Below are positions 1 to 64,000 of a stretch of 64,000 nt of DNA, piece after piece. The notes under the pieces were generated by a model. That model ran no database searches. It saw only the letters and a list, made by a program, of their open reading frames with translations, and was not told the origin of the DNA. The DNA is from Thermoguttaceae bacterium. GTDB lineage: Bacteria > Planctomycetota > Planctomycetia > Pirellulales > Thermoguttaceae. The first letter of the stretch is position 1, and the number at the start of each line of letters is the position of its first letter. The translations under genes were made by a program, and so were the position numbers. Location of the stretch: contig JANXAQ010000144.1 in assembly GCA_025062105.1 (NCBI GenBank), positions 1 through 64,000 of the forward strand, in the 5' to 3' direction.

Positions 1-97
1 CCCAATAGATAGTAGGTGTTCGGATAGAAGCACCAAACGGCTATAGAAGCAAAACTCCATAAAGTTCACTATATGTTCAGGATTTTGCAGCGGTTCC
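1..97 (-). repeat. Family A MITE-like element, cut by the window edge
   Basis: This is the last half of a family A element. It reads from the palindromic core flank through the conserved TTCACTATATGTTCAGGATT segment to the terminal inverted repeat, TGCAGCGGTTCC (consensus TGCAGAGGTTCC). The other half lies outside the window. Confidence 0.85.
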
Positions 98-166
98 CAA
101 ATTAAACTGGGGCTTTCCCAGAAAACTGCCTCTCTGTTAAGTCAGATAGGTTTATTTGGTAATTCA

Positions 167-480
167 TCAATAATAGACCGTTTGCCAGGGTGGATAGTCC
201 TTCGGCAGCATCCGCCACGGACAACCAGACCAGACAATGTAAAACATGCCGTTGAGCACTGCCCTCATGTCAACTTGACGTGGCCGCCCCCCGTCCATTG
301 GTATCTACATCACCGGTTTTCTCTACAAGATGTTGGCGTCTCGCCAGCCGGATCATCCTCACCGATGGCGTGTGCGGGAAGATGTGTAGATACTCATGCC
401 CGCGGTCGGGCCGGAGCAATCAACCGGGCGATCGTCTACCATTGAGAATCCGTCCGATCGGATGGATAAACCCGTTTCAT
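167..480 (-). pseudogene. IS5-family transposase remnant (N-terminal part)
   Basis: Read on the minus strand from an ATG at 480, the frame opens with YPSDRTDSQW and IARLIAPARP, the usual N-terminus of IS5-type transposases. After an interruption it resumes with [20 protein letters not shown] and [20 protein letters not shown], which match the conserved block of the same family. The frame is broken by an internal TAG after SQW and by other stops, and two TGA codons end it right after VYY, so the catalytic DDE domain is missing. About 110 bp (roughly 293-403) separate PARP from GGRPR, which are normally adjacent; this insert carries the inverted repeat GTATCTACA (301-309) / TGTAGATAC (385-393). 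It is a dead fragment, but it shows that IS5-type elements were active here. Confidence 0.78.
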
Positions 481-735
481 CGCAGCAGTGCTTTGCTTGG
501 GGGATAAAATCCATTTCCTAACCTACCTGGACGCCTTAAATACGCAGCTTTCCCCGCCTGTCAAGCCCTTTTCAAACACGCTCTTAGAATCCAGAGCATT
601 CGGAAATTTGGGTTAGGTGCGGGCAGAGGCGTTTTTCCACGAAGGGGGGATTGTAGAACCAAGCAGTTGGGGTAATCTGAACGATGGGAATTGGGCGATG
701 GATGGGGAGGCAGCTTAAAGCGAAAGGGGTGAGCC

Positions 736-2130
736 ATGCGCGAAATCCTCTTTGAATATGAACTAAATCCCACGACATGGGTTTATATCTCTTCTTTGAT
801 GACCATTGGGATTTTTTTTAAATTCGGTCGGTTTTGGAGTATCCGGAACCTGGATCTCATGCTGCTGATAGGGTTTGCTCCAGGGCTATTGATGGTAGCG
901 CCCCACCGGGCGGAGTGGGTACAGCAATTTGGGTATGGCTGGCTTTTTACGGTCAGCGGTCTGATGCTCATTCGGATGCTGTTGGATACGCTTATGGTCC
1001 GTCGGCCGCTGTTGGAACCGAACTTGTCGGCAAGTGGTTTGACGTTTACCTGTATTGCGATGTTGGTCTTTTTAACGACCAATGTGATCACCCAGTCGCT
1101 TAAAGAAAGCGAGGTCACTGGGGCGGTATTAGCCGACCATCTTTTGCAGAAAAAGGAATTACCCGAAACAGCACCTGTCGCCGAACGGTCCACGGTGGGG
1201 TATCCGTTGTTCCATATTTTTGCCAGCTACTCCGATCGTCCTCTCCCCAAACAGACCCCACCCGAACAGGTGGAGCGAGCCTTGATTCGTCGGGCGGTTA
1301 CCCGTTCTGTAGCTGTTCTGGCCCACTTGGCCGTGGTCCTCGGCCTAATTGTGATCGGATACCGGCATTTTGAAAATATGCACACTGGTATCGCCATGGC
1401 CTCTCTCTATCTGCTGTTACCCTATACTGCCCAGACGACGCCCCGGCTGGATCATGTGCTACCCGCCGCCTTGTTGGTCTGGGCAGCCGAAGCCTACCGA
1501 CGACCGGCTATTGCTGGCACGTTGATCGGGTTGGCCGCCAGCTTCATCTTCTATCCGCTTCTGCTGGTGCCGTTATGGTGTGGCTATTACTGGCGCCGCG
1601 GACGATGGCGCTTCGTAATTGCGGTAGGCACAGTGCTGCTGGTGATGACGCTATCCTTACTGCTGTTCTCCAAAGATCGAGAGACTTTTCTGAGCCAACT
1701 CCGGCAGATGTATGCTTTGGAAGAGATGCGAGAAATATTTCACAGTAAACCTGCTACGGAACAGGTGGCTGGGTTTTGGCATTTCCATATCGCCTATTAC
1801 CGGATTCCGGTTTTTGTGGCGATTGTAGTGCTAGCAGGGAGTCTGGCTATTTGGCCCCCCCAGAAAAATTATGCTACGTTGTTGAGTTGTTCAGGTGCGG
1901 TGATGCTGGCAAGCCAATTTTGGCACATGCCGGGCGGCGGGACCTACTTGAACTGGTATCTGCCGTGGACGATCCTAATGATATTTCGCCCAAACCTGGA
2001 AGACCGAATTGCCCCCAGTGCAGTCGTCCCAGCCGAAGCCACGTGGTTGGTCCACCTTTTGCCAGCTTTACGAGCTAAAACCGGTTCTGCTGGCTCCCTT
2101 AGTCCACCCGGTGGTCGGCCTTCTTCTTAA
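736..2130 (+). CDS. Conserved planctomycete multi-pass membrane protein
   Basis: The product has 464 residues and about ten hydrophobic segments, clustered at residues 15-105, 120-140, 190-290 and 350-430. Its start is set by an AAAGGGGTGA ribosome site just before the ATG. The central part (bulky hydrophobics around GTLIGLAASFIFYPLLLVP) resembles the GT-C / DUF2029 style of polytopic membrane proteins, but I see no catalytic signature, so no reaction is assigned. The N-terminus (ELNPTTWVYISSL, RPLLEPNLSASGLTF) has the look of a family conserved in Pirellulales. The last 40 residues after FRPNLEDR are low-complexity. No close neighbour suggests a pathway. Confidence 0.8.
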   Translation: MREILFEYELNPTTWVYISSLMTIGIFFKFGRFWSIRNLDLMLLIGFAPGLLMVAPHRAEWVQQFGYGWLFTVSGLMLIRMLLDTLMVRRPLLEPNLSASGLTFTCIAMLVFLTTNVITQSLKESEVTGAVLADHLLQKKELPETAPVAERSTVGYPLFHIFASYSDRPLPKQTPPEQVERALIRRAVTRSVAVLAHLAVVLGLIVIGYRHFENMHTGIAMASLYLLLPYTAQTTPRLDHVLPAALLVWAAEAYRRPAIAGTLIGLAASFIFYPLLLVPLWCGYYWRRGRWRFVIAVGTVLLVMTLSLLLFSKDRETFLSQLRQMYALEEMREIFHSKPATEQVAGFWHFHIAYYRIPVFVAIVVLAGSLAIWPPQKNYATLLSCSGAVMLASQFWHMPGGGTYLNWYLPWTILMIFRPNLEDRIAPSAVVPAEATWLVHLLPALRAKTGSAGSLSPPGGRPSS

Positions 2131-2299
2131 CCCCGCTGCCAGCCGGATAGGTACCTTAGCCAAGCAAAACCTGCCCCCCAGTGCTCTGTTTCTGCCTACA
2201 CCAGCTGCCAAACTCGCCGTTCTAACCGAGCTTCTCATGGGAGCTGGTTAAGGACTGAGGCTCCTGGGGAGCCCTTGCAACATCCGAACCCTCTAGTGA

Positions 2300-2447
2300 C
2301 TCAACTTTTGCCAATTTTTCTAACTTGGCTTGCCTCCAAGAGTTAGGGCGAACGCTCCTTTTGTGGATGCAAATTCCTAAGTCCAATAATTACAGGGACT
2401 TCGCGTTTTCCTCTTTTTGGCAAGAGGCCAAAATGGCAAAAGTCGAA
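2300..2447. repeat. Family B MITE-like element with 7-bp target duplication
   Basis: The element has ends CTCAACTTTTGCC and GGCAAAAGTCGAA (consensus CTCGACTTTTGCC / GGCAAAAGTCGAG). It is flanked by the direct repeat CTAGTGA at 2293-2299 and 2448-2454, as expected of a transposed unit. Confidence 0.88.
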
Positions 2448-2456
2448 CTAGTGAAG

Positions 2457-2663
2457 GAACCTCTACAAAATCCTGAGGAACTTCTGCATAATTCAAAGGA
2501 GATATTTTTATCCCATTTTGGCTCTCCTTCCTCTCGCACAATATATAGAGCTGCTAGCGTTGCTACCAGCCAATATATAGTACCTGTCAGGTATGCCAAC
2601 CGAACGGCTATGAAATCAAAAGTTCACAAAGTGCACTATATGTTCGGATTTTCCAGAGGTTAC
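2457..2663 (-). repeat. Family A element (complete) preceded by a family A end fragment
   Basis: Positions 2457-2476 are the first 20 bp of a forward family A copy. A complete reverse copy follows directly (2477-2663), from GGAACTTCTGCAT to CCAGAGGTTAC with the central GCTAGCGTTGCTA core. This looks like one copy inserted into or beside another. Confidence 0.82.
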
Positions 2664-3275
2664 TCGATATATCGCCAGAAAAGTTTCGAAAACCCCGCAT
2701 TACCTGAGCTCCCAAATGATCTTTCCTAAAGGCTGCAATTTCTCCAAATTAACAATTAGCTTCTTCTAAAAGATTTTAAAAGGTTTGTTATCCCCCCGTT
2801 GGGAACAATCATTTGCTGCCGTTGTAAGGCTAAATCCATCGCAAAGCGGAAGATAACAGCGAATTGAAGGAGAGGCGGAGGATACCAAAATAGTGTAAAA
2901 GAATCACCTTTAAATTATGGGGGGATGGCCAGGTTCTTTGGGCAACTGGTGACTGGGCTCCTTCTCCCTGGTTGCAAAAGGACCGAACTTTGGCAAAAAA
3001 GGAAGTTTGGGATTGTTAGGAAAGAGAAAGACTCTTATGATGGGGCCGTCCTTGGTTTTCCGCCCAGTGGCCGGGGAGGCTGGTTTGGAGCAAAGCCTCA
3101 CTGGTCTGGGGGGACCAATGTTAGAACTTAGATCATTTAACCTGGCGGCTCGTTTTCGTAGCTATGAAGGCTATGAAGACGCCGGGTGTAGACCGCGGAA
3201 CCCTCTGTTTGGCCTCGCACATGCGGCGAATAGGTTGTGCAACCGGAGAAACGACTGGTGGGAGGAGAGTAAGGA
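2664..3275. other. Intergenic stretch without a recognisable gene
   Basis: I see no repeat of families A-E here. A 68-codon frame at 2925-3131 has no clear ribosome site and no recognisable content. The last 15 bp carry the GGAGGAG ribosome site (3261-3267) of the next gene. Confidence 0.5.
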
Positions 3276-4097
3276 ATGGCAAAACCGGTGTGGAACGGAC
3301 TCCGGAGTCTCATTTTATTAGGGACTCTTTTGCTCTTACCGGTAACTGCTATGGTAGGGCTTGAGCAACTGCTACCGTCTGCCTATTGGATATGGAATGC
3401 CTCCTGGGGGATAAAATTGGCATCAGCTCGGGAGCAATCCTCCCCCTTTCGAAGGCAGGAGCGAGGCACAAGCCAAGGGGATAAAAATCAGATAATAGAT
3501 CAAAATGATCGAGATTTTTGGGCACATCCATCTTATGGCGAACTCTCACAAAGAAGTAGCCAGAAAGATCCATCCCGGAAGAACACCGGCCTAGACCACC
3601 CCCTGCCAAAAGGAAGAACTAACCCCGCGGAAGTTGCCCTCCTTTCTACCCCTCAAAGTGAGGTAAGATTTGCACTCAACCGGAGGTCCAGAAAAACAGA
3701 AAATCCTCTGCTGGACTCCGGGGGGAGTAGAAATTACCTCGTGGAGGGAATAAATTCCCAATTTAGTAGGGATATACCCCCCTTTTTAGACTACTCTTCG
3801 AAAACATCGGAACAGAGGGGGCAGTTGCCGGAGCCTTGGCAGAAAGATTGCCAACAGTTCGGTCGATATTTGGAACAATTAGGGGCCACCGAATGGTCCG
3901 TAGAACGATGGGGCTTGGGATTCTATCGAGCCTCTTGTCGGGTGCGGGTATTGCCCAGAGGCACTTTATGGAGTCGGCATTTCGAGGCCACAGGGACCGA
4001 GGCGTCCGAAGCAATGGCAAAACTACTGGAGCAGGTGGTGGGATGGCGGGAGGAAAGATCGGGTGGAAGCTATCCCCCTGAAATGGGCGCTCCATAG
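3276..4097 (+). CDS. Membrane-anchored protein of unknown function upstream of scpB
   Basis: The product has 273 residues. The start is fixed by GGAGGAG eight bases upstream. There is one N-terminal hydrophobic segment (about residues 10-32), then a long polar, low-complexity stretch (50-175) rich in S, R, Q and N. A compact C-terminal domain follows (about 190-262), containing LGATEWSVERWG, FYRASCRVRV and a helix ending LLEQVVGWREE. That C-terminal block looks like a small planctomycete-specific alpha/beta domain that I cannot name. The protein would be inserted in the cytoplasmic membrane with most of its chain on one side. It lies 148 bp upstream of scpB on the same strand, so co-transcription is possible. 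Confidence 0.7.
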   Translation: MAKPVWNGLRSLILLGTLLLLPVTAMVGLEQLLPSAYWIWNASWGIKLASAREQSSPFRRQERGTSQGDKNQIIDQNDRDFWAHPSYGELSQRSSQKDPSRKNTGLDHPLPKGRTNPAEVALLSTPQSEVRFALNRRSRKTENPLLDSGGSRNYLVEGINSQFSRDIPPFLDYSSKTSEQRGQLPEPWQKDCQQFGRYLEQLGATEWSVERWGLGFYRASCRVRVLPRGTLWSRHFEATGTEASEAMAKLLEQVVGWREERSGGSYPPEMGAP

Positions 4098-4245
4098 ATA
4101 GCAAAAATAAAAATTCTCCGAACCTTCCAGGAGCACTTCTTGAAACTCTCTTTGGATGGTACAGTGAGGAAAAGAGAGAAAAAAACGGACTCAGCTCCTG
4201 TGGGGGCTTGTCAACTGGATAGAAACCTGGCTAGGCTATGAAAAA

Positions 4246-5067
4246 ATGGACCGAAGGGGACTTTGCCTACCCATTCGGCTAGGAAGTGTCGCGGGACGGT
4301 ATTGTGTTCCTGGCAGGCTATTGGAGCAGCCTACCAGGAGCCACCAAAGCATTGGAGAGGAGATTTTTGAGAAAGGAGAAGTACCCAAGGGGCTATCGGT
4401 GCGGGAAAGGACGCCCGGCCTGGCGAGATTAGAAGCGGTGTTATTTTTAGCCGAAGAACCTTTAACCAGTCGAAAAATTGCTCAGTTGGCTGGGTTAGAC
4501 GATGCTACGCAAGCGCGGACCCTTATCCGAATATTGAATCGGTTATATGATGAAGAAGGCCGAGCATTTCGGGTCGAGGAGGTAGCTGGGGGATTTCAAT
4601 TACTAACCCGGCCTCAATTTGCCCCCTGGCTTCGGCGGTGGGCCGGATCCGAACGGCAGCTATGCCTGTCTAGCCCCGCATTAGAAACACTAGCGGTGAT
4701 AGCCTATCGCCAGCCGGTGCTGCGAGCAGAAATCGAAGCAATTCGGGGCGTCCAATGTGCTGAAATTCTCCGCCAATTGATGGACCAGGATTTGATCCGG
4801 ATGGTTGGCCGGTCCCAGGAATTAGGACGCCCCTTTTTATACGGAACTACCAAACGATTCCTCCAACTTTTCGGACTTCGCCATTTGCAGGAACTTCCCC
4901 CAGTGGAAACCTGCCAGCCAACAACGCAGTCTCAACCACAACCTTCCTTGGAAACGCAAATCACTCAACAAGAAGTTATAGGTATTCAACCTGCCATTGT
5001 AGTTGAAACGAGTAATGATCAAGGAGTAGAACGTGACCACTCAACTGACCAATCCTATGACACTTGA
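4246..5067 (+). CDS. scpB: Segregation and condensation protein B (ScpB)
   Basis: ScpB is the winged-helix subunit of the SMC-ScpA-ScpB condensin that compacts and segregates chromosomes. The family core starts near residue 58 (LARLEAVLFLAEEPLTSRKIA). It runs through the second winged helix with LETLAVIAYRQPVLRAEIEA and ends at GRPFLYGTTKRFLQLFGL, which is diagnostic. The product is 273 residues against about 180-200 usually: there is an N-terminal extension of about 50 residues and a 60-residue Q/T-rich tail. An in-frame GTG at 4399, six bases after AAGGGG, gives a start much closer to the core and may be the true one. The 3' end overlaps the start of the next gene by 35 bp, so the two are translationally linked. 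I see no scpA or smc nearby. Confidence 0.93.
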   Translation: MDRRGLCLPIRLGSVAGRYCVPGRLLEQPTRSHQSIGEEIFEKGEVPKGLSVRERTPGLARLEAVLFLAEEPLTSRKIAQLAGLDDATQARTLIRILNRLYDEEGRAFRVEEVAGGFQLLTRPQFAPWLRRWAGSERQLCLSSPALETLAVIAYRQPVLRAEIEAIRGVQCAEILRQLMDQDLIRMVGRSQELGRPFLYGTTKRFLQLFGLRHLQELPPVETCQPTTQSQPQPSLETQITQQEVIGIQPAIVVETSNDQGVERDHSTDQSYDT

Positions 5068-5386
5068 ACAGTTCCAGAGTTTCTGTGTTGCTGGATGGGG
5101 AGACCTTCAAAACTTTGCTCCCCGCCCTGCCCGAGATGACGATCTAGACGAAGACTTCGACGACGAAGACTTCGAGGACGAAGACGAAGATTGGGACGAA
5201 GACGAAGACTGGGACGAAGACGAAGATTGGGAAGAAGTCCCTGAAGACGAAGAAGAGGAAGAAGATAACGAAGAGGAAGAAGAGGACGAAGATTGGGAAG
5301 AAGACGAAGATTGGGAAGAAGACGAAGACTGGGACGAAGATGAAGATTGGGAAGATGAAGAAGAGGAATCCGAGGAAGAAGAATAA
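5033..5386 (+). CDS. Small, extremely acidic DEDEDW-repeat protein
   Basis: The product has 117 residues from a GTG start (109 from the in-frame ATG at 5057) and overlaps the scpB 3' end. The first 35 residues are ordinary (LEQFQSFCVAGWGDLQNFAP). The rest is almost only D, E and W in tandem units of the form DEDEDW / EEDEDW. The matching DNA is an approximate 18-bp tandem repeat, but synonymous changes (GAC/GAT, GAA/GAG) keep the amino-acid pattern, which argues for selection on protein. Regularly spaced Trp in an acidic chain suggests a disordered, DNA-mimic-like or cation-binding tail; this is inference. An intrinsic terminator follows 88 bp later. The long serine-rich frame on the opposite strand is its mirror image. 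Linkage to scpB hints at a nucleoid role, unproven. Confidence 0.75.
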   Translation: MTTQLTNPMTLEQFQSFCVAGWGDLQNFAPRPARDDDLDEDFDDEDFEDEDEDWDEDEDWDEDEDWEEVPEDEEEEEDNEEEEEDEDWEEDEDWEEDEDWDEDEDWEDEEEESEEEE

Positions 5387-5473
5387 ACCTCGGTAATCCT
5401 TCCCACTCTCCTAGTCTGCCGGCCAAATCAGTACGAAAACGTTGCGTTTGCCGGAAAAAAACCGGACGTCGCT

Positions 5474-5497
5474 CGGCCCAATGGGGCCGTTTTTATT
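5474..5497 (+). terminator. Intrinsic terminator of the scpB / acidic-protein transcript
   Basis: A perfect 6-bp GC stem, CGGCCC (5474-5479) and GGGCCG (5484-5489), has an AATG loop and is followed directly by TTTTTATT. Confidence 0.85.
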
Positions 5498-5672
5498 CAT
5501 CGACGTGATGTCCAACTAAAATTGCAGCGGATCGGTTGCTCCTTCTGGTCATTGCCGCGAAAGCATAAGTCAGCTTGTGCAGAGTTTTTCGGAGGAGAAA
5601 ATCCTCCGGATCCGTACCCCGTGGGGGTTAACTGGTGCGAAAGAGGGCTTCTGCCTATTTCCCCCGAGTACT

Positions 5673-5860
5673 GGAACCTTTGCATAATTGATCTGCACAA
5701 TTCAAAGGATATCTTTTGATATCCTCTGGCACTCCTCACCTCGGATTCTATATGTAAGGAGGCTAGAACCGCTAGCATCCTACATATAGTAGCGGGGCGA
5801 TAGGGTAGGCTAATGCTTATGTTCATATAGCTAATCATATGTCCATCATGTGTGGAGATT
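5673..5860 (-). repeat. Degenerate family A element
   Basis: It starts GGAACCTTTGCATAATT. It keeps the GAACCGCTAGCATCC core and the ATATAGTAG block, but the far end is strongly mutated, so this is probably an old copy. Confidence 0.7.
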
Positions 5861-6565
5861 TTTAATAATTGTTTTCTATATATAAAAATTTGTTTACTAA
5901 TCCTCTGAATACAAGCAACCCCTCGGCCAAATCAAAGACGAACCCCCGTTTTTCAGGGTAGAGCTTTTCCATTCCTCGGTGCTCCGCTTCAATTACACCG
6001 CATCGTTCAATACGTCCTATCGCCTTTGAATGAAAGAGAATCCAGCTTGGGAAAAGGATCCTCTTAAACAGAAAGTCCCATAGTTTCGCTCCTTTGGGCA
6101 AAAGCCACATTAAAGAAGGAGGGAGCTGATTTTTTTGGTCCAAGATAGCTAGAGTTAGTCCCCAGTCTAATCGAACTGCTTCTTGCCGGCACCGCAGGAA
6201 ACAAGGGACCCGTTTTCTAGATTCCCGGAGCTATGACTCTCTGCAAGGAGTGTAGGTCCCTAAAGCGTTTTGGTCTCTATATCAGGAAAACAGGTAGATG
6301 CGGAGCAACGTTGGAATTCCAAAGGTCAGGCTTATTTTGTCTATCCTTATTTTGCGCAATTGATCCAGAGCATTTCAGCCACACCCGAAGTAGGCTAATG
6401 GAGAAGTTTTTCCCGGTTTTGCTAGGGCTTTATCTGTTGCATTTGAACTGAGACACCAAAAGCGTCTCAACAATCCGGAACAATCTCGAAAAACCGTTAT
6501 CTCAGCACAATTCAAAAACTTGGCGTTCCTGCGCAAGCAAGTATTCATTTGTTTCGGTAAAAAGC
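5861..6565. other. Non-coding stretch, no gene recognised
   Basis: Two short frames (minus 5862-6143, plus 6233-6451) have no ribosome site, no recognisable motif and no family resemblance. I see no repeat of the five families either. Confidence 0.45.
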
Positions 6566-6591
6566 CTTGCCCAATTCAAGGAGATATTTTT

Positions 6592-6779
6592 GGAACTTCT
6601 GCATAATTCGAGAAAGATGTCTTTATACTATCTTGGATCCCACTGCTCCTACCCAATATATTGTGTTATCAGCACTGCTAGCACCTACATATAGTAGTTA
6701 TTTCGGTGGTGCAGCTAAGCCCTACGGAATCAGAAATTCATAAAGTTCATTATATGTTCAGTATTTTGCAGAGATTTCT
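6592..6779 (-). repeat. Family A element, inner copy 1, with TTTT target duplication
   Basis: Its ends are GGAACTTCTGCA and GCAGAGATTTC. TTTT occurs on both sides (6588-6591, 6780-6783). Confidence 0.85.
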
Positions 6780-6786
6780 TTTATAG

Positions 6787-6964
6787 GAACCTCTGCATAA
6801 TTCAAGGGGGATATTTTTATACCATTTGGGATGCCATCCCTCTAACACAACATATAGAGCTGCAACATTGTTAGCACCCAATAGATAGTAGATTTCCAGA
6901 TAGGAGAATCAACCGGCTATAGAGACAAAAGTTCACTACATGTTCAGGATTTTGCAGAGGTTCC
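6787..6964 (-). repeat. Family A element, inner copy 2, with TATA target duplication
   Basis: Its ends are perfect, GGAACCTCTGCA and TGCAGAGGTTCC. TATA flanks both sides (6783-6786, 6965-6968). Confidence 0.9.
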
Positions 6965-7127
6965 TATACTATTTCGCTTTACACTTTCTCTAATCTACAA
7001 GCCATATCGCTGCTAAGGGTGCTAGTATCCCACAGATAGTTGATGTTCGGCGGGAAAACGAAACAGCCAGAACATTAAAAGCTCAAATTCACTATCCATT
7101 GTTCAGTATTTTCCAAAGTTCCTCTAG

Positions 7128-7422
7128 TTCGATTTTGCCAATTCTTTCTAACTTGTTTTACCTTCAAGAGTTATGGCGTTCACGCCTTTTGTGCAGACAT
7201 TTTGGAAATCTTTCCTCTAACACAACATATAGAGTTGCAACATGGCTAGCACCCAATATATAGTAGGTGTTCGAATAGAAGAATCGAACGGCTATAGAAA
7301 CAAAAGTCCATAAAGTTCACTACATGTTCAGGATTTTGCAGAGGTTCCTTTGCTAATTCCAATAATGCCATGGCCATAAAGCTTTCTCCTTTCGGCAGGA
7401 AACCAAATTGGCAAAAGTCGAG
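7128..7422. repeat. Family B element interrupted by a partial family A element
   Basis: The B halves are 7128-7196 (TTCGATTTTGCCAATT onward) and 7349-7422 (ending GGCAAAAGTCGAGT). Between them, 7197-7348 is a reverse family A copy lacking its first 40 bp or so and ending TGCAGAGGTTCC. Confidence 0.82.
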
Positions 7423-7674
7423 TTGAGTCTATCCTATATGTTTCCCACTTGGCCGGGAACAAGCCTCGATTCCCGCGTGCCGACAGAGACAATGGCGAGA
7501 ACGTTATGGAGTAAAACAAACTCCTCTCTCTACTCCGGTAAGCTTTTAGAGTTACGCAAGGGCAGCCTGATTAGACCTTACCCCCTTTAAAGCGCAAATT
7601 GCCCCTTCTAGGAGCAGACGTGATTTCGCTTCCCCCGATCGGTTTATAGGCCTCAAAAAATTTTTATTTAAGGC

Positions 7675-7702
7675 TAGACAAGCATTAAAAAATAAGTATG
7701 AT
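7675..7702 (+). promoter_or_regulatory. Sigma-70-type promoter of an RNA candidate
   Basis: TAGACA (7675-7680) and TATGAT (7697-7702) are separated by 16 bp and preceded by an A/T-rich UP-like tract (about 7654-7670). No open reading frame follows, so the transcript is probably an RNA. Confidence 0.6.
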
Positions 7703-7708
7703 AGATAT

Positions 7709-8016
7709 TTAAAAGTTTGGACGTAACATTTCGGCCGAGTAAAAAGCTCCCGATGCCGCCGGCCTCACGGGAGGCTCATTGGCACAGACACCGATGGCAG
7801 AGGAGGAAACTTTGCCATTCACTCCGCGGGGAGCCAACTTTTAGGTGGGCTGACTGCGGGGGTAAAAATGTCGGTTAATCGGCTTAGCCCCTTATCCTGG
7901 CGGTCTCCCGCCGGATAGAGGGACAAATAAACTCTCCTCGCAATAGGGGAGAAAAAAATCATTTCACACTTTTCGCTTCAAGAGTCATTGTTTGCGGACC
8001 TGCTGAGCGGGTTTTT
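7709..8016 (+). ncRNA. Candidate structured non-coding RNA of about 300 nt
   Basis: The segment is GC-rich between AT-rich flanks, has a promoter in front and ends in an intrinsic terminator. Several strong helices are readable by eye. CTCCCG and CGGGAG enclose a 15-nt loop near 7747-7773. GGCAGAG and CTTTGCC enclose a GAGGAAA loop near 7796-7816. A roughly 10-bp stem, ATCC-GGCGG with CCGCC-GGAT, lies near 7893-7915. CTCTCC and GGGGAG lie near 7932-7951. No start codon with a ribosome site opens a sensible frame. I could not match it to RNase P RNA (no GAGGAAAGTCC), tmRNA (no T-arm end), SRP RNA or the common riboswitches. It may be a housekeeping RNA with unusual sequence, or new. Confidence 0.5.
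7999..8016 (+). terminator. Intrinsic terminator ending the RNA candidate
   Basis: CCTGC (7999-8003) and GCGGG (8007-8011), which pair with one G-T, are followed by five T. The stem is short, so this is moderately supported. Confidence 0.5.
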
Positions 8017-8190
8017 AATGGTTGCTTTCTGAACTGGGTAACCACACAGGAAAAGGAAACGGGGGATCTGGAAGAGTGTTTTGCTTGCGCTGAATGCCGA
8101 TCCAGTAAGGCAGTCGGCTTCTGAAGACGAGTTTTTCCCGTTTTGGCCTTCTGCCGAAGGGGAATAACTTCTCGGATTTTTTTGGGTTAA

Positions 8191-8275
8191 GAAATTAAGT
8201 TAAGAAATTAGGTGACTAACAGGAAGTTCGTCGTAACACCTGAGGCAAAGGGATTGGGGAACTGGCAAAAGTTGA
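8191..8275. repeat. Family B right-half fragment
   Basis: It contains AAATTAGGTGACTAACAGG, AAGTTCGTCGTAAC and a GGCAAAAGTTGAAC end, as in full family B copies. The left half is absent. Confidence 0.6.
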
Positions 8276-8424
8276 ACGACAAGACTCTACTGAAAAGGGG
8301 ATTTTCACCAGAAAAGAACAGTGTACTTTCCTGAATTCTAATGCCCGATTTTCCAGGACCATCGATGGAAAGGGCAGTTAGTCCTAAAGCCACTAAGAAA
8401 CCATAATTTCAGGACAGCCTCTGA

Positions 8425-8580
8425 GAGGCTGTCCGAAAAAGCATTTTCTATGAAGGGAGGTTTCCTCCCTGAATTCCGCAGGATCCCTTAAATCCCTGTT
8501 TTTAAGGTGTCTGAAGGATAGGATCCGGTCGGCCAAAACCGATTGGGAACCAGCCAAATCCCCAATTTTAGGACACCCTC
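8425..8580 (+). repeat. Family C MITE-like element with TGA target duplication
   Basis: The ends are GAGGCTGTCCGAAAAAG and TTTTAGGACACCCTC. TGA lies on both sides (8422-8424, 8581-8583). The sequence just before it (AGGACAGCCTC) is the end of another, lost family C copy. Confidence 0.85.
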
Positions 8581-8701
8581 TGAGAGGTTGGTATTGGGGA
8601 AGTTGGAGTTGTTGAAAGTAGCTACGGTTTCTGGCTGCCGGTCGATCTACCTAAAAGGAGAATTGGCACCTGGAAGATCTATGGCCTCTTCTCTGTTCCG
8701 G

Positions 8702-8749
8702 CCCCGTCGTTTCGCCTGCCAGTTGCGAACGGCGGGGTTTTTTATTTTT
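8702..8749 (+). terminator. Strong intrinsic terminator without an assigned gene
   Basis: CCCCGTCGTT (8702-8711) pairs over 10 bp with AACGGCGGGG (8728-8737) and is followed by TTTTTTATTTTT. No gene ends here, so it may close a small RNA starting after the family C element, or be left over from a deleted gene. Confidence 0.85.
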
Positions 8750-9031
8750 GTCTGGTAGCAGTGTGGGCGTAGAGTGTAGGCAAGGAAACACTCTCCCCCA
8801 GCCTGAACCTGCTCAGAAAACAGTTGCGCCAGCACACGCAGCATCCAGAGCCCAGTGCCTACAGACCCGAGCTTGCCTACCAGGTATGGCTAAAGGCATT
8901 TGCCCTTTGCCCCTAACCCCCTAAAGGCTAGGGGAGAAGGAGTCCCGGGCCTTGTTCCCCTAGTGTAAAGCTGCCAACAAAAACCCCGACTTGCTCACTC
9001 GTCCGGGCGGAAAATTACCCTGAAAGGGCTC

Positions 9032-10216
9032 TTACCAGACTTCATCGATTCGGACAGGTCGGCGTTCAGCCGCCGAAATCAACGCCGCTTCCAGCACCCG
9101 TTGGGTTTGGTAGGCGTCCTCAAAGTCGGGGATCGGCACTACAGGCTCCTGCCCGGCGATAACCCGCAAAATGTCGTAGGCTTCGTTCACAAAGCCGTGT
9201 TCGTAGCCGATGATGTGGGCGTCTGGCCACCAGTTGGCCACGTACGGATGATCGGGCCCATGCGTACACATGATTGTCGTCCAACCTTGGACCGCCCGCG
9301 GCAAAGTTGCATCGTAGTACTGAAGTTCATTCATCCGCTCGAAGTCGAACTTCAATGCGCCTTTAGTGCCGTTGATTTCAAATTGGTTGCGGTTTTGGTT
9401 ACCGGTAGCCTGTCGAGCTGCCTCGAAGCTAGCCACTGCTCCCCCAGAAAACCGAGCCAAAAACAACACCGTATCGTCCACCGTCACATCGCCCATTTCT
9501 TCGCCGGCAGTTCCGGCCCCAAGAGTTTCGCCGCCGGTACCTACTAGGCGTTTGCGTTTTTTGATGAAGGTTTCGGCAATAGCGCCGACCACCTCGGTGA
9601 TTTCCTGTCCGGTAACGAATCGGGTCATATCGATGATGTGGGCGTTTAGGTCGCCATGGGCGCCGGAGCCTGCAAGATTTTTGTCAAACCGCCAGACTAG
9701 AGGCACCGATTCATTGGCCCAATCCTGCAGATATACAGCCCGCACATGGCGGATTTCGCCTATGCGGCCTTGTTTTACCAGCTGATGGGCCAGGGCAACG
9801 GCCGGGCAGCGCCGATAGTTGAACCAGACAAAAGTTTTGCCTGGAGCTTTGCGGGCGGCTTCTGCCATGGCCCGCGCATCGGCCAAAGTACCAGCCAACG
9901 GCTTTTCACAAGCCACGTGTTTTCCAGCCTCCAAAGCAGCTATGGCTACAGGAGCATGCATGTAATTGGGAGTAACCACATCGACCAGGCCAATTTCCGG
10001 CGATCGGACCACCGCCTGCCAGTCGGTAGAGGCATGCAGCCAGCCCCAATTCCGGGCAAACTCTTCCGGGGTAGGTTTTTCTTCCGGCAGACCAAAAACG
10101 GTATGCATGACGGCCCGAATCGGCGGCTTAAAGAACTTGTTGACCTGCCCCCAGGCGTTGGAATGCGAGCGCCCCATAAACCCCTGACCAATCAGTGCCA
10201 CATTGATGGTTTCCAT
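9032..10216 (-). CDS. Gfo/Idh/MocA family NAD(P)-dependent oxidoreductase
   Basis: This is a cytoplasmic dehydrogenase that oxidises or reduces a sugar or cyclitol using NAD(P). The 394-residue product begins METINVALIGQGFMGRSHSN, the Rossmann GxGxxG-type start of the family. The conserved ACEKPLAGTLADARAM segment follows at about residue 100, where Lys of EKP is the catalytic region, and a C-terminal alpha/beta substrate domain comes after that. The start at 10216 is chosen because AAGGAG lies nine bases upstream; the frame is open a further 29 codons without a site. HGDLNAHIIDMTRFVTG is the usual His/Asp substrate region. No sugar-uptake or kinase neighbours help define the substrate. It stands alone between repeat-filled spacers. 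Confidence 0.93.
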   Translation of the reverse strand: METINVALIGQGFMGRSHSNAWGQVNKFFKPPIRAVMHTVFGLPEEKPTPEEFARNWGWLHASTDWQAVVRSPEIGLVDVVTPNYMHAPVAIAALEAGKHVACEKPLAGTLADARAMAEAARKAPGKTFVWFNYRRCPAVALAHQLVKQGRIGEIRHVRAVYLQDWANESVPLVWRFDKNLAGSGAHGDLNAHIIDMTRFVTGQEITEVVGAIAETFIKKRKRLVGTGGETLGAGTAGEEMGDVTVDDTVLFLARFSGGAVASFEAARQATGNQNRNQFEINGTKGALKFDFERMNELQYYDATLPRAVQGWTTIMCTHGPDHPYVANWWPDAHIIGYEHGFVNEAYDILRVIAGQEPVVPIPDFEDAYQTQRVLEAALISAAERRPVRIDEVW

Positions 10217-10555
10217 GATGCTTTCTCCTTGAAAAACCAAAGTAGTCCAGCAAAACCCTATCCTACCTCCAAACTCCCAGTTCTGGGGCAAACTGCCATC
10301 CACTACTTGAAGCCCGGTTATATCGAATCTTCTGCAGTTTTCAAGCGGGGGCCAGCCTCAGCCCCGCTCACCGGTGTCCTGGTTCACCAGAGAAGATCTC
10401 CTTTATCCTGAAATGGCTTTTCCACCAGAAAAACAGTTCGCCTTCTGAATTCGCTTGCATCCCCAATCGCCCTATTTAACAAACCCTCCACCAAAAGAGC
10501 AGCCGCTCCCAATCCATTGGGAAACCTCGAACATCCAGTTTCAGCAGAGCGTTTT
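10217..10555. other. Upstream spacer, no feature recognised
   Basis: I see no gene, terminator or repeat here beyond the oxidoreductase ribosome site at its left edge. Confidence 0.4.
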
Positions 10556-11215
10556 CCTTCGACTTATGCCCATTTCCAGAATGCAGCCCCTTTGGATATC
10601 CTAACCCTTTGACAATATTGAGGTTAGGAAATTTACTGAACAGAGAATCCTTAAGCCTAGCTCCCGGACATAAAAGCAGTTACAAGAATGGCAACAGTCG
10701 AGCTTACCTCGACTTTTCCCATTTTTGGCCGCTTGTCGAAAGGAGAAAGGCCTAAGTCCTTGGAATTACTGGAGTTGGAAAATTGTGTGAATAAAAGGAA
10801 GGTCCGCCGGAACTCCTGAGCAGAAAAGAAAGTAGAAAAATTGGAAAAAGTCGAGATTACCACCAGTTGTGCTATTTTAGGCCTCGCCTTGGCAGAAACT
10901 GCTTGGACCTATCGGAGTTAGGCATTAGGTAAACAAAAAGAAATCTCGTTGTAACTACTGGAAGCAAAAACAACTTAAGAAAAATATCAAAACTCGAGCT
11001 TAAAAGGTTTGCCCTAGAAGAAAATGGCAGGATGCCGGCAACGAAGCCCCTTCGAATGGGCTCTTAGCTCGAGTTTTGCCATTTTGGGCTTCGCCCTGGC
11101 AGAGGGCTGTTCTAAGGCCTTGTAACTATTGGATTTAGGAAATTAGGTGAACAAAGGGGAGTTTCGTCGTAACTGTCAGCAGTAAAACCAGGTAGGGAAA
11201 ATGGCAAACGTCGAG
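10556..11215. repeat. Cluster of four family B elements in tandem
   Basis: Copies lie at about 10556-10702, 10706-10856, 10868-10999 and 11068-11215. Each runs from a TCGACTT(T/A)TGCC-like end to a GGCAA(A/C)AGTCGAG-like end. They contain the internal CGTCGTAACT (or complement) and TTGGAATTACTGGAG-type blocks. The first is a diverged subtype. Confidence 0.8.
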
Positions 11216-11219
11216 CTAA

Positions 11220-11383
11220 GAGGCTGTCCGAAAAAGCATTTTCTATAATGCTATGATGAAAGGAGGTTTCCTCCTCTCCATTCCCCAGCATCCCCAACAT
11301 CCTGTTTTTAAGGAGTTTGAAGGATAGGAGCCAGTGGCCAAAACCCATGGGAACCAGCCAAATCCCCATTTTGGGACAGCCTC
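11220..11383 (+). repeat. Family C MITE-like element
   Basis: It is a complete copy from GAGGCTGTCCGAAAAAG to GGGACAGCCTC, inserted exactly at the end of the preceding family B element. It is flanked by TAA on the left and TTA on the right. Confidence 0.88.
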
Positions 11384-11428
11384 TTAACTGGGCTTGGTTC
11401 TTATAGAGAGAAAGCAGCCAATGCCAAG

Positions 11429-12355
11429 CTAGCGGGATGCCACCCACAATTCCTCTCGGATTTTCTTGGAAAAGTCCGGTTGCTCGCCGTAGCGATAAGC
11501 AAGTGGATTGACCCTGGCGCGGCGCCGGGTCTCCTCAAACGTGCCAGCCGATTCCAATAGCCCCAACTCGTAGGCCAACCGGTCCGAATATCCAGTTAAA
11601 AGCACCCGGTAATCCCTGGGAATCTTTTCCCCAAAGACTCGATTAACATGCCGACGGATGTTGGTGGTGCAATTATTCGTAAGAGTATTGTAAAACTCCG
11701 GATGTTCGTTTAGAGCATTTACCCGTTCCATGACATCCACAAAAAGCCGACGAGCTTGCTCCGGAGTGGCAATCGTCCGATAAATATACACGTCGTTCAT
11801 CCAGTGATGGGTGCGCAGTTGGATCAGGTCCCGCTCATCGCCCACCACATAGATAATCTCATATTGATTAAAAAACCCAGCTAAGGCATTGTAGGTTTCA
11901 TGTTTTTCTTTGCGAGTTTCCACAGAAACGGCTAGATATTCCTCTCCGTCGAATCCGAAACTGAGCATTGTATGGGCAATGGCCGGGTTGTCGGGGAACG
12001 GCACCACAATGAAATCTACAGTTTTGAGTTTGTCCAGATCAAAAGTTTTGTCATAGTATTGAACAGTAAAATCGTCCTGGCTCCGATACTGAGTATTTCG
12101 GATGTTGTAGATGGTAACATAGTTACCGTGGAAATCGGCCCTCGCCAATTTGGCATGTAATGGATGCCACTGCCGATCATTGGACGGGCGGGCCGCTTTG
12201 GCAACTTCTTGCGGAATTTGAGTAGCAGTTTTAACCACTCGCTCGAGGGGATCGCCAGTAGTCCGCACTCCGGCACAGCCTGAGGCCAATCCCCCACTCA
12301 CAAAGATTAGGAAAAGGATAAGGATTAGGTTAGAGATATACCTGTTATTCATCAT
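11429..12355 (-). CDS. DUF4105-type lipoprotein
   Basis: The product has 308 residues. A lipoprotein signal (residues 8-27, hydrophobic, ending LASGC with Cys27) would anchor it in a membrane. The body matches the DUF4105 / Lnb N-terminal periplasmic domain. It carries IAHTMLSFGF with His128, WMNDVYIYRT and the family hallmark NNCTTNI with Cys229, presumably a His/Cys catalytic pair of a papain-like hydrolase fold. The substrate is unknown. Two ATGs stand in tandem at the start, with no strong ribosome site. It is a single gene with repeats on its downstream side and a quiet spacer upstream. The assignment is family-level only. Confidence 0.85.
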   Translation of the reverse strand: MMNNRYISNLILILFLIFVSGGLASGCAGVRTTGDPLERVVKTATQIPQEVAKAARPSNDRQWHPLHAKLARADFHGNYVTIYNIRNTQYRSQDDFTVQYYDKTFDLDKLKTVDFIVVPFPDNPAIAHTMLSFGFDGEEYLAVSVETRKEKHETYNALAGFFNQYEIIYVVGDERDLIQLRTHHWMNDVYIYRTIATPEQARRLFVDVMERVNALNEHPEFYNTLTNNCTTNIRRHVNRVFGEKIPRDYRVLLTGYSDRLAYELGLLESAGTFEETRRRARVNPLAYRYGEQPDFSKKIREELWVASR

Positions 12356-12667
12356 TTAGGTAATTTGGATAAATTAGGAAATCCCTAACGCCCCACCCAT
12401 CCCTCTTGAAACTCTCACAAATATCCTTCAGCAGACCATTCCCTCCAAAAAGAGGGCTCTTTATCGCTTTCCCCAAGACGGCAGACCAAGCGTGTGTCTT
12501 CCGCCTCTCCTTATTACCTCCCCCTCTAGCAGTTATTGCACCCTACTAGCATGTGCAGTGGCTTCTCAGAGGTTCCACCCTTCTCGTTCCAAATCCCCTC
12601 CTGTTGGGGCATGGACAAAATCCCTACTTTCTTTGAGCTTCCCGAAAGGAACTTTCCATACGTGTAG

Positions 12668-12846
12668 GGAACGTCTGCATCATTCTTTCTTTATACCCGT
12701 TTTGATTTGCTCTGCGTCTGACCCAATATATTGGGCTGCTAGCATTGTTACACCCTACATGTAGTAGGTGTTTGAATAGGAGCTACCAAATATACTGAAT
12801 TAAAATTCATAAAGTTCACTATATGTTCAGGTCATCCAAAGGTTCC
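12668..12846 (-). repeat. Family A element
   Basis: It starts GGAACGTCTGCATCATT, has the core GGGCTGCTAGCATTG, and ends TCATCCAAAGGTTCC. No clear target duplication is visible. Confidence 0.78.
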
Positions 12847-13269
12847 TTAAACATTCTCCCGCCTCCAGAGTGCCAAATGGCATCTTAACCCTATTAGGGG
12901 GTCTGGTTTTGGTGAGGTTGTTTTATCAGGAGTTTGGAAGGTCCGAATCGGTATGTCCTATTGGCTCTCATTGGGGTAATGAGGAGTAAATCGATAGAAG
13001 CAATGCACAACGAAGAGGTTTGTCAGAGAAAAGGTAAAACCCATGAAAAGTAGCTTTTTACCCCAAAACCCTCTGCAAACACAAGCCCGGTTAGATTCAA
13101 AAGGCGAGCCTTCAGAACTAACAATTTGGGAAACATTAGCAACTTACAAAAAGGATTCTGGATATCCTAGAAAACCGCGAAAAAATCGGGTTATTAGAAA
13201 CCTTTCCCAACTTCCGTTGAAGGATGCAGAAGATCGGCTTCTGGCCTGTTCCCTCTAACTACCTTTGTC
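12847..13269 (+). other. Spacer with one doubtful small ORF
   Basis: The only frame of note is 13043-13258 (71 codons, polar, no motif). It has a weak AAAGGT upstream. I do not consider it supported as a gene. Confidence 0.3.
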
Positions 13270-13650
13270 TCAGGAGTTTTGCTATTTTGCCTAACTGCTT
13301 TTTCTTCCAGTAGTTACAACGAAACCTCCTTGGGTTCACACAATTGCCAATTTCCAGGGGCAGGCCTATTTGGATAGCCTAAGTCTCTGAAAATATTGGA
13401 GGTAGGAAATTTTCAGAACAAAGAGTTCTCAAAGTCTAACTCAATTCTCTGCAAAATCCTGAACATGTATTGAACTTTAGGAACCTTTGACTCGGGACGC
13501 ATCGGACCGTCCCAATCCAACCTCACTATGTGGGCTGCTAGCATTGCTAGCAAGCAATGGAATCGTAGGGTTCAGCTAGGATAGCCGAAAGGGCTAGGCA
13601 ATCAACAGTCCATATTAATCTACAGGATGTTCGGTATTTTTCGGAGGTTC
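13270..13650. repeat. Degenerate family B element followed by a composite of two family A parts
   Basis: 13270-13446 has family B blocks (TTTTGCTATTTTGCC, AGTTACAACGAAACCTCC). 13447-13484 is the forward start of family A (CTCTGCAAAATCCTGAACATG). 13485-13650 is a reverse family A body with core GCTGCTAGCATTGCTAGCA and end CGGAGGTTC. Confidence 0.7.
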
Positions 13651-13802
13651 TCCCAATATTTGCTGGGCTTTCCTAGGGTGAACGGGGCTGGGATGGTTTT
13701 GTTCTTTCGGAGGAGAGTTTAGCCCAATCTGGGAGGGGTTGCTCCTGGGGAGCGGACTAGGTGTAATTAATAAGATTTGCTTTTTTGATTTAGGAGTTGT
13801 CT

Positions 13803-14450
13803 ATGCGGATTTGGTTAGCGGTGCGGGCGTTTTTTGGGGTATTGTTTTCCCGGGCTGTAGCGGAGGGGGTTCGGCAGGTTTTGGAGCAGCTGCATCAGCA
13901 GCGCCGGGAAGCCGGTACCAGAGCAGGCCGAGAGCAGCAGGAGCAAACGGTGGCAGTGTCCAGGCCGGAGACGAAGTCGATTTTGGAAGCCCCCCCTGGA
14001 GCAGCTACTACATTGCAGCGCAAACCGGCGACGAAACCATCGGCTCAGCCGATCTCTGGGGGCCGAAGCGAAGCGCTGACGCTTTTGGCCGCCTTACAGC
14101 GGGAGGCTCGGCTGGTGGATCTGGTGCAGGAGCCGCTAGACCAATATACTGATGCACAGATTGGGGCTGCTGCTCGGGAGGTCCTCCGGAACGCTGCCAA
14201 AACTTTGCAGCGGTTTTTCGGACTTCGACCTGTGGTCCAGGCCGAGGAAGGGGCTCTTATCGAACTGCCTAGTGGCTTTGATCCCAACCGGTATCGGCTT
14301 CTTGGTCAGTTGTCTGGTAATCCGCCCTACCGAGGGCAGTTGGTGCATCCAGGTTGGGAGGCCACCCGGTGTGAACTGCCCAGTTGGACCGGCAGCGAAG
14401 CAGCTGCCTGGATCATCGCTCCAGCCGAAGTAGAAATCATTTCTCAATAG
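13803..14450 (+). CDS. DUF2760 domain protein
   Basis: The product has 215 residues. The ATG at 13803 is six bases after AGGAG; a TTG two codons earlier also exists. A hydrophobic N-terminus (about 1-18) is followed by a Q/R-rich linker (25-85). The DUF2760 domain then runs to the end, with ALTLLAALQREARLVDLVQE, DAQIGAAAREV, FGLRPVV..EEGA.IELP.GFDP and the final IIAPAEVE, all typical of the family. The biochemical role is unknown. DUF2760 genes commonly sit directly before Hsp70-type genes, as here, so a chaperone-linked function is likely. Family B repeats begin five bases after the stop codon. Confidence 0.85.
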   Translation: MRIWLAVRAFFGVLFSRAVAEGVRQVLEQLHQQRREAGTRAGREQQEQTVAVSRPETKSILEAPPGAATTLQRKPATKPSAQPISGGRSEALTLLAALQREARLVDLVQEPLDQYTDAQIGAAAREVLRNAAKTLQRFFGLRPVVQAEEGALIELPSGFDPNRYRLLGQLSGNPPYRGQLVHPGWEATRCELPSWTGSEAAAWIIAPAEVEIISQ

Positions 14451-14454
14451 GCCA

Positions 14455-14752
14455 CTCGACTTTTGCCAATTTTTGTGACTTCTTTTATTTCCAGCAGTTA
14501 GGCTTTGAAGATTCTTTGTTCGGCAAATTTCCTAACTCCAATATTGTCGAATGGTTAGGAGATCCCAAAGGGGCCGTCCCTGGGAAATAGCAAAGGTCGA
14601 AAGTAACTCGACTTTTGCCATTTTTAGCCTCGTCCTGGAAGAGGAAAGTTCTAATTTTCTTATAACTATTGGACTTGGGGAATTGGGTACATAGAAGGAG
14701 GTTTCGTCGCAACTACTGGAGGCAAAAGCAGTTAGAGAAAATGCCAAAAGTC
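14455..14752. repeat. Two family B elements in tandem
   Basis: Copies lie at 14455-14603 (CTCGACTTTTGCCAATT to GCAAAGGTCGAAAG, a diverged subtype) and 14607-14752 (CTCGACTTTTGCC to GCCAAAAGTCGAA). Confidence 0.82.
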
Positions 14753-14784
14753 GAAGAGAGTAACGAATCCCTGCAAAGAAGGGA

Positions 14785-14910
14785 ATCGCTGCATATTGGA
14801 AAGTATAGGGTTGGTAGGATTGCCACCTAATGGATAGTAGATGTTCGGGTAAGAGAACCGAAGTAAAAATTGATGTAGTTCATTATATGTTCAGGATTTT
14901 GGCGAGCTTG
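14785..14910 (-). repeat. Partial family A element
   Basis: It keeps the AATGGATAGTAGATGTTCGG and TTCATTATATGTTCAGGATT blocks but lacks proper ends. It lies just upstream of the Hsp70 gene and may contribute to its 5' leader. Confidence 0.65.
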
Positions 14911-14962
14911 TTGGTTTCTTTTACCGTTCGTTTCGTTGCGGTAGAGCAGTTTTTTACCGAGC

Positions 14963-16777
14963 ATGGTGAAGCGTATGGACGCCAAGTATGTCTTAGGGAT
15001 TGACCTGGGGACGACCAATACGGTGTTAGCCTATACGCCGTTGGCGGCGGAGCAACCGACGATTGAGGTGTTTCGGGTGCCGCAGTTGGTTGCTCCGGGC
15101 ACTGTGGAACCGAATGGGCTTTTACCTTCATTTTTGTACATTGGCACAGCGGAGGAGGCAAAAGCGGGGACATTGGATCTGCCGTGGGCCAAGGGCCGGG
15201 ATTTTGCCGTCGGCGAATTGGCCCGTCGCCAATCGGCCGAACTGCCTCATCGCACGGTCAGCGGGGCGAAAAGTTGGCTCTGTTATGCCCGCGTAGATCG
15301 TCGGCAGCCGATCCTGCCCTGGCAAGCCCCCGAGGAAGTGCCGAAAGTATCTCCGCTCGTTGCCTCGCAGCGGTATTTGGAGCATTTGGTAGCCGCTTGG
15401 GAGTCGGCCTTCCCTGATGCTCCAGTCCGACAGCAACGGGTGGTTTTGACGGTGCCGGCTTCGTTTGATGCGAGTGCCCGGGAGTTAACCCGGGAAGCCG
15501 CTCTGGCGGCCGGTTTACCGGAAGATCTTGTCCTATTAGAAGAGCCTCAGGCTGCTTTGTATGCTTGGTTGGCCGACCGCGGCGAGCGATGGCGTCGGCT
15601 CCTGAAGGTGGGCGATACGCTGTTGGTCTGCGACGTCGGCGGCGGTACTACCGATCTGACGTTGGTCAGCGTCGGCGAGGAGAATGGACAGCTTTACCTA
15701 GAACGCCGAGCCGTCGGCAATCATTTGCTCATTGGTGGCGATAACATGGACTTGGCTTTGGCTCATGCCGTGGCAGCGCTATTTGCGGAAAAAGGGTTGC
15801 GACTGGACCCTTGGCAATCGGTGGCTCTGTGGCATTCTTGTCGATCGGCAAAGGAAGTCTTGTTAGGGCCGGAATCGCCGGATCGGCATCCGGTCAGCGT
15901 TCTAGGCCGGGGCGCTCGGCTCATTGCCAAAACTATATCCGTGGAATTAGAGCGGGCGAAGGTGCTGGAAGTGATTGTAGATGGATTTTTCCCAATGTGC
16001 AAAATTACCGATAAGCCCGCTCGCCGGCGGGTTTCCGGCTTTTTGGAGTTGGGATTGCCGTTTGAGACGGATACGGCCATTACGCGGCATGTGGCAGCTT
16101 TTTTGACCGCCCATGGCGATGCTGCCGGACCGGTTCGGCCAACCCATGTGCTGTTTAACGGCGGAGTGTTTAAGGCGGAGGTGCTTCGGCGTCGGCTTCT
16201 GGAAGTATTGGCCAGTTGGTTCGGCGCCAAAGAAGCACCGAAGCTCCTGGAGGGGAAACCGGACTTGGATTTTGCCGTGGCGCGGGGGGCGGCTTACTAC
16301 GGCTGGGCCAAACAGCGAGGCGGCATCCGCATCCGCGGCGGTACCGCCAGAGCTTATTATGTGGGCATCGAAACGGCTGGCCCGGCCGTACCCGGCGCGC
16401 CAAGACCCCTGCAGGCCCTTTGTGTGGTGCCGATTGGTATGGAGGAAGGCACAGAAACAGATGTTCCCTCTAATGAAATCGGCCTGGTCGTCGGCGAACC
16501 CGCCCAATTCCGCTTCTTCAGCTCTTCGGTGCGAAAGCAGGATCGCCCCGGCACCCTACTTACCCACTGGAACCCAGAGGAACTGGTGGAAACCGCTCCG
16601 CTAGAAACCATGCTTGTCCGGGACGAAACGGTTCAAGAGCCGTATGTCCCGGTTCGGTTCCATGCCCGCATTACCGAGCTGGGCATGTTGGAACTTTGGT
16701 GCGTTAGCACTCTGTCGGATCGCCGCTGGAAACTAGAGTTCAGTGTCCGAGAAGAAGACGCAGACCTGGGCAACTAA
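14963..16777 (+). CDS. Hsp70 (DnaK-like) family protein
   Basis: This is an actin-fold ATPase of the Hsp70 superfamily, cytoplasmic and 604 residues long. The phosphate-1 loop is IDLGTTNTV (13-21). The connect region is LLEEPQAALYA (191-201), and phosphate-2 is DVGGGTTD (224-231). Adenosine-site residues lie in VLFNGGVF (about 385). The C-terminal part is not a canonical substrate-binding domain with lid. This is the divergent Hsp70 class that is found beside DUF2760, and often beside a second Hsp70, in planctomycetes; here the second copy is absent from the following DNA. The start is uncertain: ATG 14963 or 14975, neither with a strong ribosome site. It is probably co-expressed with the DUF2760 gene 512 bp upstream, although two repeats separate them. 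Confidence 0.9.
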   Translation: MVKRMDAKYVLGIDLGTTNTVLAYTPLAAEQPTIEVFRVPQLVAPGTVEPNGLLPSFLYIGTAEEAKAGTLDLPWAKGRDFAVGELARRQSAELPHRTVSGAKSWLCYARVDRRQPILPWQAPEEVPKVSPLVASQRYLEHLVAAWESAFPDAPVRQQRVVLTVPASFDASARELTREAALAAGLPEDLVLLEEPQAALYAWLADRGERWRRLLKVGDTLLVCDVGGGTTDLTLVSVGEENGQLYLERRAVGNHLLIGGDNMDLALAHAVAALFAEKGLRLDPWQSVALWHSCRSAKEVLLGPESPDRHPVSVLGRGARLIAKTISVELERAKVLEVIVDGFFPMCKITDKPARRRVSGFLELGLPFETDTAITRHVAAFLTAHGDAAGPVRPTHVLFNGGVFKAEVLRRRLLEVLASWFGAKEAPKLLEGKPDLDFAVARGAAYYGWAKQRGGIRIRGGTARAYYVGIETAGPAVPGAPRPLQALCVVPIGMEEGTETDVPSNEIGLVVGEPAQFRFFSSSVRKQDRPGTLLTHWNPEELVETAPLETMLVRDETVQEPYVPVRFHARITELGMLELWCVSTLSDRRWKLEFSVREEDADLGN

Positions 16778-16870
16778 CGAACCTAATAACTTTTTCGGTC
16801 CGTGGAACCCTGGGAGGGCGTCAATGACGCTAGAAGCCGCCTTGTAGCCCCAAACAGTTTGAATTGTTAA

Positions 16871-16981
16871 GGCTCTGTGGAAATGCTGTCCGCAGTCTCG
16901 GGAGATTTTGCCCATTCTAGTCGGTTCTGCTTCGGTTTTGATGGGTTTAGGCATCTGAGCGGAAACGGTTTCCAGAGAGCT
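16871..16981 (-). repeat. Family E MITE-like element with 9-bp target duplication
   Basis: The ends are GGCTCTGTGGAAA and TTTCCAGAGAGC. AATTGTTAA (16862-16870) and AGTTGTTAA (16982-16990) are a near-perfect 9-bp duplication. The right copy contains the stop codon of the neighbouring minus-strand gene. Confidence 0.85.
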
Positions 16982-16986
16982 AGTTG

Positions 16987-18099
16987 TTAACATACAGGAA
17001 TAGTGCTCAATTTTTTACATATCGCTTCAGCCATCTGGCGGGTGCCGACGGCCGTTGGATCATCTCGGTGGGGCTTGAGATCATAGGTTACATATTTGCC
17101 TTCGGCAATGACACTAGCGACAGCTTGTTCTAACCGATCGGCTGCCTCCTTTTCGCCTAAGTGTCGAAGCATCAGAACGCCAGAAAGAATCAAGGCGGTA
17201 GGATTGACCTTGTTAAGGCCTTTGTATTTTGGGGCGCTGCCGTGAGTGGCCTCAAAGATGGCTGCATCCGGACCGATATTAGCGCCCGGTGCTACGCCCA
17301 AGCCGCCCACCAAACCAGCCGCCAAATCGCTCACAATATCGCCGTACAGATTCGGCAATACCAGCACATCATATAGCTCCGGCTTTTGCACCAATTGCAT
17401 GCACATGTTATCGACGATGCGGTCTTCAAACTCGATATCGGGAAACTCTTGGGCCACTTGCCGAGCATGGGCCAAAAATAGCCCATCCGTATGTTTCATG
17501 ATATTCGCTTTATGGACAACTGTTACCTTTTTGCGACCATGCCGACGTGCATACTCAAAAGCAAACCGCACAATGCGCTGGGTGCCGGAAATGGAGATGG
17601 GCTTGATGGAGATGCCGGTTTCATCCGGCCCGGTCTGAATCTTCCGATCCGTTGAAAGGCGGTTGATACACCCAATCAGTTCGGCAGTGGCCGGTTGCCC
17701 TTGGGCAAACTCTACGCCCGCATACAGGTCTTCTGTATTTTCCCGAATGATGACCAGATCAATCGGCACATCGCGGAAAAAAGTTCTTACGCCCGGATAA
17801 TACTTGCAGGGCCGCACACAGGCAAAAAGTCCCAGTTCCTGACGTAGAAAGACATTGACCGACCGAAACCCTGTGCCGACCGGGGTAGTGATCGGCGCTT
17901 TCAGGGCGCAGCGGGTTCGCCGGATGCTTTGCAAAAGGCCATCAGGTATAGGGGTGCCGATCCGCTCCATAACCTCCAAACCCGCTTCCTGCACATCCCA
18001 GCGGATCCGCACTCCAGTGGCATCGATACACATACGGGCCGCCTCAGCCAACTCCGGCCCCACACCATCGCCAAGAATCAACGTTACTTCGTGTTCCAT
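16987..18099 (-). CDS. Isocitrate / isopropylmalate dehydrogenase family enzyme (probably NAD-isocitrate dehydrogenase)
   Basis: This is a cytoplasmic beta-decarboxylating dehydrogenase of 370 residues. Family signatures are the start [13 protein letters not shown], the substrate loop [30 protein letters not shown], the metal-binding [17 protein letters not shown] and the cofactor loop [11 protein letters not shown]. The ENTEDLYAG and SVNVFLR forms favour NAD-dependent isocitrate dehydrogenase over 3-isopropylmalate dehydrogenase, but the two are close and the call is not certain. The ATG at 18099 is used; the frame is open to 18138. The stop codon TAA lies inside the 9-bp target duplication of a family E element, so the insertion sits exactly at the gene end. 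Confidence 0.85.
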
Positions 18100-18288
18100 A
18101 CCGCACCGGTTCCTCACAAGGTAAAACGTTTCTAACAAAATGCACTATTCTCTTTCCCTTTGCCTCAAATTGGGATGTGGGCGGTTTCCGGGGGGTTTGG
18201 CTCACCAGCCTCTCCCTCGGCACTCTTCCAAAATAAGGCTTTGCGTGATACTCAGGATTTTAGAGGAAACTGCCTTCCTCATATCTTA

Positions 18289-18665
18289 GAGGCTCCGAAA
18301 AAGCATTTTCTATGATGCAAGAGTCCACAAAATCCCTGTTTTTCACGAGTCTGGAGGATAGGAGCCGGTCGGCCAAAACCCATGGGAAACCAGCCACATC
18401 CCCGTTTTAGGACAGCCTCTAAGCTCGACTCTTGCCATTTTCCCTAACTTGGTTTGACTCCAAGAGTTAGGAGGAAACCTCTGTTTGTCCACACGTTTTC
18501 CCAAGTCCAATAATTTCGGGTAGTTAGAACTTTCCCCCTTCGGCAAGAGCTTGAAAATGGCAAAAGTCGAGCTAAAAGGCTATCTGAAAAGAGATTTTGG
18601 CTCACTCGGCTGCCAAGCTCTTTCCACCACCAGGAGGAGCTACAGCACAGGATTTGGGCCACAGG
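18289..18665. repeat. Family C, family B and partial family D elements in series
   Basis: C lies at 18289-18416 (GAGGCTCCGAAAAAGC to GGACAGCCTC). B lies at 18423-18575 (CTCGACTCTTGCC to GGCAAAAGTCGAG). A reverse family D part lies at 18577-18665, starting GGCTATCTGAAAAGAG and broken off after GATTTGGGCC. Confidence 0.82.
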
Positions 18666-18969
18666 ATTCCCGCTTTGCATGGATACTGCGAACGACTTCT
18701 TCATTCGGCCGAATTGGTACAATCTTTCTAAGTGTATCGGCCTCCCCCACCGGTATCAATCCAGGGAGCAGTTCATCCGAAGGGATTGGGTTTATTTTGC
18801 CCTCTGAGGTGCGATCGACAGTGGGGCAAACGAAGGGTGCCACTACCGTCTTTGTTCCACAGTGGGCATTGCTTTCTGCAATGTTTTCTGCAATGCCCGG
18901 CTGTTGTCCCGGCGGCAGCTCCGAGTTTTTTCAGCCGGCGGAAATGTTCCGGGCATTTCCTGCAAAATC
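18666..18969 (-). other. Possible gene remnant and inverted repeat between repeats
   Basis: On the minus strand, 18640-18843 gives a protein-like frame (SEGKINPIPSDELLPGLIPV, RKIVPIRPNEEVVRSIH) that runs into the family D fragment, where it ends. It has a GTG start and no ribosome site. I do not recognise it; it may be the residue of a gene cut by the insertion. GGGCATTGC (18864-18872) and GCAATGCCC (18890-18898) form an inverted repeat just upstream. Confidence 0.3.
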
Positions 18970-19203
18970 CTGAGCTTGACTTTTGCCATTTTTGGAACTT
19001 CTTTGATTTCGAGGAGGAATCTCTGCAAAATCCTGAACATGGCGTGATTTTTATGAACTTTTGATTCCGTAGGTTTTAACGACTGCCATTTAAACACCTA
19101 CTATATGTATAGGCGGCAGTGCCACAACACAATATGTTGGGCCAGTCCTGGACGGAAGAAACATCATATTAAAATATCTCCTTTCACATTATGCATAGGT
19201 TCC
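18970..19203 (+). repeat. Family B end fragment plus complete family A element
   Basis: 18970-19015 holds GCTTGACTTTTGCCATTTTT (family B left end). 19016-19203 is a forward family A copy, GGAATCTCTGCAAAATCC to ATGCATAGGTTCC, with the CACCTACTATATGTATAGG block. Confidence 0.78.
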
Positions 19204-19604
19204 TAGATGAACTTGTAGCAATTTTCCTAATTACCGTTGGGTCCGAGACTTACGGCGATATCTCCATTCGTTGCCCTAATCTCCAACTGCAATAGTTGCA
19301 AGGCGAGCAGTTAGACCATCTTTCTTTCAAAGCAAGGCCAAACATGGCAAAAGTCGAGCCAAGACCTCTGAAGCGGTTGCTGCCAGACAAACGGAGGGAG
19401 AGGCCGATGTTTTGTGGTCTGTTTAGGTTAGACAGAGAAAATAGGAAAGGTCGGGTTATTTATTTTGCCCAATCGACTCACAGAATTTCAGCTGGAACCA
19501 AAAGAATTTTTCCCTATTGGGCAACAAGGGGGATCGTTTATAATATTAGGAAATGCTTTTGATAATTGAGGCAGCAGTCTTTTCCTAGCCAAAGGAGCTT
19601 ACCT
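19204..19604. other. Spacer with a family B fragment and the next gene's leader
   Basis: About 19285-19351 is a family B right end (ACATGGCAAAAGTCGAG). Otherwise only the AAAGGAG ribosome site (19591-19597) is recognisable. Confidence 0.5.
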
Positions 19605-20591
19605 ATGCGAACTGGGTTATTTACCTTGGCTGGCATGGTGGGGGTGATGGGAAGCTTTTTGTGGGAAGCAGTTCAACCCAAACAGCCATCGAATCAGCCT
19701 GTTGCCAGCGAAGTTCAAGATTTGGATTGCTCCAAAGCAAGCCAATTCTTACGGATCCGCCGAGATGAGAAAGGCCAACCGGTGGCTTTAGAGACGGCCA
19801 TCGTCCGATATGTACCGATGGATTGCAGCCAAACCAGCCCAACCGTAGATCTGGTGGCGGCGGTCCATGTTGGGGAAAAAAGTTACTACCAGCAGCTCAA
19901 CCGAGAGTTTCAGCATTACGATGCGGTTCTTTACGAGTTGGTAGCGCCGGAGGGGACCCGGGTGCCCAAAGGGGGCGGTCGGCCCAGCGGTCATCCAGTC
20001 TCCTTCCTCCAAATAACGCTCTCCAATATGCTGAATCTTACCCATCAGTTGCAGGAGATCGATTACACTGCAAAACATTTTGTTCATGCCGACATGTCGC
20101 CGGAGCAACTCTCGAAGGCAATGAAAGACCGAGGCGAAGCCCTGTGGAAGATGATGCTCCGGGTGATGGGCTACAGCCTAGCCAAACAGACCGGCGCAGA
20201 AGGACCAGCCCCGGAGATAGAGATCCTCCTGGCGCTATTTGACAAAAACCGGGCCTTTGCCCTCAAACGGGCCATGGCCCTCCAGTTTGAAGATATGGAA
20301 GGGATGACCCGGGCGATGGACGGGCCGGAAGGCTCCAGCCTGATTGCTGGCCGAAATCAAGCGGCCCTGGCGGTGCTTCGGCGTCAATTGGCCGAGGGCA
20401 AAAAGAAATTGGCCATCTTCTACGGCGCCGCCCACATGCCGGATATGGAACGACGGCTCAAAGAGGATTTCGGCCTGGTACCGATCCAAACTCGTTGGCT
20501 AGTGGCCTGGGACCTGCGCAGCCCGGAATCTATCAAACCGACCGCCAAAAAACCAAGCGCCAAAACCAGATCGAACATCTTGCAAAACTAA
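19605..20591 (+). CDS. TraB/TIKI-like (GumN-type) secreted protein
   Basis: The product has 328 residues from the ATG at 19605, seven bases after AAAGGAG. An N-terminal hydrophobic segment (about 4-20, LFTLAGMVGVMGSFLW) suggests export or a membrane anchor. The domain opens with a strand and turn carrying VDLVAAVHVGEKSYYQQLN followed by YDAVLYELVAPEG. It closes with KKLAIFYGAAHMPDMERRL, the paired His/Gly motifs expected of TraB/PrgY/TIKI-like putative metalloproteases. The C-terminus is a K/P/T-rich tail. The substrate is unknown. It stands alone, with repeats on both sides. Confidence 0.7.
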   Translation: MRTGLFTLAGMVGVMGSFLWEAVQPKQPSNQPVASEVQDLDCSKASQFLRIRRDEKGQPVALETAIVRYVPMDCSQTSPTVDLVAAVHVGEKSYYQQLNREFQHYDAVLYELVAPEGTRVPKGGGRPSGHPVSFLQITLSNMLNLTHQLQEIDYTAKHFVHADMSPEQLSKAMKDRGEALWKMMLRVMGYSLAKQTGAEGPAPEIEILLALFDKNRAFALKRAMALQFEDMEGMTRAMDGPEGSSLIAGRNQAALAVLRRQLAEGKKKLAIFYGAAHMPDMERRLKEDFGLVPIQTRWLVAWDLRSPESIKPTAKKPSAKTRSNILQN

Positions 20592-20631
20592 CACCCCCTG
20601 AACCGCCCCACTGGGCAGGTGGGTTAAAGAA

Positions 20632-20984
20632 ACAAACCTCCGAAAAGCAATGAACATATAGTGAACTATATCAAGTCTACTTCTATAGCCATTAGTTCTA
20701 CTACCTAAACAAATGACATCTATTGGGTGCTAGCCATGTTTGTGCCCTATATATTGGGTTACAGGCCCTGCAACCCAAATAGCCAAATAGTATGGAACCC
20801 TCTGCATCATCCGGAACATATAGTGAACTCTATGAACTTTCGATTCGGTAGGCTTCAGCTGCCCGTATCTAAATACCTACCAGCTGTAGGGTGCTAGTAG
20901 TGCTAGCAATCCAATATATTGGGTTAGTCCCAGAGGGAACTAAAGTGCTATGAAAATCTCACTCTCAAATGATGCAGAGGTTCC
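20632..20984 (+). repeat. Partial and complete family A elements in tandem
   Basis: 20632-20793 is a forward copy with a decayed start (CAATGAACATATAGTGAACT) and no right end. 20794-20984 is complete, GGAACCCTCTGCATCATCC to TGCAGAGGTTCC. Confidence 0.85.
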
Positions 20985-21402
20985 AATTGATTGGCTAGCC
21001 TTGGTTTTTCCTCGCTTTTTCTGTTCGTTTTCCTTGTGAGGATATAATTAGGAGAAAGGATGTCTTTCCGCTAGTAGTTGACCACAAGGAAAATGAATTT
21101 GCACCACTTCGCCTGAAAGAAGAAGGCGCTGTGGTCGTTCCTGCGAAAGCAAAGATTCACCTCATCAGAAACCGGAGAAAAATCTGGATTCCCGTTTGAG
21201 CGCAAGGAGAGTGTAGAGGACCTTCTGGATTGAAAACAGCTTGCCCAGTCTCCCCTAAGCTGAAATGTTACTGAATTTTTTAGCTACTGGAGGTCCGAAC
21301 AGTCTCAAAACGAATCGAAAGGGGTTCAAGTTCCTCATAAAAATCACTGTAGTAGAGCAGACGGTAGGTAAGTGGGAATTGACATGGAGGGAGCACGGAA
21401 CC
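20985..21402. other. Spacer before the zinc-ribbon gene
   Basis: No gene or repeat is recognised except GGAGGGAG (21387-21394), the ribosome site of the next gene. Confidence 0.4.
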
Positions 21403-21630
21403 ATGCCACTGTATGAATATATCTGCCAGAAATGCGGCCAACAGTTTGAGGAGCTGATTCGGGGGCAGGAGCAGCCGATCTGTCCCAAATGCGGTAGCCC
21501 CAAGGTGGAAAAGCAGCTTAGTAAGGTGGCGGCTCATTCAAGTGAGTCGAGTCGTCCTGCCCAGCAAGGACCGTTGCCTTGTGGGTTGCCGCCCGGCTGT
21601 TGCAGCGGCCAATGCGGCCTGGTCGAATAG
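21403..21630 (+). CDS. FmdB-type zinc-ribbon protein
   Basis: The product has 75 residues. The start MPLYEYICQKCGQQFEELI, with a second CPKCGS pair at about residue 31, forms the four-Cys zinc ribbon of the FmdB/CxxC_CxxC family. These small proteins are presumed regulators and their partners are unknown. The C-terminal part (45-75) is variable and Cys-rich (CGLPPGCCSGQCG). The GGAGGGAG site decides the start. The TAG stop codon coincides with the first bases of a family D element, so the insertion may have set the present 3' end. Confidence 0.88.
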   Translation: MPLYEYICQKCGQQFEELIRGQEQPICPKCGSPKVEKQLSKVAAHSSESSRPAQQGPLPCGLPPGCCSGQCGLVE

Positions 21631-21794
21631 GCTGTCCGAAAAGGAATGAACCAGTCTTCCTCATTCCAGGGGCCGGTGAAGATTTTGGGTAGTTAAGATG
21701 GGCAGTCAAGGTGTGCAAAGCCCAGTCTATAGCCCTTCGAGGAGGAAACCATTTGGCGGCCGACTGAGCCAAAATCTCTTTTCAGACAGCCTTT
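21629..21794 (+). repeat. Family D MITE-like element abutting a gene end
   Basis: It starts AGGCTGTCCGAAAAGG, has the internal GGCGGCCGACTGAGCC, and ends TCTTTTCAGACAGCC. The element begins within the stop codon of the FmdB-like gene. Confidence 0.83.
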
Positions 21795-22000
21795 CTAAGG
21801 AAAATCCCTTTCCGAGCGATTTACTGGTCCTGTGCGGCGACCCGAAAGGCCTCAGAGGTTATGCGAAAGATATTTTTCCGTCTGCAACCAGAGATTGCCC
21901 CGGCAGATCAAAAATCCGCAAAATCTCTATGTTAGCGAGTTTTGCCGTCTAGATCCCTGAACCTGAAAACCCTCCGGAAAACGTGAAAATCTATATCAGA

Positions 22001-22178
22001 AAGCTCTGCGTAATCCTGAACATATAGTGGACTATATGATCCTGTAGGCTTTAGCTGCCCCATCCCCTCCTACTATATGCAGGGTGCTAGTAGTCCTAGC
22101 AACCCAATATATTGGGTCGGATCCGAAGGGAACCGAAAGGGTATCAAAATATTTCCCCTCGGATTATGCAGAGGTTCC
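22001..22178 (+). repeat. Family A element
   Basis: The left end is slightly decayed (GCTCTGCGTAATCCTGAACAT), and the right end TGCAGAGGTTCC is perfect. It contains GGGTGCTAGTAGTCCTAGCA. Confidence 0.85.
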
Positions 22179-22200
22179 TTCAGAACAACCCCCAGGGCCT

Positions 22201-22245
22201 TTGGGGGAGGGGAAACCTCTAACGGCTCGGCTTCCCCTCCCCCAA
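22201..22245. other. Perfect 14-bp inverted repeat upstream of hisI
   Basis: TTGGGGGAGGGGAA (22201-22214) pairs without mismatch with TTCCCCTCCCCCAA (22232-22245) over a 17-nt loop. There is no T-tract on either side, so it is not a simple terminator. It lies about 310 bp before hisI. Confidence 0.7.
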
Positions 22246-22556
22246 GCAGGCATGTCCATTTGGTGTTGCCCTTCGTGCTTGTTTGGGTCCCCGCCCTCTA
22301 AAAGAAAAACGGCGCCGTATCATACCAATTTCCCCCTTGAGGAATCCAACCGGGACCGCTGCAGGATTGGTACCATTTAAGCCGAGGGCGAAATTGCCTG
22401 TAGCCTCCTAAGCCTGGGTATTACCTACTTCTCCATCCCCTACTTCAAAAAAATCAGCAACACCCGATTCTTTACGAGGGCTAGATAGGAAGGACGCCGT
22501 AAATTACAATTAAAGATTCTGTATTTGGACAAGTTGCCTTGGTAAAGGATCGGGCG

Positions 22557-22958
22557 ATGATACAAACCCCTGAGGTGTGTGAGGGCCCAGATTTTGAAAA
22601 AGGTGGGGGGCTATTGCCGGCCATTGCCCAAGATGTCCATACCGGCGAAGTCTTAATGCTGGCCTATATGAATCGGGAGAGTTTTCAACAGACGTTACTT
22701 CGAGGGGAGGCGGTTTATTACAGCCGAAGCCGACAGAAACTTTGGCGAAAGGGAGAAGAAAGCGGCCATGTGCAGAAAGTACATGCCATTTATGTGGATT
22801 GTGACCGGGATTGTATTCTGCTGAAGGTAGAACAAATTGGCGGCGCTGCCTGCCATGAGGGGTACCGAAGTTGCTTCTACCGCCAGGTAACGCCTGAAGG
22901 GCTAAAGGTAGTGGCCGAGCGGGTCTTTGACCCCGAACAGGTGTATAAAAAACCATAA
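22557..22958 (+). CDS. hisI: Phosphoribosyl-AMP cyclohydrolase (HisI)
   Basis: HisI opens the adenine ring of phosphoribosyl-AMP in the third step of histidine synthesis, in the cytoplasm. The product has 133 residues from the ATG at 22557, seven bases after AAGGA; a TTG six codons earlier is the alternative. The family is clear from [39 protein letters not shown] and the metal-site block [28 protein letters not shown], where the three Cys bind zinc. It is the single-domain form without the HisE pyrophosphohydrolase part. hisG follows on the same strand after 386 bp that contain a family A insertion. Confidence 0.96.
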
Positions 22959-23012
22959 TTGGGTTTCTTCCAAGCTGAAGCAAGACAATAGGGGAACCAC
23001 TAAAAATACTGA

Positions 23013-23204
23013 GGAGCCTCTGTACAATTCGGAGGAGATATTTTTATACCGTTTTGGCTCACTTCGCATCTGATCCTATATATTGGGTCGCGAACACTTT
23101 TAGCACCCTACATCTAATAAGGGTTTGAATGGGAGCAACTGATGCCTATCGAAATCAAAAATTCATATTAGTTCATTATATGTGCAGGATTATGCGGAAG
23201 TTCC
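23013..23204 (-). repeat. Family A element inserted between hisI and hisG
   Basis: It starts GGAGCCTCTGTACAATTC and ends ATTATGCGGAAGTTCC. The element splits two genes of one pathway and may affect their co-transcription. Confidence 0.83.
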
Positions 23205-23344
23205 TCTGGTTTATTGTTGACGGAAGAACAAAGGCTGATTCTTGCCGAGAAGAAAAGAACACTTCTGCTTCTTCTAAAAGCCCGAATGAATTTTTCCAAA
23301 AATCTTAGGTTTCCTTTGGTCAACACAGGTTATAAGGCAGAAAT

Positions 23345-24223
23345 ATGGCAGAACAGGTATTAAAACTTGGTATTCCAGCAGGTAGTTTGCAAGAGGCTAC
23401 GGCGGATCTGTTTCGTCGGGCCGGCTATAGATTGACTTTTGTACCTCGCAGTTATTATCCGGTCATCGACGACGAGGAGATTGAGTGTCTGTTGATTCGG
23501 GCCCAGGAGATGGCCCGATATGTGCAGGATGGCGTTTTGGATGCGGGCCTAACCGGTTATGATTGGATTTTAGAAACCGGTGCCGATGTCCATGAAGTGG
23601 CAGAATTGGTCTTTTCTCGAAGCAGTTTAAAACCGGTGCGGTGGGTTCTGTGCGTACCGGAGGATTCGCCGGTACGCTCCGTGTATGACCTAGAAGGGAA
23701 ACGGATTGCTACCGAAGCGGTGGGGCTCACCAAACAATATCTTGCCAAACATGGGGTGAATGCGAAGGTAGAATTCTCTTGGGGAGCAACAGAGGTAAAA
23801 CCTCCCCGGCTTGCCGACGCCATTGTCGAGGTAACTGAAACCGGTAGCTCTCTTCGGGCCAATCATCTGCGGATCGTGGATGAAGTGCTGCAGAGCACTC
23901 CTCGGCTGATCGCCAATCATCAATCGTATGCCGACCCCTGGAAACGAACCAAGATCGATGATCTAGCGCTAATGCTCCAGGGGGCGTTGGCGGCCATGGG
24001 CAAAGTAGGCCTGATGATGAACGTACCCAAAAGTCGGCTGTCTGGTGTGCTGGCCATCCTGCCGGCGCTAAAGAATCCTACGGTCTCTGATTTGGCTGAC
24101 AAAGACTGGGTGGCCGTCAATACGGTGCTAGATGAAACGATAGTCCGGCATATTATTCCTCGACTCAAAGAGGCTGGCGCCTGCGGAATCGTAGAATACC
24201 CGCTCAGCAAGGTGATCGAATAA
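23345..24223 (+). CDS. hisG: ATP phosphoribosyltransferase, long form (HisG)
   Basis: HisG joins ATP and PRPP in the first, feedback-inhibited step of histidine synthesis. The 292-residue length and the C-terminal domain (about 215-292, [20 protein letters not shown] and [20 protein letters not shown]) identify the long, self-regulated form with the ACT-like HisG_C domain. It would not need HisZ. The catalytic part shows [40 protein letters not shown] and the PRPP-binding [12 protein letters not shown] at about 160-171. AAGG lies seven bases before the ATG. It pairs functionally with hisI upstream and ends 21 bp from the convergent DUF4340 gene. Confidence 0.97.
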
Positions 24224-24244
24224 CCCGAAAGACTGAGAGCCGGT

Positions 24245-26251
24245 TTAGGGAACAGAGGCCGGTTTAGGCGTCGGCGAGATGGCTGGTTTGGATTCAGTGG
24301 GCTTGGATTCTCCAGCCGGTTTGCTTTCCTCAGGTTTCGGTTCGGCCGAGGGTTTGCTAGCTTCGGTCTGCGGCGGCATGGGCGGCTTAGTCTCAGAAGG
24401 GGTCGGTTGCACCGAAGCTTGGGAGGGTTCCGGTTTCAGCTCGGAGGAGGGTTTAGGCTGTTGTTGGGATTTAGGCACTTCTTGCGGCTTGGCCTCCGGA
24501 GTTGATGCTGATTCTTTAGCTTGAGCCTGCGAGGGTTGCTCGTGTGAATGTTTATGATCGTGTTCATGTTCTTTAGGCGGTTGTTTTTCCTCAGGTTGTT
24601 CGGATTTGGGCTTTTCTTCTTCCTTTTTCTCTTTTTTCTTGACGATGTCAGCCCGGCTTAGGCGAATCTTTTTATAAGTTTCTTCAGAGATAATGTAATA
24701 CCATTCGGCGAAGCGGTCGTTAAGTTCTTTAGCCTTTTTGCGGCCTTGTTCTAATTTCTCCTGATATTCCTTTTGCTTTCGTTCGTTTTCTTTTTTGATC
24801 TCTTCTCGGCGTTTTTCTAACTCTTTTTTGGCTTCTTCGGGAGATTGTTTCGCTTGGGTTTTTTCTTTGGAAGCGGGCTGCGATTTTTCGGCGGAACTCT
24901 TTTCCAAGGAAGAAGTTGGTTTTTCGGGAGATTTGGTCTGTGGTGTTGTCTCTGGCGAAGTGTGGCTAGCTTTGGCCTCCGGTTTTGATTCCGTAGGAGT
25001 CTTTTCTGCCGGTTCTTCTGGTAAGGGTTCGAGTTCTGGTTTAGGAATAGCCGACTCGTTGAATCGAGCCGTTACCATGATGAACCGGTTCATGCCTGGT
25101 GTGGTTTTTTGTTCCTCAGCCTTTTGTTTAGAGTCTGTTTCGGATTTGGATTGTGGCTTTGGGGTTTGTTTTTCTTCGGTACGTCCGGTTCCTGCCGGGC
25201 CGCCAAATCGAAGCAAATATTCCACGCCGTCTTTCATTAACACTCGGATTTCCCCTTCGTTGGAAACGATTTCGTAGCGATCTTCAACCCGGGCGGGATA
25301 GAAACCACGGGCGGCCAAGTTTTCAACAGCTTCTCGGTTGGTAATGAGGGTTTCTTCGGCCTTCAGGTCGGCGCTGAGTCCAGCAGGTTTTCGATTGACA
25401 TCCACGATCTTCAGATCATCCAGGGCAAACTTCATGTCGTCTAATTTGCTGGTGTTGAGTTCTTCGTCAGGTGCTAGGCTCACCGGCTGGAGCCCCTTTT
25501 CAGTGGCCTGGAGATCCTGGGCAAGTTTCCATCGTGGATCGCCGGTGTCGTTATATTCCAGGGTCATTTGGCCGCGTTGGATGATCATGCCCCGGACAAT
25601 ATCCACCGAATAATCACGGATTTCGACTTCCTTGATATCCCAGGGATTGAGTTTGAGCAGGTCTTTTTCAATCCAGTCCTCAAAACGAGTCGATAGGCGA
25701 TCTGTTTTCAAAGGTACTACAAAGACCTGGTCTTGGCCCACTCGTCGGACATAGCGGAGATCTGATTGGCCGGGCACTTCTTTGCCGATAATCAAAGCCA
25801 CCATCGTGTTGCCATCTTTGTCTTTCATAATCACCCGAGTGCCCATGCCTTCGCGGGGATCCCGAGGATCCGGATCCAGGACGCCGTACTGTTTATGATC
25901 GCCTGGGTTTTCCGTGACGAGTTGCAGGATTTTCAGACCGACGAAGGTGGTGGCGGCCTCAGCCATATGGTCCTTGGCATCGGCCGGGTAGTTTTCATGG
26001 GAGGGAATAGACCAGACGCCTTTTTGTTTATCATGGGCCACTTCGAAAGTTTCTACTCGAGCCTCTTTTTCATCGTATTTCATAATTTCCATGCTGGCGG
26101 CCTTCAGGGGATCGAAATCTTCGGCCACCAGCAATTGTCCGACTACCTGTTCCGGACGTTCTTCGAGCCGGCGTGGCTGGGCCGCCCAGGCAACCAATAA
26201 TATCCCCACCGCCACCAGAACAAAAATGAACGTCTTAGTGTTTTCCGTCAT
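24245..26251 (-). CDS. DUF4340 protein of the GldG-type ABC export cluster
   Basis: The product has 668 residues. There is an N-terminal membrane segment (about 7-25, FIFVLVAVGILLVAWAAQ), then DUF4340 repeats to about 370 (VWSIPSHENYPADAKDHMAE, VALIIGKEVPGQSDLRYVRR). The C-terminal 290 residues are a low-complexity S/P/E/K/Q tail with a charged coiled-coil stretch (about 475-530) and a His-rich patch (EHEHDHKHSHEQ). DUF4340 proteins accompany GldG-like ABC systems and are thought to be extracytoplasmic accessory factors. AGGAG precedes the ATG. It is the third gene of the minus-strand cluster ATPase, permease-GldG, DUF4340. The tail is much longer than the family core. Confidence 0.85.
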   Translation of the reverse strand: MTENTKTFIFVLVAVGILLVAWAAQPRRLEERPEQVVGQLLVAEDFDPLKAASMEIMKYDEKEARVETFEVAHDKQKGVWSIPSHENYPADAKDHMAEAATTFVGLKILQLVTENPGDHKQYGVLDPDPRDPREGMGTRVIMKDKDGNTMVALIIGKEVPGQSDLRYVRRVGQDQVFVVPLKTDRLSTRFEDWIEKDLLKLNPWDIKEVEIRDYSVDIVRGMIIQRGQMTLEYNDTGDPRWKLAQDLQATEKGLQPVSLAPDEELNTSKLDDMKFALDDLKIVDVNRKPAGLSADLKAEETLITNREAVENLAARGFYPARVEDRYEIVSNEGEIRVLMKDGVEYLLRFGGPAGTGRTEEKQTPKPQSKSETDSKQKAEEQKTTPGMNRFIMVTARFNESAIPKPELEPLPEEPAEKTPTESKPEAKASHTSPETTPQTKSPEKPTSSLEKSSAEKSQPASKEKTQAKQSPEEAKKELEKRREEIKKENERKQKEYQEKLEQGRKKAKELNDRFAEWYYIISEETYKKIRLSRADIVKKKEKKEEEKPKSEQPEEKQPPKEHEHDHKHSHEQPSQAQAKESASTPEAKPQEVPKSQQQPKPSSELKPEPSQASVQPTPSETKPPMPPQTEASKPSAEPKPEESKPAGESKPTESKPAISPTPKPASVP

Positions 26252-26365
26252 CGTTTGCTTCTCCTGAAGCAGAGAATACCCAGTGGTTGGAGTCTGTGCT
26301 TGGGTTTCCTAGACCGAGTATCCTTCCGGAGGTCATTCCGGAGTTTGCTGGCCAAGCTAGGGAGG

Positions 26366-29300
26366 TTAACCGCGTAACCTACTTTTGGCTACGCCCACGT
26401 GCTCTTGCGCACGCCGTATAAAGAAGACGACAATGGCGACTACAAGCGGCGGAATCGGCGGTAGCACCACGGCCCACATTTTGTAAGCATCTTGGACCCG
26501 CCGAATCTGAGTGGCCAATTGGGTTTCAATGCGTTTGATTTCCCGGTCGCGTTCAGCCTCCGCCTCTTTGACTTTGGCATCGAGTCGTCGCTGGCCGCTC
26601 CGTTCCAGCATTACCAACTGGATGGCTTTTTCCAGCTCGGGCATATCCGTGCGTTTGCGGAGTTGTTCGACCTGTTCGTCCAATTTTCGTTGTTCTTCAT
26701 CCCGAACTTTTTCTGCCTTTTTGTAAGCTTCTTCCCGAATTTTAGCGGTTTCTTCACGGGCCTGGCGGGTGGCCTCTTCGATCCGGGTCAGCGTGCGGTG
26801 TTTGGGACGACGTTTCCGAAGCTCGAAAAAGCGAGTCTCCCCAGCCAATTCGTCCAAGACATTCAGCACAAAGGTTACGTTGTCAAAATCGAAGGTAATG
26901 CCTAACTCTTCGATTTCTCCCTGTTCGCGCAGGGCAAAGAATGTGGGCGTAAGCATGTCGATGTCGGCCACGACGACCACGTTAACTTCCTGAGCCTTTG
27001 GCTTTTCTGGAGGCGAAGGGGCCGACGGTTGGGAAGGAGGTTTCTGCGCCGGGGCCGGTTTTTCTTCTGCCGAGGGTTTTTCCTCTTTCCTGCCGGGTTC
27101 CGATTTACTACCCGCAGTCTCAGAGGGGGGCTCTTGTTTAGACACAGGTTCTGAGGCCGACGCCTCTTGGATGGCTGGTTGGGTGGGGACAGATTTTGAT
27201 TCTGCCGAAGGGGGCGTTTTTTCGCCTGTCGGGGGCTTGGTTTCGGCCTGGGAACCGACGGTCGCGGAGCCGGCCTGAGGCTCGGAAAGCTGAGCCGGCA
27301 ACACTGAGGCCAACCAAAGCCCAGAAGGCCCCAAACTGCCAGAGCCAGTAGGAGGCGGCGTCTGAGTTCCCGAAGCTTCTGGTTTAAGTTTGCCTCGGAT
27401 GCGGGCTGCTAAAACATACTGCTCATTCGTAGGGATCATGCGAGCCGCTGGATTCAGTTGCCGAGAACCAGTAAATGGATTGAATCGGAACAGCTCGCTA
27501 TATCGGACGGTGCCCGTTCTGGGACCGGTACGGAGAAGCCCTAGAAATTCCAAGTCCGAAGTCCGCCATTTGAAAATCGCGCCGGGAAACGGCAGAAGCA
27601 TGTTCTGGAGGCCTTGGGTAATGGGATTTTGTGCATAGAATGGCTCCTCCGCCCCACAACCTGGACCAAGGAACACAAACTGCTTCTGCTCCCGAAATAG
27701 ATCGATCTTTGGATAAGGATTGTAGTCCTGCCAAATGATCTGATCCCTGGAAAAATCGATCCCCAACAAGTTCCACAGTTCTTGAATGTCGCCTTTGGGC
27801 AGATCGCGTGGAAACATCATAAACGGGCTGCTGGGTGGTCGACGAGGCTCGCTGGTGGCCGGCACCCATGGGGCAAACCGCGGACAAGGGTCTTCGAAAA
27901 TGGCCGTCGGTATCCCAGAGCGCACCGCCTCCAGAAAATGTTTCATCTGGTCCGGGGTAAGGGTGGAAGGCTGCACAGCTAAAAGCACATCCACCTCGCC
28001 CGGCTGCAACGGACTGTTCAAATCAATGGGTTTGACTTCATATTGTTTTTCGAGTTCATCGATGATCGGCCACTGTTGGACCCCGGCCAAAAAGTTCCCC
28101 CTCAGGCCGGCATCCGTATCGATCACACCCACTTTTTTGCGTTTCTCGCCAGCCACGATGGCCAACGAGCGCACTAGCTCGTATTCGACCGGAATGCCGC
28201 GGTCGATAAACGGCACGACTACCTTTTCCAATCCACAGGTAAAAGCAACGCCTAAGAAAATGTTATCCGTTCGTAGTGTACCTCGGTCAATGCTGCGCAC
28301 TTCTTTGGCTTGGATTTTGTAGCGTTGTTCGGCCCGAGCCGCCTCGTCACTGTATTGACTGGTTTCGTTAATGATCAGACGGATTTTTTCTTTACCCAAG
28401 GCGGCCAGCTCATATAGATGGTGTAAAACATTGAGCCGGGTTTGCACATAGGATTCCGGCACCTCAGAAGCAGGGCTAATAAACGCTTCGATTACAATAG
28501 GCCGATCCACCTTTAGCTCCCGCACCAGCCGCACCGTCTCCGGCGATAGCGAATTAATCCTCTCACTAGTTACATCAAGCCGGAGGTTGTGTGCCTGAAA
28601 CAACAGGAATAAGCCTACCGCCATCCACGCCACAGATAAGATGCGGGTAATGTAATGGCCTGGTAATTCCGTAATGGAAAACGGCAAACGTGGCCAAAGA
28701 TACAAAAGAGTAATATGGATTCCAAGATACACGATGGCGGCAACCAGCCACGCAGAAAAAGAGGGCATCAAATAAGAAAGACCAAAGCCTAGCAGCAGAC
28801 AGATCAATCCGGTGGCCACATACAGCAGCAGGTAAAAACCAGCTACAGAACCCACCACCGGCCCCAGCCGCCAATGCCGCCGTCCTATGACCACCATGCA
28901 TATATATAACATCAGCACCACAATGGACAGGAAATAGACGATTCCAGCCAGACTGATCACGCCCCGGGCAAAATCGGCTAACTGCCCGCCAATGCCCCAC
29001 CGCTGAAGCTCCACCGCCCACTGGGGACTGCGCAAAATGGCCGACAAAACAGGCACTGTCCCCAAAATTACTAAAATCCCGTTAAACAAGGCTCCCAGAA
29101 TATAGGCTACTGTCTCATGGGCCGTCAGAAACGAAGCCACCATCCCCACGGCCAACATGGCCAACCCCACCAACCAGTAGCCAAAATAGGTCCCGATAAA
29201 TAGGCCAACATCCGGATCCCCTAGGCTTTCCAGCACTGTATAGGTGCAGAGCATGGAGAAACCTAGCGAGACACTGTAGATGGCCACAGCGGCCAAATAT

Positions 29301-29614
29301 TTTCCCAGCACAATGTCCCAGTCGGTCGCCGGGATAGTAAGCAAAAGCTCATCTGTCCCGAGCCTTCGCTCCTCCGCCCAAATGGCCATCGTAATGGCCG
29401 GAATAAATACCAACATAATCCATGGAAACCACTTGTTCAGTTGATCTAAATTGGCCAAGTTGGTATTGAAAAATTCGTCCGGCCAAAAGGCGGCCATCAC
29501 ACTCAACCAGACAAACACACATATAAACAAATATCCCCTCGGATCCGAAAAATAGCTCACAAAGTTCCGCTTAAAAACCGCCCAAAGGACATTTGGATTG
29601 ATCAGGCTACTCAT
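26366..29614 (-). CDS. ABC-2 permease fused to a GldG-like domain
   Basis: The product has 1082 residues. The N-terminal third is an ABC-2-type permease with about eight membrane segments (20-340). Next comes a GldG-like / ABC_transp_aux extracytoplasmic domain (about 350-720), with INSLSPETVRLVRELKVDRP, GVIDTDAGLRGNF and the FLEAVRSGIPTAIFEDPCPRF region. A P/S/E-rich linker (780-880) is followed by a block with VVVADIDMLTPTFFALRE, a long charged coiled coil (about 960-1045) and a final membrane anchor (1050-1072) with a basic C-terminus. It forms the membrane part of an exporter with the ATPase encoded upstream. In Bacteroidetes, GldF and GldG are separate proteins; here both are one chain. 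Confidence 0.9.
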   Translation of the reverse strand: MSSLINPNVLWAVFKRNFVSYFSDPRGYLFICVFVWLSVMAAFWPDEFFNTNLANLDQLNKWFPWIMLVFIPAITMAIWAEERRLGTDELLLTIPATDWDIVLGKYLAAVAIYSVSLGFSMLCTYTVLESLGDPDVGLFIGTYFGYWLVGLAMLAVGMVASFLTAHETVAYILGALFNGILVILGTVPVLSAILRSPQWAVELQRWGIGGQLADFARGVISLAGIVYFLSIVVLMLYICMVVIGRRHWRLGPVVGSVAGFYLLLYVATGLICLLLGFGLSYLMPSFSAWLVAAIVYLGIHITLLYLWPRLPFSITELPGHYITRILSVAWMAVGLFLLFQAHNLRLDVTSERINSLSPETVRLVRELKVDRPIVIEAFISPASEVPESYVQTRLNVLHHLYELAALGKEKIRLIINETSQYSDEAARAEQRYKIQAKEVRSIDRGTLRTDNIFLGVAFTCGLEKVVVPFIDRGIPVEYELVRSLAIVAGEKRKKVGVIDTDAGLRGNFLAGVQQWPIIDELEKQYEVKPIDLNSPLQPGEVDVLLAVQPSTLTPDQMKHFLEAVRSGIPTAIFEDPCPRFAPWVPATSEPRRPPSSPFMMFPRDLPKGDIQELWNLLGIDFSRDQIIWQDYNPYPKIDLFREQKQFVFLGPGCGAEEPFYAQNPITQGLQNMLLPFPGAIFKWRTSDLEFLGLLRTGPRTGTVRYSELFRFNPFTGSRQLNPAARMIPTNEQYVLAARIRGKLKPEASGTQTPPPTGSGSLGPSGLWLASVLPAQLSEPQAGSATVGSQAETKPPTGEKTPPSAESKSVPTQPAIQEASASEPVSKQEPPSETAGSKSEPGRKEEKPSAEEKPAPAQKPPSQPSAPSPPEKPKAQEVNVVVVADIDMLTPTFFALREQGEIEELGITFDFDNVTFVLNVLDELAGETRFFELRKRRPKHRTLTRIEEATRQAREETAKIREEAYKKAEKVRDEEQRKLDEQVEQLRKRTDMPELEKAIQLVMLERSGQRRLDAKVKEAEAERDREIKRIETQLATQIRRVQDAYKMWAVVLPPIPPLVVAIVVFFIRRAQEHVGVAKSRLRG

Positions 29615-29828
29615 GGCCTCACCCTACCAATTTCCAACCTCCAAGATCATTCCTAGAAAACTCCTGGATGACCACACTCCCCCACAGTCCAAAAATACCA
29701 AAAGGCAGATCTGCCTTATAAAAAATCCACACCGTTGGAATAAAAGCCTCTGTCCATGAAGTATTTCCCATCCCTTGTGCGAAAGACACTATCCTGTCGG
29801 AAGCTTTTGTTTTCGGAGAGGGGCCAAG

Positions 29829-30596
29829 CTATCGAGCGCCAGCTCCTGTTAGCTCTCGAAAACACTCGTCCAACCGTCGGCCCCCAGTGGTAAGTTCGTC
29901 AATCGGACCGTCGTACACGAGACGGCCTTCATCGATGAATAACACCCGTTGGGCCATTGCCTCCACCTCCTGCAAAATATGCGTCGAAAGCAGAATGGTT
30001 TTCGTCTGGCCCAGTTTGCGGATAGTTTCTCGTACCTCATGAATCTGATTAGGATCCAAGCCGGCAGTCGGTTCATCCAGAATCAACACATCCGGCTCAT
30101 GCAACAGGACCTGAGCCATTCCCACCCGCTGCCGGTATCCTCGAGAAAGTTTGCCAATCGGTTTGCCGACCACAGCATGCAGATCACACAACTCAATGAC
30201 CGCCTCGATCCGCTGGCGTTTCCTGAGTCCAGTCAAACCCCGAGCCTCAGCAAAAAAGTTCAACAAGGCCCGCGGGGTCATGTCCAAATACAAAGGTCCA
30301 TTTTCCGGCAGATAGCCCAGGTGGGCTGAACCGGCCAGCCGATCCACCGACATATCATGACCAGCAATTCGAGCTACCCCCGACGACGGAGCCAAATAAC
30401 CTGTTAAAATCTTCATCGTGGTGCTTTTGCCAGCCCCATTCGGGCCCAAAAACGCCACCACTTCCCCCCGATAGACCCGGAAACTCACATCCCGAATTGC
30501 CGCAAAATCCCCAAAATACTTGGTCAACCCTTCTGCCTCGATCATCGCGATGGAAGCAGTGACAACGTTCGACACTTCGTCTTTAGACCCAGTCAT
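29829..30596 (-). CDS. ABC transporter ATP-binding protein (GldA-like)
   Basis: This is the cytoplasmic ATPase that drives the neighbouring permease-GldG fusion. In its 255 residues, Walker A is GPNGAGKST (51-59), the signature is LSRGYRQRVGMAQ (150-162), Walker B is LILDEPTAGLD (171-181), and the H-loop lies in LLSTHILQEVE. The order and spacing are those of ABC-2 exporter ATPases. The ATG at 30596 is preceded by AGGAGTGCAAGAGG. It is the first gene of the minus-strand cluster, with 214 bp to the permease gene. Confidence 0.95.
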   Translation of the reverse strand: MTGSKDEVSNVVTASIAMIEAEGLTKYFGDFAAIRDVSFRVYRGEVVAFLGPNGAGKSTTMKILTGYLAPSSGVARIAGHDMSVDRLAGSAHLGYLPENGPLYLDMTPRALLNFFAEARGLTGLRKRQRIEAVIELCDLHAVVGKPIGKLSRGYRQRVGMAQVLLHEPDVLILDEPTAGLDPNQIHEVRETIRKLGQTKTILLSTHILQEVEAMAQRVLFIDEGRLVYDGPIDELTTGGRRLDECFRELTGAGAR

Positions 30597-31031
30597 CCTC
30601 TTGCACTCCTGAAGACATGGGTAGGAACCGTTCCGTTATTCCGCTTAGGCCACCCCACATTCCCCTGGAATCTTTAGCGCTTCCAAATTATCCCTCCCCA
30701 AGCCCAGAGGTTCAGGGGGAGAATGAAGTCGTTCCGTTACGGCCAGCCAAGGGAGATTGCCGGGAGTGGGAGGAGGAATCTGTTCCGGCATTCGGGCCTC
30801 CAGCTCACCTTGGGAAGGCGTTCATTTTAACCCATTTGATGTATTTTATCCATACGACCCAAGGTTCGACTTAGGTTCAAGACGGAAAGGCACCTGGTAG
30901 AAGAGATGGGAAAAGATACTCCATTTATGTAATATCTTTCCCCTATATAGTGGGGCAGACAGGGTAAGACTATCCGCTCCGAATAGCTCGAAAGAAGAAC
31001 GGCACTCGAAAATGCCCCTCTATAGAGTTAT
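30597..31031. other. Spacer between ABC cluster and nucleoside hydrolase gene
   Basis: I recognise no gene, repeat or clear terminator. The promoter of the ABC cluster should lie here. Confidence 0.4.
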
Positions 31032-32003
31032 TTATATGCCATCACAATAGGGATTTTGCCGTTCGGCAATCTCTGCCGCCGTATGTAAAGAGCGGATGAT
31101 TTCTTCCAAGACCGCCTCTTTGTTAACCTTGGTAGCTACAGCAATATTATGCCGCCATGCGGGCACCCGCCGCCGATCAAAGACCGTAGCTCCCAGAGTT
31201 AATTCCCCCATAGTTTCTACATCTCCGGCCATTTCCACAAAAGTGAATAATTCCGGGTGGGTTAAGGCCACCAAGCCCACCACGTCGTGAATCCGAATAG
31301 CTTCTAAGCCCAGCTCTTGGCGATAGCCTCGAAAGGCTGCTTGTAAGAGTTTGCGAACAAATCGGCCGACTCGGGTAGTTTCTTCCGGAATTCGTGTCAG
31401 AACGTCCAATGTTAACTCGATTTGGTTAGTAACATCTAGGGGGATAAGGAATTTGGTACAAGGGGTGCGAAAGACCGTTCTGGCGGCTTGGGGATCGCAA
31501 TAAATATTGAACTCGGCAGCCGGGGTAATATTGCCCGGCCCACTGACCGTACCGCCCACAATGATCAACTGACCTAGCAACGAAGGCAGTTCAGGGTCGC
31601 GCAGAAAGGCACGAGCAATATTGGTCAAAGGGCCACAAGCTAGAATGGTAACCGCTTCGGGAGCAGCCCGTATTTCATCACAGATGACTTTTTCTGAGGG
31701 TCGTAGGTCCCGGCGTACCGCCACGTCAAAAGGGACTCCGCCCAGGCCATCCGGCCCAAAGATGCGGCGACCTTCTGTTGGAAGCCCATGCTCGGGAGCT
31801 GTACCGGCCCCGATTCGAGGCCAGCGGGGAGGATCCATTTGGCTGAGGATGACTTGCACATTGCGAGCCGCCTGTGCTGGGGACACATTTCCCCCAACAG
31901 AGGTGACGGCAACTACCTCTAAATCCGGATTAAACAGCCCAATGCACACCGCCACCGCATCGTCAATGCCCGGATCCACATCGAAAATGACCTTCTTGGG
32001 CAT
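31032..32003 (-). CDS. Inosine-uridine preferring nucleoside hydrolase family protein
   Basis: The enzyme cleaves the N-glycosidic bond of ribonucleosides in purine and pyrimidine salvage. The product has 323 residues and begins MPKKVIFDVDPGIDDAVAV, with the Asp cluster DxDPGxDD that binds calcium and the ribose. Further conserved blocks are VTSVGGNVSPAQAARNV, ILACGPLTNIARAF, IIVGGTVSGPGNITPAAEFN (with Asn and Glu for the sugar) and IRIHDVVGLVALTHPELF, which supplies the HD pair. AGGAAGG precedes the ATG. The base preference cannot be read from sequence. It is a single gene with no transporter beside it. Confidence 0.95.
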   Translation of the reverse strand: MPKKVIFDVDPGIDDAVAVCIGLFNPDLEVVAVTSVGGNVSPAQAARNVQVILSQMDPPRWPRIGAGTAPEHGLPTEGRRIFGPDGLGGVPFDVAVRRDLRPSEKVICDEIRAAPEAVTILACGPLTNIARAFLRDPELPSLLGQLIIVGGTVSGPGNITPAAEFNIYCDPQAARTVFRTPCTKFLIPLDVTNQIELTLDVLTRIPEETTRVGRFVRKLLQAAFRGYRQELGLEAIRIHDVVGLVALTHPELFTFVEMAGDVETMGELTLGATVFDRRRVPAWRHNIAVATKVNKEAVLEEIIRSLHTAAEIAERQNPYCDGI

Positions 32004-32264
32004 GGGCCTTCCTATCCCGAAAAATGTTTAGAAAAACCATCTAAATAATTAACTTTTCATCCCCATTCCACTGCTCCCAAACTCTTCCGCTGCCACTTCA
32101 TCCCTACTATGCTTAATCTTCCTCTCGGTTTCCCCAGGATAAAGAGCTGGCCCAAAAATTATTTTTTTCGGGAATGAAACTCAAAAAGATCAATAACAAC
32201 AATAATTTGGAGAAAATTGCCATCTTAGGAAAACTGGTAAATTCAGAATGCACCACTGCAATTT

Positions 32265-32830
32265 ATCCTCATTCCGACCGGTCTTCTCTAACCCCATCGT
32301 GGGCTATGCATTGCTAGCAGCTAATAGGGGTAAGAGGTAGAGGTAGAAAACCAAACAGCTATAGAATTTTTTTCAGACCTTCCTCTTTTATACTTTCTGA
32401 AAAGTTCCTCTTTATGGGGAAAATGCTCTGGTTTCGGCTTGGCTTACAGGGGCGGCCAACCAGGCCCATTCGGATGCCCAGCAACCTAAGGTGTTAGAAG
32501 GCCATAGGTTTGAGACGCCATTTTGGTAGGGTCTTCAGGCAGGGCTTAGAAGTTGGAAATTCCCTTCGGGAAAGGGCGCCCCAGTGGAGCTGGCTCAATA
32601 GCTTCCCCCTAAAGAGTAATTTTTCAGAAAGTACAGTAAATATATCTTCCTCGAATTATGGAGAGGTTTCTTTCCATCATTTTGGCGCCTTCCCCCTCTC
32701 CGGCAATACATAGGGCTGCTAGCACTCCTAGCAACTACATAGAGTAGGTCTTTGAACGGGGCAAGCTAATCCCTACCGAATTAAAGATTCATAAAGTCCT
32801 GGGCATGTTCAGAATTTTGTAGCAATTCCT
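32265..32830 (-). repeat. Degenerate and composite family A copies
   Basis: 32265-32375 keeps CATTGCTAGCAGC and ACCAAACAGCTATAG only. 32637-32671 is a forward right end (TATATCTTCCTCGAATTATG). 32672-32830 is a reverse body with GGGCTGCTAGCACTCCTAGC, ending GTAGCAATTCC. The spacer between them (32376-32636) shows nothing recognisable. Confidence 0.65.
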
Positions 32831-32841
32831 CAAAAGTCGAA

Positions 32842-35196
32842 CTACGGTTCTTTGACGAGGGTTCGGAGGAATTTTTCGGCGGGGAGGTCGGCGGGCACCA
32901 CCAGGGCCACATAATCGGCAATTGCTTGGTTGTAGTCGATTAAGGTCTGGATAAAATCGAGGAGGGTTTGCTTTTGCTGATACCAGGCAGCCAGAACTTC
33001 GTGCAATAGCCGTTGGTCTTGGCCATATTGTTGGACGAGTTCGTTTTGGGCCTGATCTGCCTGGACCACGGCTTTTGCGCGGTGTTGTAAATGGCCATAT
33101 AAACCCTCTACCAGTCCGGCTGCCCGCCGCACCGGCCAACTAGATCGTGCATTCCTGTCTAGCATCTCCAAGCGAAGATTATAAGGCCCGGTGTATGGCA
33201 AAGTAGCAGGCAACAAATTTCCTTCTGTCCCCAAGCCAAGAAGCAGGGCCAGTTTCTCCTGACGTTGCAGAAGCCGAATTTGGGCTTCCATTAGTTCAGC
33301 TTCTTCGGCCAACAGGGCCGACCGCCATAGCAGTCTCTCCTCTGCCCCCAGAGGCCGGCCGATTCGCCGAAGATTGATCTCCCCTAGTTTGTGTAACTGT
33401 TCCTCTTGTTGCTGCCGAGCGATGGTTTCGGCTCGTTGTTGCCACAGGAGCCAATACGCTTCCAAAAGCTCCCGTCGTCTGGCTCCCGAGACCCGTTCCA
33501 GACACTCCAATAGCCTTAGCTCCCGAAAGTTTTCCTTCAGATGGGTGGGGCCATGAAGACTGAGCGCTAACTGCTCCACTTGGACTCTTGGCTCCGCATG
33601 GAGCAGTCCCGGATACAAAGCAATCGTCTCTTCCGAAAACCCTCCTGGTGGTTCCGGTGGCTTTTTTGCTTCCCGAACCACCCGGTTCTCAGCGGGAGAG
33701 CTCTCCTGAGTCTTGGGCAGACTAGCTGCTGGGGAAGGAGTTGGTTGGGCGGAGTCACCAGTTTTGGCAGAACCGGATCGGCTCGTTTCTCCTACAACGG
33801 AAGGTGCACTCTCGGGAACCAACGGAACTAAAGGCTGGGGCACTGAAGACTTGGAACCAGATGGCGAGATGCCCGCTTCTGAGGAGGGTCTTGGTGGAGC
33901 TAAAGTGGGTTCCTCCCGGCCACCGGTGGCAGCTTTCTGTCCATACCCGATCGAGGGAGCAGTTCCGGAAGCAGAGGCAGCACTTGAAGGAGGCTGCTGT
34001 TTGAGGCCTTCCAATACAGGTTCCGGCTCACCCAACGGGATGGGCTCTAATTGCTCCGCATCCATCTTTGCCCCGATTGGAGGTTGTTCATACGTAGCTG
34101 GGACTACTCCGGAATATACGCCTTCAATAGGTGTTGCCGAATTTTCTCTAAGGCTTCCCCTCCGGCCATCGGCCGAAGGTGTCCTCTTACTGGCGCCCTG
34201 GTCTTGCAATATCAACAGCCGAACCAGCGACGGCCCATATGCTCCCGGTGGTGCCACTGCCAACGCAAATTCGGCAATCTGGTTGTTGTAGGCGACGGTG
34301 GCTTCCAAAAAGGCGGTATGCTCCTTCATCCAGTGGTTGTGCAACCATAAGATAGGGCGCAGATCGGTTCGGCCCTGTTGATAGGCCTCAGAGAAAGCCG
34401 CCAGGGCGTCTTCGGCAGCTTCGATGGCCTGGGCGTGCCGATCGATCGCCTTCTGCCACCAAGGCAAACAGCGATCGATCAATACCAATTGCCGAGGCAC
34501 CACCCGGCCAATAAACAACTTTTCCAACATAGTAGAATAGGGGCCGACATGGGGTTTATCCACCGGCCAGGGAGGCACGGTTTTGGCATGTAAAGCTGCC
34601 TTTTGCGCAAAACTCTGTTGGGCAGCAGCCAGAGCGGTTTCGGCTGACTGCAAAGCCGCTTTCGCCTCGCTAATCGCCGCTTGATAAGCGATTTGATCTG
34701 CGGACAGCACCCGAAGCGATTCTAACCAAGCCAATTCCTTTTTCCGGAAACTAACTGTGCCTACAGCGGCTGCCAAGTCCCAATAGGCCTGGATCAGGCG
34801 GAGTTGGTCGTTTCGGGGCAGAGGGCGGCTCAGCAGATCGACTAATCGGATCGGATAAAAGGAAACTGCGCTGGAAGGCCGATCGGGGAGGGCTGCTTCC
34901 AACAAGCCCGGCGGCAAAACCCGACGGGGAATCTTAGGAAGGATTTCTGGCTCGCTCTTTTGGCCCCCAAGCGCAGATAACCCGCCCTCCGAGGCGGATA
35001 AACGGCCTGGCTCTGTGGCTGCCAAAAAACCGCTCCCTAACTGCTTACCCCCCAGGGCAACTCCTTCCACAAAATTACGCTCCAGGGCAGTCGGCCGTTG
35101 AGGAAAGATCTCTCTCCTTATGGTAGGAAAACTCAGGGTAGAATTTTCTCCCGCGAACAAACTTCCAACTAACATCACTGTTACCAAGCTTCCCAT
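32842..35196 (-). CDS. TolC-like secreted protein with internal duplication
   Basis: The product has 784 residues. A short signal-like N-terminus (MGSLVTVMLVGSLFAGENS) follows AGAAGGG. Two helical modules (about 115-325 and 535-780) resemble each other. Both have a RLIQAYWDLAAA / RELLEAYWLLWQQ start, a GPYSTMLEKLF / GPYNLRLEMLD middle and a YNNQIAEFALAVAPP / YNQAIADYVALVVPA end. The last block is what planctomycete TolC-like outer-membrane efflux proteins carry. A 200-residue P/S/E-rich, presumably disordered, linker separates them. TolC folds are themselves twofold repeats, so a periplasmic or outer-membrane helical tube is plausible; the function is inferred. The TAG stop lies next to fragments of family A and B ends. 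Confidence 0.65.
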   Translation of the reverse strand: MGSLVTVMLVGSLFAGENSTLSFPTIRREIFPQRPTALERNFVEGVALGGKQLGSGFLAATEPGRLSASEGGLSALGGQKSEPEILPKIPRRVLPPGLLEAALPDRPSSAVSFYPIRLVDLLSRPLPRNDQLRLIQAYWDLAAAVGTVSFRKKELAWLESLRVLSADQIAYQAAISEAKAALQSAETALAAAQQSFAQKAALHAKTVPPWPVDKPHVGPYSTMLEKLFIGRVVPRQLVLIDRCLPWWQKAIDRHAQAIEAAEDALAAFSEAYQQGRTDLRPILWLHNHWMKEHTAFLEATVAYNNQIAEFALAVAPPGAYGPSLVRLLILQDQGASKRTPSADGRRGSLRENSATPIEGVYSGVVPATYEQPPIGAKMDAEQLEPIPLGEPEPVLEGLKQQPPSSAASASGTAPSIGYGQKAATGGREEPTLAPPRPSSEAGISPSGSKSSVPQPLVPLVPESAPSVVGETSRSGSAKTGDSAQPTPSPAASLPKTQESSPAENRVVREAKKPPEPPGGFSEETIALYPGLLHAEPRVQVEQLALSLHGPTHLKENFRELRLLECLERVSGARRRELLEAYWLLWQQRAETIARQQQEEQLHKLGEINLRRIGRPLGAEERLLWRSALLAEEAELMEAQIRLLQRQEKLALLLGLGTEGNLLPATLPYTGPYNLRLEMLDRNARSSWPVRRAAGLVEGLYGHLQHRAKAVVQADQAQNELVQQYGQDQRLLHEVLAAWYQQKQTLLDFIQTLIDYNQAIADYVALVVPADLPAEKFLRTLVKEP

Positions 35197-35257
35197 GGCG
35201 GATGCCCTTCTAACAAAGCTTCCCTATTCCGCCGGTGCACGGATTGATCGGTTTTTA

Positions 35258-35391
35258 AGCTCGACTTTTGTCATTTTCCCTACCTTTGTTTTATATTCTG
35301 GAGTAAAGGGGGTTTTGAATAGGGCAGGCTAATCTTTTCCGAATCAAAGGTTCATGCAGTTCACTGCGGGTTCAGGATTTTGTAGAGGTGC
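35258..35391 (-). repeat. Family B start fragment fused to a family A end
   Basis: 35258-35299 is CTCGACTTTTGTCATTTTCC of family B. From about 35300, GTTTTGAATAGGGCAGGCTA to TTTTGTAGAGGTGCC is the last half of a reverse family A copy. Confidence 0.72.
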
Positions 35392-35879
35392 CTGTTATTT
35401 TACCGTGTGTTGCCACAGGCTCTGGTCTGGCACGAAAACCCTCGGCAAACGCTCCTATTCCATTTCACGCCAGCCCTAAACTATCCAGAGGGCGTAGGCC
35501 CACCCGTGGAATCACCACGAAGCCATTTTCCACTGACCACGATAACCTAAGCAGCAACAACCCTAACCAACACGATAGCACTAACATCGGTTGTAGGAAC
35601 CGGTTGCGCTGCTTGGGCTGCCTTATCTTTCGGTTCTGCCGTTGTCAGGAAACTGTCGGCAGAAACATCTTTTCCTCCGAAGTCCCTCCGAAAGGCAACT
35701 TCTTAAAGGAGCAAAACCAATAAAAGCCCCGGAGTGGTCTGGGACTGTGGTTCCAACATACCTGAACGCAAGGCCTTGTTAACTCCCCTTTTAGGTTGCC
35801 ACGGCAGCTGGCTTCCGTCAATTGGGCACAGGCGAGGTTTCTGGAATTCACTAACGGAGCTGAAAAAGCGCAAAATTAG
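35392..35879. other. Spacer with no recognised feature
   Basis: I see no convincing frame, repeat or RNA signal in this stretch. Confidence 0.35.
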
Positions 35880-36598
35880 TGAGGTTATCAGCGGGAGGTT
35901 TGCCTTTTTCCTTAACTACTTTTGCCGCAGATACTTACTACAAAATCCTCTTTCGTACCTGAGATTTCCTAGCTGCCACAGATGCAAGCAGTTAGGGCAT
36001 TGCTGTTGCGGCAAGAGGCCCAGCAGAACAAAACTCGAGAGGCAAAAACACTAAGAACCTCGAACAACATGAAAAAATCAGACGGTGTTAAGGCGTTTTC
36101 TGCCCCCTTGGCGGGTGGTTGGAAAACTCATGTTGTTAGCGACTCTAATGGATTCTGCCTGCCCATTAAAACGATCCCAAGCAGGCCGCTGCTGGCCGTT
36201 GTACTGTCCAGTCAGCTCGACTTTGGTCAATTTTCCTAAGTCCTTTTGTTTCCAGTAGTTACGACGAGACTTCCTTTTGTTCACGCTATTTCCTAACTCC
36301 AATAGTTACAAGGACTTAGAGTTTCCCCCTTTCGGGAGAAGGCCTAAAATGGCAAAAGTCGAGGTTAGCTCGACTTTTGCCATTTTACCCAACTGCTTTT
36401 CTGCTCAGGAGTTTCGACAGACCTTCCTTTTGCTGACACAATTTTCTAACTTCGGCAATTCCAAGAGGTTATGGTTTTTTCTTTCGACAAGAGGCACAAA
36501 ATGACAAAAGTCGAGATTAGGGAATTGGGTCCGCAAAAGGATGGTTCGTCGTAAAGCACGGGGAGGAAATAAGTTAGAGAAAATGGCAGACGTCGCGC
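35880..36598. repeat. Group of family B elements
   Basis: A degenerate copy lies at about 35880-36045. Clear copies lie at 36216-36363 and 36369-36515 (CTCGAC...GTCGAG ends; TTAG on both sides of the second). A right-half fragment lies at 36516-36598, ending ATGGCAGACGTCG. The spacer 36046-36215 shows nothing else. Confidence 0.83.
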
Positions 36599-36631
36599 AG
36601 TCAGAGAGGCGGCCGAAAATTCGGCTTGCTA

Positions 36632-37528
36632 TTAAAACCGAGCGCCCCACCAGTAAGCCGACAAGATAGCAGTAATTTGGGCCACGAGAAGAGTAGTATC
36701 TGCATTCGGAGCGATTCGAATTCCAGACGAACTGGCCACGGTCGTGTAATCCCGGTAAAAGGTCCGTAGATCGCTTCGGGTACGGTCTCCGTTACCGCCT
36801 GCCCAGTGGATGATGCTACCGAGGATGGTTTCTTCGTGTTCTTGGAGGAACTCGGCCAAATAGGGCCCTTCTTCGATGTTTTCTGTGGAGGGGCTAGCTA
36901 AGGCAGCGATTTCGGCCAGGTCGTTGGCCATATTTTCAGCTGTATCCACCGAGCCACGTTCGCACAACCGCAGCCAGGCTTCTGAGATTTTCCACTTGGG
37001 CGGCTGGCCGTCTTTACGGCTTAGCAGAATAGCAAAATATTGACTGGGTTCATAGGAATCTGGCCCTTTGGCCTCATTCCAGGCACGCCGAAGCAGGGTA
37101 GCCTCCGACCAGCGAGAAAAGACCGCTCGTTTCTCCTTCGGATCCACGATGATAAACTTACGTTGCTTCGTCAAATACCCGATCACGGCTACCCAATGCT
37201 CAAAATCGTTCGACAGCAAAATGGCGGGATTCCCTTGCCTCAGATGAAGTCGCAGTCGTCGCGCAAACTCTTTGCCCCGACTGCGTTCCTCCATCAAGAC
37301 AAACTCCGAACGGACGCCAAACTGCCGGGCTGCCCGACGCAGCCCCCGCTCATCGACCCCGTGAATAAAAATGCTGACCGGTTTGCCTGCCGCTGCCGCC
37401 AACTGCCGTTGCGTCGCCGTAATACCCAAAATAAATAAACAAGCCGACAAACTACACGGCCCACAATGGCTAGGCAATTGCAATTCACAAAGCGGAGCAA
37501 ACGGACGCTTTTTTCGAGATTTCGGCAT
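36632..37528 (-). CDS. C39-like (papain-fold) cysteine peptidase family protein
   Basis: The product has 298 residues. The first 140 form a C39-type fold. Nucleophile Cys22 lies in SHCGPCSLSACLFILG, followed by the QRQLAAAAG helix. The active-site His111 lies in FEHWVAVIGYL and the partner Asp129 in IIVDPKEKR. C39 domains cleave after double-Gly leaders in peptide exporters, but here there is no ABC or membrane part, so it may be a free peptidase or a peptidase-like protein. The C-terminal 150 residues are not recognised. There is no signal peptide. Upstream lie two copies of a 30-bp direct repeat that could be regulatory. Family B repeats end 30 bp from its 3' end. Confidence 0.75.
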   Translation of the reverse strand: MPKSRKKRPFAPLCELQLPSHCGPCSLSACLFILGITATQRQLAAAAGKPVSIFIHGVDERGLRRAARQFGVRSEFVLMEERSRGKEFARRLRLHLRQGNPAILLSNDFEHWVAVIGYLTKQRKFIIVDPKEKRAVFSRWSEATLLRRAWNEAKGPDSYEPSQYFAILLSRKDGQPPKWKISEAWLRLCERGSVDTAENMANDLAEIAALASPSTENIEEGPYLAEFLQEHEETILGSIIHWAGGNGDRTRSDLRTFYRDYTTVASSSGIRIAPNADTTLLVAQITAILSAYWWGARF

Positions 37529-37553
37529 GCTCTAGGCTTTCTTTACCCGGAAT

Positions 37554-37655
37554 CCTCTGAGGTTTGGATTCTCCAAAGGGATTTTTTTCCTCCTATTTGC
37601 TCCCAACCACGCTTGGAAATACTCTGAGGCTTTGATTCTCCAAAGGGTATTTGTT
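37554..37655 (-). promoter_or_regulatory. Pair of 30-bp direct repeats upstream of the peptidase gene
   Basis: CTCTGAGGTTTGGATTCTCC with AAAGGGATTT (37554-37586) recurs with few changes at 37622-37655, 67 bp further upstream. The copies lie 26 and 94 bp from the start codon of the minus-strand gene, a position that fits operator or activator sites. Function is inferred. Confidence 0.5.
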
Positions 37656-38190
37656 TGACCAGCTGGCTTCTGCCGGCAACCTACCTGCACTTTCCCCGCT
37701 AATCGGAGGGAATGCGTTTGCCCAAAATCTTTCTTTCGCCTCTATCTTATCTTTCCAGACTGATCCTAGACCTTTAGGCTGTCAAGTGCCTTCCCCCAAA
37801 AGAGTGAGAATTACATTTTCTCTCTTAACCCCTTACCTGTTAAAGACTTAAACCACATCGATTCTCAAAAGCCGATCAGGGAATCTTACCAAATACCTCG
37901 ACCTGGGACAACCTTCGCTTGGAGGTTTATAATATCGACTATTTTTGTCATCAATAGCTTTTTTGAAAACCTTTCCAACCCCAGCTCCTCCATCATAACT
38001 TAACCTCTCTGAAAAATTTGGGAAAACTTTCGACTTCCCACATATTACAGCTGAGCAGTGGCCCTCTCGGTCATTGGTGTCGGGACATCTTTTCGAGACA
38101 CAATATGATGTGGAATTCTCGTCAAGGCAACAACATATTGTAGAACAAGCCGTTATTCAGACCTCTATGTGTCCCTTGGAGCGTTGCTAG
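37656..38190. other. Spacer with no gene recognised
   Basis: The stretch is AT-rich, with no supported frame. The frame at 37651-37851 has no ribosome site or motif. I see no family A-E copy. Confidence 0.4.
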
Positions 38191-38466
38191 TTATACACAT
38201 CTTCGGGGGGTATTTAGCCCACTGGTGGCAGCACATTATTGCCCCAAATAGATAGCGACCCCTTGGGGAAAAAAGCTAATTGGTATTTTGGAGAAATTGC
38301 ACAATTTGGGAAAGATTGATTGGCAAGATCAGAACGTATTTGACCCCCCCCTGACCTATTTTTACCTATTTTTCGCATTTTATTTATTCTGTGTGGTTTA
38401 ACGAGATTTCGGTTTTTGCTAATTTCCGAGTCTCGATTCTCCTTTGTGGATAACAACTGTGGATAC
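38191..38466. other. Cluster of DnaA-box-like sites with AT-rich tandem repeat
   Basis: TTATACACA (38191-38199) matches TTWTNCACA. TGTGGATAA (38445-38453) is a perfect reverse DnaA box, and TGTGGATAC (38458-38466) differs at one base. Between them, ACCTATTTTT is repeated twice in tandem (38354-38373), followed by an A/T-rich tract up to 38400. This is the arrangement of boxes plus unwinding element seen in replication origins. No dnaA, dnaN or rep gene is adjacent, so it may belong to the decayed island or be fortuitous. Confidence 0.35.
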
Positions 38467-38499
38467 CAACAAGCAGCGCTGGGGAGAGGAAAAACGCAA

Positions 38500-38689
38500 G
38501 GAACCTCTGCATAATTCAGGGAGGATATGTTTATACTATTTTGGCTTGTCCTCCTTTTACCCCAACATATAGGGTTGCTCGCATTGTTAGCGGCCAATCG
38601 ATAGTAGATGTTCGACTCGAAGAACGAGAGGACCTAAGAATCAAAAGTTCATATAGTTCACTATATGTTCAGGATTTTGTAGAGGTTCC
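38500..38689 (-). repeat. Family A element, complete
   Basis: The ends are GGAACCTCTGCATAATTC and TTTGTAGAGGTTCC. The core is GGGTTGCTCGCATTG. No target duplication is obvious. Confidence 0.87.
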
Positions 38690-38881
38690 TTATTCAGGTT
38701 GGAATTACCAAAGGAATCTTTCTGGCTGGCAGAGGGTGTATGTTCCCGCTTTTCTTTTTTGGTAGAGTTCCCGATCATTGGTTATTCAAAGCTCAAGAGG
38801 GGGCTTTGGTAGAATAGTGTGTCAAGGTAATTGGGTGTTGTTGGTTGGGGTTGCCCCTTGGGGGAAAGGATTAGGAGCAGC

Positions 38882-39001
38882 ATGATGGTGGAGTTTTCCA
38901 TTCGACCGGATGATATTTTGGAGGGACGGTTTTGGCCGGAACCTGTTTGTGTGCGCATTATCGCCCCAATAGGGTCTCGTATAAAGATCGAGGCGGGATG
39001 A
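38882..39001 (+). pseudogene. N-terminal stub of an SNF2/DISARM-like helicase gene
   Basis: The stub is 39 codons from an ATG with TTAGGAG in front, reading IRPDDILEGRFWPEPVCVRI and IGSRIKIEA, then Gly and TGA. The GRFWPEPV.V....IG.RIKIEA pattern is the opening of large SNF2-type helicases found in restriction-like islands, where it continues for about 1000 residues. Here it breaks off exactly where the DUF499 coding sequence appears in another frame, so a deletion has removed the rest. The ribosome site and probably the promoter are intact. Confidence 0.65.
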
Positions 39002-39029
39002 AGCAGTCTTTGCGGCCGATCTTTCGGAC

Positions 39030-41564
39030 GTGACGGCCGATCGAGGTCCAGTGGAATACCGGGATCCGCATACCTTCTTCCAAAAGACCTACCTGACCCA
39101 GGGGCTGCGGGAACTTCTGGATGCGGTGGTAGCCCGATTGAGCGGCAAAAAGACCGGACAAGCTGTTATCCAAATTCAAACCCCCTTCGGCGGCGGCAAA
39201 ACCCATAGCCTGATCGCCCTGTATCATCTGGTCCAATCAGCTAAAGAGTTGACCAGCTTCGAGCCATTCAAAGAGATCTTAGAAACCATAGGGCTTGCCG
39301 AGCTGCCCAAGGCCAGCCTGGTGGTTTTTGTCGGAACGGCGGCCGACCCACTACGAGGCAAAACCCCCTGGGGCGAATTGGCCCACCAACTAGGACAATA
39401 CCCCCTCCTGCAAGAACACGACCAAAAACGCTGCGCTCCAGGTAAAAATTTGCTCCATCAGCTCCTGAGCAACCAACCTACCCTAATCCTGATGGACGAA
39501 ATCACCGAATATGCGGTTAAAGTAAAAGAATACCGAGATCAATTGATGGCTTTCTACCAAGAGCTGACCGAAACCGTCAAAGTCCTGCCCCGCTGCACGT
39601 TGGTCGTTACCTTGCCGTCTAGCGCACCGTACGGCGAAGAAGGAGAACGCGTCCTCCATCAACTGCAACAGATCTTCCGCCGCGTGGAAACCATTCGGAC
39701 CCCCGTGGAAGGAGAAGAAATCTACGAAGTCATCCGACGTCGATTGTTCGAAGATCTGGGAGATCCCCAAGCGGCCCGCCGCACCGCGGACGCATTCTTC
39801 GAACTATACCAACGCCTGGGCGACGATCTGCCCAAACAGGTCCGGGAACCGGCCTATCGAGATCGCATCCGCAAAGCCTACCCCTTCCACCCGGAACTGA
39901 TCGATGTGCTGTTTGAACAATGGAGCACCTTCCCCGATTTCCAACGCACCCGAGGTGTCCTGCGCCTGCTGGCAGAAATGGTCCGCCAGCTCTATCAGGA
40001 GCGACATCCGGCACCCTTAATCCTGCCAGCCCACCTGAACCTGGCTAACCCCGCCATCCGAGGAGAATTTCTGCGCCATATCGGCAACGAATACCAGGGC
40101 GTCATCACAGCCGACATCGACGGGCCTCACGCAAAAGCCGGCAAAATCGACAAAGAAATGGGCTCGGAATACACTCGGTTTGCCGTAGCCACAGGACTGG
40201 CGCGTGCTATCTTTTTCGCCTCCTTCAGCGGAAGCGAAAAACGCGGGGTAGGAATCCAGCGATTACGCTTGGCCGTCATGCAACCCGGCCTGCCACCAAC
40301 CATCGTCGGGGATGCCCTCCATCGGCTGGAAGAAGAACTCTGGTACCTCCACATCGAACACGGCCTATATTGGTTTTCTAATCAGCCGAACCTCAACCGC
40401 GTGATCGTCGAAAAAGAAGAGGCCGTAACCAGCCAACAGATCCAGCAAGAAATTCGGACTCGGTTGGAACAACTAGCGGGCCGTGAACTGCGAGTTACCA
40501 TTTGGCCCCAACTGCCCCAAGATCTGCCCGATACCAAAGAATTGAAACTGGCAATCCTGCCACTCGAATATACCCGGCAGGCAAGCCCTACACAAACATT
40601 TGTACTAGAACTCCTGAATCAATACGGACAAACCTTCCGCACCTACCGAAATACCTTGCTACTACTGGCCCCCGATGAAGCAGAACTCAACCGGCTCCGC
40701 CAACAGATCAAACGCTACCTAGCCTATCAGGCTATCTGGCACGACAAAACCCTGCTCCGACAATTGTCGGAAGAAAATAAAAAAACTCTCCAAACCAGAT
40801 TAAAAGACACCGACAGCGCCATCGCCCACCTGATCCTCTCCACCTATCGCCACTTGGCCAAAGCCGAAGACCATCAATGCCGTTGGCTGGATATGGGCCT
40901 GCCAACCCTAGGAACCCAACCCAGTTTGGCCCACCGAGTCTGCAGCTACCTGAAACAGGAAGACATCCTCCTTGACAAAATCTCGCCCAAACAGGTGCTG
41001 GAAAAAGCCGTCGGAAAAGACCAGCCCCAAAAACCTGTGGAAGAAATCTACGAAGCCTTCTTGAAATACCCAAACCTGCCTATCCTAAAGCATCGACAAG
41101 TCCTGGTAGATGCCATCCTGCAAGGCGTCCGAGACGGTCTGTTCGGCGTAAAAATCGGCGATCAAACTTTCTTCCAAACCACCCCCGGCCAAGTAGGCCC
41201 CGATGCCTTGCTGGTACGCCATCCCCAGACGGCCCCGAAAACCTCCCCTCCACCCCCTACCCCAGCCGCCCAACAACCCCCGCCCCCTCCTGCTCAACAA
41301 ATGCCACCACCCACTCCCCACGATACATCACCGGTCCGAACCATCCACACCTATACCCTCCGCGCTGCCATTCCCTGGGATCGGCTTTCTGCCGTGGTCC
41401 ATGGCGTCCTAAGCCCCCTAAAACAAGATGGCGCCGAACTCACCATCGAACTCCGCCTCCACGCCCACAGCCCCTTGGGGATCAAACTATCTACCCTCGA
41501 GCACAAAGTCCGAGAAACTCTCCGACAAATCAACGCCCAAATTTTCGAACAAACAGAAGATTAA
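39030..41564 (+). CDS. DUF499 family ATPase, N-terminally truncated
   Basis: The product has 844 residues from a GTG without a good ribosome site. The P-loop is PFGGGKTH (52-59) and Walker B is LILMDEITEY (152-161). The DUF499 fold continues through FRRVETIRTPVEGEEIYEVI, YPFHPELIDVLFEQW and RTRGVLRLLAEMV. There is a P-rich linker (about 730-770) and a C-terminal domain ending LREINAQ-like (ETLRQINAQIFEQ). DUF499 ATPases normally accompany a DUF1156 DNA methyltransferase and an SNF2 helicase in putative phage-defence islands. In this frame the coding similarity extends upstream of the GTG (DEAVFAADLSDV, 38997-39032) to a junction with a helicase stub, with no start codon. The protein therefore lacks about 20-30 residues and its partner genes. 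It may be translated by re-initiation after the stub, or be decaying. Confidence 0.85.
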   Translation: MTADRGPVEYRDPHTFFQKTYLTQGLRELLDAVVARLSGKKTGQAVIQIQTPFGGGKTHSLIALYHLVQSAKELTSFEPFKEILETIGLAELPKASLVVFVGTAADPLRGKTPWGELAHQLGQYPLLQEHDQKRCAPGKNLLHQLLSNQPTLILMDEITEYAVKVKEYRDQLMAFYQELTETVKVLPRCTLVVTLPSSAPYGEEGERVLHQLQQIFRRVETIRTPVEGEEIYEVIRRRLFEDLGDPQAARRTADAFFELYQRLGDDLPKQVREPAYRDRIRKAYPFHPELIDVLFEQWSTFPDFQRTRGVLRLLAEMVRQLYQERHPAPLILPAHLNLANPAIRGEFLRHIGNEYQGVITADIDGPHAKAGKIDKEMGSEYTRFAVATGLARAIFFASFSGSEKRGVGIQRLRLAVMQPGLPPTIVGDALHRLEEELWYLHIEHGLYWFSNQPNLNRVIVEKEEAVTSQQIQQEIRTRLEQLAGRELRVTIWPQLPQDLPDTKELKLAILPLEYTRQASPTQTFVLELLNQYGQTFRTYRNTLLLLAPDEAELNRLRQQIKRYLAYQAIWHDKTLLRQLSEENKKTLQTRLKDTDSAIAHLILSTYRHLAKAEDHQCRWLDMGLPTLGTQPSLAHRVCSYLKQEDILLDKISPKQVLEKAVGKDQPQKPVEEIYEAFLKYPNLPILKHRQVLVDAILQGVRDGLFGVKIGDQTFFQTTPGQVGPDALLVRHPQTAPKTSPPPPTPAAQQPPPPPAQQMPPPTPHDTSPVRTIHTYTLRAAIPWDRLSAVVHGVLSPLKQDGAELTIELRLHAHSPLGIKLSTLEHKVRETLRQINAQIFEQTED

Positions 41565-41601
41565 CCCCTCTTGCATGTGCATTCCACTCAGTTGAAGGGA
41601 T

Positions 41602-41627
41602 CCCAGCTCGCAGTGGGCCGTTTTTTT
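41602..41627 (+). terminator. Intrinsic terminator after the DUF499 gene
   Basis: CCCA and TGGG (41602-41605, 41614-41617) form a short stem over a GCTCGCAG loop. CCG and seven T (41621-41627) follow, 38 bp after the stop codon. Confidence 0.55.
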
Positions 41628-41814
41628 GAGTGTGAGTAGGTAACCGCCCTTGCCTGTTGGAGAAAGCCTCCCAGGAGCAGCCGGTTTTAGGGGCAATAAA
41701 TCCCACAAGTGAAATCTGGTATAACGTAGTCTGTAAAGGCAAGCTAGGGCTAACAGCCCAGATAAGCTGCCCAGCCCCCCGGCAGTTGCCCTACTCTTTT
41801 AACGAACTGTCATA

Positions 41815-41989
41815 GGGCGAGAGAGATATTTTTTATACTATTTTGCTTCCCTCCGCACATAACCCAATATATGGGGTTGTTAGCCCCGCTAATACCCTCC
41901 ATATAGTAGGTGTTTGGCTGGACAGCTACAGCCTACCAAATCAAAAATGCATATAGTTCGCAATATCTTCAAGATTTCGCAGAAGTTCC
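41815..41989 (-). repeat. Family A element with decayed left end
   Basis: It contains GATATTTTTTATACTATTTTG, GGGGTTGTTAGCCCCGC and the right end CGCAGAAGTTCC. Confidence 0.78.
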
Positions 41990-42054
41990 AAAAAAACTGG
42001 CAAACAATGGGAAATTGTCCTCTCTCGGTTATTTCAGAGTTTGTTTGGGTTTTT

Positions 42055-42454
42055 GCTCGACTTGTACCAATTTCCGGGGCCCTGTTTGGATGCCTTAACT
42101 TCTTCCAAATACCAAAGTTAGGGATTTGCTGGCGAAAGCCCCCTTAACTCGACTTTTGCCATTTTCCCTAAATCCTTTTGTTTCCAATAGTTACGACGAG
42201 ACTTCCTTTGGTTCACATAATTTCCTAACTCCTATAGTTACAAGGAGTTAGAGTTTTCCCCTTCCGGGAGAAGGCCTAACATGGCAAATGTCAAGCTTAG
42301 AGGCTGTCCGAAAAAGCATTTTCTATGATGAAAGGAGGTTTCCTTCCTCAATGCCCCAGAATTCCCAAAATCCCTGTTTTTAAGGAGGGTCGAGGGTAGG
42401 AGCCGGTCGGCGCCCATTTGGAAACCAGCTAAATCCCCATTTCAACACAGCCTC
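42055..42454. repeat. Family B fragment, family B element and family C element
   Basis: The fragment lies at 42055-42140 (CTCGACTTGTACCAATTTCC). A complete B lies at 42148-42295, CTCGACTTTTGCC to GGCAAATGTCAAG. C lies at 42300-42454, GAGGCTGTCCGAAAAAG to ACACAGCCTC, flanked by TTA and TGA. Confidence 0.83.
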
Positions 42455-42479
42455 TGACAATTAGGAACCGGTTCCCTCC

Positions 42480-43250
42480 GATCTTGCCGAACATAAGCGC
42501 CACGCATTAAAAGCCCTAGTCGGAGCGGGCCTGCTGGAGCGGCAGCTTAGGTTTACGGTTCGATTGCCCGGCCAGTGCTCAGAGATTTTTCCCCCAAGAT
42601 GGGGAAGTCCCTCTTGCCAGTCTCCCAGATTGTCTGCTCAGGGCCGGATTGCCAGTTTCCCGCTTCAGTGCCTATCCGAACCAAAGAGAACCGAAATGGT
42701 GAAATTGTCAACATGCTTATCTTGGGTCGCCCCAAGTTGGGAGAGAGTCTCAGCCCAAAGTTCTCTTGGCCGAAGAAATTGGACCGTATTCAGGATGCCC
42801 TGAAGGGTAAATGGCAGTGGGAGAAAGCAGAGGGGAGTTTCCCTGGCATTCAAGGCAGTTTACTATTTGTAGATAGACCGCATGGAAAGATACCCCAATC
42901 CACGGAGGCCAGTCAATCCGAAGAAACCGCGCCAAATGCGGAAAGTGTCTAGGGTTTCCGGTTTGGTATGGCAAGCAACGTGAGAAGCAACCTCCTTGCC
43001 CGATCAGGCCAGAGACAATCCAGGAGCTACTTGCCAAAGCAGAAGCCCTAGGTTGGCCAGAACTCCGATTGGAGCAATGCAGCCTACCGGAGGGTGGAAA
43101 AGAGGCGTGGCGATTGTTTGCCCGGTATCTCTCGGAACCACAACCTACCCGTCCGGCCGAACACATCCGGATTTAGCATTATTATGAGGCCTTGTCTCGC
43201 CTTGAGGAGCTAAAGGCGAGACTCTTCAGCCCGGAAAATGCTCTTCCCTA
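42480..43250 (+). pseudogene. Broken coding fragments of a decayed island
   Basis: Protein-like stretches appear in shifting frames. One at about 42500-42570 contains LAEHKRHALKALVGAGLLER. Another at 42660-42950 contains ILGRPKLGESLSPKF and LDRIQDALKGKWQWEKAEG. A third at about 43005-43170 contains RPETIQELLAKAEALGWPEL, SLPEGGKEAWRLFARYL and LSRLEELKAR. Frameshifts and stops separate them. I do not recognise the families. They are the kind of plasmid- or island-borne hypotheticals that precede integrases. Confidence 0.5.
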
Positions 43251-43265
43251 CCCTCTGAACAGGGT

Positions 43266-43600
43266 GGTGGTCTGGATGTTTGGCCGAAGCTAGGGCAGAA
43301 CCTACAGAGCAGTTTTGAAAGCGATCTAGCCGCGGAGTTTCCGTTAGGAGTGGCTACCAAGATGTTGGGTAATACGCCATCGGTGGCACTACAATATTAC
43401 GTGCACCCAACCGATACGATTTTTGACCAACTAAAATTCTTGGGAACCTCCCCACCGCAGTGGCGCAAAATCCGGCGCACGAAATGCGAAAAATATGGCG
43501 CAGCAGCCGTTTTCCGTGGGACGTGATGGATTGCAGAAAACAACACAACTCTTTACGGATTCACCAGTTACGCAAGGTATTTCCAAAGGTTGCTATATAG
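43266..43600 (+). pseudogene. Tyrosine recombinase (integrase) C-terminal remnant
   Basis: The frame reads DVWPKLGQNLQSSFESDLAA then FPLGVATKMLGNTPSVALQYY, which is the C-terminal core of planctomycete phage-type integrases with the catalytic Tyr in the last YY. A frameshift near 43465 moves the remaining typical tail, SGAKSGARNAKNMAQQ, into another frame. The N-terminal and middle parts with the R-H-R residues are gone. It lies about 170 bp from the 3' end of tRNA-Leu, the normal place for such a gene. Confidence 0.8.
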
Positions 43601-43750
43601 CTCGACTTTTGCCATTTTTGGCGTTCCCCCCCGAAAAGAGAAAACTCTAAGTCCTTGGAAATATTGGAGTTAAGGAATTGGGTGATCAAAGGGAAGTTTC
43701 GTCGTAACTGTTGACGACAAAACCAGTTAGGAAAAGTGGCAAAAGTCGAG
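43601..43750. repeat. Family B element with ATATAG target duplication
   Basis: It has perfect CTCGACTTTTGCC and GGCAAAAGTCGAG ends. ATATAG lies on both sides (43595-43600, 43751-43756). It has inserted between the integrase remnant and the tRNA gene. Confidence 0.92.
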
Positions 43751-43771
43751 ATATAGTATATATTTGTAAAT

Positions 43772-43857
43772 TGGCCGAGACGGGACTCGAACCCGTACGT
43801 GGATTGCTCCACACAGGATTTTAAGTCCTGAGCGTCTTCCATTTCCGCCACTCGGCC
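43772..43857 (-). tRNA. tRNA-Leu (anticodon UAA)
   Basis: The 86-nt class II tRNA folds fully. The acceptor is GGCCGAG/CTCGGCC with discriminator A, and the D-arm lies in GCGGAAATGGAAGAC. The anticodon stem CAGGA/TCCTG has loop CTTAAAA, giving anticodon TAA. The long variable arm is TGGAGCAATCCA, and the T-arm is ACGGG-TTCGAGT-CCCGT. CCA is not encoded. Its 3' end faces the integrase remnant, so it is the likely attachment site of the decayed island. Confidence 0.97.
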
Positions 43858-44376
43858 TGGTGAGGAAATCCCTGGTACAGGTTTTCTTATCAGAAGGTAG
43901 ATCCCACCCAGCAGTCCAAAGGAGACCCCCTGCGGAGATTGCTGCCGGGACGTGACACAGACCGAACCTTTTTCCTAAAACAGATACTTTATTTTTACGC
44001 ATAACACCGCCCCAATCCAGGGGGGAGCCTCTGTTGGGGAAGATGGGAGAACGGATTCCAACTGGAGGAAACGAACGACCGGGGCATCTACGTCCAGGGT
44101 ATGTTGGGCATAACCGTTCAGCCAAAAGGAAGCGTCTAATTTTTTCCCTCACCCCTAGGGCTAACAGGGTCATGGTGAGGGGAACAACTACCGAAAACGG
44201 AGGAGTAGAAGGCAGCGGATACTGCCAGTTTTTACCGTCTGCAATCCTCCACCTTCGGGATTCTGGCTTCGATGTCAAAGGCCTGCCGAGCCGGCATTGG
44301 TTTCGGCAAGACCGGCCTCTTGGCACTGGGGACCCAGTCACTTGGGGGAGATGAGACATTTGTTGTGGAAAGCGGA
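43858..44376. other. Spacer between tRNA-Leu and leuA
   Basis: No repeat or gene is recognised. A long minus-strand frame crosses this stretch but continues through the tRNA, which argues against it being a gene. Confidence 0.45.
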
Positions 44377-45975
44377 TTAATTGGTTGGCTGAGTTTCGGC
44401 GGCCTTTCGGCCGGCATTTAGACCATTGCTGAGGGCCAGAATGCGGTTGATGGCGTTGAGGAAAGCCCGGGCGCTAGCTTCGACGGTATCGGTTGATAGA
44501 CCTCGGCCTCGATAGAGGCGATTCTGGTACTCTACTTCCACGTTTACTTCTGCCTGGGCGTCTTTGCCAACGCTGACGCTATGGACGCGGAAGTCCTTAC
44601 AGACTAGGGATAGGCCGGTAAGTTTTTCGATGGCCAGGAATACGGCGTCAATAGGGCCGTCGCCGTCGGCCAGTTCGATTTCGAGCATTTGTTCACCTCG
44701 GCGGAGCCGAAGCCAAACCTGCGGTGTCTGCCCGCTGGCGGTGGAAACCCGATAGGAATCGAAAGTCCACCGATCCGGGACATGAGCGATTTCCTGCTCA
44801 ATTAGGGCGGCCAAGTCCGAATCATAGATTTCCTTTTTTTTGTCGGCCAGCAGTTTGAATTCTTCGAAGACGGCATTTAGTTGTTCTGGGGTAAGCCGAT
44901 AGCCGAGCGCCCGTGCCCTATCGGCCAAGGCAGCCCGGCCGCTGTGTTTGCCTAAGACCAACTGGGTGGTGGTAAATCCAACATCTTCCGGGCGCATGAT
45001 CTCGTAGGTGGAGCGTTCTTTCAGGATGCCATCCTGATGGATACCGGCTTCGTGGGCAAAGGCATTTTGGCCCACAATGGCCTTATTGCGCTGGACGACC
45101 ATACCAGTAATGCCGGAGACCAGTCGGCTGGTAGGTACCAGGCGCTGGGTGTGAATTTCGGTATGAGCTCGATAGTAATCATGGCGGGTGCGAAGGGCCA
45201 TGACGACTTCTTCCAAAGCGCAATTGCCGGCTCGTTCGCCCAGCCCGTTGATGGTGCATTCGACCTGTCCGGCCCCAGCTTCGATACTAGCCAAGCTATT
45301 GGCCACGGCCAGACCAAGATCATTATGACAGTGCACGCTAATGACCGCCTTGTCGATATTGGGGACCCGGTTTCGGAGGTTGGCGATTAGTTCAAACATC
45401 TGCCGGGGGGTCGCATACCCGACTGTGTCAGGAATATTCACTGTGGTGGCACCGGCGGCAATCACCGCTTCGAGCACCTGACAGAGAAACTCAAGTTCAG
45501 TGCGGGTGGCATCTTCCGGAGAAAATTCCACATCCGGACAATAGCTCAAAGCACGTCGGACCCCTTCCACTGCCCGCTCAATAATCTGCTGTTTGGTCAT
45601 CCGAAGCTTATATTCCCGGTGGATGGGGCTAGTGGCCAAAAAGACATGAATGCGGGGCCGATCTGCATATCGGACCGCTTCCCAAGCTCGATCGATATCT
45701 TCCGGCCGACATCGAGCTAAGCCGCAAATGACCGGCCCCCGCACCTGCCGAGCTATCTCACGAACCGCCTCAAAATCCCCCGGCGAAGCAATCGGGAAAC
45801 CAGCTTCGATAATGTCCACACCCAAGTCGGCCAATGCCTGGGCTACCTCTAACTTCTCCCGCAAATTCATGCTACAGCCAGGCGATTGCTCTCCATCCCG
45901 CAGCGTCGTGTCAAAAATCAAAATCCTCCGAGACTCGCCCACCGACGTTTGGACCTGTGCTATTGTGTCTGCCAT
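44377..45975 (-). CDS. leuA: 2-isopropylmalate synthase (LeuA)
   Basis: LeuA condenses acetyl-CoA with 2-oxoisovalerate in the first committed step of leucine synthesis. The 532-residue product has the HMGL-like TIM barrel, with FDTTLRDGEQSPGCSMN at residue 20 and metal-binding HCHNDLGLAVANSLA (His-x-His plus Asn) at about 210. The NGLGERAGNCALEEVVMAL and HEAGIHQDGILK blocks follow, then the C-terminal LeuA dimer / leucine-feedback domain (about 400-520, with GDGPIDAVFLAIEKLTG). The ATG at 45975 follows GGAAAGGG; an earlier ATG at 46023 is in frame. It is transcribed towards tRNA-Leu. No leuB, leuC or leuD is adjacent. Confidence 0.97.
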   Translation of the reverse strand: MADTIAQVQTSVGESRRILIFDTTLRDGEQSPGCSMNLREKLEVAQALADLGVDIIEAGFPIASPGDFEAVREIARQVRGPVICGLARCRPEDIDRAWEAVRYADRPRIHVFLATSPIHREYKLRMTKQQIIERAVEGVRRALSYCPDVEFSPEDATRTELEFLCQVLEAVIAAGATTVNIPDTVGYATPRQMFELIANLRNRVPNIDKAVISVHCHNDLGLAVANSLASIEAGAGQVECTINGLGERAGNCALEEVVMALRTRHDYYRAHTEIHTQRLVPTSRLVSGITGMVVQRNKAIVGQNAFAHEAGIHQDGILKERSTYEIMRPEDVGFTTTQLVLGKHSGRAALADRARALGYRLTPEQLNAVFEEFKLLADKKKEIYDSDLAALIEQEIAHVPDRWTFDSYRVSTASGQTPQVWLRLRRGEQMLEIELADGDGPIDAVFLAIEKLTGLSLVCKDFRVHSVSVGKDAQAEVNVEVEYQNRLYRGRGLSTDTVEASARAFLNAINRILALSNGLNAGRKAAETQPTN

Positions 45976-46198
45976 CAGATGACCCTTTCCAAATAAAACG
46001 CCTTTTGTCCTTAGGTGTTTCACTGAGGTTGGGAAGTGGATGTATTCCGCTAAACCTTTTGAACCTCCCTTGGGGCATATGCTATTCAGCCGAAGGGACT
46101 ACCCATGAATTGGGAAAAATTGAAGAAAATAGTGAAACGTTTCCAAATTCCCTATGTTCTCAGATTGTCCAGATTTCTTGCCTAATGAGTCGTTGTCT

Positions 46199-46304
46199 GG
46201 CTCTGTGGAAAACCTTTTCGGCCGGTGGCCCAACCAAAAGGGAAGCAAAGCCGACCAGTATGGGCAAAACCTGCCCAGACTGCGGACCACCTTTCACCAG
46301 AGCT
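46199..46304. repeat. Family E element with 9-bp target duplication
   Basis: The ends are GGCTCTGTGGAAAACC and TTTCACCAGAGCT. TCGTTGTCT is repeated exactly at 46190-46198 and 46305-46313. Confidence 0.93.
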
Positions 46305-46522
46305 TCGTTGTCTCCCAATGATGGATTCCGATCCTGTTCCGCCACTCGGCTAAAGTGTTCAGAAAAAGCTGTCCTGACATGGGATTGTTTTCCAACGCGT
46401 TTTCGGCCTGAGCGCTCCGTTGGAGAAAATCCGCTCAACTAGGGTTTGAGGGATTAGGAAGCTTTCAGGCCGTTTTCTGCTTGCAAGCAGGAAAAAAACT
46501 TTTCCCGATGGCCTCGAAGAAA

Positions 46523-46558
46523 CAAAAAACCCCAAAGCCTTTGGTCGGCCTTGGGGTT
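46523..46558 (-). terminator. Intrinsic terminator on the minus strand
   Basis: On the minus strand, AACCCCAAGGCC pairs with GGCTTTGGGGTT (mostly paired, loop GACCAAA) and runs into TTTTTTG. It closes a leftward transcript from about 46.6-46.9 kb. Confidence 0.8.
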
Positions 46559-46603
46559 CGGATTTGCTGATGAAAGGTTGGGTTGGCACAACGCTAGCGA
46601 ACC

Positions 46604-46810
46604 CTACGGCCGACCGGCCGTGGGAAGCCGCAATAACAACAGGCTAAGCAGGGTCGCCAGCGTCATAACGAAACCCACTCCAGAACTGTATAAACCTCTT
46701 ACCACTTCAGCCGAACAGAATGTACTTGGCTTTTTCCTCGGCCTGCCTTTTTCCTCTCTCTCAGCGGACCGAGGAAGGATAGGAGCAGAGGAACGCCGCT
46801 TTTTGTACAA
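46604..46810 (-). CDS. Possible small membrane protein
   Basis: The frame has 68 codons from a TTG start: a basic first half and a C-terminal hydrophobic helix (about 46-64, SGVGFVMTLATLLSLLLLRL). It ends 46 bp before a strong minus-strand terminator, which is the main reason to list it. There is no clear ribosome site and no recognisable family. Low confidence. Confidence 0.3.
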   Translation of the reverse strand: MYKKRRSSAPILPRSAEREEKGRPRKKPSTFCSAEVVRGLYSSGVGFVMTLATLLSLLLLRLPTAGRP

Positions 46811-47161
46811 CCCAGCATTGCCCTGAGCAATGCCGTCGTACTAACAAACCCGAAAGGTATGTCCTAGATTCTTCTGTCGGCTGTTCCGTCGGCTGAAATA
46901 GTACGAAACCTTATGTAACAATACTAGAAAGTCCTAAAAAAGTCAAGCTCCCACCAGCCAAACACAGGAACTCTTGTGGCTTGGAGATTAGGTTGTTCTT
47001 TTTCAGGATGCCCCCTCATACGGGCTCTGGCATTAGCTTTTTGGAAAGTTAGGGAGCTTTCTCTCCGATGGAATCCTTGGCTGTCTTTATTTTGCCTAAG
47101 CGCTGTTCTAAATAACGACAAAGCGGGTAATGCGGGTACCGGGTTTTGTGAGCGGGCAAAA
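46811..47161. other. Spacer, nothing recognised
   Basis: No supported gene or repeat lies between the small ORF and the next family A copies. Confidence 0.35.
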
Positions 47162-47532
47162 GAAACCTCTGCAAAATGCTGAACATAGAGTGAACTTTAG
47201 GAACTTTAGCCGCTGGGTTTTCCTATCCGAATGCGTACTATGTATTGTGGTCTAGCAATGCTAGCACGCAATATATTGTGGAAACCGCTGCAAAATCCTG
47301 AACATGTAGTGAACTTTGTAACCATTTAATTCTCTAGCCGTTTGGTTGCCCTACTTGGAAAGCTACTATCTATTGGGTGCTTGCCATGCTAGCAACTCTA
47401 TAGGTTGTTTTAGAGGGAGGACAGCCCAAATGGTATAAAAATATCCCCTTTGAATTATGCAGAGGTTCCTGGGTATCGGGAAAGTAAGCAAACATGGTAT
47501 AAAAATACCTCTTTGAATTACGCAGACGTTCC
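47162..47532 (+). repeat. Family A element interrupted by a second family A element
   Basis: The outer copy is 47162-47279 (AAACCTCTGCAAAATGCTG onward) plus 47470-47532 (ending ACGCAGACGTTCC). The inner copy is 47280-47469, GGAAACCGCTGCAAAATCC to TGCAGAGGTTCC. Confidence 0.88.
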
Positions 47533-47644
47533 GAAACATTGAAGCGAGAAGAGCCTAGGAGAGGGGTTTTAGGATGAAGATTAATTAAAAGACGAGCAAA
47601 ATAGGCAATATAAACGGCATAGGTAATTTATTCTGGGATGTATT

Positions 47645-47837
47645 GGAACCTCTGCAAAATCCTGAACATATAGTGAACTCTGTGAACCTTTGACTCTCTA
47701 GCCTGTTGATTCTTCTATCTGGACATCTACTATTATCTATTGGGTGCTAGCAATGCTAGCAGCCCTATATGTTGTGTTAGAGAGAAGAGCAGACAAAATG
47801 GTATAAAAATATCCCTTTCGAATTATGCAGAGGTTCC
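47645..47837 (+). repeat. Family A element with TATT target duplication
   Basis: It has perfect GGAACCTCTGCA / TGCAGAGGTTCC ends and the palindrome GGGTGCTAGCAATGCTAGCA in the core. TATT lies at 47641-47644 and 47838-47841. The right end and target duplication create the stop codon of the next gene. Confidence 0.94.
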
Positions 47838-48994
47838 TATTCTACAGTATTTGGTTCTGGGAGCAAATGATGGGGTTGCGCCCCTGTGTCGGAGCATTCG
47901 GCCACCCAGTCCGGCTGAGCGGCTTTACCCCGGCATGTGCGATAAGCCCGATAAGCGGCGAGAAAACAAGTGCCCCACCAATTAGAGGCAATAATAACCC
48001 TTCCAATGGGGTAGATTCCATTGGCCCAAGGCCGAATACCATCCGTCAAGGGCCCAATAAAATCCACTGTTACTGGTTTGGCCAATTCGGAAAGCTTTTG
48101 GCAGCATAAATACCAAAGCAGATGCCCTGGGCTAAACCGAGCAAATGCCGGATCATAGCCGATTTTGAGAGCCTGAAACACCCCTTTGGCCTGCCAACCG
48201 AAGATAAAAGCAATAGGCCGACTGGCCACTTCTAAAAATGCTAGTCTGGGGAAGTCGAATTGGGCCAACCGATAAGTTTGGTGCAGATAAAAATCCCTCA
48301 TTTGAGGGGTGCACAACACGGAGGTGCGTGCCTCCCCTTTCCAACTTGCGTTTTCAATCTGCCAAGCCTGGTCTAAAGCTTCTTCCCACTGTTGGGTTGA
48401 TGTCTGAGTAAAAAGCCGAACTTCTACTGTCCCGTGTTGCTCCAATTGTCGAAGAGCCTTTCGGACTTTCTTTTGCAAGTTTTGAGAGCGGCTAGCCCAA
48501 TAACAAGCAAACTCTTCTATTCGGGCCAGGCCTACAGGATACCGCCAATAGACCAGACAGCGGAGGCCGGCCTGTTGAGCTTGCCAGAGAAAACTTTGCC
48601 AACGAGCGGTCCGGGCTGGCACCATGTCGATCCACAACAGCGGCCAACCAAGCTGCTTTACCCCCTGACAAAGCTGCTGGAGCACGCCGGGGACATCGCC
48701 AGTCTCGTCTAAAAGCAATTCTCCGTTGGCAGCCCAAACATTGGCTGGTAGATCAGCAGCCCGAAACCCACCTTTGATCCGGCGTTCGACTAAAGGTAGG
48801 CCAGCTAGCAGCTGATCTCCTTCGGCCACAGCCACAACGGCAAACCGACTCCGAGGAGCGAAATGTTCCACCCAATGGGCAATCAGTTCTGCCCTGGCCG
48901 TCGGCAACACCGTGCAGGAACGATGCCAGAGATCGTCCCAGGCATAGCGATACGTTAGAAAGGTATCTAAATCGGAAAAAATCCGAACTTCCAT
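47837..48994 (-). CDS. GNAT-fold acyltransferase of the FemAB / BioF2 (Acetyltransf_6) type
   Basis: The product has 385 residues, cytoplasmic, with tandem GNAT-like halves. The second half carries the best-conserved part: LRQLEQHGTVEVRLF, the WKGEARTSVLCTPQMRDFY segment, and VFQALKIGYDPAFARFSPGH, where YDPxFxxxSPGHLL is the Acetyltransf_6 hallmark. Such proteins often act in exopolysaccharide or cell-envelope synthesis; no such neighbours are present, so the substrate is open. AGAGG precedes the ATG. The TAG stop is formed across the junction with a family A element and its duplicated TATT. The insertion has thus defined, and may have shortened, the C-terminus. Confidence 0.82.
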   Translation of the reverse strand: MEVRIFSDLDTFLTYRYAWDDLWHRSCTVLPTARAELIAHWVEHFAPRSRFAVVAVAEGDQLLAGLPLVERRIKGGFRAADLPANVWAANGELLLDETGDVPGVLQQLCQGVKQLGWPLLWIDMVPARTARWQSFLWQAQQAGLRCLVYWRYPVGLARIEEFACYWASRSQNLQKKVRKALRQLEQHGTVEVRLFTQTSTQQWEEALDQAWQIENASWKGEARTSVLCTPQMRDFYLHQTYRLAQFDFPRLAFLEVASRPIAFIFGWQAKGVFQALKIGYDPAFARFSPGHLLWYLCCQKLSELAKPVTVDFIGPLTDGIRPWANGIYPIGRVIIASNWWGTCFLAAYRAYRTCRGKAAQPDWVAECSDTGAQPHHLLPEPNTVE

Positions 48995-49080
48995 TGGCCT
49001 CTGCAGATAATTGGGGAGAATCGGCCTTGCTATCGAGTTGAACGGAAGACCTTCTTGTTAAGTATGGCATATCTTCTTAG

Positions 49081-49228
49081 CTCGGTTTTTGCCATTTTTC
49101 CTAAATCCTTTTGTTTCCAGCAGTTACGACGAGACCTCCTTTTGTCCACGCAATTTCCTAAGTCCAATAGTTACAAGGACTTAGAGTTTTCCCCTTCCGA
49201 CAGAAAGCCTAAAATGGCAAAAGTCGAG
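49081..49228. repeat. Family B element with CTTAG target duplication
   Basis: The ends are CTCGGTTTTTGCC and GGCAAAAGTCGAG. CTTAG lies at 49076-49080 and 49229-49233. Confidence 0.9.
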
Positions 49229-49232
49229 CTTA

Positions 49233-49386
49233 GAGGCTATCTGAAAAGAGATTTTTGGCTCACTCGGTTGCCAAGTGGTTTCCCCCCCAGGAGGGGATCC
49301 AGCCGAGGATTTGAGTACCTTGGCTACCCAGATCCTTCACCGCCGTTCGAATGAAGACAGGGCTACATCCCTTTTCAGACAATCTC
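49233..49386 (-). repeat. Family D element
   Basis: The ends are GAGGCTATCTGAAAAG and CTTTTCAGACAATCTC. It follows directly on the family B copy. Confidence 0.86.
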
Positions 49387-49390
49387 TTCG

Positions 49391-49544
49391 CTCGACTTTT
49401 GCCATTGCCATGTTTGGCCTTTTGTCGAAAAAAGGAAACCCTAACTGCTTGGAATTCCCAGCGTTAAGGAATTCTCTGGACAAAAGGAAGGGTTGCCCTA
49501 ACTCCTGAGCAGAAAAGAAGTTAGGGAATTCGGCAAAAGTCGGG
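49391..49544. repeat. Family B element
   Basis: It runs from CTCGACTTTTGCCATTGCC to GGCAAAAGTCGGG. Confidence 0.85.
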
Positions 49545-49548
49545 CTTA

Positions 49549-49702
49549 GAGGCTGTCCTAAACTGGGATTTGGCTGCTTTCCCTGGGTTTTGGCCGACCG
49601 ACTCCTGGCCTTCAGAGTCCTTAAAAACAGGAGTTGAGGATTCTGGGCAATGGAGGAAGGAAACCGCCTTTCATCGTAGGAAATGCTTTTTCGGACAGCC
49701 TC
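49549..49702 (-). repeat. Family C element with TTA target duplication
   Basis: It is a reverse copy, GAGGCTGTCCTAAACTGGG to TTTTTCGGACAGCCTC. TTA lies on both sides (49546-49548, 49703-49705). Confidence 0.92.
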
Positions 49703-49707
49703 TTAGC

Positions 49708-50011
49708 CTCTACTTTTGCCCATTTTCGGCCCTGCGAGGAAGGGCAATGTTCTAAGTCTTTGTACTTATTAGAGTCAGGTAGTTATTAGCGTTTTAGGAA
49801 ATTAGGTGCCCCAAAGGGCATCGCCGCAACTCCTGGAAACAAAATAAGTTAGGAAAAAAATGGAAAAAGGCGAGCTAAGAAAGAATGAGAAGAATGAAAT
49901 CGGCTCTGTTGAAGGTTGTCCGCAGTCTGGGGAGGTTTTGCCCATACTGGTCGGTGTTGCTTCAGTCTGGTTAGGTTGATGCCTTCGACCGGAAAGGGTT
50001 TCAACAGAGCC
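49708..50011. repeat. Family B element followed by family E element
   Basis: B lies at 49708-49875 (CTCTACTTTTGCCC to GGAAAAAGGCGAG). E lies at 49902-50011 (GGCTCTGTTGAAGG to GGTTTCAACAGAGCC), with near-perfect inverted ends but no clear target duplication. Confidence 0.82.
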
Positions 50012-50111
50012 AAAGAAACTGAAAACCCGGTTCTGACAAGCAGGGGGCCTCATTGGTGGTTCAACCAACAAGGACCGCCAGCCAGTTCCAAAATAGGCCT
50101 CTGGGAAAGGG

Positions 50112-51866
50112 TTAGTTGCTGGGGGGACCAATCTCATAGACGGCCCAGTGGCGGTTGCGATACAGCAGGCGGAAGGGCAGCTGTGGCCGGCTTTCGACCA
50201 CCAGATACTGGGCCTGATATTGGTGGGCCAATAAGCGGAGTTTTTCCGGCGGCAATTGGGCTAGGGAATCGATCCAGCGGAGACCTGGTTCAGTGTTGCC
50301 GGTGGCATAGATAGTTTGCATCCGGTTCCACCATTCCACCAAGCCGGCGGCATCCTGCGGGATGTCTTTCCAGGTAGCCACTTCGCTTCGGTGGGCGTAC
50401 CATTTGAATGTTTGTTCTTGTCTCGGGGTCAAAAACCGGGCTTCTGGTGGGGTATGTTGCTGGATCCACTGGCACATTCGGCGCCAGGAGATATACTCGG
50501 CCAATTGTTCCTTTGGGTTCTTCCATTTATCTCTGTGTCCGACAAAGGCCCGAGGTACACAGGGACGAATCCGAAGCAGTACATATCCACCCAGATGGAC
50601 GAATGCACCTAAAGTGGCCAATCCTACCACCGCCCAAGGAGCCAGCATAACCCAACGTTGAGGCCGGTCCTTACCGCAGCAGGGCGGCCAAAAGCACTGG
50701 CCGATCGAAGGCAACAAATCGAAGGATTCTTTGGAAGGGGCTGCCCAATTTGCAGTTACCAAGGAGGCGGTTTTTTCAGCCACCCAACGCAGGAGAAAAA
50801 GGGAAGTGGCTGCCGGGGTGATTATATCGGCCAATCGAAACCAGTAATAGCGGAGCAAGAGAATGCGGAGGTTCGGCCACGGCAGAAACGCCACCGAAAA
50901 GATGATCCCACAGCCGACAATCATCATAGTTGCCCACCAATACCACCGAAGCATCTGGACCGCTACGATGGTATGTTCTGGCCGGTCCTGGGGAACTGGT
51001 GGGTTTCGGTGCACCGATCGGCTCAGCAGCCAGCAGGCCAAGCACAGAAGCAAAAACCGAAATCGATATTCTGGCCGGAAGGCTAGGAAGTCTAGATGAT
51101 GCGGGAGTCGAATTTCCACATAAATCTGGTAGCCTTGGCGCACGGTTTCTGGATCGACGCCCCAATTCAGACGGGCTACAGGAATCAGGCCGGGGGCGGC
51201 CAGTACCAGAGCCGTTAGGATCCCTGGCCAAAGGCAGCGGAGTCGGGGACGCTGTTTACCGGCGAAAAGCCAGGTCAGTGCGGCAGCTATTCCGCCCCAG
51301 CCGCCCACTAATGCATGAAAGGAAGTCCCCCCACCGAAGCAGGCTAAAGCCCAGTTCCACCGGCCCCGCAAAAGTTGCTCCAGCCCCATGAACACCAGTG
51401 CCCAGGCAAACCCCTTCGCTTCCAGGCCACCGATGAGCCATTCTCCAGCCATGTGAGCCCGCTCAGTCAATGCGGCAAGTAAGGCGGCCGATAGCACAGC
51501 ATATCCCGGCTTGGGTAGCACCGCCCAGCTTAACCGCTGCCATGCCCAGGCCAACCACAGCCAGGTGAAAATACGTCCTACCCAGGCTAAAGCCGCTGGG
51601 GCCAAATACCGGGCCAACCAGCCAAAAGTAAAATAAAATACATCATGGGCATCCGGCGAATCTAAAAAAAAGTCTCGGCAGATCCAACCTGGGTTCCAAT
51701 AGTGGATGGCTTTGCCCAGGTAATGCGGCTCATTGGTGTCCGGGACCGGCCAGGCACCTTGGAGGAAAAAGATCAGAAACACCCCGGCCAGTTCCACAGC
51801 CCACAACCAACTCCACCTTTTCTCAGACCATAGCAACCCAGTGGGCAACGATTCGGCCTGGCTCAT
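50112..51866 (-). CDS. Large polytopic membrane protein (DUF6798-like)
   Basis: The product has 584 residues with about ten membrane segments between residues 20 and 430. The N-terminal loop has GAWPVPDTNEPHYLGKAIHYW and CRDFFLDSPDAHDVFYFTFG, with acidic residues in the first extracytoplasmic loop as in GT-C-type or DUF6798 planctomycete proteins. The last 150 residues form a soluble domain (WIQQHTPPEARFLTPRQEQ, TFKWYAHRSEVATWKDIPQD) ending with YLVVESRPQLPFRLLY. No catalytic role is established. The start at 51866 has GAAAGA in front. A minus-strand terminator-like hairpin lies about 100 bp upstream and may act as an attenuator. Confidence 0.75.
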   Translation of the reverse strand: MSQAESLPTGLLWSEKRWSWLWAVELAGVFLIFFLQGAWPVPDTNEPHYLGKAIHYWNPGWICRDFFLDSPDAHDVFYFTFGWLARYLAPAALAWVGRIFTWLWLAWAWQRLSWAVLPKPGYAVLSAALLAALTERAHMAGEWLIGGLEAKGFAWALVFMGLEQLLRGRWNWALACFGGGTSFHALVGGWGGIAAALTWLFAGKQRPRLRCLWPGILTALVLAAPGLIPVARLNWGVDPETVRQGYQIYVEIRLPHHLDFLAFRPEYRFRFLLLCLACWLLSRSVHRNPPVPQDRPEHTIVAVQMLRWYWWATMMIVGCGIIFSVAFLPWPNLRILLLRYYWFRLADIITPAATSLFLLRWVAEKTASLVTANWAAPSKESFDLLPSIGQCFWPPCCGKDRPQRWVMLAPWAVVGLATLGAFVHLGGYVLLRIRPCVPRAFVGHRDKWKNPKEQLAEYISWRRMCQWIQQHTPPEARFLTPRQEQTFKWYAHRSEVATWKDIPQDAAGLVEWWNRMQTIYATGNTEPGLRWIDSLAQLPPEKLRLLAHQYQAQYLVVESRPQLPFRLLYRNRHWAVYEIGPPSN

Positions 51867-51963
51867 GATCTTTCAGAAAAACCTTTCTTCAAATTATTTC
51901 GTATAAAAAAGTTATAAACAATCTGGCCGATCTAGTGCTTCCAGAGTATTTCAGCCGAGCGGT

Positions 51964-51992
51964 AAAAATGCCTCTGCCCTCTGAGGCAGAGG
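51964..51992 (-). terminator. Hairpin with T-tract in the leader of the membrane-protein gene
   Basis: On the minus strand, CCTCTGCC and GGCAGAGG form a perfect 8-bp stem over TCAGAG, followed by CATTTTTACC. It lies between the likely promoter region and the start codon, so it may be an attenuator. The remainder of 51867-52215 shows nothing else. Confidence 0.5.
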
Positions 51993-52215
51993 ATGACTTG
52001 GCAATAGCCAAGCCGGATGAACGGGCTAAAAAGGCCACTTCCATGCCACTTGCCCCTCTTACCCTGAGTGTCTCAACAGCCAGAGCAGAGGGAAGAAAAA
52101 AATAAGAGCTGTCCATTCGGCTGAAGTTTAAAGTGCAAAATAAACCTTGGTCCCTAGACTAAAAACGTTGAAAGGGGCGTTTTCCTGGGTGGTTTGGAAA
52201 GGGAGAAAATCCTCC

Positions 52216-53817
52216 ATGCGATTTTTGTCTCATCTTCTAAAAGTTATCGAACAAAAGCAAGAGGAGAAGCCGGGGTTTGCCTCCCACAGCAGCCTTCCAT
52301 CGACACACCACCGGTGGGAACGGCTTACGAGGATGTGGCTTGGAATTTTTGCCGGTCCCAGGATGGCAGAGCTAACGTTCCTGATCGTTGGGCTGACGGG
52401 GTTGGCCGGATGCAGCGGTGACCAAAAGCCCCAAAAAGACATACTGGCGATGCCTCCCAGATTAACGGTAGTGGTGTTAGAGGATGCACAGTTGGCCCAG
52501 ACCCTCCGGTCCTACGAAGGCCAATGGCAAGCAGAAACCGGTAGCCAATTGGAAGTTAACCTCTCGCCGGCACCACCAGCACCCTTGGAAAAGGCACAAG
52601 AAGCTCCTGGAACAAAGGCCGATGTGTTGGTGTTTCGGTCTGCTCAGTTGGGTCAGTTGGCTGAGGCCGGGCAGATTTTGCCTATGACAGAGGATCGGCT
52701 AACCCCCTACATCGCGGCCTGGACCGATCTGGTGGAACCGCTGCGGGATCAGGAAGGCCGATGGGGCCAACAAGTGTATGGCCTGTCGTTAGGTTCACCG
52801 GTATTGGTCTGCTATTGTCGGCAGGATTTGCTGGATCGGCTTGGAGTGGCACCTCCCCGCACCTGGGAGGAATATCGGCAGGTAGCCCAGCAGTTGAAGG
52901 ATCGGAGCCGGTTGGTTTGGCCAGAGCTATCGAAGGATCGACCATGGGCACCTGCTTTGGAACCGTTGGCTGTTGGCTGGGCTGGTTGGCTGCTGCTAGC
53001 ACGGGCGGCCTCCTATGCCAAACATCCTAATTACTATTCCACCCTATTTGAGATGCAGTCAATGCAGCCCCGGATTGCTGAGCCGCCGTTTGTACGAGCG
53101 TTAGAGGAATTGGCGGCAACGGCCAAATTGGCCGACTCTCCGGAAGTCCTCTTGGAGTGCGATCCGGACCGGGTACGGGAACGGTTTTGGCAAGGCGAAT
53201 GCGGTTTGGCTCTTGGTTGGCCCAGTCGGGCGGGACCCGAAAAAGCGGCCCCCGGCATAAAATGTACTATAGTTCCTATTCCCGGCTCCTCCACCCTCTG
53301 GCATCCAGGGGAGCAGAAATGGTTATCGGCTTCCAAAGGAGAAGTATTTCGCACGCCGCTTTTGGGCATCTCTGGCCGATGGGCCGCTATAGGGGCTGGC
53401 TCTGCCCACCCAGAAGCGGCCTTGCAATTGATCTTTTGGTTAGCCGACAAACAAGGTTCCGAACCCCGGCCGGCCGTCTGCTCGGCTACTGCTGTGTTCC
53501 GAAAAAGCGATCTAAAAGATCTAAAACGCCTACAGAGTTGGGTTGAACCGGCTATGCCCCCAGAAACCGCCCAACAATATGCCCAGGCCCTCCAGCAGAC
53601 ATTCTCTTCGCATCAGTGGCTGGTGGCTTTACGAATTCCAGGCTGGCAGGAATATCTGGCTGCCTTGGACGAAGCGGTTCATGCCGCGGTTCAGGGCAAA
53701 CAATCTGCCCAACAGGCACTTCGCCAAGCTGCCCAGAAATGGCAGGCCATTACCGCCCGCTTCGGTCTGGAACGCCAACGCCAGGCTTACCGCCGCAACC
53801 TCGGCCTACCCGATTGA
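52216..53817 (+). CDS. Extracellular solute-binding lipoprotein
   Basis: The product has 533 residues from the ATG at 52216 (GGGAG upstream). A lipobox, LTGLAGC, lies about 66 residues in. That is long for a lipoprotein signal, so the ATG at 52333 (27 residues before Cys) may be the true start. The body is a two-lobed periplasmic-binding fold of the bacterial solute-binding type. It has RLTVVVLEDAQLAQTLRSYE at the start, then ADVLVFRSAQLGQLAEAGQI, GQQVYGLSLGSPVLVCYCRQ, LLDRLGVAPPRTWEEYRQVA and ALQLIFWLADKQGS, as in sugar-binding proteins. No permease or ATPase genes are adjacent, which is unusual; such orphan binding proteins occur in planctomycetes. The ligand is unknown. Confidence 0.85.
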   Translation: MRFLSHLLKVIEQKQEEKPGFASHSSLPSTHHRWERLTRMWLGIFAGPRMAELTFLIVGLTGLAGCSGDQKPQKDILAMPPRLTVVVLEDAQLAQTLRSYEGQWQAETGSQLEVNLSPAPPAPLEKAQEAPGTKADVLVFRSAQLGQLAEAGQILPMTEDRLTPYIAAWTDLVEPLRDQEGRWGQQVYGLSLGSPVLVCYCRQDLLDRLGVAPPRTWEEYRQVAQQLKDRSRLVWPELSKDRPWAPALEPLAVGWAGWLLLARAASYAKHPNYYSTLFEMQSMQPRIAEPPFVRALEELAATAKLADSPEVLLECDPDRVRERFWQGECGLALGWPSRAGPEKAAPGIKCTIVPIPGSSTLWHPGEQKWLSASKGEVFRTPLLGISGRWAAIGAGSAHPEAALQLIFWLADKQGSEPRPAVCSATAVFRKSDLKDLKRLQSWVEPAMPPETAQQYAQALQQTFSSHQWLVALRIPGWQEYLAALDEAVHAAVQGKQSAQQALRQAAQKWQAITARFGLERQRQAYRRNLGLPD

Positions 53818-54145
53818 AAAGTACGGACACACTTTAGCTAACTGAACTGATTTGTCTCTCGGGAAAGGCTTGGCAGCGAAGATGGGCACCCGCCGGGAAC
53901 AAAAAACTGCTTGTTTGCTCCTTCCGCCGAACATTAGTTAGAGCAAGGGGAGAAAAGGAAAAAATTAGGTCCACTTCGTTCGGCCGAAGTGTTGGGAAAC
54001 CGTCTGCTCTGTAGAAAAATGGCTTTAGTGAAAGGATTTCGGTAGGTTCGGAAGATTTTTCTTATCCTGTGGGGTTAGATTCCTTTTTAGGAGGCAAAAA
54101 CCTACGAGCCAAAAAGTTTCTATAACATTTCTGCCGAGTGAAGTT
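53818..54145. other. Spacer, nothing recognised
   Basis: No gene, terminator or repeat of families A-E is seen. Confidence 0.35.
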
Positions 54146-54380
54146 AGGAGTTCGGCTTTTGACATTTTCCTTAACTTGATTAGTTATCAGAGTTACGACG
54201 AACTATTCCTTTGTTGCCCCAATTTCCTAAGGCCAATCATTCTAAGCAGTTAGAGGCTGTCCGAAAAAGTATTTTCTATGATGAAAGGAATTTTCCTGTT
54301 TTTAAGGAGTCTGAAGGATAGGAGCCGGTTGGGCAAAACCCATGGGAAACCAGCCAAATCCCCATTTTTAGGACAGCCTC
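54146..54380. repeat. Half of a family B element with a family C element inserted
   Basis: 54146-54250 is the left half of family B (TTCGGCTTTTGACATTTTCC, AGTTACGACGAAC). Family C lies at 54253-54380, GAGGCTGTCCGAAAAAG to AGGACAGCCTC, flanked by TTA on both sides (54250-54252, 54381-54383). This C copy is about 30 bp shorter than others. Confidence 0.86.
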
Positions 54381-54403
54381 TTAGCTCGACTTTTGCCATT
54401 TTA

Positions 54404-54557
54404 GAGGTTGTCTGAAAAGGGAGGTAGCCAGTTTTTGTTCCAACGGCCGGTGAAAGCTCTGGGTAGCCAAGGTGCCCAAATCCTAGGGTGTAGCTTCTCC
54501 TGGTGGGGGAAACAACTTGGCGGCCGACTGAGCCAAACACTCTTTTCAGACAGCCTC
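54404..54557 (+). repeat. Family D element with TTA target duplication
   Basis: The ends are GAGGTTGTCTGAAAAG and CTTTTCAGACAGCCTC. TTA lies on both sides. A 20-bp family B start (CTCGACTTTTGCCATTTTAG) lies directly before it. Confidence 0.92.
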
Positions 54558-54561
54558 TTAG

Positions 54562-54758
54562 CTCGACTTTTGCCATTTTAGGCCTTCTCCCGGAAGGGCA
54601 AAACTCTAACTGTCTGGAACTATTTGGACTTAGGAAATGGCGGGACCAAAAGAAGGGCTCGTCGTAACTACTGGAAACAAAAGGACTTAGGGAAAATGGC
54701 AAAAGTCGAGCTTAGCATTTTCCCTTTTCAGGAGCAGGCCAAAATGGCAAAAGTCGAG
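54562..54758. repeat. Family B element with CTTAG target duplication, plus a B end fragment
   Basis: It is complete at 54562-54710, CTCGACTTTTGCC to GGCAAAAGTCGAG, with CTTAG on both sides. 54716-54758 repeats the last 40 bp of the family. Confidence 0.9.
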
Positions 54759-54772
54759 TTTCCAAACGGACC

Positions 54773-55786
54773 CTACTTTTTCCGAAATCGCCGGAGAGCC
54801 TCTAGGACAGATTGGATATCGGTCGGCAGTGGTGCTTCGACCGAAAGGCGCTGGCCGGTTACCGGGTGGATAAAACCGATCCGACGGGCATGCAGGGCCT
54901 GACGGGCCAATAGCAGGGTCGTATCGGCTGGATTTCGGCTCAGTTCGGCCAAGGTGATTTGACTTCGGCCTCCGTATTGTCGGTCGCAAAGTACTGGGCA
55001 GCCGATATGCGCTAGATGAACCCGGATCTGATGCGTTCGGCCTGTGCGGGGGAGGATTCTGAGGGCGGCAAACCCGTCGAACCGTTCCAGGACTTCGTAA
55101 AAGGTTTCGGCTACTCGCACATCAGGGCCTTGGCGTCGGATGGCCATTTTTTCACGCTGCGTCGGATGGAGCCCGATCGGTTCGACCACTAGGTCCCGGT
55201 CTCGGTCGGGTAAACCGGTGACTAAGGCGAAGTATTCCTTTTCGATGGTTCGAGCGGCAAACTGAGCGGCCAACTTGTGATGGATCGGATCGGTCTTGGC
55301 CACCAGAATCACACCGGAGGTATCCCGGTCTAGCCGATGCACAATACCCGGTCGGGTTGGCCCACCGGTTGCTGAAAGCCTCCCACCAAAATGATATTGA
55401 AGCGCACTAACTAAAGTGCCGCTCCAATGTCCTCGGGCGGGGTGCACCACCATACCGGCCGGTTTATTGACCACCGCCAAATAATCGTCCTGATAAAGAA
55501 TGTCTAGTGGGATCGGCTCCGGATGCGGTCCTTCCCGCGGAACTTCGGGCAGAATGATTTCGACCTGTTGGCCGGCATGGAGCCGATAGGCAGGTTTGCC
55601 GCCCTTGCCATCCACACGTACACCGCCGGCGGTGATCAGTCGCCGCATATGCACCCGACTATAATCGGGAAAATGATGCGCAAGGAATAGATCCAGTCGC
55701 CAGCCTTCTTCGGCCGGCTGAACTCGAAGCACCACCGGCATCCCTGGGCGTAGATCAGCCAATGGTGAATCCTCTTGGAAGCCCAT
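54773..55786 (-). CDS. RluA-family pseudouridine synthase (RluD-like)
   Basis: The enzyme isomerises uridines to pseudouridine in large-subunit rRNA. The product has 337 residues. An S4 RNA-binding domain (about 25-90: RLDLFLAHHFPDYSRVHMRR, GGVRVDGKGGKPAYRLHAGQ) precedes the catalytic domain. The active-site motif is HRLDRDTSG (150-158) with Asp153 as nucleophile. Further blocks are NKPAGMVVHPA and RILPRTGRTHQIRVHLAHIG. S4 plus this layout fits RluD (23S U1911/1915/1917) better than RluA or RluC, but the target site is inferred. GGAGGGGAAG precedes the ATG. Confidence 0.93.
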   Translation of the reverse strand: MGFQEDSPLADLRPGMPVVLRVQPAEEGWRLDLFLAHHFPDYSRVHMRRLITAGGVRVDGKGGKPAYRLHAGQQVEIILPEVPREGPHPEPIPLDILYQDDYLAVVNKPAGMVVHPARGHWSGTLVSALQYHFGGRLSATGGPTRPGIVHRLDRDTSGVILVAKTDPIHHKLAAQFAARTIEKEYFALVTGLPDRDRDLVVEPIGLHPTQREKMAIRRQGPDVRVAETFYEVLERFDGFAALRILPRTGRTHQIRVHLAHIGCPVLCDRQYGGRSQITLAELSRNPADTTLLLARQALHARRIGFIHPVTGQRLSVEAPLPTDIQSVLEALRRFRKK

Positions 55787-55978
55787 CTTCCCCTCCGTCC
55801 GGCTTGGAAAACGTATGGATTTTCCTACCCGTGCGCTGAAGAGAAACTCGCCTCACCCTGCGGGCTGGTGTTACGGACGTCTTTGGCGCCAAGATGGACC
55901 GAATAGGAATGCAGGGACCCTGCCCGGGCAGGAACCAGCCTCTGGAATCGGATAACCACTGCAGTAAGAGTATCTACA

Positions 55979-56090
55979 GCTCTGTTGAAACCCTTTCCGG
56001 TCGGGAGCCTAAACTCACCAAAACGGTGAAGCAAAACCGACCAGTATGCGTAAAACTTCCCAGACTGCGGACAACCTTTTCAACAGAGCC
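55979..56090. repeat. Family E element
   Basis: It runs from GCTCTGTTGAAACCC to CCTTTTCAACAGAGCC, with internal GCAAAACCGACCAGTATG. No clear 9-bp duplication is visible. Confidence 0.85.
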
Positions 56091-56185
56091 AGCCTCTAAC
56101 AGAATGAACTTGTCTACCGCCTTCCAAGGAGGCAGCTAACACCTTAGACCCATCTGGATTTTCCTCTGGTGAGAGGTTCTTGGGT

Positions 56186-56333
56186 TGAGTTTTGACAATT
56201 TTTGTAACTTCTTTTATTGCAAGGAGTTATGCTTTGGGAATTCCTTGCTCCATCAATTTTTCAAGTCCAAAATTTCCAAGGGGTTAGCAGATCCAAAGGA
56301 GCCGCCCCTTTAGCAATGGGCAAAAGTTAAGCT
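56186..56333. repeat. Family B element, diverged subtype
   Basis: It runs from GAGTTTTGACAATTTTTG to GGGCAAAAGTTAAG. The same variant interior (TAACTTCTTTTATTGCAAGG, AAAGGAGCCGCC) is seen at 14455. Confidence 0.72.
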
Positions 56334-56597
56334 TAGGAAGTTTGGGGAACCTAGCAAAGAGGTTCTTGGAAGTCAATCTTTATGCATATTTTTATTTTAT
56401 AAGCTTAGCCCTTTCGAAAACTTCAAGTGGTGTATCACGGCAAGCACCCAAGGGAGCCTCTGGACTGTGAAGGAGGCTGCGCAGAACCTTTCGACTTCTT
56501 CTCTGGCAAGCGGGGATCTAGAGAGGCAAAATCAGGAAAAACTGGCTTCCTGCTTTCGCAAGGATAAGAAAGAGGACCATGAGCGGAAGCGGATCTG

Positions 56598-57404
56598 CTA
56601 TTTTTTGGTTTCCGGACTGTCAGGTTCGGGCTTAGACTTAAGCAACTGTCCGGGCGTATAGATTGGGCCTTCCGGCACCGGAAGCTCTGGGCTGGTTTTG
56701 GGTTTGGAAGCGGTCTCCGGCGGGTGAGGGACGGCAGGCGGCGGTTCCCACCGGGCAAAATCGTCGTAAAACTTTTTGGTTCGGTAGCGTTGGAGATCTT
56801 CCAGGCGTTGTTTGGCAGCTTCCGAATAAGCACCGTCTGGCCACAGGTTCAGCACGCCTCGGTAGCCCCGGTCGGCCTTTTGGCCAGCCTGCCGGGCCGA
56901 CGAGGAACTCCAACTTTCGCAGGCTTTATCTAGATCACCGGCGGCTTCGTCGGCCCGAGCCAAACCAAAGGTGGCCCGTTCCCGAATCACCTCGTTGCGG
57001 GTCTGGTTCAACAGCCGCTCAAACAGCTGTCGACTGCGGTTGAGATAATCTCGGGCTTCGGTCTTATTGGTGAACAGACTGTCGCAGGCTTTGGCTAGAT
57101 AGCCCTCGGCCGCCAATAAAGCTGCCCATTGGCCCGCCTCAGTCTCCCCATGGTTTTGGGCAACTTTTTCCAATACCGACGGATCCTCTCGACCCACATC
57201 TAGACTCGTAAATATTTCCTCCCAAGCAGCTTCTGCTTTGCCCGCCGTTCGTCGGCTCAGCCACTCATAGACCACTATCACCACCAGAACCAATATAATC
57301 CCTGCCAAAATCACGTTCTGATACGGCTGGATTTTCCGAAACACGCTCACTAGCCAGCGGGCCAAAAGATTTTCTTCTAATTCATGCCGACGTTCGGTCT
57401 TCAT
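56598..57404 (-). CDS. Membrane-anchored TPR-like protein (YfgM/TPR_21 type)
   Basis: The product has 268 residues from the ATG at 57404, after AAGGAGAGCG. A cytoplasmic N-terminus of about 28 residues is followed by one membrane helix (about 29-48, NVILAGIILVLVVIVVYEWL). A helical, extracytoplasmic tetratricopeptide-like region then runs from about 60 to 215 (AAWEEIFTSLD, AALLAAEGYLAKACDSLF, RERATFGLARADEAAGDLDKA), and a P/K-rich tail ends the protein. The closing motif LNLWPDGAYSEAAKQRLEDL is the usual last TPR of this family. YfgM-like proteins assist envelope protein folding at the translocon; that role here is inferred. Around ESWSSSSARQAGQKAD the spacing is about ten residues longer than expected. 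Confidence 0.75.
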   Translation of the reverse strand: MKTERRHELEENLLARWLVSVFRKIQPYQNVILAGIILVLVVIVVYEWLSRRTAGKAEAAWEEIFTSLDVGREDPSVLEKVAQNHGETEAGQWAALLAAEGYLAKACDSLFTNKTEARDYLNRSRQLFERLLNQTRNEVIRERATFGLARADEAAGDLDKACESWSSSSARQAGQKADRGYRGVLNLWPDGAYSEAAKQRLEDLQRYRTKKFYDDFARWEPPPAVPHPPETASKPKTSPELPVPEGPIYTPGQLLKSKPEPDSPETKK

Positions 57405-57420
57405 ACGCTCTCCTTCTCGG

Positions 57421-57865
57421 CTTGAGTTTCCCAATTTTTGATAACTTGTTTTTTTCAAAGAGTTACGACGCACGCTCCTTTTGTTCTCTCATTTTAGGAA
57501 TCTCTGCAAAATCCTGAACATTTAGTGAACCTTGTTAACTTTTGATTCTGTAGTGAGTCGGTTGTCTTACCCGGACAGCTACTATATATTGGGTGCTAGC
57601 ACTGCTAACACCCCTATATGTTGTGTTAGACGGACACAAGCCAAAATGGTATAAAAACATCCCCTTTGAATTATTGAATTATGCAGAGGTTCCTTTATCT
57701 CGACTTTTGCCATTTTTAACCTCCCCCTGGACGGGCAAAGCTCTTAGTCCATGTTAACTATTGGAAGCAAAATAGGTTAGGAAAGATGGCAAAAGTCGAC
57801 GTTATTAATTCCAAACAATAAGAGCTTTCCCTTTTCGGCAGGGGCAAAAATGGCAAAAATCGACC
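57421..57865. repeat. Nested family B and family A elements
   Basis: A family B copy is split: its left half is 57421-57496 and its right part about 57801-57865 (ending GGCAAAAATCGAC). Inside lie family A at 57497-57693 (TTTA on both sides; GGAATCTCTGCA to TGCAGAGGTTCC) and a short 100-bp family B at 57699-57800. Confidence 0.87.
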
Positions 57866-58021
57866 TCAAACGCTATCCAAAAATGATTTTACCATTGTCC
57901 GACGTGTTTTCCGCCGGAGGGGGTGCATCCGGCAAAAGTCGCTAAAGAGATTTTTGGGAGTTGGTGTTTTGTCGGGAGAACTTTGTCTTCTATGTTGAAA
58001 GCTGGTTTTTCGGGACGGTCT

Positions 58022-58134
58022 GGCTCTGTTGTAACCCTTTCCGGTCGGAGGCCTATAAACCCAGCGAAACGGAAGCAAAACCGACCCGTATGGGCAAAAT
58101 CTCCCCAGCCCGCGAACAACCTTTCAACAGCGCC
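58022..58134. repeat. Family E element with exact 9-bp target duplication
   Basis: The ends are GGCTCTGTTGTAACC and CCTTTCAACAGCGCC. GGACGGTCT is repeated at 58013-58021 and 58135-58143. Confidence 0.94.
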
Positions 58135-58849
58135 GGACGGTCTTTCATATTTTTGTTCCTTTCTCTCTGTTAATTTCCCGAAATGTTTCGGGAGATACAT
58201 AGCAAACCCATCCACCGACATAATCCGGCAGAAGGTTTCGTCGTCTTCTGCAGTAACTCAGTTTGGGGGACTAAACCCCATCAAAAGCTGGGATTCGTTT
58301 CTAAATACTCTCCCTGCCTTTTCCCCTTATAGGGAGAGAAATATTTGACTATACGGGGTTGGTTCCTTCTAAGTCAAGCCAGTATTAGAAAGGTTGTGGC
58401 TGAAATTTTGTGGGTTAATTGGGAAAGATAGGCAATATAGACGAAATAGGCTTGGGTCCCCTGCAAACTAGCTCTGCACAGCATTTACCCTTTTTTATTG
58501 CGGCTCATCGAGAGCTAATCTTCTCTAGACAGTTTATAGCCCTGGAATCTGGAATACGGAGGTTCTTTTCCTGGAGATGCCAGTGGTGGTCCGATGGATG
58601 AGGAATCATCTATGTTCACCAAATCTCCCAAATTGACCACAGAAAATGCACACCCCTTCTTGGTAAAATCCGCCTCAGAACCAACTTGGCCAGCTATAGA
58701 AACTTCGATGTTGAGGTGTCTCGGATGGAATTTGGGTTGAGCGGTCCTCCCATGGACGGTCCTATAAAAAGAGGGCGTTTGAGATGCTGGGGAATTTGGG
58801 AGGTACACAGGTTTTTCGGAAAAATCGGTAATTCAAGACCGCCTCTAAG
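58135..58849. other. Gene-free stretch, nothing recognised
   Basis: Several short frames exist on both strands without ribosome sites or motifs. There are no A-E repeats. Confidence 0.4.
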
Positions 58850-58999
58850 CTCCACTTTTACCAATTTCCAGGATGCAGCTTTTTTTTTGGATATCCTAAC
58901 TCTTTAACAATGTTGGAGTTAGAAAATTTGCTAAATAAAGAATCCCGAAACCTTACCCTCCTGAAATAAAAGAAGTTAGGAAAAATGGCAAAAGTCGAG
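58850..58999. repeat. Family B element, diverged subtype
   Basis: It runs from CTCCACTTTTACCAATTTCC to GGCAAAAGTCGAG, with the TTGGATATCCTAACTC interior also seen at 10556. Confidence 0.82.
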
Positions 59000-59074
59000 C
59001 TAGGACTGGAAGCTTACACTCGGAAGGCACTGTCAACAGAGCCGGCCCCGCTGTAGCTCCGGAATTTGACTATA

Positions 59075-59263
59075 GGAACCTCTGCCAAATCCTGAACATG
59101 GAGGGAACTTTATGGATTTTTGATTCTATAGCCGTTCGGTTCTTCTATTCCGAATACCTACTATCCAATGGGTGCTAGTAATGCTGCAGCTCTATATGTG
59201 GTGTTAGAGGAAGGACATCCAAAATAGTATCAAAATATCCCCTTTGGATGATGCAGAAGTTCC
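59075..59263 (+). repeat. Family A element with TATA target duplication
   Basis: The ends are GGAACCTCTGCC and TGCAGAAGTTCC. TATA lies on both sides (59071-59074, 59264-59267). It ends 31 bp upstream of the XRE-gene promoter. Confidence 0.93.
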
Positions 59264-59294
59264 TATACAAAGAGCTATTAGGTTGTAGGGGGGC

Positions 59295-59340
59295 TTGACA
59301 AGGTTTGGTTGATTAAATATACATAAGTACAAAAAGGAGG
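59295..59340 (+). promoter_or_regulatory. Sigma-70-type promoter and ribosome site of the XRE gene
   Basis: TTGACA (59295-59300), a 17-bp spacer and TATACA (59318-59323) form a near-consensus promoter. AAGGAGG (59334-59340) follows. The short 5' leader is about 20 nt. Confidence 0.85.
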
Positions 59341-59350
59341 ACTTTGTCCT

Positions 59351-59917
59351 ATGAGCAGTTTAATCTGTGAAAATCTGCAGCGTCTGATGGTTAAGCGGGG
59401 CTTTTCGGCAGCGGAGCTAAGCAAACGCAGTGGAGTGGATCGGCGCACCATTCGGGCGTTACTGGCAGGCAACACTCGGCCACACTGGCAAACTGTCCAT
59501 CGATTGGCCGGAGGCCTGGGCGTATCGACCGACGAACTGTTTCTGAAGCCTGCCCAGTTAGTTTATCGCCACCTGGATCGGCAAGCCAACCCTGCTGTAG
59601 CAGAACTGATTTCCGAGGAGCCAGAACTTTTTGTCGGCTGGACCGAAGAGGATTTTGACGAGCTGTTTAGCCGGGTCGGCGCCGGTGGGCCGCTCACCCG
59701 TCAAGGGGCTCTCCAGGCAGTAGAACAAATGAATCAGAATCGGCGCGCGCATGAACAATTATCCCTTTTATTAGAAACCAGTTATGCAGAGCTGGTGCGT
59801 CGGCTTCTAGAGGCCCTGGCCAGCCTAGTAGTAGAAGCACCCGATCTACCTGCCGAGGCATCCGTGCGGACGACCAACCGTGACGTTTTGGGTCGGAAAG
59901 CCGCTTCTAGGAAGTAG
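59351..59917 (+). CDS. XRE-family helix-turn-helix transcriptional regulator
   Basis: The product has 188 residues. The HTH_3 / Cro-CI domain occupies residues 5-62: LICENLQRLMVKRGFSAAEL, SKRSGVDRRTIRALLAG and LAGGLGVSTDELF. The rest (70-165) is helical and of unknown function (FVGWTEEDFDELFSRVG). The gene has its own near-consensus promoter and an AAGGAGG ribosome site ten bases from the ATG, so it should be well expressed. Its 3' end overlaps the convergent rsmE by 11 bp. The target is unknown; autoregulation through the promoter region is possible but not shown. Confidence 0.92.
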   Translation: MSSLICENLQRLMVKRGFSAAELSKRSGVDRRTIRALLAGNTRPHWQTVHRLAGGLGVSTDELFLKPAQLVYRHLDRQANPAVAELISEEPELFVGWTEEDFDELFSRVGAGGPLTRQGALQAVEQMNQNRRAHEQLSLLLETSYAELVRRLLEALASLVVEAPDLPAEASVRTTNRDVLGRKAASRK

Positions 59918-60722
59918 CGGTGTGCAGGCCAAACCGGTAAGTAGCCCAACTGCCTAACAGAGCAGCCAACGCCAAGGCAGCCGTTTCCGTGCGTAAAATC
60001 CTTGTGCCTAGGCTGACCAGGTGCCAGCCGGCAGCCTGAGCCTGGGCTAGTTCTGCTTGAGTCCAGCCACCTTCTGGCCCCACAGCGGCCGCCCACAGAG
60101 GTTTACCCCCTTGGGCGTGGGTGCTGCTAGAACCTATCGCCTCGGCACTAGCAGGCGGCATGTCCGGAGTCGATCTTTCCGGAGGCTGGCTGAGCTGCGG
60201 CCAAGCCATCGAGCCACTTGGGTCGGCCACCCACCGCAGCTGGGCTGGTTGGTAAGCCGCTAGCCACTGCGCCCAACTCATAGGGGAGTGGATCTCCATC
60301 AGGAGGTTTCGGCCGCACTGTTTGGAAGCTTCGATGACCGTCCGGCGAAGCCGATCCAGCATCTTTGCGCTGGGGTGGGCCACAGATCGGTTAGCCACCA
60401 ACGGCACCAGCCGTCCCACCCCCAACTCCACTGCTTTCTCTACCAACCATTTCTGCCGATCCCCCTTGGGCATGGCCACTGCCAAGACCAAAAAGATCGG
60501 CAACTCTCGATCCACATAGCATCGATGGCAGATAGCCAGTTGAGCTTCCTGGCGGCTTACCTGCACCAGCTGAGCCTCATACTCCCAACCAGTGCCATCA
60601 AAAAGCACTATCCGATCCCCTACCTTTGCCCGCATGACATGTAAAAGATGATGGGCTTCTGGACCGCTTAGGCGAGCCCGCTCGGCGTGGATAGGCTCTC
60701 GAATGAAAAAACGCTCGCTCAT
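59907..60722 (-). CDS. rsmE: 16S rRNA (uracil-1498-N3)-methyltransferase (RsmE)
   Basis: RsmE is a SPOUT-class enzyme that methylates U1498 of 16S rRNA using SAM. The product has 271 residues. The N-terminal PUA-like domain contains PEAHHLLHVMRAKVGDRIVL. The trefoil-knot SAM site is AAVGPEGGWTQAEL (212-224) and LGTRILRTETAALALAAL (238-255). KWLVEKAVELGVGRLVPLV and EASKQCGRN are also family blocks. A variable insert at about 178-206, rich in P, S and T, lies before the knot and lengthens the protein. The gene converges on the XRE regulator. The start at 60722 has no strong ribosome site. Confidence 0.95.
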   Translation of the reverse strand: MSERFFIREPIHAERARLSGPEAHHLLHVMRAKVGDRIVLFDGTGWEYEAQLVQVSRQEAQLAICHRCYVDRELPIFLVLAVAMPKGDRQKWLVEKAVELGVGRLVPLVANRSVAHPSAKMLDRLRRTVIEASKQCGRNLLMEIHSPMSWAQWLAAYQPAQLRWVADPSGSMAWPQLSQPPERSTPDMPPASAEAIGSSSTHAQGGKPLWAAAVGPEGGWTQAELAQAQAAGWHLVSLGTRILRTETAALALAALLGSWATYRFGLHTATS

Positions 60723-60811
60723 GCAGTAGGTGCCCCGTTAGGAAGTCAAAGGGAGTCCTCTTTGGTGCCCAATTCTAGAGGGGTTAGGTAGCCTATATGC
60801 GAAGTGGGAAA

Positions 60812-61090
60812 GCTCAACGTTTGCCATTTTCCTTAGGAACCTCTGCAAAACCCTGAACATATAGTGAACTGCAGGAACTTTTGTTTCGGCTAGCAGCCAT
60901 CTGCTTTCGCGGAGGCACTACTATACGTTCTACATTCACACCGCCAGACCACTATATATTGGACCGAAGCTGGGACAAATCCAAATGGTATAAAAATATC
61001 TGCTTGGAATTATGCAGAGCTTCCCTTAACTTTTGTGTCTAGTGGTTTAGAAACAAACCTCTTTTGGTTTTCGCAATTTCGCGACCCCAA
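60812..61090. repeat. Family B element interrupted by a family A element (CTTA duplication)
   Basis: The B left end is 60812-60835 (CTCAACGTTTGCCATTTTCC). Family A lies at 60836-61024, forward, GGAACCTCTGCA to TGCAGAGCTTCC, with CTTA on both sides (60832-60835, 61025-61028). The B interior resumes at 61025. Confidence 0.9.
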
Positions 61091-61097
61091 TACTTAA

Positions 61098-61242
61098 CTG
61101 GACTTTTGCCCTTTTAGGCCTTTTGCCGGTAGGGGAAACCTCTAAGCCCTTGTAACTGTTAGAGTTAGGACATTATGTGAACAAAAGGGAGTCTCGTCCT
61201 AACTACTGGAAAAAAGACTTAGGGAAAATGGCAACAGTCGAG
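61098..61242. repeat. Family B element
   Basis: It runs from CTGGACTTTTGCCC to GGCAACAGTCGAG. CTTAA lies next to both ends. Confidence 0.85.
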
Positions 61243-61889
61243 CTTAAAAGCAGTTAGAGCATTCCTCTCTGTGCTAGGGCGATGCCACAACTGAAAAAAG
61301 TGAAACTAAAAGATTCAGACCAGTAAAAAACTCTCCTTCAAGCCAAGGTCCCCCATTGCCAAAGACAATAATAGTATCCAGAAGGTTTTCCAAAATACCC
61401 ATATTGCCCAATTTGCCTAGTCCTAAACCTCTCTCGATCTCTGATTTCTCTAAACCTGAGCAAGACCCTCTTTTAGGGGGAATACCGCTCGAAAATTTTC
61501 TTTGCCATGCTAGCAATCACAGCCATGCATAATCCTGTATCGGGAGAGGTAGGAAACAATTAACTCAGTTTTGCCTCTCTATTCAGCTAAAACGGTACGA
61601 AAAATCTAGGATCTCAGTTCTTTAGAGGGGATTATTTCCCCCTATTGGATTATCTATTGTAGGCAAGCTGAAGGTAGCAGAGATCTCTTACCGAAAAAAT
61701 GGAAGAGGATAATTTTACCAATTTTTGGAAGATTTTTGCCCAGTGTCGAAAGCGTCTCTCCCCTCCCAGCCAGAGGCGGCCAGCCTGGGGCCGTTCCAGC
61801 CAAGGTTAGGCCAGCCGGAGGTTACCCCCCTAAGCGGCAGTCCTGAACAGCATTGTCTATGATGAAAGGAGGCTTTGTTCCTAAATTTT
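61243..61889. other. Gene-free stretch, nothing recognised
   Basis: Short frames on the minus strand (61274-61516, 61715-61903) lack ribosome sites and motifs. No A-E repeat is recognised. Confidence 0.4.
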
Positions 61890-62257
61890 TTGACTTTTGC
61901 CATTTTTCCTAACTTGGTTTGCCCTTAACAGTTACGACGAAGCCTCTGTTTGTCCACCATTTTCCTAAGTCCGATAGTTTCAAGGAGTTAGGACTTTCCC
62001 CCCTTGGGCAGGAGAGCGAAAATGGCTAAAGTTGTGCTAAATGGGCCTACCATCTCGAAATCCTTAGGAACCTCTGCCAAATCCTGAACATATAGTGAGC
62101 TATATGAACCTTTGATTCAATAGGGATTGGCCTGCCCTATGGCAAGACCCACTCGATGTGGGTTGCTAGCAGTGCTAGGACCGCTCCGGATTGGGGTTAG
62201 ATGGGGAGGGTGCCAAAATAGTGCAAAAATATCTCCTCTGAATGATGCAGAGGTTTC
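61890..62257. repeat. Family B element followed by family A element
   Basis: B lies at 61890-62038 (TTGACTTTTGCC to GGCTAAAGTTGTG). A lies at 62067-62257, forward, GGAACCTCTGCC to TGCAGAGGTTTC. The A copy ends 29 bp before the ExeA-like gene and probably lies in its promoter or leader. Confidence 0.84.
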
Positions 62258-62286
62258 TTTTGTAGCTTCCGGTTTTTGCCCAGATT

Positions 62287-63138
62287 ATGAAGTACTCGTA
62301 TTGGGGGTTGAAGGGATCGCCGTTTGGGTTTGGGCTGGACCCGAAGGGATTTTTTCTCAGCGGGGTGCATGAAGAGGCGCTAGCGCGGCTAGAGTTTCTG
62401 GTGCACCAGAGGCGGCGATTAGGAGTTTTGATAGGTCCGGCAGGCTGTGGAAAAAGTCTGCTGCTGGAGGTGTTTGCCGAAAAATTGCGGCGCGCTGGCC
62501 AACCGGTAGCCCGCATCTGTCCAGCGGGGGCCCAATGTGCGGAATTGCTCTGTGATTTGCTGATTGCCTTAGGCCGACTGCCCAAGCCTAGGAATCCTGT
62601 AAGCTCCCTCTGGCAGCAAGTCGGCGACCGATTGCGAGAGGCCTGTTTAATTGGCCAGTCGGTAGTAATCCTTTGTGACCAGATGGAATCCGCCACCCAA
62701 GACATCTGGCAGACCATCAACCGGCTGCTGGGATATATCGACCGTCCTGAGTGTGCGGCAACAGTCGTTTTAGCGGGTCGGTCCCAAATGCTTCGGTTAG
62801 GACATGAACTTTTGAGCAAAATAGATCTGCCGATTCAGCTCGAACCCTGGGAACTTCTGGACACCCAGCAATACCTGCAGGAGGCCCTTCGCCGAGCAGG
62901 TCGAATAGAACCCATCTTTACTCCGGAAGGGGTCCAGCGACTGCATGAGCTTAGTGGGGGTATTCCTCGGCAGATCAACCGGTTAGCCGAACTGGCTCTA
63001 TTGGCCGGCGCCTTGGAAGGCTTCAGCCAGATAGGGCCAGAAATTATCGAGGCATTGTACCCCCAACTGAGCCTAGACCTTACTGCTGCTGGTGCCATTA
63101 ACACTATGTGGACTGCCGACAACATGTTAACTAGGTAA
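62287..63138 (+). CDS. ExeA/GspA-like AAA ATPase
   Basis: The product has 283 residues and is cytoplasmic. It opens with the family signature YWGLKGSPFGFGLDPKGFFL. Walker A is GPAGCGKS (50-57). The Walker B strand is VVILCDQMES (126-135), where the usual acidic pair plus A-Q (DEAQ) is replaced by DQME, so ATP hydrolysis may be altered. The sensor region is ATVVLAGRSQMLRLG, and the C-terminal helical part contains LHELSGGIPRQINRLAELAL, as in ExeA and TniB/MuB-like ATPases. ExeA proteins drive secretin assembly; no secretion genes are visible before the window ends. The stop codon lies inside the first copy of a 25-bp tandem repeat. Confidence 0.88.
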   Translation: MKYSYWGLKGSPFGFGLDPKGFFLSGVHEEALARLEFLVHQRRRLGVLIGPAGCGKSLLLEVFAEKLRRAGQPVARICPAGAQCAELLCDLLIALGRLPKPRNPVSSLWQQVGDRLREACLIGQSVVILCDQMESATQDIWQTINRLLGYIDRPECAATVVLAGRSQMLRLGHELLSKIDLPIQLEPWELLDTQQYLQEALRRAGRIEPIFTPEGVQRLHELSGGIPRQINRLAELALLAGALEGFSQIGPEIIEALYPQLSLDLTAAGAINTMWTADNMLTR

Positions 63139-63200
63139 ACAAACCCGCTGGTTAACTAGGTAAACAAAGCCGCTGGTTAACTGGGTAAACAAACCCGCTG
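63126..63200 (+). repeat. 25-bp tandem repeat, three copies, at the end of the exeA-like gene
   Basis: The unit is GTTAACTAGGTAAACAAACC plus CGCTG, at 63126-63150, 63151-63175 and 63176-63200, with three substitutions or fewer between copies. The first unit contains the last codons and the stop. Confidence 0.95.
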
Positions 63201-63270
63201 ATGCCTGCAGGGCCAGGATGCCGGCTTAGCCGATCGACTCAGCAACATGCGGGTCCAAAAAGCCGGCTAA

Positions 63271-63425
63271 GAGGTTGTCTGAAAAGGGATGTAGCCAGTC
63301 TTCGTTCCAACGGCCAGTGAATGCTCTGGGTAGCTGAAGGTGCCCAAATTTTCGGCTATAGCCCGTCCTGGTGGAGCAAACAACTTGACTACCGAGTGAA
63401 CCAAAAACTCTTTTCAAGCAGGCTC
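63271..63425 (+). repeat. Family D element with TAA target duplication
   Basis: The ends are GAGGTTGTCTGAAAAG and CTTTTCAAGCAGGCTC. TAA lies at 63268-63270 and 63426-63428. Confidence 0.9.
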
Positions 63426-63472
63426 TAAGTGTCCTTCAGCCCAGAGCTCTTCTGAAGAAGAGTGAGAAATCA

Positions 63473-63909
63473 AGAACCTGTGCATAATTGCAGGGGGATT
63501 TGTTATCCTCTGCTGGCTACTGCTGCTGATGAAGTCGACTTTTGCTATTTTCTCTAACTTGTTTTGCCGCCAGGAGTTAGGGTAAACGTTCCTATTGTCC
63601 ACACAACTTCCGAATGGCAATCATTCCAAGCGGTTAACTTTTTCCGCTTTCGGCTGGAGGCCGAAAATGGCAGAAGTCAAAGTGAGTCCGAGGGCCGAAA
63701 AATGGGCGGAGAACAAGTGGAGAAAGGAATTACAGAAACCTGTGGGAACATCTGAACTGGCGGGGAACTTTCTGGGGCTTTGCTTCGGTAGCAATTGGGC
63801 CGCTTCACTCAAAGACTTACGAGTTTTAGGGCAGAAGGAGCAACCCTAAAGATAGGGTTGGAGGGGACGGCACTAAAATAATATCTTCTTTGAATGATGC
63901 AGAGGTTTC
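63473..63909. repeat. Family A fragments around a family B element
   Basis: 63473-63530 is the first part of a reverse family A copy (GAACCTGTGCATAATTGC). B lies at 63534-63680 (GTCGACTTTTGC to GGCAGAAGTCAAAG). 63850-63909 is a family A right end (GAATGATGCAGAGGTTTC). The 170 bp between them show no gene. Confidence 0.75.
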
Positions 63910-63915
63910 GACGGT

Positions 63916-64000
63916 TTATTGCTGTTGCTCCTGGCGGACACTTACCCCAAACTGGCTGGGAGCAGAGATTCGCAGACCAGCGAACTTCGGCGGGGGCACT
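63916..64000 (-). CDS. C-terminal end of an unidentified protein (partial)
   Basis: On the minus strand an open frame enters from the window edge and reads PPPKFAGLRISAPSQFGVSV, then RQEQQQ and TAA. The residue mix looks coding, and the stop is followed directly by a family A end. The family cannot be told from 27 residues. Confidence 0.45.
   Translation of the reverse strand, partial: VPPPKFAGLRISAPSQFGVSVRQEQQQ

Follow-up and report, generated by a model that had tools for sequence, protein, structure and literature searches.

The 64,000-nt stretch of DNA analysed here (the window), from a Thermoguttaceae bacterium of hot-spring type, contains the remains of an anti-phage Hma operon, in which a single internal deletion very probably joined the first codons of hmaA, a helicase gene, to an hmaC gene that has lost its own start. 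A fusion of a helicase start to a start-less DUF499 ATPase had been proposed in an earlier note, and its coordinates and readings proved right within a few bases. Searches of both fragments, suggested there as a check, identified the first as the N-terminus of HmaA (46-58% identity) and the remainder as HmaC.

The hmaA stub

The remnant of hmaA occupies positions 38882..39001 of the forward strand and consists of the first 39 codons of the gene (MMVEFSIRPDDILEGRFWPEPVCVRIIAPIGSRIKIEAG) followed by an out-of-frame stop, TGA, at 38999-39001; the last codons read GAG GCG GGA TGA. A Shine-Dalgarno element, AGGAG (38873..38877, +), can be read from the sequence 4 nt 5' of the ATG at 38882. Being so short, the 39-aa peptide alone matches none of the Pfam or PADLOC models and finds nothing significant in plasmids, and its identity was settled only by comparison with true HmaA N-termini. 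In blastp searches it matched those of relatives at 58% (L107, E 6e-7), 57% (L174, E 2e-8), 56% (L108) and 46% (L106). The helicases of L106 and L107 themselves match HmaA at E 7e-213 and 6e-214, and SNF2, Helicase_C and NOV_C domains are present in both. A profile of 32 HmaA N-termini, run on every peptide of the window's six-frame translation, recovered the stub with E = 8.6e-10, the runner-up having E = 1, and not one of 5000 shuffled versions reached half the stub's profile score; chance is ruled out as the source of its helicase likeness. Judged from these alignments, the 39 residues (38882-38998) are the start of the N-terminal domain of an HmaA-type helicase. A search for HmaA elsewhere in the same genome found no further HmaA-like gene, the matches all being generic SNF2 helicases (best E 2e-15, 34%).

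The HmaC remnant

On the far side of the joint, the frame of hmaC, which encodes a DUF499 AAA+ ATPase, is open over 38985..41564 (+). Homology to HmaC begins at GAT 38997 (DEAVFAADLSDV...; DEAVFAADLSDVTADRGPVEY...), the first 19 codons of the gene being gone, and continues without a stop until 41564. The first start codon in this frame is GTG 39030, at about residue 31 of intact homologues, and it opens the longest HmaC reading frame with a start codon, of 844 aa (39030..41564, +). The product matches the PADLOC HmaC model PDLC00662 (E 9e-155) and Pfam DUF499 PF04465 (E 3e-51), and none of the solved structures searched by sequence matches it. It is the sole HmaC match in its own assembly (contig 112, 38997-41144, from profile position 22), and the start of that match coincides exactly with the proposed junction.

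The missing N-terminal block, KPWxxVVTPHxDIRxGxL (19 conserved codons), is present, with variation, in 23/23 aligned homologues, which argues that the shortened HmaC would be impaired. What is left of the protein is undecayed. In a 24-protein alignment, none of the 54 conserved columns covered by the window copy is altered, and it sits on a branch of no exceptional length (0.37; nearest homologue, 0.26). For each neutral substitution per site, the HmaC codons should yield about 102 nonsense changes; since the 844-codon frame is still open, any unselected time would amount to less than ~0.03 substitutions per site, if selection was lost. An undecayed HmaC fits a young deletion and a retained reading frame alike.

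The junction

The joint can be placed at 38994..38997 (+) by comparing codons with those of L174, L107 and L006: the helicase side ends GAGGCG(G) and the HmaC side begins (G)GAT. The window reads AAG ATC GAG GCG G/GAT GAA GCA, where the slash marks the joint, and the counterparts in L174 are AAG ATC GAA GCA GTC GGC in hmaA and CGC GGG CGG CTC GAT GAA TCG in hmaC. In the numbering of the nearest homologue, L006, the deletion ends lie at codon 39 of hmaA and codon 20 of hmaC. Neither side shows any damage before the joint, where there is a possible microhomology of ~1-2 bp and where no long direct repeat was found. Programmed excision was considered and rejected, there being no repeats at the junction. 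The equivalent segment of L174, accessory genes included, spans ~8.8 kb (~1221-10012 of the locus), and the two genes without accessories would, by their lengths, account for ~6 kb; we put the deletion at ~6-9 kb.

The Hma operon in related genomes

A contig scan with an alignment as query yielded 80 HmaC loci, where a single-protein query had given none. The intact helicase/DUF1156/DUF499 locus that the earlier note expected in relatives is indeed present: HmaA, HmaB (the DUF1156 methylase) and HmaC follow one another in that order on one strand in, for example, L040, L133, L174, L187 and L195, and the relatives with intact order belong to the same family and order as well as to other lineages. 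The L174 locus has 57% identity to the window over the stub and 61% over HmaC. Upstream DNA of 7 kb or more is available for 60 loci; both hmaA and hmaB accompany hmaC in 51 of them, and most of the others are broken, divergent or truncated where a contig or locus ends. In the genome that carries the window, by comparison, no match to PDLC00661 or PF06634 marks an HmaB/DUF1156 gene anywhere.

It is this order that makes the junction the expected product of one deletion, and it supports the earlier proposal that a single event can explain the loss of the helicase, the gene or genes between and the start of the DUF499 protein. The ancestral locus would have carried, all on the + strand, a helicase (hmaA), a DUF1156 adenine methylase (hmaB) and a DUF499 ATPase (hmaC). 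One deletion, sealed at 1-2 bp with no long repeat involved, would then have taken hmaA from about codon 40 onwards, the whole of hmaB together with whatever accessory genes there were, and the 19 opening codons of hmaC. Because the restriction and modification halves would have been lost together, the cell would never have been under restriction without methylation. What remains is a 39-residue helicase stub and an undecayed HmaC frame, which probably no longer form a working defence system. No close relative with an intact operon at the same place was found (the nearest HmaC known here is 64% identical), so the ancestral locus, the exact length of the deletion and the number of events can only be inferred. 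In the same-genus genomes G001 and G002, leuA sits on one contig and the 32842-35196 gene on another, which defeats an empty-site comparison; the G002 contig ends just past tRNA-Leu.

The HmaC relatives that are 44-64% identical to the window copy (L165-L195) come from metagenome-assembled genomes labelled Planctomycetota, Chloroflexota, Chlorobiota, Bipolaricaulota, Proteobacteria and Archaea, and a good many of these genomes seem to come from hot springs; this suggests wide horizontal spread of the clade among thermophiles. The contig with the nearest HmaC (L006, identical to L168) has a coverage of 2.2, against 6.8 for the other G053 contig, and its assignment to G053 is uncertain.

Comparable breakage is seen in two other genomes. 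In G219 (L110 5636-6611, G219:C65), not one of the genomes for which an HmaC match is listed, a second deletion scar joins HmaA residues 1 to ~196 out of frame to the C-terminal part of HmaB, from residue ~846. In G053 (L038 2560-9802, G053:C88, the same contig as L188), hmaA is in four pieces, hmaB is truncated and hmaC is intact; stretches between hmaA and hmaB resemble, by eye, an MNT nucleotidyltransferase and HEPN pair.

Genomic surroundings

Six larger ORFs were tested in the neighbourhood (29.8-49 kb), corresponding to an ABC ATPase, a nucleoside hydrolase, an outer-membrane-efflux-like protein (by eye), a C39 peptidase, LeuA and a GNAT protein. No clear defence gene was found among them, and since no other defence gene was found nearby, the earlier description of the locus as a dismantled defence island goes too far: what was dismantled is an operon.

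Dispersed repeats are plentiful on both sides of the remnant. Upstream of the scar lies a copy of a highly abundant family (38510..38740, +), with a diverged copy downstream of hmaC (41832..41989, +). The repeat is ~180 bp long, recurs at ~20 further places in the window and has at least 45 matches genome-wide; a first look at the 6.07-Mb assembly gave 1033 candidate places, of which 40 were scored. The family may be MITE- or REP-like. A second dispersed family, ~150-180 bp, partly palindromic and found in both orientations, has copies up to 88% identical at 36216-36368, 42143-42322, 43600-43753, 49076-49255 and 54543-54710. Also downstream of the hmaC remnant is a tRNA-Leu(taa) gene on the minus strand (43772-43857). 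An eroded tyrosine recombinase at ~43300-43500 (+; LGVATKMLGNTPSVALQYYVHPTD) was entertained on resemblance by eye; it was not confirmed, and we therefore make no claim of an island with an integrase.

These surroundings bear on the possibility that the scar arose through successive events, for instance decay of hmaA and hmaB followed by a tidying deletion, or an insertion that was later excised. The scar does lie amid repeat-rich non-coding DNA, and the G053 operon, with its apparent MNT-HEPN-like insertion between hmaA and hmaB, offers a picture of piecemeal decay. Such a history is nonetheless unlikely, though it deserves to be kept in mind; there is no damage on either side up to the joint, and one event is the simplest account.

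Possible translation of the remnant

The junction itself creates an 11-codon ORF (38998..39033, +), which overlaps the end of the hmaA stub through ATGA and the GTG at 39030 through GTGA. The overlaps at ATGA 38998 and GTGA 39030 could form a predicted re-initiation chain. No Shine-Dalgarno sequence was found at GTG 39030, nor any significant RNA structure at the junction (z 0.8), and the remnant is probably poorly translated, from this GTG if at all.

A different view would hold that the truncated HmaC is a retained orphan ATPase, translated by termination-re-initiation or by +1 frameshifting and functional without helicase or methylase. In keeping with this, the 844-codon frame has no conserved residue altered, the original Shine-Dalgarno and ATG of hmaA are kept, the stop-start pairs overlap (the hmaA stub TGA, ATGA 38998 and GTGA 39030), and hmaC is again the intact gene in the broken G053 operon. 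Yet a recent deletion would leave the frame just as intact, and neither a ribosome-binding site nor RNA structure helps the GTG. Moreover, the product would lack ~30 residues, including the near-universal N-terminal motif, and HmaC is accompanied by HmaA and HmaB in 51/60 long-flank loci. We consider a retained orphan improbable. An assembly or binning artefact, in which the contig wrongly joins the two ends of an intact operon, is very improbable, even though the draft genome is in 345 contigs and abounds in dispersed repeats. A misjoin requires a shared stretch of about the assembler word, and the two sides share just 1-2 bp and no long direct repeat; the pieces stand in the right operon order and strand; the left-over segment (hmaB and what is missing of hmaA) does not occur in the assembly, which is 93.8% complete; and the junction is deep within a 108-kb contig.

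Relationship to known defence systems

The system from which the remnant derives is Hma, also described as a DUF499-centred Type-1 BREX-related (BR) system, and not DISARM. Hma comprises the HmaA helicase, the HmaB methylase and the HmaC ATPase (PADLOC, Payne et al. 2021, PMC8565338). The remnant shares with it an HmaC that matches PDLC00662 and a stub that matches the N-terminal end of proteins whose own HmaA scores are E < 1e-210; it differs in having no HmaB, an HmaA cut to 39 codons and an HmaC without its first 19 codons, and is thus an incomplete system. Type-1 BR systems have the same three core genes, and the first element of their helicases is described as an N-terminal TUDOR domain (2026 survey, PMC12839542). 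The stub would sit at this position and, on that ground, would be the beginning of a TUDOR domain. The remnant departs from Type-1 BR in being without helicase, nuclease and methylase, and no N-terminal HEPN domain could precede the shortened HmaC. Of the features that define Hma or Type-1 BR, the locus retains the DUF499 ATPase; an SNF2-type HmaA, a DUF1156 HmaB and a complete HmaC N-terminus are missing.

The earlier attribution of the stub to an SNF2/DISARM-like protein holds for the helicase and fails for DISARM. Intact relatives of the stub do match DrmD models too, but more weakly (E ~1e-150 to 1e-155, against 1e-213 to 1e-221 for HmaA), and the partner is a DUF499 protein rather than DrmA, DrmB or DrmC; no DrmA, DrmB or methylase gene was found among the six neighbouring ORFs tested. 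All told, the locus is a clean relic, and an ordinary one, of a defence system already known.

Implications

Annotation pipelines would report the remnant as a DUF499/HmaC gene and might count a defence system where there is a relic. In surveys, a lone HmaC match does not justify calling a system unless HmaA and HmaB are there too.

Should HmaC turn out to be expressed and retained, one could ask what the ATPase does alone, on which we found no report. It is most improbable that a re-initiation-driven orphan HmaC is held under selection without its helicase and methylase, for instance as a DNA-binding scaffold or as a dominant inhibitor of incoming Hma systems; were this reading true, loss of the restriction and modification genes with hmaC kept, as in G053, would be a recurrent route. 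With the single deletion as the preferred account, the locus offers a clear example of how an operon resembling a restriction-modification system is lost, the restriction helicase and the methylase vanishing together while the ATPase stays.
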